From positions 1 to 26,460 of the forward strand of contig JACQOF010000102.1 in NCBI GenBank assembly GCA_016202645.1: a DNA stretch of 26,460 nucleotides. The letters run 5' to 3'. Below, in pieces: positions 1 to 26,460 of this stretch (position 1 is its first letter; each line of letters begins with the position of its first letter). The translations under genes were made by a program, and so were the position numbers. The notes under the pieces are model-generated. The model was given only the letters and a program-made list of their open reading frames with translations, was not told the DNA's origin and ran no database searches. This DNA is from a bacterium. GTDB taxonomy: Bacteria; Lindowbacteria; 2-12-FULL-62-27.

Positions 1-1187
1 CCACCGGCGCCGCGGGCGGACTCTTCGGCTTTGTCAACATGTTTACCGGCGGCGCCTTCGAACGCGTCTCCATCCTCGCCCTCGGCATCATGCCCTACAT
101 CAGCGCCTCCAGCATTCTCCAGCTCATGACCGCCGTCATCCCGGCCTTGGAGAAACTGGCCAAGGAAGGCGAGACCGGCCGCAAAAAAATTACGCAGTAT
201 TCCCGCTTCGCCACCGTCGGCGTCGCCACCGTCCAGGGCACCGGCATGATCTTTTTCCTTGAGAATATTCCCGGCACCGATTTCGGCAATATCGTCGTCC
301 ACGCCGGGTGGGTCTTCCGCGTCGTCGGCGTCCTCACCCTCGTGACCGGCACGACCTTTCTCATGTGGCTCGGTGAACAGATCACCGAACGCGGCATCGG
401 CAACGGCGTCTCCCTTCTGATTTTCGCCGGCATCGTCACCGACATCCCCCGCGCCGCCGTCCAGACCTGGCAGGTTGTCATGGCCGGCACGCTCGACCTC
501 ATCGCCCTCGGCCTCATCCTCGTCTTCCTCGCCGCCATCGTCGCCGCCGTCGTCGTCCTCCAGCTCGGCCGCCGAAAAATTCCGGTCTCTTACGCCAAGC
601 AGGTTCGCGGCCGGAAAGTTTACGGCGGACAGAGCACGCACATTCCGCTCAAAGTCGACTACTCCGGCGTCATCGCCGTCATCTTTGCCTCCGCCATTTT
701 GATGCTCCCCCTCCAGCTCTTCCAGTTCCTCGGCGGCAACGATCCCAATTCCGTCTTCACCACGCTTGCCATATGGATGAATTTCAACACGGGCGCCTGG
801 CTTGGCACCCTCTGTTTCGTCGTCCTCATCGTTTTCTTCTGTTACTTTTACACCGCCGTGACCTTCAACCCCAAGGACCTCGCCGAAAATCTTCAGAAAT
901 ACGGCGGCTTCGTTCCCGGCCGCCGCCCCGGCGAGGCGACCGCCCAGTACATCGAATTCGTCCTCACGCGCATCACCTTCGCCGGCGCCGCATTCGTCGC
1001 CATCATCTCGGTCCTCCCCGTCTATCTCATCAACGCCGCCGCCGTCCCGTTTTACTTCGGCGGCACGTCTCTGCTCATCGTCGTCGGCGTCGCCCTCGAT
1101 ACCATGCAGCAGCTTGAATCTCACCTCCTGATGAGGCACTATGAGGGCTTTCTGAGGAAGGGTCGCCTGAGAGGACGGTTCGGCTAG
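1..1187 (+). CDS. secY: Preprotein translocase subunit SecY, 5'-truncated by window edge
   Basis: SecY is the channel-forming subunit of the SecYEG translocon in the inner membrane. The reading frame is already open at base 3 and runs to a TAG at 1185-1187, giving about 394 codons. SecY is usually 430-440 residues, so roughly the first 40 (TM1) lie outside the window. Family signatures are clear: GGAFERVSILALGIMPYISAS near the left edge (TM2 region), the GIGNGVSLLIFAGI segment, the cytoplasmic stretch PVSYAKQVRGRK, and NPKDLAENLQKYGGFVPGRRPG before the last helices. The C-terminus, LLMRHYEGFLRKGRLRGR, is also typical. The adk start follows after 2 nt, so the two are probably translated from one message. 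Confidence is very high. Confidence 0.98.
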   Translation, partial: TGAAGGLFGFVNMFTGGAFERVSILALGIMPYISASSILQLMTAVIPALEKLAKEGETGRKKITQYSRFATVGVATVQGTGMIFFLENIPGTDFGNIVVHAGWVFRVVGVLTLVTGTTFLMWLGEQITERGIGNGVSLLIFAGIVTDIPRAAVQTWQVVMAGTLDLIALGLILVFLAAIVAAVVVLQLGRRKIPVSYAKQVRGRKVYGGQSTHIPLKVDYSGVIAVIFASAILMLPLQLFQFLGGNDPNSVFTTLAIWMNFNTGAWLGTLCFVVLIVFFCYFYTAVTFNPKDLAENLQKYGGFVPGRRPGEATAQYIEFVLTRITFAGAAFVAIISVLPVYLINAAAVPFYFGGTSLLIVVGVALDTMQQLESHLLMRHYEGFLRKGRLRGRFG

Positions 1188-1189
1188 GG

Positions 1190-1840
1190 ATGCGCGTCGT
1201 TCTCATGGGTCCGCCCGGCGCCGGCAAGGGTACGCAGGCGAAAAAAGTCGTCGGCGCTCTGGACCTCGCGCACGTATCCACCGGCGACATGTTCCGCCGG
1301 ATGGTCGCGGCGGGCGGCGATTTGGGAAAACGGATTCAGGCGATCATCGGCCAGGGACACCTGGTGCCCGACAAGGAAACGTCGGAAGTGGTCGACGCGT
1401 TTTTGACGCAGGAATCCCTCTGGGATTCTTTCATGCTCGACGGGTTTCCCCGCACGGTTCCGCAGGCGGAGATGCTCGATGCGATGCTGGCCAGAAGAAA
1501 GAAATCCCTGGACGCAGTCGTCGCCATTGATCTTTCAGAACAGAATGTGCTCGCGCGGCTCGGCGGCCGCCGGAGTTGTCTCGCCTGCGGGTCGGTCTAC
1601 CACGAAGTCTCAGCCCCGCCCAAAAAGCCGGGCGTCTGCGACCGCGACGGAAAAGCCCTGCAGGTCCGGGAGGACGACAAGCCCGACAAAATCCGGGAGC
1701 GCCTCCGGATCTACGAGAGTCAGACACAGCCCCTGCTCGACTACTACGCCAAATCCGGAGTCCTGAAGCGCGTCCCGGGAGACGCGGAAGCGGATGAAGT
1801 GGCCGGCCGGATACTGGCGGTTCTTCGGGGACAGCGATGA
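1190..1840 (+). CDS. adk: Adenylate kinase
   Basis: The enzyme interconverts ATP + AMP and 2 ADP in the cytoplasm. It has 216 residues, the normal length of the long (LID-containing) form. The P-loop GPPGAGKGT is at residues 7-15, the AMP-binding stretch STGDMFR begins near residue 30, and GFPRT is at 85-89. The LID domain holds a complete zinc site of the form C-x2-C-x16-C-x2-D (C130, C133, C150, D153), as in Bacillus-type enzymes and unlike the zinc-free E. coli enzyme. The start lies 2 nt after the secY stop, and the stop overlaps the map start in an ATGA, so translational coupling on both sides is likely. Position between secY and map is the standard one outside the Gammaproteobacteria. 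Confidence 0.98.
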   Translation: MRVVLMGPPGAGKGTQAKKVVGALDLAHVSTGDMFRRMVAAGGDLGKRIQAIIGQGHLVPDKETSEVVDAFLTQESLWDSFMLDGFPRTVPQAEMLDAMLARRKKSLDAVVAIDLSEQNVLARLGGRRSCLACGSVYHEVSAPPKKPGVCDRDGKALQVREDDKPDKIRERLRIYESQTQPLLDYYAKSGVLKRVPGDAEADEVAGRILAVLRGQR

Positions 1841-2580
1841 TCGAGATCAAGACCCCGGAGGAAATCGAAAAAATGGCCGAGTGCGGCCGTATCACCCGGC
1901 GGGCCCTTGATGAAGTCGGAGCGGCCGTCCGGCCGGGCGTGCGGACTTCGGATCTTGACGCGCTCGCTGAAAACATCATCCGGTCCGAAGGCGCGGAGCC
2001 GGCCTTCAAGGGATACTTCGGGTTTCCGGCGACGATCTGCGCGTCGGTCAACTGCGAGGTCGTTCACGGCATTCCCGGGCCCGGCAAGGTCCTCAAGGAG
2101 GGCGACATCCTCTCGGTTGACGTGGGGGTCCGCAAGTTTGGCTTTCACGGCGACGCCGCCCGGACGTTTCCGGTCGGCAAAATCTCCGAGACGGCCCGCC
2201 GGCTCTGCGACGTCACCCGCGCCTCCCTTGAGGCCGGCATCGCCCAGGCCGTCGCCGGCAACCGCGTCGAGGACATTTCCCGCGCGGTGCAGACGGCCGC
2301 CGAGTCCGCCGGATTCAGCGTCGTGCGGGAATGGGTCGGACACGGCGTCGGGCGGAATTTGCACGAAGACCCTCAGGTGCCGAATTTCGTGACGGGAAAA
2401 AAGGGACCCGTCCTCGCGGCTGGAATGACCCTGGCCATCGAGCCGATGCTGAACGTCGGCACGCACAAAACCGAGATCCTCGCCGACAAGTGGACCGTCG
2501 TGACCGCGGACCGCCAGTTGAGCGCGCATTTCGAGAATACCATCGCCGTAACGGCCAACGGCCCGAGAGTGCTGACCTGA
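1837..2580 (+). CDS. map: Type I methionine aminopeptidase
   Basis: The enzyme removes the initiator methionine from nascent proteins. It has 247 residues, a normal length for the bacterial type I enzyme without a zinc-finger extension. All five metal ligands of the pita-bread fold are visible: D95 (SVDVG), D106 (GDAAR), H169 (VGHGVGRNLHE), E202 (IEPM) and E233 (HFENT). H77 in EVVHGIPG is the substrate-binding histidine. The ATG overlaps the adk stop by 4 nt, and infA starts 3 nt after the stop. Confidence 0.98.
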   Translation: MIEIKTPEEIEKMAECGRITRRALDEVGAAVRPGVRTSDLDALAENIIRSEGAEPAFKGYFGFPATICASVNCEVVHGIPGPGKVLKEGDILSVDVGVRKFGFHGDAARTFPVGKISETARRLCDVTRASLEAGIAQAVAGNRVEDISRAVQTAAESAGFSVVREWVGHGVGRNLHEDPQVPNFVTGKKGPVLAAGMTLAIEPMLNVGTHKTEILADKWTVVTADRQLSAHFENTIAVTANGPRVLT

Positions 2581-2583
2581 CCG

Positions 2584-2829
2584 ATGCGCAGGCGAAAAGA
2601 GTTTCAGCACAAGGTCAAGGATGATAAGATCACCGTGGACGCCAAGGTTCTGGAGGCCCTGCCCAACACGATGTTCCGGGTGGAACTGCCCAACCAGCAC
2701 GTCATCCTGGCCCACATTTCCGGCAAAATGCGGATGCATTACATCCGCATTCTCCCGGGCGACGTCGTCACCGTGGAAATATCGCCTTACGATCTGTCTC
2801 GAGGGCGCATCGTGTTTAGAAAGAAATAA
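2584..2829 (+). CDS. infA: Translation initiation factor IF-1
   Basis: IF-1 binds the 30S A site during initiation. It has the S1/OB-fold signature [31 protein letters not shown] and [13 protein letters not shown]. At 81 residues it is 9 longer than the usual 72. The extra N-terminal residues MRRRKEFQH precede the point where the family normally begins, and no in-frame ATG, GTG or TTG lies at the canonical position, so the longer start is the only reasonable one. It lies 3 nt downstream of map without a strong Shine-Dalgarno of its own, suggesting coupling to map. Confidence 0.96.
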
Positions 2830-2841
2830 GGAGCCGGGAAC

Positions 2842-2955
2842 ATGAAAGTTCGGCCGAGCGTTAAAAAGATCTGCAAGAAGTGCAAAATCGTCCGGCGCAA
2901 GGGCGTGGTTCGGGTCATCTGCGAAAACCCGAAACACAAACAGCGCCAGGGCTGA
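2842..2955 (+). CDS. rpmJ: 50S ribosomal protein L36
   Basis: A 37-residue ribosomal protein. The sequence [16 protein letters not shown]...[13 protein letters not shown] carries the complete zinc ribbon (C11, C14, C27, H32), so this is the C+ form. An AAGGAG Shine-Dalgarno lies about 8 nt before the ATG. It sits between infA and rpsM in the standard order. Confidence 0.97.
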
Positions 2956-2965
2956 AGGAGAACGT

Positions 2966-3349
2966 ATGGCACGCATCGCGGGCGTCGATTTGCCCAAACA
3001 GAAAAACGTCGGGGTTGCCCTCACCCGTATCTACGGCATTGGGCGGAGCCTTGCCCGCAGCATCGTCGATCAGGCCCGGGTCAAATTCCAGACCAAGATC
3101 AAGGACCTGGCGGAGGATGAAATCGGGCGGCTCCGGAACATCATCGAGAAGAATCACAAGGTCGAAGGCGAACTGAAATCGGGGATGTCCCAGGATATCA
3201 AACGCCTCATCGAAATCGGCTGCTATCGCGGCCTCAGACACAAGGCGGGCCTTCCGGTCCGCGGTCAGCGTACCCGTTGCAACGCGCGCACCCGCAAGGG
3301 TCCGAGAAAGACCGTGGCCGGCAAGAAGAAGGCGGACGCGAAGACTTAA
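2966..3349 (+). CDS. rpsM: 30S ribosomal protein S13
   Basis: S13 is a 30S head protein that contacts the P-site tRNA and 50S bridges. It has 127 residues. The start [10 protein letters not shown], the helix-two-turn-helix segment [12 protein letters not shown], and the C-terminal [28 protein letters not shown] tail are all family hallmarks. Its Shine-Dalgarno AAGGAG overlaps the end of rpmJ. It is the first of the alpha-operon genes (rpsM-rpsK-rpsD-rpoA-rplQ). Confidence 0.98.
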
Positions 3350-3359
3350 GGAGACGAAA

Positions 3360-3773
3360 ATGGCGGAACAGAAGGAACAGAAAAAACCGGCGGCGCAAAA
3401 AACCGCCGTCAAGAAAAAACTGAAAAACGTGGCGGAGGGCGTCGCGCACATCCATTCGACGTTCAACAACACGATGATCACCATCACCGACAAGTCCGGC
3501 GGCGCCATCTGCTGGTCCAGTCCCGGCAAGCTGGGATTCAAGGGGACCCGGAAGGGCACGCCGTATGCCGCGCAGGTCGCGGCCGAAGCCGTTTCCAAGG
3601 TCGCCATCGAAAACGGCATCCGGAGGCTCGATTGCCGCGTGAAAGGTCCTGGTCAGGGCCGCGAAACCGCCATTCGCACCCTACAGGCCGCGGGCATTGA
3701 GATCGGCAACATCATTGACGTCACCCCGGCGCCCCACAACGGTTGCCGGCCGCGCAAAAGGAGGCGGGTCTAA
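3360..3773 (+). CDS. rpsK: 30S ribosomal protein S11
   Basis: S11 is a platform protein of the 30S subunit. It has 137 residues. The lysine-rich N-terminal tail is followed by [20 protein letters not shown], the loop [14 protein letters not shown], and the C-terminus [30 protein letters not shown] gives a strong ribosome-binding site. Its TAA shares one base with the ATG of rpsD, and the AAAAGGAGG used by rpsD lies inside its last codons, so termination and re-initiation are likely coupled. Confidence 0.98.
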
Positions 3774-4399
3774 TGGGCCGCTATCTCGGTTCAGTTTGCG
3801 TCCTCTGCCGGCGCGAGCGCGTCAAGCTCTTTCTCAAGGGAAACCGGTGTCTCACGTCAAAGTGCGCCATCGAGCAGAAGCGCCCCGCGCCGGGACAGCA
3901 TGGCGCCGATTTTAAAAAGACATCGCAGTATGGCGATCAGCTCCGCGAAAAACAGAAGCTCCGCCGGTTTTATCTTCTCCAGGAACGGCCCTTTCAGCAC
4001 CAGTTCCTCAAGGCCCTCCGAACCAGGGGTAAAACCGGCGAGGTTCTGCTTCAGCGCCTGGAAACACGGCTCGATAACGTCGTCTACCGCCTGGGTCTCG
4101 CGCCTTCCCGGCGCGCCGCCCGGCAGATCGTCATGCATGGCCACGTTGCCGTGAACGGGAGGAAGCTCGACATCCCCAGTGTGATCCTCAAATCCGGGGA
4201 TCTCGTCCAGCTCCGGCAGGGGCACGAACTCGGGATGAGCAAGGCCTGTGTGGAGGTCGCGAAACAAAGAAAGAGCGTCCCGGATTGGCTCGACTTGAGT
4301 CCCGAGAAACTTTCCGGCAAAGTCCTGCACATCCCGGCCCGGGCGGACATCCAGGTCCCGGTCCAGGAACAGCAGATTGTGGAGTATTACTCGAAGTAA
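3773..4399 (+). CDS. rpsD: 30S ribosomal protein S4
   Basis: S4 is a primary 16S rRNA-binding protein. In several bacteria it also represses the alpha operon. It has 208 residues from the ATG at 3773. A longer in-frame start 30 nt upstream is inside rpsK and is not needed. The zinc-binding N-terminus is complete (C9, C12, C26, C31), followed by RPAPGQHG. The S4 RNA-binding domain shows the segment ETRLDNVVYRLGLAPSRRAARQIVMHGHVAVNG. The family C-terminus, VEYYSK, is present. A hairpin-forming repeat separates it from rpoA. Confidence 0.98.
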   Translation: MGRYLGSVCVLCRRERVKLFLKGNRCLTSKCAIEQKRPAPGQHGADFKKTSQYGDQLREKQKLRRFYLLQERPFQHQFLKALRTRGKTGEVLLQRLETRLDNVVYRLGLAPSRRAARQIVMHGHVAVNGRKLDIPSVILKSGDLVQLRQGHELGMSKACVEVAKQRKSVPDWLDLSPEKLSGKVLHIPARADIQVPVQEQQIVEYYSK

Positions 4400-4409
4400 T
4401 TCGCTATTG

Positions 4410-4453
4410 GCTGTTTGCTGTTAGCTAATAGCCAACAGCCAACAGCAAACAGC
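4410..4453. repeat. 13-bp inverted repeat in the rpsD-rpoA gap
   Basis: GCTGTTTGCTGTT (4410-4422) is followed after 18 nt by its exact reverse complement AACAGCAAACAGC (4441-4453). The region continues with further AGCAAAC units up to the rpoA Shine-Dalgarno. The same word family recurs after rplQ, so it looks like a dispersed repeat. Transcribed, it would form a stem of 13 pairs just upstream of rpoA. There is no following T-run, so a simple terminator is unlikely. Confidence 0.8.
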
Positions 4454-4481
4454 AAACAGCAAACAAGGAGGAATGAGTAGA

Positions 4482-5513
4482 ATGGCCAGTCCCAGATTTT
4501 TATTGCGCAACATGGAAATGCCCAAAGGCGTGCGGGTGGTCCGTCAGGAAGGCGACACCTTCGGCCGCTTTGAAATACAGCCCCTTGAACGGGGATACGG
4601 CACCACCTTCGGCAACAGTATTCGGCGGGTGCTTCTATCGTCCATCGTCGGCGCCGGCGTCTTTGGCGTCAAACTCTCGACCAAAAGCGGCCCCGTCGCG
4701 CACGAGTTCGCGACCATCAAAAATGTCGCGACCGATACCCTCGACATTCTCTTCAATCTCAAATTCCTCCGGCTCAAGATGGACGCGGACGGGACGGTGG
4801 TGTTAAAGGCCGAGAAATCCGGGAAGGGCGAGATCAAAGCGAAGGATTTTGTGCCCGAGGACCGATCCGTCGAAATCCTCAACGGCGACATGCGGATCGC
4901 CGAGGTCTCCGACGGCGGCCACCTCGAAATTGAGATCCAAGTCAGGTTGGGCCGCGGATACGCCCCGGCCGAGTCTCTGGACCGCAAGCTCGAATCCGGC
5001 TGGATCGCCATCGACGCCATCTATTCTCCGGTCGACCGCGTCAATTTTATCGTCGAAAACACCCGCGTTGGCCAGATCACCGACTACGACAAACTCATCC
5101 TTGACATCTGGACCGACGGCAGCATCACTCCGCGCGACGCGCTCGCGCACGCCGCCAAGGTCATCAAGGACCACATGACTCCGTTCGTCAACTTCGAGGA
5201 GGAGGAAAAACTCCTCGAGGAGGAGATCGAACTCACGCCGGAGGAGAAACAGCTCCAGAAGATCCTCTCCGTCAGCGTCGAGGAACTGGAACTTTCGGTC
5301 CGGTCATACAACTGCCTCAAAAACGCCAACATCCGGTCCCTCGGCGAACTCGCGGTCAAATCCGAACCGGAAATGCTCAAGACCCGGAACTTCGGCCGCA
5401 AATCTCTCACCGAGATCAAGGACAAACTCCAGCAGTTCAACCTGGAACTCGGCATGAAGGGCATCTCGCACCTCCTCGTCAAAACCCAGGTCGCCGAACC
5501 GGTGGAGGCGTAG
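4482..5513 (+). CDS. rpoA: RNA polymerase subunit alpha
   Basis: The alpha subunit nucleates RNA polymerase assembly and contacts UP elements and activators. The N-terminal domain shows LERGYGTTFGNSIRRVLLSSI. The C-terminal domain shows the segment LSVEELELSVRSYNCLKNANIRSLGEL (beginning SVSVEELE), then FGRKSLTEIKDKL. The stretch between them is acidic (EEEEKLLEEEIELTPEE) and serves as the linker. Two ATGs are possible, at 4473 and 4482. AAGGAGG at 4465-4471 is only 1 nt from the first but 10 nt from the second, so 4482 (343 residues) is preferred. It is preceded by a repeat hairpin rather than the tight spacing of the genes before it. Confidence 0.97.
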   Translation: MASPRFLLRNMEMPKGVRVVRQEGDTFGRFEIQPLERGYGTTFGNSIRRVLLSSIVGAGVFGVKLSTKSGPVAHEFATIKNVATDTLDILFNLKFLRLKMDADGTVVLKAEKSGKGEIKAKDFVPEDRSVEILNGDMRIAEVSDGGHLEIEIQVRLGRGYAPAESLDRKLESGWIAIDAIYSPVDRVNFIVENTRVGQITDYDKLILDIWTDGSITPRDALAHAAKVIKDHMTPFVNFEEEEKLLEEEIELTPEEKQLQKILSVSVEELELSVRSYNCLKNANIRSLGELAVKSEPEMLKTRNFGRKSLTEIKDKLQQFNLELGMKGISHLLVKTQVAEPVEA

Positions 5514-5518
5514 ACATG

Positions 5519-5566
5519 TTCTGCGTAGCCCCCAAAAGCGATAGCGGCAACCGAGGCGAAGCAGAA
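5519..5566. repeat. Imperfect palindrome filling the rpoA-rplQ gap
   Basis: TTCTGC (5519-5524) and GCAGAA (5561-5566) bracket almost the whole gap, with a second partial pairing just inside. The rplQ ATG overlaps the right arm, and its weak Shine-Dalgarno (GAGG) is inside the element. It looks like an inserted repeat unit rather than a typical ribosomal-operon spacer, but only one copy is in the window. Confidence 0.4.
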
Positions 5567-5958
5567 TGAAGCATGGTCGCAAGATCCACAAACTCGGGCG
5601 GCCGACCGGCGCGCGCCGCGCTCTGCTCAAGAGCCTCGCGACAGCGCTCTTTCGGCACGGCCGGATCAGAACCACGCTCCCCAAGGCCCGGGGACTCCGG
5701 CCGTTTGCCGAGCGGCTGGTCACGCACGCCAAACGCGGCACAATCAGCGCCAAGCGATTCGTCTTCCGGACCATCCGTGACCGCGACATCCTCGCCAAAC
5801 TCTTCGACGAGATCGCCCCAAGATACAAAGACCGAAACGGCGGCTACACACGCATCATCCGTCTTGGCGGCCCGCGCCTCACCGAAAAACTCGACGGCCG
5901 CTACGCCGCCGCCCGCCTCGGTGACAACGCTCCCATGGCTCTCATTGAATTGGTCTGA
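5566..5958 (+). CDS. rplQ: 50S ribosomal protein L17
   Basis: L17 lies near the peptide exit tunnel of the 50S subunit. It has 130 residues, the usual bacterial length. It starts [21 protein letters not shown], continues with [10 protein letters not shown] and the [11 protein letters not shown] segment, and ends [17 protein letters not shown]. It closes the alpha operon. The last gene boundary is followed by a repeat and a tRNA gene. Confidence 0.98.
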
Positions 5959-5969
5959 TTGATTTGGCA

Positions 5970-6006
5970 TTGGCTATTAGCTATTAGCAAACAGCCATCA
6001 GCAAAC
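5970..6006. repeat. Second copy of the GCTATTAGC/GCAAACAGC word repeat
   Basis: The stretch is built of the words TTGGCTATTAGC, TATTAGCAAACAGCC and ATCAGCAAAC, which match the composition of the repeat in the rpsD-rpoA gap. It occupies the space between rplQ and tRNA-Leu. The pairing potential is weaker than in the first copy. Confidence 0.55.
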
Positions 6007-6016
6007 CAACCCACAC

Positions 6017-6101
6017 GCCGGGATGGCGGAACTTGGCAGACGCACCAGCTTGAGGGGCTGGCGGGGGCAACCTCGTGGGAGTTCAAATCTCCCTCCCGGC
6101 A
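6017..6101 (+). tRNA. tRNA-Leu(GAG)
   Basis: The 85-nt cloverleaf folds completely. The acceptor GCCGGGA pairs with TCCCGGC and is followed by discriminator A. The D arm is GCGGAACTTGGCAGACGC. The anticodon stem CCAGC/GCTGG has loop TTGAGGG (anticodon GAG at 6052-6054, reading CUC/CUU). The long class II variable arm is GGGGGCAACCTC. The T arm is GGGAG-TTCAAAT-CTCCC. CCA is not encoded. The long variable arm and the A discriminator support leucine. Confidence 0.96.
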
Positions 6102-6105
6102 GTTC

Positions 6106-6113
6106 TTTTTTTT
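6106..6113 (+). terminator. T-run directly after tRNA-Leu
   Basis: Eight T residues begin 4 nt after the tRNA. There is no separate hairpin, but the tRNA acceptor/T-arm stem immediately upstream could serve as the structured part of an intrinsic terminator. This is inference from position only. Confidence 0.3.
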
Positions 6114-6142
6114 AAGGTAGGACTTTAGGTAACTATTCAGAT

Positions 6143-6215
6143 CGTCATTCCCGCGAAAGCGGGAATCCAGTCTGCTCTGCGATTGATCTGGATTCCCGCT
6201 TTCGCGGGAATGACG
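6143..6215. repeat. Palindromic repeat element, copy 1
   Basis: CGTCATTCCCGCGAAAGCGGGAATCCAG and its reverse complement surround a short centre, giving arms of about 28 nt; each arm contains its own smaller palindrome (ATTCCCGC/GCGGGAAT). A further flank, GTAACTATTCAG (6129-6140), also belongs to the element, because it reappears inverted next to copy 2 at 9899-9914. The right side lacks the matching flank, so this copy looks truncated. Elements of this ATTCCCGCGAAAGCGGGAAT type are known as dispersed repeats in several bacterial groups. Confidence 0.9.
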
Positions 6216-6297
6216 GCAACAGGTTTCAGCCGCCCCCCTGATCCAATCCTTGGTTTTTTCGTTCACTTCCTCCGTTCAATCGGCCGAATAATCGACT

Positions 6298-7137
6298 ATG
6301 GGAGGGTTTAACCCCTTGTCTTTTCGCAGTCTTCTCGTCTTGTGCCTCTGGCTGACGGTCCTTGCCGTCGCCGCGCTCTTCGTCCGCGCGTCGGTCCAAT
6401 TGTCCCGCCATCTGCCCAAGCGTCTTCCGCTCATGCTGGCGATCCCGGTGGACGTGTCTTTGGAGGACCGCGGCGGGTTTGAGGAGGAGGCCCGAAGGGC
6501 GGGCGCGGAAATTGAGTTTGTCTCCCGGGACAAGGGGCTGGACATTTTGCATGAACGGCTCGGCAGGGACATCCCGCCGCTTGACAGCGCGGTCCTCGGC
6601 GGCATCGAGGGAAACCCGTTGCCGAATGTTTATATTCTCCGGGCGGAAAATATTGGGAACTACGACACCCTTCGTCAGCTGGCGCAAACCAGGGTCCCGT
6701 CCGCCCGCGTCCATTTTCCAGACGCCGCCCTGCGGCGTCTGGCGCCCGTCGCGGCGGCTGGCCGCGCCGTGTCGGGACTGTTTCTCGCGGCGCTCTCCAT
6801 TCTATTTTGCGTCTCCTGGTCGGACCACGTCGGCCGGAGAATGCGCCCGGCAACTCCAACTCCCGCGGGATTTCTCGAAGCTTCCCGGCGGATATTTTCT
6901 CAAGCTCTCCTGTCCCTGATACTCTGCGCCGTAGGGTTCGCGGGCCTCTTCACACTGGCCGTCGCCGCCGCCGAACGCCGTCCGGACTGGCCGATCCGGC
7001 CGGCGGCGCGCATGGGAGAGGATATCCTCAGATTGGCCGCCATCGACGGCGCGTGCGCCGGCGCGTTTTTTGTGGGACTGGCCGTCCTGCTGTCCGTTGT
7101 CGCATGCTTGGTGTCCCGCCCCCGCCTGGAACCATGA
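6298..7137 (+). CDS. ftsX: Cell-division protein FtsX-like permease
   Basis: FtsX is the membrane partner of the FtsE ATPase. It transmits divisome signals to periplasmic activators of peptidoglycan hydrolases. The 279-residue protein has one N-terminal TM (about 10-31) and an extracytoplasmic domain with the FtsX signature VSRDKGLDILHERLG...NPLPNVYIL (about 75-115). Three further TMs lie near 155-175, 198-222 and 250-272. The sequence is poorly conserved, as is usual for FtsX. No ftsE precedes it; a repeat and tRNA-Leu do. A TTG start at 6316 with GGGAGG 10 nt upstream is an alternative that removes six residues. The stop overlaps the next gene in an ATGA, and that gene encodes the expected EnvC-like partner, which strengthens the call. 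Confidence 0.85.
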   Translation: MGGFNPLSFRSLLVLCLWLTVLAVAALFVRASVQLSRHLPKRLPLMLAIPVDVSLEDRGGFEEEARRAGAEIEFVSRDKGLDILHERLGRDIPPLDSAVLGGIEGNPLPNVYILRAENIGNYDTLRQLAQTRVPSARVHFPDAALRRLAPVAAAGRAVSGLFLAALSILFCVSWSDHVGRRMRPATPTPAGFLEASRRIFSQALLSLILCAVGFAGLFTLAVAAAERRPDWPIRPAARMGEDILRLAAIDGACAGAFFVGLAVLLSVVACLVSRPRLEP

Positions 7138-8357
7138 AAAGATATATTTCCCTGCCCATCTGTGCCGCCCTCCTGGCCTGGACACCGGCCGTTTCCGCGG
7201 CGCCGGACCGCGCGGAGGACTTGAAGGCCGTTCACGACGACGTGATGCGGCAGATCCGGGAGAAGGAGGCGGCGTACGAGCGGGAGCGGGAGAAATTGAA
7301 AAAGACCAAGTCCGAAGCGGTGGAACTCCAAAAAAGAGAGAGGCGCCTGCTGGCCAGGCTCGAACAATCTGACCGAGCGCTCGCGAAAACTCAGGCGGAG
7401 TTGTCCCTGCTCGATGCGCGGATTGCGACGGTCAAGGCCGGCATCCGGACGACGCAGGAGAAATATTCGATGGAGACGCTGAGCCTGGAGGATCGCCGCC
7501 GGATCCTGGCAGCGCGCGCCGAAGGCCTCATGCTCTATGGCGGCCCGGCGGACTGGCTCAGCCCGCTCCTCCGGTACGGCGAGTGGGGAACGCTCCTTGC
7601 CGCGCGGGAGGGGATATCCAGTCTGATCGGCATGGATCGGGAGTTGATTCTGCGGATTGACGAACGGCGGTCGAGACTTTCGGAGACCCACCGGGACTTG
7701 GATGAACAAGAAAAAAAATTGACGGACATTCAGAAACGCAAAACATGGCTGTCCCTCCGGCAGGAGAAGGAGCGGGCCGAGAGGCGGAAGCTGTTTGAGC
7801 AAGTCCGCGGCAGGCGGAGCGCCCTCGAGGAACTGGCGCGGCAGATCGAGGAGGAAGCCGCGAACATGGATCTTCTGCTTGCCGCCCTCCGCGACCGCGC
7901 CACCACCCTTGCGGGCCGGCTGGCCCACCTGAAGAAAGCCTTCGAGGAAAAACGCGGATTTCTCGCCTGGCCGGTCGGATCCGCCGGCATCCGGTCCGTG
8001 CAGGCTTACGGACGGGTCTTCGACGAGAGCATCAAGGACTGGCGGATGAACAAGGGAATTGACATTTGGACGGGAACCAATCAAAGTGTTCATGCTGTCA
8101 GCAAAGGCGAAGTCATCTTTTCCGATTATTACGGCCGCATGGGAAACATGGTCGTGCTGGATCACGGGGGAGAGTACTTCACGCTGTACGCGCACCTGGC
8201 GGAAATTTCCGTGAAGCTGGGGGAGAAGGTTGAGGAAGGCGCGCCGCTGGGTTTGACCGGGCATACCGGCCGGCTGGCGGACGAGGCTGTTCTGCATTTT
8301 GAGATTCGACAGGGCGGGACGGCGGTCGATCCGGAAAAATGGCTCAGAAGGAGATGA
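7134..8357 (+). CDS. envC: EnvC-like murein hydrolase activator (coiled coil + degenerate LytM/M23)
   Basis: The 407-residue periplasmic protein has a signal peptide (residues 1-22, cleavage after AVSA), then a long charged coiled coil (about 25-280), then a C-terminal LytM/M23 domain. In active LytM enzymes zinc is held by H-x3-D and by the second His of HxH. Here the first site reads NKGID (N306 replaces His, D310 kept) and HxH reads V-L-H (V386 replaces the catalytic His, H388 kept). H354 in YAHL is kept. Loss of two key histidines resembles E. coli EnvC, which activates amidases and does not cut peptidoglycan itself. The ATG overlaps the ftsX stop (ATGA). The frame is open far upstream inside ftsX but the signal peptide fixes the start. 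Confidence 0.9.
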   Translation: MKRYISLPICAALLAWTPAVSAAPDRAEDLKAVHDDVMRQIREKEAAYEREREKLKKTKSEAVELQKRERRLLARLEQSDRALAKTQAELSLLDARIATVKAGIRTTQEKYSMETLSLEDRRRILAARAEGLMLYGGPADWLSPLLRYGEWGTLLAAREGISSLIGMDRELILRIDERRSRLSETHRDLDEQEKKLTDIQKRKTWLSLRQEKERAERRKLFEQVRGRRSALEELARQIEEEAANMDLLLAALRDRATTLAGRLAHLKKAFEEKRGFLAWPVGSAGIRSVQAYGRVFDESIKDWRMNKGIDIWTGTNQSVHAVSKGEVIFSDYYGRMGNMVVLDHGGEYFTLYAHLAEISVKLGEKVEEGAPLGLTGHTGRLADEAVLHFEIRQGGTAVDPEKWLRRR

Positions 8358-8359
8358 TG

Positions 8360-9802
8360 ATGTTCCATTCAAATGGCGCCGGGTCCAAAATATCCGCCCT
8401 GGCCCTCATCGCGGTTTTCATGGCGGGATTCGCCGGTCCGGCGCGCGCCGCCGAAGAGCATCTGGACGACGACAACCTCGCCGCCTACATTCAGCTCTTC
8501 AATCAGGTCCTGGAAAAAGTTCAGAGCGGTTATTATGACACGGAAAAAATACAGCCCGGCCCGCTCATCCGCGCCGCCATCGACGGCATGCTCGACAGTC
8601 TGGACGATCAGTACACGCGGCTGATGGTGCCGAAGGATTACAAGGACATGCAGGTGAAGACCCAGGGGAAGTTCGGGGGCGTGGGCATGGTGATCGAAAA
8701 AGCCGACACCGCCATCCGCGTGGTGTACCCCCTCGACGGCACGCCGGCCTTTCGCGCGGGCCTTCAACCCGGAGACCTCATCATCGACATCGCGGGCGAG
8801 TCGACCGACACGATGAACACGGAAGACGCCGCCGACCGGCTCCGCGGAACGCCCGGGACCGACGTGTCGATCCGCGTGGTCCACGGAACCAAAACATTTC
8901 CCGTCACGTTGAAGCGCGCCGTGATCGAGCTGGAAAGCGTCATTTACGACGCGATCGACACGGAACAGGGAATTCAATATTTGCGGCTCAAGGATTTTAC
9001 GGAGCACAGCACGAAGGACATGAAGGCGGCCTTGAAGGAATTGAAAGAAAAGGGCCTGTCCGCCCTCATCCTCGATCTTCGAAATAATCCCGGCGGCCTT
9101 CTCGACGCCGCGTCCGACATCTCGGACATCTTCGTCGATACGGGACTTCTGGTCTACACCAAAGGCCGGCTCGCCGGCCAGAACCGGACGTTCCCTTCGA
9201 CCGCGCGCGGGACTTATACGGACTTCCCGGTTGTCGTCCTCACCAACGGCCATTCCGCCAGCGGCGCGGAAATTCTGGCAGGCGCCATCCGCGACAGCGG
9301 CCGGGGTGTGCTCGTTGGGACAAAAACGTACGGCAAAGGCGTCGTGCAGTCGGTCTATGACCATCTCGCGCTCAACTACGCGCTCACCGTGACCACCGCG
9401 ACCTATTACACGCCCAGCGGCGTATCCATCCATAAAAAGGGAATTGCGCCGGACATCGAGGTGGACCAATCGCCGATCCCGAAGGAAATCCAGGAGGCCA
9501 TCTACAAGATCCGGGGGTCGGACATCATTCTCGAATTCGCCAAAACCCGCGCGGCATTTTCCGATGAGGACGTCGGGAACTTGATGAAGACCCTCAAGGA
9601 CAAAAAAATGGAAGTGCCGGAACCGTACCTGCGCTATCTGCTCCGGGACCAGTTCTATCGCAAGCAGGGCAAGAACATCCCGTTCGACCTCGACACCGAC
9701 ATCCAGCTCCGGAGGGCCATCGAAATCTCCAGGACGCTGCTTCGCGTGTTCAGGGGCTCACGGGCCCAGAACCCGGGCGCCACGCCGACCGTACTGAGAT
9801 AG
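8360..9802 (+). CDS. ctpA: S41 C-terminal processing peptidase
   Basis: A periplasmic carboxy-terminal protease of the CtpA/Prc family, which in several bacteria tunes peptidoglycan hydrolases. It has a signal peptide ending near ARAAEE. A PDZ domain follows, with GGVGMVIEKAD and the carboxylate-binding region AGLQPGDLIIDI. The S41 core holds catalytic S301 (HSASGAEI) and K326 (TYGKGVVQ), 25 residues apart as in the family. Three in-frame ATGs overlap the envC stop at 8354-8362. AAGGAG at 8348-8353 leaves 0, 3 or 6 nt, so the third (8360, 480 residues) is favoured. Being third in the order ftsX-envC-ctpA-yibQ, it very likely shares their message. Confidence 0.95.
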   Translation: MFHSNGAGSKISALALIAVFMAGFAGPARAAEEHLDDDNLAAYIQLFNQVLEKVQSGYYDTEKIQPGPLIRAAIDGMLDSLDDQYTRLMVPKDYKDMQVKTQGKFGGVGMVIEKADTAIRVVYPLDGTPAFRAGLQPGDLIIDIAGESTDTMNTEDAADRLRGTPGTDVSIRVVHGTKTFPVTLKRAVIELESVIYDAIDTEQGIQYLRLKDFTEHSTKDMKAALKELKEKGLSALILDLRNNPGGLLDAASDISDIFVDTGLLVYTKGRLAGQNRTFPSTARGTYTDFPVVVLTNGHSASGAEILAGAIRDSGRGVLVGTKTYGKGVVQSVYDHLALNYALTVTTATYYTPSGVSIHKKGIAPDIEVDQSPIPKEIQEAIYKIRGSDIILEFAKTRAAFSDEDVGNLMKTLKDKKMEVPEPYLRYLLRDQFYRKQGKNIPFDLDTDIQLRRAIEISRTLLRVFRGSRAQNPGATPTVLR

Positions 9803-9803
9803 A

Positions 9804-9919
9804 AAGTCTCAATATTCAGCCCTCTCCGTCATTCCCGCGAAAGCGGGAATCCAGTCCGCCCTGCGATAATCTGGATTCCCGCTTTCGCGGGAATGACGAC
9901 CTGAATAGTTACGAGACTT
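9804..9919. repeat. Palindromic repeat element, copy 2 (complete, 116 bp)
   Basis: AAGTCTC (9804-9810) and GAGACTT (9913-9919) form the ends; ATTCAG and CTGAAT lie inside these; then come the same long CGTCATTCCCGC arms as in copy 1 (9827-9898). The whole element can fold on itself. It begins 1 nt after the ctpA stop and ends 22 nt before the next gene, and so may also act as a transcript-end or stabilising hairpin. With its layered terminal inverted repeats and no coding capacity it resembles a miniature inverted-repeat element. Confidence 0.9.
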
Positions 9920-9941
9920 CCCACAACACGTTTAGGACCTG

Positions 9942-10796
9942 ATGCCAAGATCCGCTCTGGTTGGCGTCACTCTCGCCACAGTCCTCATCGGCGTTTTGTA
10001 TTATTTCTTCACGGTTACTCCGCCCGTCTCCCGCCTGTCTCCCGCCCGGCTCCCGCCTCTCTCCCACCTGTCTCCCGAACCCGAATTCGAGCCGCCCCTC
10101 CCCCGCCTCGCAACTGACTCTCCGTCGATCGGCATCATCATCGATGACTTCGGCGCCAGCCGTCTCTTTCTGGACAGGTGGTTCGCCCTGCCGAATGAAA
10201 TCGCAGTTGCCGTGATCCCGCATCTTCCGTCCAGCCGGCAAGTCGCCAGGGAAGCCTACGACCGGGGATTTGACGTGTTTCTGCACCAGCCGATGGAGCC
10301 GCACGGATTCCCCGACGAGAATCCGGGAACCTATGCCGTTTACATCTGGCAAAGCGACGAAGAAATCGCGGAACTCATCCAGAATAATATCGCCTCCCTG
10401 TCCGTCCCGGTTACCGGCGTCAACAACCACATGGGATCGCGGGCCACCGAAGACCGCAGAGCCATGGCGGCCTTCTTCGACGCCTTCCCCAGAAACCTCC
10501 TCTTTCTCGACAGCCGCACCACGCAAAACTCCGTCGCCTACGACATCGCCAGAGCCAAAGGAGTCCGGGCCATGCAAAACAACGTCTTCCTCGACGCCGT
10601 CCCGGACTCTCCGGCCGCGGCGCTGAAGTCGTTCAACCTCCTCCTCCACATCGCCAAACGCCGGGGATTTGCCGTCGGCCTCGGCCACGCCTACTACGCC
10701 GCCACCCTCGAATGTCTCGAAGCCCACCTCCCGCACATGGCTGACTCGGGTATGCATCTGACCCGCCTGAATCCGCGCCTGTTCGGCCCGGGTTGA
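9942..10796 (+). CDS. Divergent polysaccharide deacetylase (YibQ family)
   Basis: A 284-residue protein with an N-terminal membrane anchor or signal (about 5-26), a proline-rich linker (about 27-55), and the divergent polysaccharide deacetylase domain. Signatures are IGIIIDDFGAS, AVIPHLPSS, HQPMEPHGFP, GVNNHMGSRAT, LFLDSRTT and GFAVGLGHAYYAATLECL. The family is structurally related to NodB-type deacetylases. In Proteobacteria it follows envC and ctpA, as here, but its substrate is unproven. The linker is encoded by about four degenerate 10-11 nt repeats of the form CTCCCGCCTGT (10028-10075). Its TGA lies inside the TTGACA promoter box of rpmB. Confidence 0.9.
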   Translation: MPRSALVGVTLATVLIGVLYYFFTVTPPVSRLSPARLPPLSHLSPEPEFEPPLPRLATDSPSIGIIIDDFGASRLFLDRWFALPNEIAVAVIPHLPSSRQVAREAYDRGFDVFLHQPMEPHGFPDENPGTYAVYIWQSDEEIAELIQNNIASLSVPVTGVNNHMGSRATEDRRAMAAFFDAFPRNLLFLDSRTTQNSVAYDIARAKGVRAMQNNVFLDAVPDSPAAALKSFNLLLHIAKRRGFAVGLGHAYYAATLECLEAHLPHMADSGMHLTRLNPRLFGPG

Positions 10797-10822
10797 CAAG
10801 CGGCGCGGGGGCGACATAGGAT
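10793..10822 (+). promoter_or_regulatory. Sigma-70-type promoter for rpmB
   Basis: A perfect -35 box TTGACA (10793-10798) is followed after 18 nt by TAGGAT (10817-10822, 4 of 6 consensus). The rpmB Shine-Dalgarno AGGAGGT follows at 10838-10844. The promoter overlaps the stop codon of the preceding gene. Confidence 0.6.
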
Positions 10823-10849
10823 GGGGGATATTCTGACAGGAGGTAAGTG

Positions 10850-11041
10850 ATGGCTCGAGTGTGTGAGATTTGCGGGAAGACGCCCGTGACGGGGAACAAT
10901 GTAAGTCACGCCAACAACCGGACGCGGCGGCGGTGGCTGCCGAACCTTCAAAAAATCCGCGTGGTCCTCGACGGGCGGGTGCGACGGGCCAACGTGTGCA
11001 CGCGCTGCATCAAATCTGAGAAAATCCTCAAAGCCGCGTAA
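10850..11041 (+). CDS. rpmB: 50S ribosomal protein L28
   Basis: A 63-residue ribosomal protein. It starts [25 protein letters not shown] and carries the four cysteines of the zinc-binding (C+) form: C5, C8, C50, C53. A GTG codon precedes the ATG, but AGGAGGT (10838-10844) is spaced 5 nt from the ATG, which is preferred. No rpmG follows. Instead the large kinase/HD gene begins within 90 nt, and its frame is open through the 3' end of rpmB. Confidence 0.97.
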
Positions 11042-11129
11042 AATTCGGAACGAGCGGCCCGACCTGAAGGGCCTCTTTCCCGACTCCGACCGGGAAGACC
11101 GGGAGGGTCTGCGGCGTCTTGCGGAATTT

Positions 11130-14100
11130 TTGCGGGAGTTCGACTCGCCCCGAGCCGTTGCCGGGGGGATTCGCGGGCTATTGGGGCTTGGCGACCCCCT
11201 CGTCGCGCCCGCCGCGACGTTTCTTCGGCGCCGGCAGGATCCCCAATTTGAAAAATGGGATTACCCGGTGAATGTCTACACCCTCATCGAGACCGACGAG
11301 GGTCGTCTGCTCTCCCTGCCGCCCGGAACGCGCCGGCTGTCGACGTACCGGGGCGTGATTCCGGACATCATCGACCGGCAGATCGCCGTGAGGTTTCCGC
11401 GGCTTCTGGAAGAACTCGCCAACCGGCCCAACCTGTTTTTCCCGGGAGTTTATTTTCCCCGCGAGTTTGACATCTCGAACATGGAAATGATCTCGGCGAT
11501 GCACGGGACCTTCTACGTCGTGAACGCCGAACTCTGGGTCGGGCATCCCGTGTCGGTGGTGCTGAAGCCCACGGACATGGCGCTCGAGGCGATCCTGACT
11601 TTCATCCTCCAGGTGATCAACCGGAAACTCGACCCGGCAGTCCGGAAAAAGATCGGGCCGATAGCCGCGCCGACCATCGTCGCAATCGACGACGTCTACG
11701 GGATCCTGGAACTCATCCCGGGAAAAAATGGCGTCGAGTTTCTGCCGCGCGGGATCAAGACCGGCACGATCCTGGACCTGCGGAAGAACGAGTATCCGGC
11801 GGATTTGAACCTGACGAGAGAGGAATCGCTTCAAGTGGCCAGGGAATTTGCCAAGCAGGCGGTGATGGCGTACTACCTGCGGCTCTACGACCGAAAACCG
11901 GACCAGATCATGATCCATCGAGCCTCGGACGGAACACTGCTCTATGCCCACATCGACTTCGGGCGGTCCCTCAAACGCAATTACGCCCTGCCCTGGAAAC
12001 GCCACTACGACCCCTCGCGCCCGGCGCTCAGTTTCGCGGTCCACGAAATTCCGTACTTCGAAGCCGCCGCCGCGTTTATTTATCTGCCGCACTTCATCCC
12101 GGCGGCGTTCCGGGAGGAACTCTCGCCGTTCGCCGGCCCTATGCGCGCGGTCATTGTCGAAACCTTTGAACTTCTGGCGCGGGAGATCAAGTCGGAGGCC
12201 GAGGACATTTACTCTCTGTTGAAATATGCCATAGGTCTTCGGACCCAGTACCGGCCAACGGAAGTCGACCGGGTCGCCGTCGATCCTCAGGACGTGGAGG
12301 AGGTCTACGCGTCGCTTCTGGCCATCGAGCGCCCCCGGGATGTCATCGAATCGATCCTGAATCTGGCCTATCACGAGCGGGAGGGCACGGCGCCGATCCA
12401 TGCGGAGGACGACGGCGGGGTCTACCGTCGCGCGCTCATGCTGGGCGACCGCGTCATGTCCCTGGCGGACCGCACGGAAGAACCGCATCCGTACCGTCTG
12501 CTGGACTACCGGGCCCGCGGCCGGATTTCCTATGATGCCGAGCAAAAAGTCCTGAGGATTTTCTTCGGCGAAGGCGACCCGGCGGAAATCTGCCGCGCGG
12601 TCGAGCGGCGTTTTTCCCGCCGGCTGGCCGAAGAGATCCGCCGGTTTCCCGGATCGGTGCGCGGCGTGTCCCTGGAAATCGCCGCCGGCGGGGAAGTCAC
12701 GGCCCGTCTTCCCGGCGGATCGGCGGGCGGAGCCCGACTCGCGCGGCGCCTGCGATTTCCTCCGGACATCATGCGTGAAATCAACGAATCGGCTTCGGGA
12801 TTCGCGCCGGATCCCCACGTTCTGGCGCGGGTGGCGGAATTTCAGGAAGCGGCGGGAACGGCGGTTGACGATCTTCAGGTGGAGTCCGACAAACAGCGGG
12901 CAATCCTTGCCAACGACCTCGAAGGGAAGGAAATCCTGCAATTTTACATGTCGATCGAGCCTGACGGCAGTCCTCTCCGGGCGGCGATGGCGGAAATGAT
13001 TCTGTACCTGATCTCCAATCCGGATTTTCTCGCGGACAAGGATCCCTACGAAAGCATCAACCAGCTGGTGCTCTCCCTCGGGCGCAAGCATCTACCTTCC
13101 CTGCGGGAACCGGCCGCGGCGTTTCTATCGCCGGAACTCCAGCGGGAATCTGAATTTGTCCGGGGCGTTCTGAACCTCTACGAGAGCGTCGATTCATCGC
13201 ATTTCGTCCATCTGGTCCTGACGGTCCGGTTTGTGGATGAGCTGGGAACACGGGCGGGCCTTTCTCCGGGCGACATGCGGATGCTTCGGACCTGCGCGGT
13301 CCTGCACGACCTGAATGTGCTGGATCGGGACTTTCGCGAGGTCCTCATGGTGCCGAGCGGCCGGCAGGGACAGAAAATTTTCACGGACGTTCTGGATCGC
13401 CACGCCGGGATCAGCGCCGAAATCCTGAAAGCGCATCTCGACGACGGGTTGATCGTCCTTCCCGCGGGACTTTCGCCGCAAGAAGTCATCGACATCGTTG
13501 AAAACCATCACCGATCTACCGGGGGGGCGCCGGCGCCGATCCGGCAGATTCTTCACCTGGCCGACAACATCGCGGTATTCAGCGACCGGACGCGTCCAGA
13601 CCACTGGAACCGGGGATTTCTGCGGGTGGAGGAAATCGCGCCCCGCTGGATCGACGCTCAGCTCGATCGCGGCCAGATAGACCGCCGCATCTGGACCGCG
13701 GCTCAGGAATTTTTTTCGGACCACAAAAATCACGTGCTCCTCCGCCGCCTGGACCGCCTCTCCATTTTCTATCCTCAATGCTATTCGGCCCTCCAGATGG
13801 CATCCGTCCTGCACCTCGGCCTCAATCCCCAGCACCCGACGCCCCTGGCGGACTTGCGGGAGCGGCACGGCGCGGAAGTGGTCGACCAGATATTCAACAA
13901 CCTGATGAAGTCGGGATTGTCCGTCCGGGACAAAATCAAAGTCATCAACCGGATCGACGCGATTTCGTCGCTCTTTCGGCCCGAGCGGTCCGGGGCCTTC
14001 GCGTTCATCAACGCGAGCGCCCAGCCGGTCCAGCGGATTGTCGAGCTCATCCTGCGGTTTGTGTCGGAGGGCCGGCAAGTCGTGCTTATGGGGGTTTTGC

Positions 14101-16064
14101 TCCGGGTCATCAAGACCTACGAGCGGTTCCGGCAGACGTACCCAGAACTCGACCGCGCCAAACGGGAGCAAGTGGTGGTCATCGCCGGCGTCCGGCGCCT
14201 GCAATTTGTCACTCATGCCTATCCGATTGAGGCGGAGTTCAGGACACCCTTCCACCGGATCATCCAAACCCGGCGCGAAGCGACCGGAGTAGAGGATCCC
14301 TGTTGCCTGATCCCGTTTGAGCATTTCATGGACGAGTATGGCGCGGCCGGGAATCCGGAAGAACGCGTCCGGAAACTCGAAAAGGCCTCGGACGTCGAAG
14401 AGGTCCCGGCCTCCGACCGGGTCCGGTCCGAGGCTGTGCGGTTCCTGAAATGGGAGCAGTCGCAGAAGAACCTCCATTACGACCGCCTGAGCAAGGAACG
14501 ATTTCGCCGGATTTTGCTGGGCGGTTTTACGAACCGGGATGTCCTGATGTTTTACGAGTCCACTCTCCAGCGGGATGCGGCGGTCCGAAAAGCCCTCCGG
14601 GAAATCATCGGGGCCCTGCATGAAAATCCCAACTTCCTCAGCGACCGGTCGGTCTACTACAGCATCCAGGAATTGGTGCGGTCGCTTGGAAAAATTCATC
14701 TCCACACGGCGGACTCGGCCACGCGGGAGGTCCGCGCGTTTTTGAAGTCTCAGGGGCTTTCGTTTTGCGTGGACCTGGCCGGTATTCCGGACCGTCTCAA
14801 GCCTCAGCTCGACGACGCCCGCTGGAACCTGGTATCCAGCCTTCAGATCGCCGTCCGCATCGGACGGACTTGGGAGACGAAATCAGGGCAGGCGCTGCCG
14901 CGTGAGGATTGGAGGCTCCTGGTTGCCGGCGTCCTGGCCGCAGGGGCTCTTTTTGAAGATGGCGTCATCGCCGATACTCTGCATTCCCCGGAGGACATCT
15001 CCGCGAACCGGCCGCTCCGGCGTCAGTTGATGAACATGCCGGTCCCCATCGCGCGTCTGGCGTCGGATTTCCTTTCCAAATCCGGCCTTTCGGCCGCCGC
15101 CCGCGACCGGCTCGCGGTTCTTTTTTCATCCGGTCCCCGGATCGGTTCGGAGACCGTTGTCTTTTCTTTGATCCAGACCGGACTGATCTTCGGTGCGTAT
15201 GGCGATTTTTCCAGAGTTGAAAACTGGAGACGCGGGACCGTCCAGATCGCCCGGGAAGATCTGGAGTGGATGTGGGAATTCATCGAACAAGAGTTCGAGC
15301 GGGAACTGGGCCGCCCCACCCCGGTGGGCCCGGCGGTGCGGGACTTTTGCAGGACCGAGGGGGAGTCTCTGCTCAACCGCATGGCGGGACGCACGCATTC
15401 CTACCTCCGGCTCTATAATTCCCTCAGTCTCGCGGCGGAACTCCGGTATGGCCTGAAAGCCCGCGGGTTCGATCTCATTCATCACGTCCGGACGCTCTAT
15501 GGTCCCGATGTGACGCGGGTGCTGACCGAGGCGATCATGGAGGCGAATTTTACGCCCCGGGACAAGGTGAAATTCGCGAGAAAACTCAGGATCCTCGCGC
15601 AGGCCCTGGCCGCCGAGGGTCGGCCGTGCGGCCGCATCCGGTTTCTCCAGACCGACCACCCGCTGGGGTTCCCGTCCCTGTCGGAACTAAGGCGCAGCCT
15701 CCAGGGACCTTATCCGACACTGGTGGTGCCGGCCGGCGACTTCCACCGGGCCTGTCAGCTGTTTGACATTCTGCGGGATCGGATGAGCCGGGATGAGTCG
15801 CGGGTGTTTCGCCGGTCGGTCCGCGTCCTGGTCGGGGAGGATTATCCGCTCTTGATCAAGGAAAAGTCCCTGGAATGGTCGGACCGCTTCCGGGAGCGGA
15901 TCGGGGCATATCGCCGGCGCCGCCGGTTGTCCAGCCGATATATTTTTGTGCCCTTTCAGGAACTGCTCATGGGCGACCGGTATCATCCGCCCGCCGCTTC
16001 GCCGCCGGCGGCGGGAGACAAGGGACTATTTTATTTCAGAACCTGGCTCCGGCTTTTTGATTGA
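11130..16064 (+). CDS. Giant PI3K-like kinase / HD-domain protein with internal duplication
   Basis: A 1644-residue soluble protein that I do not recognise as a named family. Residues about 130-310 read like a phosphatidylinositol 3/4-kinase core: VVLK (K146, phosphate-anchoring lysine) with PTDMALEAIL after it, hinge GILELIPG (191-198), catalytic loop DRKPDQIMI (254-262) and HIDFG (274-278). Relative to the usual DRHxxN loop, His is Lys256 and Asn is Gln259, so activity is uncertain. Residues about 680-830 form an HD phosphohydrolase-like domain: H691/H694, H726-D727 (AVLHD), H793-H794 (ENHHRS) and D812 (LADN). Residues about 1130-1618 repeat the unit 595-1072 but with the HD residues lost. 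No signal peptide or TM is seen. TTG at 11130 is the first usual start, without a clear Shine-Dalgarno. The frame stays open upstream through rpmB, so the N-terminus is unsettled. The 3' end overlaps the convergent gene by 39 bp. Confidence 0.75.
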   Translation: MREFDSPRAVAGGIRGLLGLGDPLVAPAATFLRRRQDPQFEKWDYPVNVYTLIETDEGRLLSLPPGTRRLSTYRGVIPDIIDRQIAVRFPRLLEELANRPNLFFPGVYFPREFDISNMEMISAMHGTFYVVNAELWVGHPVSVVLKPTDMALEAILTFILQVINRKLDPAVRKKIGPIAAPTIVAIDDVYGILELIPGKNGVEFLPRGIKTGTILDLRKNEYPADLNLTREESLQVAREFAKQAVMAYYLRLYDRKPDQIMIHRASDGTLLYAHIDFGRSLKRNYALPWKRHYDPSRPALSFAVHEIPYFEAAAAFIYLPHFIPAAFREELSPFAGPMRAVIVETFELLAREIKSEAEDIYSLLKYAIGLRTQYRPTEVDRVAVDPQDVEEVYASLLAIERPRDVIESILNLAYHEREGTAPIHAEDDGGVYRRALMLGDRVMSLADRTEEPHPYRLLDYRARGRISYDAEQKVLRIFFGEGDPAEICRAVERRFSRRLAEEIRRFPGSVRGVSLEIAAGGEVTARLPGGSAGGARLARRLRFPPDIMREINESASGFAPDPHVLARVAEFQEAAGTAVDDLQVESDKQRAILANDLEGKEILQFYMSIEPDGSPLRAAMAEMILYLISNPDFLADKDPYESINQLVLSLGRKHLPSLREPAAAFLSPELQRESEFVRGVLNLYESVDSSHFVHLVLTVRFVDELGTRAGLSPGDMRMLRTCAVLHDLNVLDRDFREVLMVPSGRQGQKIFTDVLDRHAGISAEILKAHLDDGLIVLPAGLSPQEVIDIVENHHRSTGGAPAPIRQILHLADNIAVFSDRTRPDHWNRGFLRVEEIAPRWIDAQLDRGQIDRRIWTAAQEFFSDHKNHVLLRRLDRLSIFYPQCYSALQMASVLHLGLNPQHPTPLADLRERHGAEVVDQIFNNLMKSGLSVRDKIKVINRIDAISSLFRPERSGAFAFINASAQPVQRIVELILRFVSEGRQVVLMGVLLRVIKTYERFRQTYPELDRAKREQVVVIAGVRRLQFVTHAYPIEAEFRTPFHRIIQTRREATGVEDPCCLIPFEHFMDEYGAAGNPEERVRKLEKASDVEEVPASDRVRSEAVRFLKWEQSQKNLHYDRLSKERFRRILLGGFTNRDVLMFYESTLQRDAAVRKALREIIGALHENPNFLSDRSVYYSIQELVRSLGKIHLHTADSATREVRAFLKSQGLSFCVDLAGIPDRLKPQLDDARWNLVSSLQIAVRIGRTWETKSGQALPREDWRLLVAGVLAAGALFEDGVIADTLHSPEDISANRPLRRQLMNMPVPIARLASDFLSKSGLSAAARDRLAVLFSSGPRIGSETVVFSLIQTGLIFGAYGDFSRVENWRRGTVQIAREDLEWMWEFIEQEFERELGRPTPVGPAVRDFCRTEGESLLNRMAGRTHSYLRLYNSLSLAAELRYGLKARGFDLIHHVRTLYGPDVTRVLTEAIMEANFTPRDKVKFARKLRILAQALAAEGRPCGRIRFLQTDHPLGFPSLSELRRSLQGPYPTLVVPAGDFHRACQLFDILRDRMSRDESRVFRRSVRVLVGEDYPLLIKEKSLEWSDRFRERIGAYRRRRRLSSRYIFVPFQELLMGDRYHPPAASPPAAGDKGLFYFRTWLRLFD

Positions 16065-17735
16065 TTTCATCCGCCGCTCGGCCACGGCCAGATTCCGGCG
16101 GACTTCGAAGTATCCGGGCGCGATCTTCACACCGATCTTAAAATGCTCGATCGCCTCCTCCAGATGTCCCAGGCCGGCCAGGGCCCTACCCAGATTGTTG
16201 CGGGCCTCCGCGTAAAACGGATCCGTCTTCACGGCCTCCCTATAATGAGCGATGGCTCTGCCGGTGTCTCCCCGGTTCTCCATCAGAATCCCGAGATTGT
16301 TGTGCGCCATGGACAAGTCGGACAGCCGGATTGCCTGGGCGTAATGCTCCACAGCCGCGTCAGGCTTGCCCATGGACTCCAGCACAACCCCGATATTGAA
16401 ATGCGCCAGTGAGTATCTTGGCTGGAGCCGGATGGTTTCCTCGAAATACGGAAGAGCCTCCGCCAGTTTGCCTTGGCGGATGAGCGCGTTTCCGAGGCCG
16501 GCTTCGGCGATCCAATTACCCTTCGTCACCGACCGCGCGTGCTCAAATAGACTGGTGGGGTCCTTCCAATGCCGGACCTGGGCGTCCGTGGTGACGGACA
16601 TCGCGGCGAAAAGGCCGGCGGCGCCGAGGGCGGCCGCGCCGCGAAGCGCCGGGAATTTTTTCAGCTGTTCGGCCGCGAACCAGGCGACAAGAATCGACAA
16701 GCCGATGTGCGGGACATAGGAGAACCGGTCGGCGACCCCGCCGTTTTCGAGGCCGATGACCGGCAGGAGCGTCAGAAGAAACCAGAACCAGCCGACGGCC
16801 AGATGGGGAGACGCGGAAAAACGCCTGATGGCGAAAATGGAAAATCCGCCCAGGGCCAGGGCGGATCCGGCGATGCGCCAGGTCTCCAGAAGTTCAAACG
16901 GAAAGGTATAGTAACACGCGAGGCCGGTCGGCCAGAGCCACATCAGAATGTATCGAACGTAGGCAACGGGGACATTGAGGAGTTGAAGACGCGTGGGAAC
17001 ATCATCAAATGCCATGGGATGTCCCAGGAACAAGGTGACCGCGCCGGCCGCGCCGCACATCAAAAATAACACCCATTTCTCCAGGAACGCCTCGCGCCAG
17101 GACAAGTCGCGGCGGTTCAGCGGCCAGAGGTCCAGGAGCAGCATGAGAAGAGGGAGTGTCACCAGCATCGGCTTGGACATGAGGCCTAACGCAACCATCG
17201 AGACAACGACGGTCTTTCTCAGGCGAGTCGGCCGCCGCGCATAGGAGACGTGGGCCTCGAGCGCCAGGAGTGCGAAGAAGGTGCTCAACACATCTTTTCT
17301 GGACGTCACCCACACCACGGCCTCCACGCGCAGAGGGTGGAGCGCGAACAGCGCCGTGGCGAAGGCGCTTGCCCAGAACGAGCCGGTCATCCGGTTCAGA
17401 AGGTGCAAGAGCAGGAGCGCGTTGAGAAGATGCAGGATCAGGTTGGTTGCGTGATGGCCCGCCGCGTTCGTGCCGTAGAGCTGCATGTCGAACATCCGGG
17501 TCAAAAATGTCAGCGGCTGCCAGTAGTCGGAGTTTTTTGACTGAAAAAGAAGGTCTGCCGAGAAGGCCCATCGGATGCCCTCCCAGGTCAGACCGTCACG
17601 GATGTTGGGGTTTTCGGAGACGTATAGGTTGTCGTCGAAGTTGACGAAGTCGCATTCGACCGCGTAATGAAATGCCAGGAGGATGGAGATGGAAAGCAGG
17701 GCCGTGGCCCAGATGCCCCGCCGGATTCGAAACAT
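16026..17735 (-). CDS. TMTC-like membrane protein with C-terminal TPRs
   Basis: A 569-residue protein with about ten predicted TMs in residues 1-400, then four TPR repeats (about 407-556; for example NALIRQGKLAEALPYFEETI and NLGRALAGLGHLEEAIEHFK). The N-terminal motif FVNFDDN (D34, D35), WQPLTFLTRMFD and HHATNLILHLLNALLL match the bacterial relatives of TMTC protein O-mannosyltransferases (GT-C fold). A lipid-linked sugar donor and an extracytoplasmic acceptor are expected from the family, but no substrate can be inferred. The ATG at 17735 follows the lipB-lipA stop by 11 nt with GAAGGG before it, suggesting one operon. The frame is open upstream inside lipA, but the TM-like start fixes position 17735. 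Confidence 0.85.
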   Translation of the reverse strand: MFRIRRGIWATALLSISILLAFHYAVECDFVNFDDNLYVSENPNIRDGLTWEGIRWAFSADLLFQSKNSDYWQPLTFLTRMFDMQLYGTNAAGHHATNLILHLLNALLLLHLLNRMTGSFWASAFATALFALHPLRVEAVVWVTSRKDVLSTFFALLALEAHVSYARRPTRLRKTVVVSMVALGLMSKPMLVTLPLLMLLLDLWPLNRRDLSWREAFLEKWVLFLMCGAAGAVTLFLGHPMAFDDVPTRLQLLNVPVAYVRYILMWLWPTGLACYYTFPFELLETWRIAGSALALGGFSIFAIRRFSASPHLAVGWFWFLLTLLPVIGLENGGVADRFSYVPHIGLSILVAWFAAEQLKKFPALRGAAALGAAGLFAAMSVTTDAQVRHWKDPTSLFEHARSVTKGNWIAEAGLGNALIRQGKLAEALPYFEETIRLQPRYSLAHFNIGVVLESMGKPDAAVEHYAQAIRLSDLSMAHNNLGILMENRGDTGRAIAHYREAVKTDPFYAEARNNLGRALAGLGHLEEAIEHFKIGVKIAPGYFEVRRNLAVAERRMKSIKKPEPGSEIK

Positions 17736-17746
17736 GCGGCGACCCT

Positions 17747-19402
17747 TCAGCCTATGGCGTCGGCGTGGTAGGAGGACCGGACCAGCGGCCCCGATTCCAC
17801 ATGGCGAAATCCGAGGCGGTCCCCGATCCGTTTCCAGTGCGCGAACTCGGCGGGATGGACCCAGCGGTCGACCGGCAGATATTTCGGCGCGGGCCTCAGG
17901 TACTGCCCCAGGGTGAGGATGTCTACGGATTCTTCGGAGATGATCCTCAGCGTCTGAAAAATTTCGAAGGGATGTTCGCCGATGCCGAGCATGAGCCCTG
18001 TCTTGGTTCGAAATCCGGCGGATTTCGCCCGGCGCAGGAGTTCCAAAGACCGGCCGAATCGCGCCTGGGGCCGGACGGCCGGGTAGAGACGGGGAACGGT
18101 TTCGAGGTTGTGATTGAGAACGTCGGGTCCGGCGTCGAGAATGTCTTGAAGGGCGTTCCAATTCCCCATGAGATCAGGAATCAGAACTTCGATCCGGGTC
18201 TCCGGATTCTTTCGCCGGACGGCTCGAATGGTTTGCGCCCAGATGTCTGCGCCGCCGTCCGGCAGATCGTCCCGGTTCACCGACGTGATGACGACATGCC
18301 GAAGCGCCATATGCCGGACCGCGTCCGCGACCCGCGCGGGTTCGAATAAATCCGGCGCGCCGGGTTTGCCGGAGGCGACGGCGCAGAACCCGCAATAGCG
18401 CGTGCAAGTGTCGCCCAGAATCATGAACGTCGCCGTGCCCCGCCCCCAGCATTCGCCGAGGTTGGGACACCGGGCGCTCTCGCAGACGGTGTGGAGGTTC
18501 CGGGTGTCCATGATTTGCCGGAGCCGGGCATAGACCGGACCGCCGGGGAGCGGCCGCTTCAGCCACGGGGGTTTCGGGCCGGCGGTGTCGGGCCGGCCCC
18601 GGCGCGGAAGCACATCAGCCGAATCTGAAAGTCCATCGGGGTAGGCCCGGGACCAGAGTTCTTCCGGCTTGATCCACTCCGCCTCCCGGATTTGTCCTTC
18701 ATGGACCTGCGCGGAAAATTGCCGGGCCAGTTCGGCGATGACGGCGTCCGGATCCGGCGCGCGCCCGAGAGAGTGTTCCATCGACGTGATCGCATCTCCG
18801 GGCCGGCCGCAGGGAATGATGTAGGAAAAAGGTTTCAGGTCGGCGTCGACGTTGAGGGACAGGCCGTGATGCGAAACCGACCGGGATATTTTGACGCCGA
18901 TAAATCCGATCTTGGCGCCGTTCACCCGGACCCCCGCGCTGTCCGGCTGTCGCTCGGCGGGAAGACCGAAGGTCTTCAATGTCTCGACGAGGATTCGTTC
19001 AAGGCTCCGGACCCAGCGGAGGATTCCCGGCCCCGGGAGTTTGAAAATGGGATACGCGACAATCTGCCCCGGTCCATGGTACGTCGCATTCCCGCCGCGC
19101 CGGATGCGGACGACCTCGACACCGAGCCGCGCGAGCGTGTCGCGCGGCAGAAGCACGTCCTCCTCCGCGGCGGCTGCCCCCAGCGTGATCGTGGGCGGAT
19201 GTTCCAGAAGAACTAGCGTGTCGGGAATCAGGTCCCGGATCCTCAGATCAACCAGTTTTTCCTGCAGATCAAGCGCCGCGCGGTACGGCGTAAGGCCCAG
19301 CCGTACGCACTGAAAGGACCGGCCTTCCGCCATCAAAGATGGATCGCCCGTCCGGCTGACGCGGACGCCCGAATTTGTCCTGAGCCGCTTCGGATCAATC
19401 AT
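17747..19402 (-). CDS. LipB-LipA fusion: octanoyltransferase and lipoyl synthase
   Basis: One 551-residue chain joins the two steps of lipoate synthesis. Residues about 28-245 are LipB, which moves octanoyl from acyl-carrier protein to lipoyl domains: RRGGNATYHGPGQ, catalytic K164 (GAKIG) and C198 (IIPCGRPGD). Residues about 290-551 are LipA, the radical-SAM enzyme that inserts two sulfurs: auxiliary cluster cysteines C307, C312, C318; radical-SAM cysteines C333, C337, C340 (CTRYCGFC); and the C-terminal RSSYHA carrying the cluster-ligating serine. A linker (about 245-285) rich in Pro, Arg and Gly joins them, with no stop or frameshift. Codons 14-27 lie in a 40-bp repeat also found at the end of lpdA. 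An ATG at 19333 (residue 24) may be the true start, since family LipB begins near there. Confidence 0.93.
   Translation of the reverse strand: MIDPKRLRTNSGVRVSRTGDPSLMAEGRSFQCVRLGLTPYRAALDLQEKLVDLRIRDLIPDTLVLLEHPPTITLGAAAAEEDVLLPRDTLARLGVEVVRIRRGGNATYHGPGQIVAYPIFKLPGPGILRWVRSLERILVETLKTFGLPAERQPDSAGVRVNGAKIGFIGVKISRSVSHHGLSLNVDADLKPFSYIIPCGRPGDAITSMEHSLGRAPDPDAVIAELARQFSAQVHEGQIREAEWIKPEELWSRAYPDGLSDSADVLPRRGRPDTAGPKPPWLKRPLPGGPVYARLRQIMDTRNLHTVCESARCPNLGECWGRGTATFMILGDTCTRYCGFCAVASGKPGAPDLFEPARVADAVRHMALRHVVITSVNRDDLPDGGADIWAQTIRAVRRKNPETRIEVLIPDLMGNWNALQDILDAGPDVLNHNLETVPRLYPAVRPQARFGRSLELLRRAKSAGFRTKTGLMLGIGEHPFEIFQTLRIISEESVDILTLGQYLRPAPKYLPVDRWVHPAEFAHWKRIGDRLGFRHVESGPLVRSSYHADAIG
19324..19363. 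repeat. 40-bp repeat, copy in the lipB-lipA 5' end
   Basis: CTTCCGCCATCAAAGATGG... through GGCTGACGCG matches 22872-22911 at 38 of 40 positions in the same orientation. It contains the small palindrome CCATC-AAA-GATGG. Here it encodes residues RVSRTGDPSLMAEG of the fusion protein. Confidence 0.85.
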
Positions 19403-19420
19403 CGCAGGTCATACCTAATC

Positions 19421-19450
19421 ATTTGAAGCTTCAAGGTTCAATGTTCAAAT
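19421..19450. repeat. TTGAA-word repeat upstream of lipB-lipA
   Basis: The stretch holds the 12-bp palindrome TTGAAGCTTCAA (19423-19434) and an outer inverted repeat ATTTGAA (19421-19427) / TTCAAAT (19444-19450). Read on the minus strand it is a series of TTGAAC words. It sits where the lipB-lipA promoter would be expected; regulatory or dispersed-repeat nature cannot be decided. Confidence 0.4.
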
Positions 19451-19494
19451 CTCCGCCGCATGCGGACGATGACTCAGGGGGCGTAGGGGGCGGT

Positions 19495-20424
19495 TTAAGA
19501 GCCGGCGCGGTCCAGAATCTTGAATCCCTCCATGATTGCGTCGCAGATAAAATCTTCCAAGAGGCTGAAATCGTCCTCAAGTTGTGATTTGCCGAGATAC
19601 AAAATATAGAATCGGCGGAGTTCCTGCTTGATGATGGCGGGGGGATAATGTTGCTCGAGAAGCATCGCGTTCAGCAAAAGACGCCCGACCCGGCCGTTCC
19701 CGTCGGAAAAAGGATGGATTTGTTCGAACCGGCTATGGACCCGGGTGGCGCGCTCGATGATGTCTTGAGGCTTGCGGATCGTGTCCTTGATGATCTCCCG
19801 CATGAGATGCGGGACTTTCATGTAATTGGCCGTTGGAACGTTCGCGCCCGCGATCCGGACGTTGTGATTTCGGTATGCGCCCGCGTCGTCCTTGATGCCG
19901 TTCATCAGGATGCCGTGCAGACGCAGGATGAAAGATTCGTCGAGCCGTTCTCGCTCGACCAGCCGTCTGTACGTGAAATTCATCGCCGCCTGATGATTTT
20001 TGACCTCAAGTTGTTCGATCATGCTTTTGTTCGGAAGCGCCGTGTCTTCGAACAAAATCGCGGCCGTTTCCGGCTCCGTCAACGTGCTCCCCTCGATGCG
20101 ATTGGTGTGATAGGTCAACGTCAGCATGAATTGATCATAAATGTCCTTGTTTTTGACAATCAGTTGAAGAACATGCCTGTTTTGCCCGCTCTTTTTTTCG
20201 AGGATCAGCTTCTTGGCCTCAAGAGCCTCTTCGGGAATGACATTTTGGCCGGTGATCCGGAGATAGAGTTGATCGATGCGTTCCCGCGCCCGTGGTCTCG
20301 GCACAGATCGCCCGTTGATCCAGCTGTTCAAGGTGGCGAAAGAAACCCCGAGTTCCCGCGCAAGACCTTCCTGCGATATGCGCGCGGCCTTCTGGGCCAG
20401 TTTGAGTTTCTCCCGGAGCGTCAT
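19495..20424 (-). CDS. HTH-Fic AMP-transferase, class II self-inhibited
   Basis: The 309-residue protein has an N-terminal Xre-type helix-turn-helix (about 3-58: ISQEGLARELGVSFATLNSW) and a Fic domain with the full catalytic motif HPFSDGNGRVGR (H237, D241, R245, R248). The inhibitory helix motif T-x3-E-G (T107, E111, G112; TNRIEG) precedes the Fic core, so it falls in class II. Fic enzymes transfer AMP from ATP to a target hydroxyl; the target is unknown. No antitoxin partner lies next to it. The frame runs upstream to 20541, but ATG 20424 gives the natural HTH start. TTGACA/TATCCT boxes end 6 nt before it, so the message is probably leaderless. Confidence 0.9.
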   Translation of the reverse strand: MTLREKLKLAQKAARISQEGLARELGVSFATLNSWINGRSVPRPRARERIDQLYLRITGQNVIPEEALEAKKLILEKKSGQNRHVLQLIVKNKDIYDQFMLTLTYHTNRIEGSTLTEPETAAILFEDTALPNKSMIEQLEVKNHQAAMNFTYRRLVERERLDESFILRLHGILMNGIKDDAGAYRNHNVRIAGANVPTANYMKVPHLMREIIKDTIRKPQDIIERATRVHSRFEQIHPFSDGNGRVGRLLLNAMLLEQHYPPAIIKQELRRFYILYLGKSQLEDDFSLLEDFICDAIMEGFKILDRAGS

Positions 20425-20430
20425 GGGGGC

Positions 20431-20459
20431 AGGATAGCAAACTTTATATAGTTTGTCAA
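20431..20459 (-). promoter_or_regulatory. Promoter of the HTH-Fic gene
   Basis: On the minus strand TTGACA (20459-20454) and TATCCT (20436-20431) are separated by exactly 17 nt. The predicted start of transcription falls on or next to the ATG at 20424. Confidence 0.65.
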
Positions 20460-20482
20460 AGTTTACTAATTTTATAAAGTTT
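20439..20482. promoter_or_regulatory. Candidate operator repeats over the Fic promoter
   Basis: AAACTTTATA (20439-20448) and its exact reverse complement TATAAAGTTT (20473-20482) flank a third half-site AAAGTTT (20458-20464). The sites overlap the -35 box and spacer. Binding by the gene's own HTH domain is inferred. Confidence 0.5.
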
Positions 20483-20524
20483 ATATCTGGTTTCAAGAGA
20501 CATCTGCCGGATGTGCCGCGCCTG

Positions 20525-20544
20525 GTGCCTGGTTGACACATTTA
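20525..20544 (+). repeat. Left copy of 20-bp inverted repeat flanking the intron region
   Basis: This 20-mer ending GGTTGACACATTTA matches the reverse complement of 22638-22657 at 19 of 20 positions. Between the two lie a hairpin element, tandem repeats and the group II intron. Confidence 0.8.
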
Positions 20545-20552
20545 TGGTGTGT

Positions 20553-20584
20553 GAAGTTGGGTGAAGTTGTGAAGTTGGAAGTTG
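20553..20584. repeat. GAAGTTG short tandem repeats
   Basis: GAAGTTG begins at 20553, 20563, 20571 and 20578, that is, four copies with 7-10 nt periods, directly left of the 16-bp inverted repeat. No coding function is seen. Confidence 0.7.
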
Positions 20585-20643
20585 GGGTCATTCTTTAACA
20601 TTCATAACATTGGAGCATGTTACATTTGTTAAAGAATGACCCC
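20584..20643. repeat. Hairpin element with perfect 16-bp arms
   Basis: GGGGTCATTCTTTAAC (20584-20599) is the exact reverse complement of GTTAAAGAATGACCCC (20628-20643). The centre holds a second small stem, AACAT (20606-20610) / ATGTT (20617-20621). The shape fits a REP- or MITE-like element. Confidence 0.9.
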
Positions 20644-20713
20644 TCAGTTCCTCACTCAGTTCCTCAGTTCCCTCAGTTCCTCAGTTCTCAGTTCCTCAGT
20701 TCCTCAGTCCCTC
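20643..20713. repeat. CTCAGTTC tandem repeat
   Basis: About eight copies of CTCAGTTC(C) with minor slips fill 70 bp between the hairpin element and the intron 3' end. There are no spacers, so it is not a CRISPR. Confidence 0.85.
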
Positions 20714-20778
20714 CTCGATCGGTATTTGCGGTCGAGTAGACCGGGCGGGGCAAGTAAAGACCCCGCCGGCCCCTCACA

Positions 20779-20811
20779 GAACCCCGCATGCGGATTTCCC
20801 GCACGAGGCTC
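20779..20811 (-). ncRNA. Group II intron domain V
   Basis: On the minus strand the sequence runs GAGCCTCGTGCGGG-AAAT-CCGCATGCGGGGTTC. It folds as the typical 34-nt domain V hairpin with a GNRA-like cap and a two-base bulge. Domain V is the catalytic heart of group II ribozymes. It starts 12 nt after the reverse transcriptase stop. Confidence 0.85.
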
Positions 20812-20822
20812 TTCAAACCGAC

Positions 20823-22343
20823 TCATGGATTGGCGACGGCATGAACATAGGATTTGGGAAGGCAGGGGATCGGTAATGGATATCGTTTCAGGTATTCCGC
20901 GAAGCGTTCCCACGAAAGCGTGTGGCGTTGGCTTCTTTGCCTCAGCCACTGGCACCACGCCCGTGTCACCCTGTAAAAGGACCCTTTAATTCTCCGCAGG
21001 TTTCCCGTCACACCGTAGTACTGATAGTGTCCACGCAGAACCATACAGAGATGGTGATGCTGTTCCTTCCGGGGCAGACACCGGTTTGATTTGACCCATT
21101 CCACAACTCGCGTGACGGCTTTCTGGAATCGCTTTCGTTGCGTCTGGCGCATGACCTGAAACTTTCCATGACGCGACTCTCCGCAGTAGTGTGTGAATCC
21201 GAGGAAGTCGAACGTCTCCGGCTTTCGATTCTGTCGAGACTCTTGCTCCTTCGCAAATCGGCCAAACCGGATGAGTTTTGTCTTCCCTTCGTTTAATCGC
21301 AACCCGAATTTCCCAAGTCGCTTGGGCAACACCGCCAGCACCCTCCTCGCGTCATCTTCTTTCTGAAATAGGATGAGGAAGTCGTCCGCATATCGGATGT
21401 ATCGGCACTCGCCGGACATTCGACCGTAGACAACGTCCTCCATCCATTCATCCAGAACATGGTGCAGGAAAATGTTGGCCAGTATCGGGCTGATCACTCC
21501 GCCCTGCGGCGTCCCCCGCTCGCGGGGTTGGATCCCCGCTTCGGTCATCACTCCAGCCTTGAGCCATTTGCCGATGAGCCGTACAATTCGCCCATCCTTG
21601 ACCCGTCGCCGGACGATTTCCATCAGCTTCCGATGATCCATCTCATCGAAGAATCGGCTGATGTCCGCATCCAGTACCCAGTTCACTTTCCCGAACAAAA
21701 TCGCTTTCCGGAGAGCCTCCAATGCCTCATGAGCTGAACGCCCCGGCCGGAAACCATACGAACACTCCCTGAAATCCTGTTCGTATATGGCTTCCAGAAT
21801 CATCGCGACCGCCTTCTGCACAATTTTGTCCTCCAGCGTAGGTATCCCAAGTTCCCGAAAACTTCCGTCTTCCTTCGGAATCTTGGCGCGGCGGACTGGC
21901 GGCGCACGGTACGATCCTTTCCTCAAGCGTTCGTGCAGGGCTTGGATATTTTCTTCCAGTTTCTCCCCGTAGACTCCGGCTGTCATCCCGTCAACTCCTG
22001 TTGCACCATCTTTACGGATTCTCACCCATGCTTCCTTCAGGTGTTCCGTGCCCATCAGATGGGCGAGGGATGTAAATACCGTGTTCGGTTCCCGCTTCGC
22101 CTTCTCCGCTATGCGTACAAGTTTCGGTGACATGGTTGGCAACCTCTGTGGGTTTCCCATGGTTCCCTCATACACGCGTTGGTTTGTCGTCCCCTTCCCT
22201 CCGGGAGCGTTACTTCCCTTCAGCGGTACTATGGGACGATCCAACTTCCCTTCCGGCTTCGACTCGCCCTCCGGTTTGCCCTCGGGTTCGTCTACCGTTC
22301 TTTCGGACCGGTTGGGATCTCCCAAGTTCCCATCAACGCTCAC
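20823..22343 (-). CDS. ltrA: Group II intron reverse transcriptase/maturase
   Basis: The protein splices and mobilises its host intron. In the 506-residue frame the RT domain shows GFRPGRSAHEAL, D225-A-D227 (first catalytic motif), RGTPQGGVISPILANIFLHH, and YADD (318-321). The thumb/maturase segment follows, with GFTHYCGESRHGKF and RGHYQYYGVTGN. It ends soon after the maturase domain; there is no HNH endonuclease, so mobility would rely on other priming. The first 60 residues are low-complexity (Pro, Gly, Glu, Lys) and may be intron RNA rather than protein; ATGs at residues 62 (22160) and 71 (22133) are plausible starts. The reading frame is intact, so the element may be active. Confidence 0.93.
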   Translation of the reverse strand: MSVDGNLGDPNRSERTVDEPEGKPEGESKPEGKLDRPIVPLKGSNAPGGKGTTNQRVYEGTMGNPQRLPTMSPKLVRIAEKAKREPNTVFTSLAHLMGTEHLKEAWVRIRKDGATGVDGMTAGVYGEKLEENIQALHERLRKGSYRAPPVRRAKIPKEDGSFRELGIPTLEDKIVQKAVAMILEAIYEQDFRECSYGFRPGRSAHEALEALRKAILFGKVNWVLDADISRFFDEMDHRKLMEIVRRRVKDGRIVRLIGKWLKAGVMTEAGIQPRERGTPQGGVISPILANIFLHHVLDEWMEDVVYGRMSGECRYIRYADDFLILFQKEDDARRVLAVLPKRLGKFGLRLNEGKTKLIRFGRFAKEQESRQNRKPETFDFLGFTHYCGESRHGKFQVMRQTQRKRFQKAVTRVVEWVKSNRCLPRKEQHHHLCMVLRGHYQYYGVTGNLRRIKGSFYRVTRAWCQWLRQRSQRHTLSWERFAEYLKRYPLPIPCLPKSYVHAVANP

Positions 22344-22637
22344 TGGCTCGCATGCCGTTGTCTACGACCCCGGTGGAACTACGCGACCTTGCCTTCTCGG
22401 TCGTTTCGTATTGCCTTCGGCGCAAATAAGCGACTCGGCTTCCACGAATACTTCCCTTTCGGGAAGGGTTGACTTTTCGAGGCTCAATCCATTCACTTGC
22501 GTTACGGCCTGCGCCCTCCCTGTCTACGCTTCACGCCGTCAGTTACCTGACGCCGCGCAAGACTCGGTTCCGCATTGCTGGCTAAGCTCTATGCGGGTGT
22601 AATCTATCACCAGCGCCGATGAGCTTTCTTGGCGCAC

Positions 22638-22657
22638 TAAATGTGTCAACCTGGCAC
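22638..22657 (-). repeat. Right copy of 20-bp inverted repeat, abutting the intron
   Basis: It matches the left copy (20525-20544) at 19 of 20 positions in inverted orientation. Its inner edge is exactly the intron 5' junction, so the intron sits at the inner end of this repeat. Confidence 0.8.
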
Positions 22658-22725
22658 TCGGACCCCATGAAAAATACGGATCCTGAAAGATACAAAATTT
22701 CCGGGGAGAAAAGACGTTTTCGTGA

Positions 22726-22761
22726 CCCCCCCCCCCCTAGCCTCCCCCTCAAGGGGGGAGG
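22726..22761. repeat. 12-C run and CCTCCCCC/GGGGGAGG hairpin
   Basis: Twelve consecutive C residues (22726-22737) are followed by CCTCCCCC (22741-22748), a 5-nt loop and GGGGGAGG (22754-22761). The stem lies downstream of lpdA on its strand and could end that transcript. Nothing coding is visible in 22658-22880; short GCGGAT words fill the remainder. Confidence 0.6.
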
Positions 22762-22871
22762 AGGATGACTGAAAATCTCAGCTTGGAGCTTATGTTACGC
22801 GCGGATCAATGCGGATGCGCGGATATTGACACTCGGATCTGCTGCGGATATGCGGATCTGAAAGGATCGGA

Positions 22872-22911
22872 CTTCCGCCATCAAAGATGGATTGCCCGGC
22901 CGGCTGACGCG
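22872..22911. repeat. 40-bp repeat, copy in the lpdA 3' end
   Basis: It matches 19324-19363 at 38 of 40 positions. Here it encodes the last residues of lpdA (ASAGRAIHL), its stop, and the bases just after it. Confidence 0.85.
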
Positions 22912-24272
22912 AGGGCGGCCTCCAGGATGGCTTCAGCCATGGTTGGATGTGCGTGGACGGTGGCGAGGATGTCGTCCCGGGTGGCTTCCAGAGAGAGGGC
23001 CATGCCGAGTTCCGCGATCATTTCCGTGGCTTCGTGGCCCAGGATGTGGGCGCCGACGAGCTGGGCGTGCGGGCCCGCGAAGATGAGCTTGACGAATCCC
23101 TCCGTTTCGTCCGACGCGATGGCTTTGCCCAGGGCCTGAAATGGAAAGCGGCCGATCTGGACCGCGTCTCCGTATTGTTTTCGCACGGCTTCTTCGGTGA
23201 GGCCGACGCTGGCGACTTGCGGCCGGCAGTAGGTACAGGCGGGGATGACGTCGTAGCGTATCTTCGGCCGGTGATCTGTGAACATCCGCTCGACGGCGAC
23301 GATGCCTTCGTGCGACGCGACGTGAGCCAGCCACGGCGGGCCGATGATGTCGCCGATGGCGTGGATGCCCGGGAGGGACGTCTGGAAATCATCGTTCACC
23401 GATATCCAGCCTTTTTCCTCCTTCACGCGGACGCCCTCCTCGAAGAGTCCCTCCGTGTTGGGGACGACGCCGAGCGCCAGGAGCGCCGCCCCGGCGTCGT
23501 GGGTTTCCTTCTTTCCGTCGCGGTCCAGTTCGAGCCTGACGCCGTCCCCCTCCACCCGCACGGCGTCGACCCGCGCGCCGGTCAAAATCTTCATGCCAGC
23601 CTTCTCGTAAATTTTCCGCAGAGCCGCCGAAATCTCGCGGTCCTCCTGGGGCAAAATCCGGTCTAGAAGCTCGATGACGGTGACACGCGTTCCGAAGGCG
23701 TGAAAGAAATAGGCGAATTCCATGCCGATGGCGCCGGCGCCGAGGACGGCGAGCGAGGCCGGCGGCTCGGCCAGAAGCAGAGCTTCGCGGCTCGTGAGAA
23801 TCCGGCGGCCGTCCGGCTTGACGCCGGGCAGGAGGCGCGGCTTGGCGCCCGTCGCGATGAGGATGCGGCCAGCCTGAATCGTTTCCCCCCCAACCGCGAT
23901 TTTTCCGGGCATGACAATCCTGGCGCGGCCGACCTTGTATTCGATCTTGTTCTTCTTGAACAGAAACTCAATTCCCCGGTTCAGTTTCGAAACGACGTCC
24001 CGGCTCCGGCCGATGATTTTCTGGAGGTCGAAGCTCGATTCGGTCACACCGAAGCCGAACGATCCGGCTTCCTTGAGAAATTCCCGGCGCTCCGCGGCCT
24101 TGAGAAGCGCCTTCGACGGAATGCATCCCCAGTTCAGGCAGGTGCCGCCGGGATGGCCCTCGTCGTCGATCACCACGACCCGTTTGCCCAGCTGGGCGGC
24201 GCGGATCGCGGCGACGTATCCGCCGGGGCCGGCGCCGATGACGGCGAGGTCGAATGCCGCGGAATCGTTCAT
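22881..24272 (-). CDS. lpdA: Dihydrolipoyl dehydrogenase (E3)
   Basis: The FAD flavoprotein reoxidises dihydrolipoyl groups on the E2 core with NAD+. It has 463 residues, the normal length. It shows the FAD-binding GAGPGGYVAA (13-22), redox-active C45 and C50 (GTCLNWGCIPS), a second GAGAIGMEFA nucleotide site, the GDIIG FAD-contact segment, and the C-terminal catalytic pair H442/E447 (HAHPTMAE). It is last in the operon after the HDOD gene; the junction TGA-C-ATG leaves one base between stop and start. Its C-terminal codons coincide with a 40-bp repeat shared with lipB-lipA. Confidence 0.97.
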   Translation of the reverse strand: MNDSAAFDLAVIGAGPGGYVAAIRAAQLGKRVVVIDDEGHPGGTCLNWGCIPSKALLKAAERREFLKEAGSFGFGVTESSFDLQKIIGRSRDVVSKLNRGIEFLFKKNKIEYKVGRARIVMPGKIAVGGETIQAGRILIATGAKPRLLPGVKPDGRRILTSREALLLAEPPASLAVLGAGAIGMEFAYFFHAFGTRVTVIELLDRILPQEDREISAALRKIYEKAGMKILTGARVDAVRVEGDGVRLELDRDGKKETHDAGAALLALGVVPNTEGLFEEGVRVKEEKGWISVNDDFQTSLPGIHAIGDIIGPPWLAHVASHEGIVAVERMFTDHRPKIRYDVIPACTYCRPQVASVGLTEEAVRKQYGDAVQIGRFPFQALGKAIASDETEGFVKLIFAGPHAQLVGAHILGHEATEMIAELGMALSLEATRDDILATVHAHPTMAEAILEAALASAGRAIHL

Positions 24273-24273
24273 G

Positions 24274-25536
24274 TCAGGCGAAAATTCTCTTCAATTCCTT
24301 CACGCCGGATTCGACCCGCGTGAAGACGGGGCCGAAATCGACGTCGATGTTCCCGAGAAGCGGCTTGTAGGCGTCGTAGAGAATTTCGGCGCGAGCCATG
24401 ATCTCGAAAGAATCTTCGCATTCGATGTCGGCGAGAGCAACCGCCAAGTTGAGGATGACGGCGTGTTTGGACAGGGTTTTGATTTCGGCCAGCTGGACGA
24501 CCGGGTGATGGTGGTACATCGCCGACTGGACGGTGTCCGCCGAGAGCTGCCAGGTTTCGAACACAAATCCGGCAAGGTCGGCGTGCGTTCCGCCCAGAAC
24601 CTGCCGCTCGGCCTCCACCTGGCTCTTGCCGGCCGTGAGGTTCGCCTGGATCTGCCGGTACTCGGAGGGAAAATACTGGAGGATGATCAGCTCGCCGACG
24701 TTGTGGACGAGCCCGGAGATGAACATCTCCTCCGTGTCCTTGAAGGTCAGTTTAAGACCGATCTCCTTGGCCCACTGCCCGGCCGTGATGGAGTGGTCCC
24801 AGATCTTGAGAGCCTGGGACACGGGGATGTCCTGGAATTTCTGCATGACGCCGGCCGTGAGAATGATCTGGCGGATTTTTTTCAAGCCGAGGACGACCAT
24901 GGCCTGGGAGATCGTGTTGACTTTGGCCCGGAGGCCGTAAAACGCGGAGTTGACGACTTTCAGGATCGTCGCCACGAGCGTCGGCTCGGCCGAGATCAGT
25001 TTGGCGACTTTGTCGATGTCGACCTCCGGGTCCTGAAGCATCGCGAGCACTTTCTGCGCGGGCCCGGGCAGGGCCGCGACCGACTGGACGTTTTTCAGGA
25101 CCTCGCGCATTTTCCGGCCCGACATCGTGCCCTCCTTCGATCCGGTGGCCGGGTCGTCCGGCTGAGGCGCGGTCTTCAGGTATTCTTTCAGGATCTCCGA
25201 CATCTTTTCAGGCGTAATGGCTTTCTGGATGATGGCGGCCTGGGCGAAGAGGAAGAGGTCGTTGGCCTGAAGTTTCAGCAGTTCGTCCACCTGGGCCGCC
25301 GTCATGAATTCCATCTGGACGGCCGCTTCGCCGAATTTGAGGTCGATGCGCTGGAGGAGTCCGTGCAGGATCACGTTGACCTGCTCGGGTTTCATGTATC
25401 CGCGGGACACGGCGAGAAGCCCAATGCGTCGGTCGAGCTGGACCATCTGCTTCACGATCCGGATGATGTCGGCCTGCTCGAAAATTTTGTGCTGGCGCAG
25501 ATAGCCGACAAAAGACTGGATCTGCGCGAGAGACAT
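24274..25536 (-). CDS. HDOD-domain signalling protein
   Basis: A 420-residue cytoplasmic protein. The N-terminal third (about 15-125) consists of helical units with pattern LAVSRGYMKPEQVNVIL and MEFMTAAQVDELLKLQ, like the N-terminal helices of GspE/PilB-type proteins. After a Pro/Asp/Gly linker comes the HDOD domain (about 145-335): LPGPAQKVLAMLQDPEV, EPTLVATILKVVNSAFYG, and GLVHNVGELI, where the HD pair reads H278-N279. HDOD proteins are usually regulatory scaffolds rather than enzymes, and the lost Asp agrees. ATG 25536 follows the E2 stop by one base; an earlier in-frame ATG at 25566 would overlap E2 and is less likely. Its place between E2 and E3 is unusual. The specific role is unknown. 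Confidence 0.85.
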   Translation of the reverse strand: MSLAQIQSFVGYLRQHKIFEQADIIRIVKQMVQLDRRIGLLAVSRGYMKPEQVNVILHGLLQRIDLKFGEAAVQMEFMTAAQVDELLKLQANDLFLFAQAAIIQKAITPEKMSEILKEYLKTAPQPDDPATGSKEGTMSGRKMREVLKNVQSVAALPGPAQKVLAMLQDPEVDIDKVAKLISAEPTLVATILKVVNSAFYGLRAKVNTISQAMVVLGLKKIRQIILTAGVMQKFQDIPVSQALKIWDHSITAGQWAKEIGLKLTFKDTEEMFISGLVHNVGELIILQYFPSEYRQIQANLTAGKSQVEAERQVLGGTHADLAGFVFETWQLSADTVQSAMYHHHPVVQLAEIKTLSKHAVILNLAVALADIECEDSFEIMARAEILYDAYKPLLGNIDVDFGPVFTRVESGVKELKRIFA

Positions 25537-25537
25537 G

Positions 25538-26460
25538 TCAGACCGCCCAACCTTCCGGATGCGCAAGAAGCGCTTTCAGGTCCTTCAAAAACTGCGCGCC
25601 GACCGCTCCGTCCAGGACCCGGTGGTCGCAGGCGAGTGTCACCCCCATCCGCCAGCCGACGTAGAGGTGGCCGTCCCCATCGACGCAGGGTTCCTGGGCG
25701 ACGGCGGCGACGGCGAGGATGGCGGCCTGGGGCGGATTGATGACGGCGGAAAAATTGTCGAGCCCGTACATGCCGAGGTTGCTGACGGTGAATGTGCCGC
25801 CCATGTACTCGTCCGGTTTTAATTTCATCCGGCGCGCCCGCTCCGCCATTTCTTCGCTGACCCGGTGGATGTCTGACAGGCCCAGCTTGTCGCAGTTCTT
25901 GATGACGGGCGTGATCAGCCCGTTTTCCAGCGCGACGGCGAAGGCCAGGTCGACGGAGGCGTGGGTGTGGACGCCGACGCCGTCGAAGGTGGCGTTGACG
26001 GCCGGGTTCATCATGAGGGCGCGGCTCACGCCCATGAGTACAAAATCATTGTAGGAAAGGCGGGCCGCCCCCTTCGCAGATTGAAGGAAATCCCGTCCTG
26101 GGATTTCCTGAGTCTGGAGCTTCGGGGGCTGGACATCCCTGTCCGCCCCGCGGGCGTTGAGGGCCGCCCGAAGACCGACCACGCGGTCCATGGGGATGCG
26201 GTCCTGCAGATAAAAATGCGGGATGGTCTGTTTGGCCTGCGTCATCCGGTCGGCGATCACTTTTCGCATGCCGTCGAGGGGTGTCAGCGTTTCGACAAGT
26301 TTGTTGACGATCTGAAGAGCCGCGGCGGCGGGACGTTTCGGTTGAAGATGCAGTCCCTGGCTCAGAACGGTCTCGATGTCGGCCTTCACGATCCGCCCGG
26401 CCGGCCCGGATCCCCGGACGCCCTCGAGCGGAATCCCATGCTCCGCCGCCATCCGCGCCG
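25538..26460 (-). CDS. pdhC: Dihydrolipoyl acetyltransferase (E2), N-terminus beyond window
   Basis: E2 forms the core of the pyruvate (or a related 2-oxoacid) dehydrogenase complex and passes the acyl group to CoA. The window holds about 307 residues and the frame is open at the right edge, so the lipoyl domain(s) are outside. Visible are the peripheral subunit-binding domain (ARMAAEHGIPLEGVRGSG, GRIVKADIE), a Gly/Pro linker, and the catalytic domain with the DHRVLDG motif (His and Asp of HxxxDG) near the C-terminus. About 25-30 residues around EIPGRDFLQSAKGAA interrupt the usual run into LSYNDFV and coincide with a DNA hairpin. E2 type (pyruvate rather than 2-oxoglutarate) is inferred from general similarity only. 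Confidence 0.92.
   Translation of the reverse strand, partial: ARMAAEHGIPLEGVRGSGPAGRIVKADIETVLSQGLHLQPKRPAAAALQIVNKLVETLTPLDGMRKVIADRMTQAKQTIPHFYLQDRIPMDRVVGLRAALNARGADRDVQPPKLQTQEIPGRDFLQSAKGAARLSYNDFVLMGVSRALMMNPAVNATFDGVGVHTHASVDLAFAVALENGLITPVIKNCDKLGLSDIHRVSEEMAERARRMKLKPDEYMGGTFTVSNLGMYGLDNFSAVINPPQAAILAVAAVAQEPCVDGDGHLYVGWRMGVTLACDHRVLDGAVGAQFLKDLKALLAHPEGWAV
26085..26109. repeat. Perfect 10-bp inverted repeat inside the E2 coding region
   Basis: AGGAAATCCC (26085-26094), loop GTCCT, GGGATTTCCT (26100-26109). The reading frame passes through the stem without a stop, encoding part of QEIPGRDFLQS, a segment not found in typical E2 proteins. Confidence 0.75.

Follow-up and report, generated by a model that had tools for sequence, protein, structure and literature searches.

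A Lindowbacteria protein joining a PI3/PI4-kinase-like domain to an HD domain and its diverged tandem copy, a candidate signalling protein

A PI3/PI4-kinase-like domain, an HD domain and a diverged second copy of the HD module are encoded as one chain in three genera of Lindowbacteria, in all of which the kinase-like residues and the HD metal ligands are invariant, and the metal site of the second module has been lost after duplication. The giant gene in question lies in the window, a stretch of 26,460 nucleotides from contig JACQOF010000102.1, as one intact open frame at 11130-16064 on the forward strand with 1644 codons counted from a TTG. We can conclude that its product is apparently an undescribed, lineage-specific architecture assembled from two known superfamilies and an internal duplication with a dead copy. 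We tentatively read it, giving the reading slightly less than an even chance, as a soluble, phylum-specific signalling protein in which a kinase and an HD phosphodiesterase are linked by a pseudo-HD copy. The features are as follows, with residues counted from 11043, so that they exceed those of the sequence-only reading (counted from TTG 11130) by 29:

10850-11041, forward strand: rpmB, encoding ribosomal protein L28 (PF00830, 86 bits), immediately upstream of the giant gene
11043-16064, forward strand: giant gene, a single, by prediction soluble chain of 1673 residues if started at ATT 11043 or 1644 residues if started at TTG 11130
11460-12077, forward strand: PI3/PI4-kinase-like domain, residues 140-345, matched by PF00454 in all three sequences
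12765-14381, forward strand: module A, about 540 residues (575-1113), consisting of a helical part, the HD domain, a helical part and an alpha/beta part
13191-13592, forward strand: HD-GYP-like putative metal-binding domain without GYP, PF01966 matching all three HD segments
13977-14339, forward strand: alpha/beta tail of module A, modelled as beta-alpha-beta-alpha-beta-alpha-beta, local pLDDT mostly 60-87
14382-16061, forward strand: module B, residues 1114-1673, a diverged tandem copy of module A with a pseudo-HD

The giant gene is single-copy in its source genome (2.9 Mb, 82% complete) and is present in each of the three Lindowbacteria species sampled, which represent three genera, with identical architecture and 54-69% identity to the window protein; three-way identity over the whole protein is 50%, and the family alignments rest on these three sequences, which are all that exist. 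The homologue in genome G001 (L005) is intact, with 1714 residues and its parts in matching order in one frame, and that in G002 is split across two contig ends (L006 and L008) overlapping by 46 residues. The sequence-only reading had raised the prospect that the domains are separate in close relatives and fused here by assembly error, and the origin of the window in a draft genome of 146 contigs, together with the broken gene of G002, could be taken to point that way. However, independently assembled genomes of different genera have the parts in the same order and in a single frame, which rules out that two genes were joined by misassembly, and the break in G002 sits precisely at contig ends that share the overlap. 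Since the other Lindowbacteria genomes thus share the architecture, the chance of an artefact is practically negligible. The further prospect that the family had already been described is likewise not borne out, as neither a description of it nor any paper on a PIK-HD fusion was found. A profile of the N-terminal part had no matches in 287 further genomes sampled across the domain Bacteria, nor in 195 genomes of another phylum, the latter being an empty answer obtained without a positive control. No relatives were found in viral contigs or plasmids, and scanning genome contigs with an exact peptide pattern, a method that detects close relatives only, returned just two Lindowbacteria records.

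The kinase-like domain was recognized through PF00454 (PI3_PI4_kinase), which in hmmscan scores 26.3 bits against a cut-off of 27.1 (E 8e-6, residues 235-285 in TTG numbering) and in the genome search 28.7, 27.1 and 27.3 bits for the three homologues. Its motifs are HGTF at 154-157, K175 in VVLKPTD, GILELIPG at 220-227, DRKPDQ at 283-288 and HIDFG with D305; K175, D283, Q288 and D305 are invariant in the three genera, K175 being assigned as the ATP-binding lysine from motif order alone. The catalytic D-R-x-x-x-N loop is not matched, as all three sequences read DRKPDQ and hence keep the Asp and Arg and replace the Asn by Gln. The region from this loop to the DFG motif shows a three-way identity of 81%, against 50% for the whole protein and only 29% for the pseudo-HD stretch of module B. 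The likeness to PI3/PI4 kinases lies in the catalytic loop and DFG region (48 profile positions), and the giant protein is without a match over the remaining profile and to any solved structure by sequence, a PDB profile search with the kinase part likewise giving no significant match. The putative kinase fold is not structurally confirmed, since the PF00454 score is at the cut-off and the AlphaFold2 model of this part, built from 3 sequences only, has a pLDDT of 39.7.

Among 386 genomes, PF00454-like proteins include many of about 250 residues with DRKxxH...IDHG, and one of these that was checked belongs to the SCO1664 family (TIGR03843, 260 bits). This family and the giant protein share their motif order (SN.TF/YKP/GIG/DRKxxH/IDHG and HGTF/LKP/GIL/DRKPDQ/IDFG, respectively), as is also seen in a local profile comparison of the kinase domain that spans 174 columns with an E of 0.0019, a pairwise and weak match. 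The SCO1664 proteins are however stand-alone proteins of about 250 residues, and NCBIfam TIGR03843 does not match the giant protein. In 15 non-Lindowbacteria genomes with PF00454-like matches the frames are mostly of 241-493 codons, and inspection by eye of one with 785 codons revealed no HD pattern. Another of these frames, with 4836 codons, lies in G229 (L104:1642-16149, reverse strand); its sole Pfam match is a mid-frame PI3/PI4-kinase domain (70.9 bits), and by Pfam it has no HD.

The HD domain of module A is matched by PF01966 with 25.2 bits against a cut-off of 22 (residues 694-814 in TTG numbering); a match to NCBIfam HDIG stays below its cut-off, and PF13487 (HD_5) does not match the giant gene. 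A full ligand set of H726-D727, H793-H794 and D812 had been claimed from the sequence, and these residues are indeed present and invariant, but the set was incomplete in that H694 and H758 had been missed. In the present numbering the ligands are H723, H755-D756, H787, H822-H823 and D841, all seven of which are invariant in the three genera. The order H..HD..H..HH..D is the di- or trinuclear ligand set of the phosphodiesterases of the HD superfamily (PMC8177086). In the HD-GYP phosphodiesterase PmGH the ligands are H189, H221-D222, H250, H276-H277 and D305, with E185 for the third metal, and D183 and K225 are putative catalytic residues, mutation of K225 having cut the activity as severely as loss of a metal ligand (PMC4159591). 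The giant protein resembles PmGH in that D717, equivalent to D183, precedes H723 by six residues as D183 does H189, and that H723 and H755 are spaced by 32 residues, exactly as H189 and H221; furthermore, the stretch DNIAVFSDRTRP resembles DxxDAxxSDRPYR of the HD-GYP proteins. It differs in having Ser at the position of E185 (dinuclear type), in lacking the HDxGK lysine corresponding to K225 (HDLNV in all three sequences) and in being embedded in a duplicated module of about 540 residues with an alpha/beta tail. The GYP motif (HHExxDGxGYP) is likewise absent, the three sequences reading HHRSTGGAPAP, HHRPSGR and HHRQSTGPTGR, and the stretch from HH to D has 18 residues instead of the 28 of PmGH, being about 10 shorter at the GYP loop, which is therefore missing. 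According to a review, all active HD-GYPs carry the GYP triad (PMC8177086). By this defining motif the HD domain is not an HD-GYP member, but it resembles the HD-GYP domains, and that group is its probable origin.

Structural comparison points in the same direction. With the AlphaFold2 model of module A (pLDDT 60.7; about 50-83 in the HD part), which is usable for its HD part only, both Foldseek and VIA-align rank HD-GYP domains first, the best Foldseek E being 0.018 and the VIA-align Z being 13.2 for DvhD (rmsd 4.0, 180 aligned), 11.4 for PA4781 and 11.1 for both PmGH and V-cGAP3, with other HD proteins at about 10 and lower. Mostly helical models may however reach a Z of 11-13 by chance, and since the Foldseek E-values are also modest, the argument rests on the sequence ligands. 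In two genomes outside Lindowbacteria the module A profile also matches true HD-GYP proteins, which carry the GYP motif or have REC or GGDEF partners. A direct profile comparison with HD-GYP domains of the Lindowbacteria genomes covers the first helices only (E 0.0014, reversed control 0.41). PDB profile searches with module A and with the HD segment gave no significant match.

The tandem duplication of the HD module of about 540 residues is newly recognized here and was missing from the sequence-only account. Modules A and B are related with blastp E-values down to 2e-16, and in hhalign with a probability of 98.6% and an E of 5.5e-16 over 486 columns. In module B the residues at the aligned metal-ligand positions are replaced, and judged by this alignment it is a pseudo-HD that has lost its metal ligands. 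As the seven ligands are kept in module A and lost in module B, the site of module A seems to be under selection, and the retention of both the kinase motifs and the seven-ligand set alongside a decayed module B argues that the protein makes use of its kinase-like site as well as of its first HD site. The earlier claim of kinase-like and HD domains in one chain is in agreement with the Pfam matches and with key residues kept in three genera, and this conservation, along with linkage to rpmB in all three genomes, also supports the wider notion of a new two-domain signalling protein.

Placing the start of the giant gene at TTG 11130, as had been done from the sequence, now seems the less likely choice. 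About 28 residues upstream of this codon can be aligned with both homologues, P6, L8, F12, P13, E21, G22, R24 and L26 being invariant in the three sequences, and the codon-position GC of 11043-11129 is 0.79/0.41/0.72, as compared to 0.67/0.42/0.76 in the gene. Because both the alignment and the codon-position GC extend upstream, the true start probably lies before TTG 11130, at about 11043-11064, and since there is no in-frame ATG, GTG or TTG between the rpmB stop (11041) and 11130, ATT 11043 or CTG 11064 is likely. Hydropathy in 19-residue windows revealed no transmembrane stretch in any of the three sequences, the top window reaching 1.89 in the window protein only and at most 1.56 in the other homologues, so that the protein does appear soluble, as first proposed. 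In both relatives the giant gene begins with TTG right after a palindromic repeat behind rpmB. This repeat is a dispersed element of the form AAAGTGATATC(ATGATATC)n...GATATCACTTT, the centre of which is specific to the genus (GATAGCTATC in G001, GATATATATC in G002), and it occurs at L077:2040-2112 and 14 more sites in G001 and at L103:1575-1649 and 17 more sites in G002, three of the 15 sites in G001 being orthologous in G002, among them the site that separates rpmB from the giant gene. As a regulator of the giant gene it was rejected: it is dispersed in the genomes of the relatives and has no copies in that of the window, and is therefore no part of the giant-gene system.

The position downstream of rpmB, already observed from the sequence, holds in all three genomes, L28-coding DNA lying directly 5' of the giant gene in G001 and G002 as well, and rpmB is the sole neighbour constant across all three. 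With the upstream starts the gap between the two genes is only 1-22 bases, which suggests that they are co-transcribed, and a sigma-70-like site, recognized by consensus only, precedes rpmB. The window carries the series secY, adk, map, rpsM, rpsK, rpsD, rpoA and rplQ, followed by genes for an FtsX-like protein, M23 and S41 peptidases and a polysaccharide deacetylase and then by rpmB and the giant gene. Upstream of rpmB, both G001 and G002 carry an FtsW/RodA-type gene, and in both a GT2 glycosyltransferase gene directly follows the giant gene. In G001 a gene on the opposite strand (L007:8328-9404, reverse strand), which fuses an adenylate/guanylate cyclase catalytic domain to an RDD membrane domain, lies between the FtsW/RodA-type gene and rpmB. 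Elsewhere in the window, a group II intron with a reverse transcriptase/maturase (20731-22607, reverse strand; RF02005, RF00029, TIGR04416) sits between a Fic-HTH gene and a lipoamide-dehydrogenase-like gene, and an LplA-B_cat lipoyl ligase/transferase and a radical-SAM lipoyl synthase share one frame (17750-19402, reverse strand), an arrangement also present at L007:16642-18438 (reverse strand) and thus in two genera in all.

As to function, we propose a soluble, phylum-specific signalling protein in which the PI3/PI4-kinase-like domain, with its Lys, DRKPDQ and IDFG, would phosphorylate a protein or small molecule rather than endogenous phosphatidylinositol. The HD-GYP-derived, phosphodiesterase-class HD domain would bind two metals and hydrolyse a phosphoester, most plausibly that of a (di)nucleotide, and the metal-free module B may act as a pseudo-enzyme, either as an intramolecular partner or as a ligand sensor that couples the two activities. 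We infer both catalytic activities, the substrate class, the coupling and the role of module B, the latter two from the architecture, and the co-occurrence of domains is by itself no proof that kinase and HD are coupled. It could instead be that the HD domain is the sole enzyme, regulated by a pseudokinase that senses ATP/ADP, and the exchange of the catalytic-loop Asn for Gln in all three sequences and the borderline PF00454 score are in agreement with this. This seems somewhat unlikely, however, as the catalytic Asp, the DFG Asp and the Lys are invariant and the region is among the most conserved of the protein; furthermore, SCO1664-like kinases are also without the Asn and carry His in its place, and its loss alone is therefore no mark of inactivity. 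We likewise find it unlikely that the kinase is the sole enzyme and both HD copies are regulatory, module A being metal-bound or a ligand-binding degenerate HD-GYP like Bd1817 of Bdellovibrio, even though the lack of GYP and of the HDxGK lysine, the Ser in place of E185 and the negative PF13487 result would fit, and Bd1817, an HD-GYP fold in which the GYP is likewise degraded, shows no activity towards c-di-GMP (PMC8177086). Bd1817 has Asn as last ligand where the giant protein keeps Asp, the HD domain of the giant protein is, unlike Bd1817, part of a chain that also contains a kinase-like domain and another HD-like module, and the invariance of the seven dinuclear ligands in module A, against their loss in module B, speaks against a purely regulatory role.

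A phosphoinositide system, in which the kinase would phosphorylate phosphatidylinositol and the HD domain strip the phosphate, takes its support from the Pfam name of the kinase match and nothing else, and is very improbable. Inositol-1-phosphate synthase (Inos-1-P_synth, PF01658) was not detected in the three genomes, which are 82-94% complete, and this weakens the phosphatidylinositol-kinase reading even if inositol might be imported; moreover, the activity known for HD domains with this type of ligand set is that of a nucleotide phosphodiesterase (PMC8177086), and the giant protein has no membrane segment. Each of the three genomes in addition has 7-15 GGDEF and 7-11 HD-GYP matches, and because c-di-GMP enzymes are present and inositol-1-phosphate synthase is undetected, a nucleotide-type substrate of the HD domain and a non-phosphoinositide substrate of the kinase are more likely. 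The earlier suggestion of a synthase/hydrolase for a phosphorylated small molecule is conjectural: judged from its phosphodiesterase-type ligands, the HD domain might undo what the kinase makes, but its class would suit an (oligo)nucleotide phosphoester no less well. That the protein founds a new, phylum-defining bifunctional signalling class, in which a PIK-like kinase would act on the same phosphorylated messenger as an HD-GYP-derived hydrolase or on a linked one, with a built-in pseudo-HD sensor and a tie to growth via the rpmB transcript, is a quite doubtful extension of our preferred reading of a kinase and an HD phosphodiesterase linked by a pseudo-HD copy.

The giant protein adds an apparently undescribed architecture that unites two enzyme superfamilies and is retained by all sampled species of a candidate phylum for which the genomes used here are metagenome assemblies alone. 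The pair of intact HD and pseudo-HD offers a clean test of dead copies regulating live ones, and if both sites work, the protein would provide a compact model of opposing phosphate chemistry within one bacterial chain.
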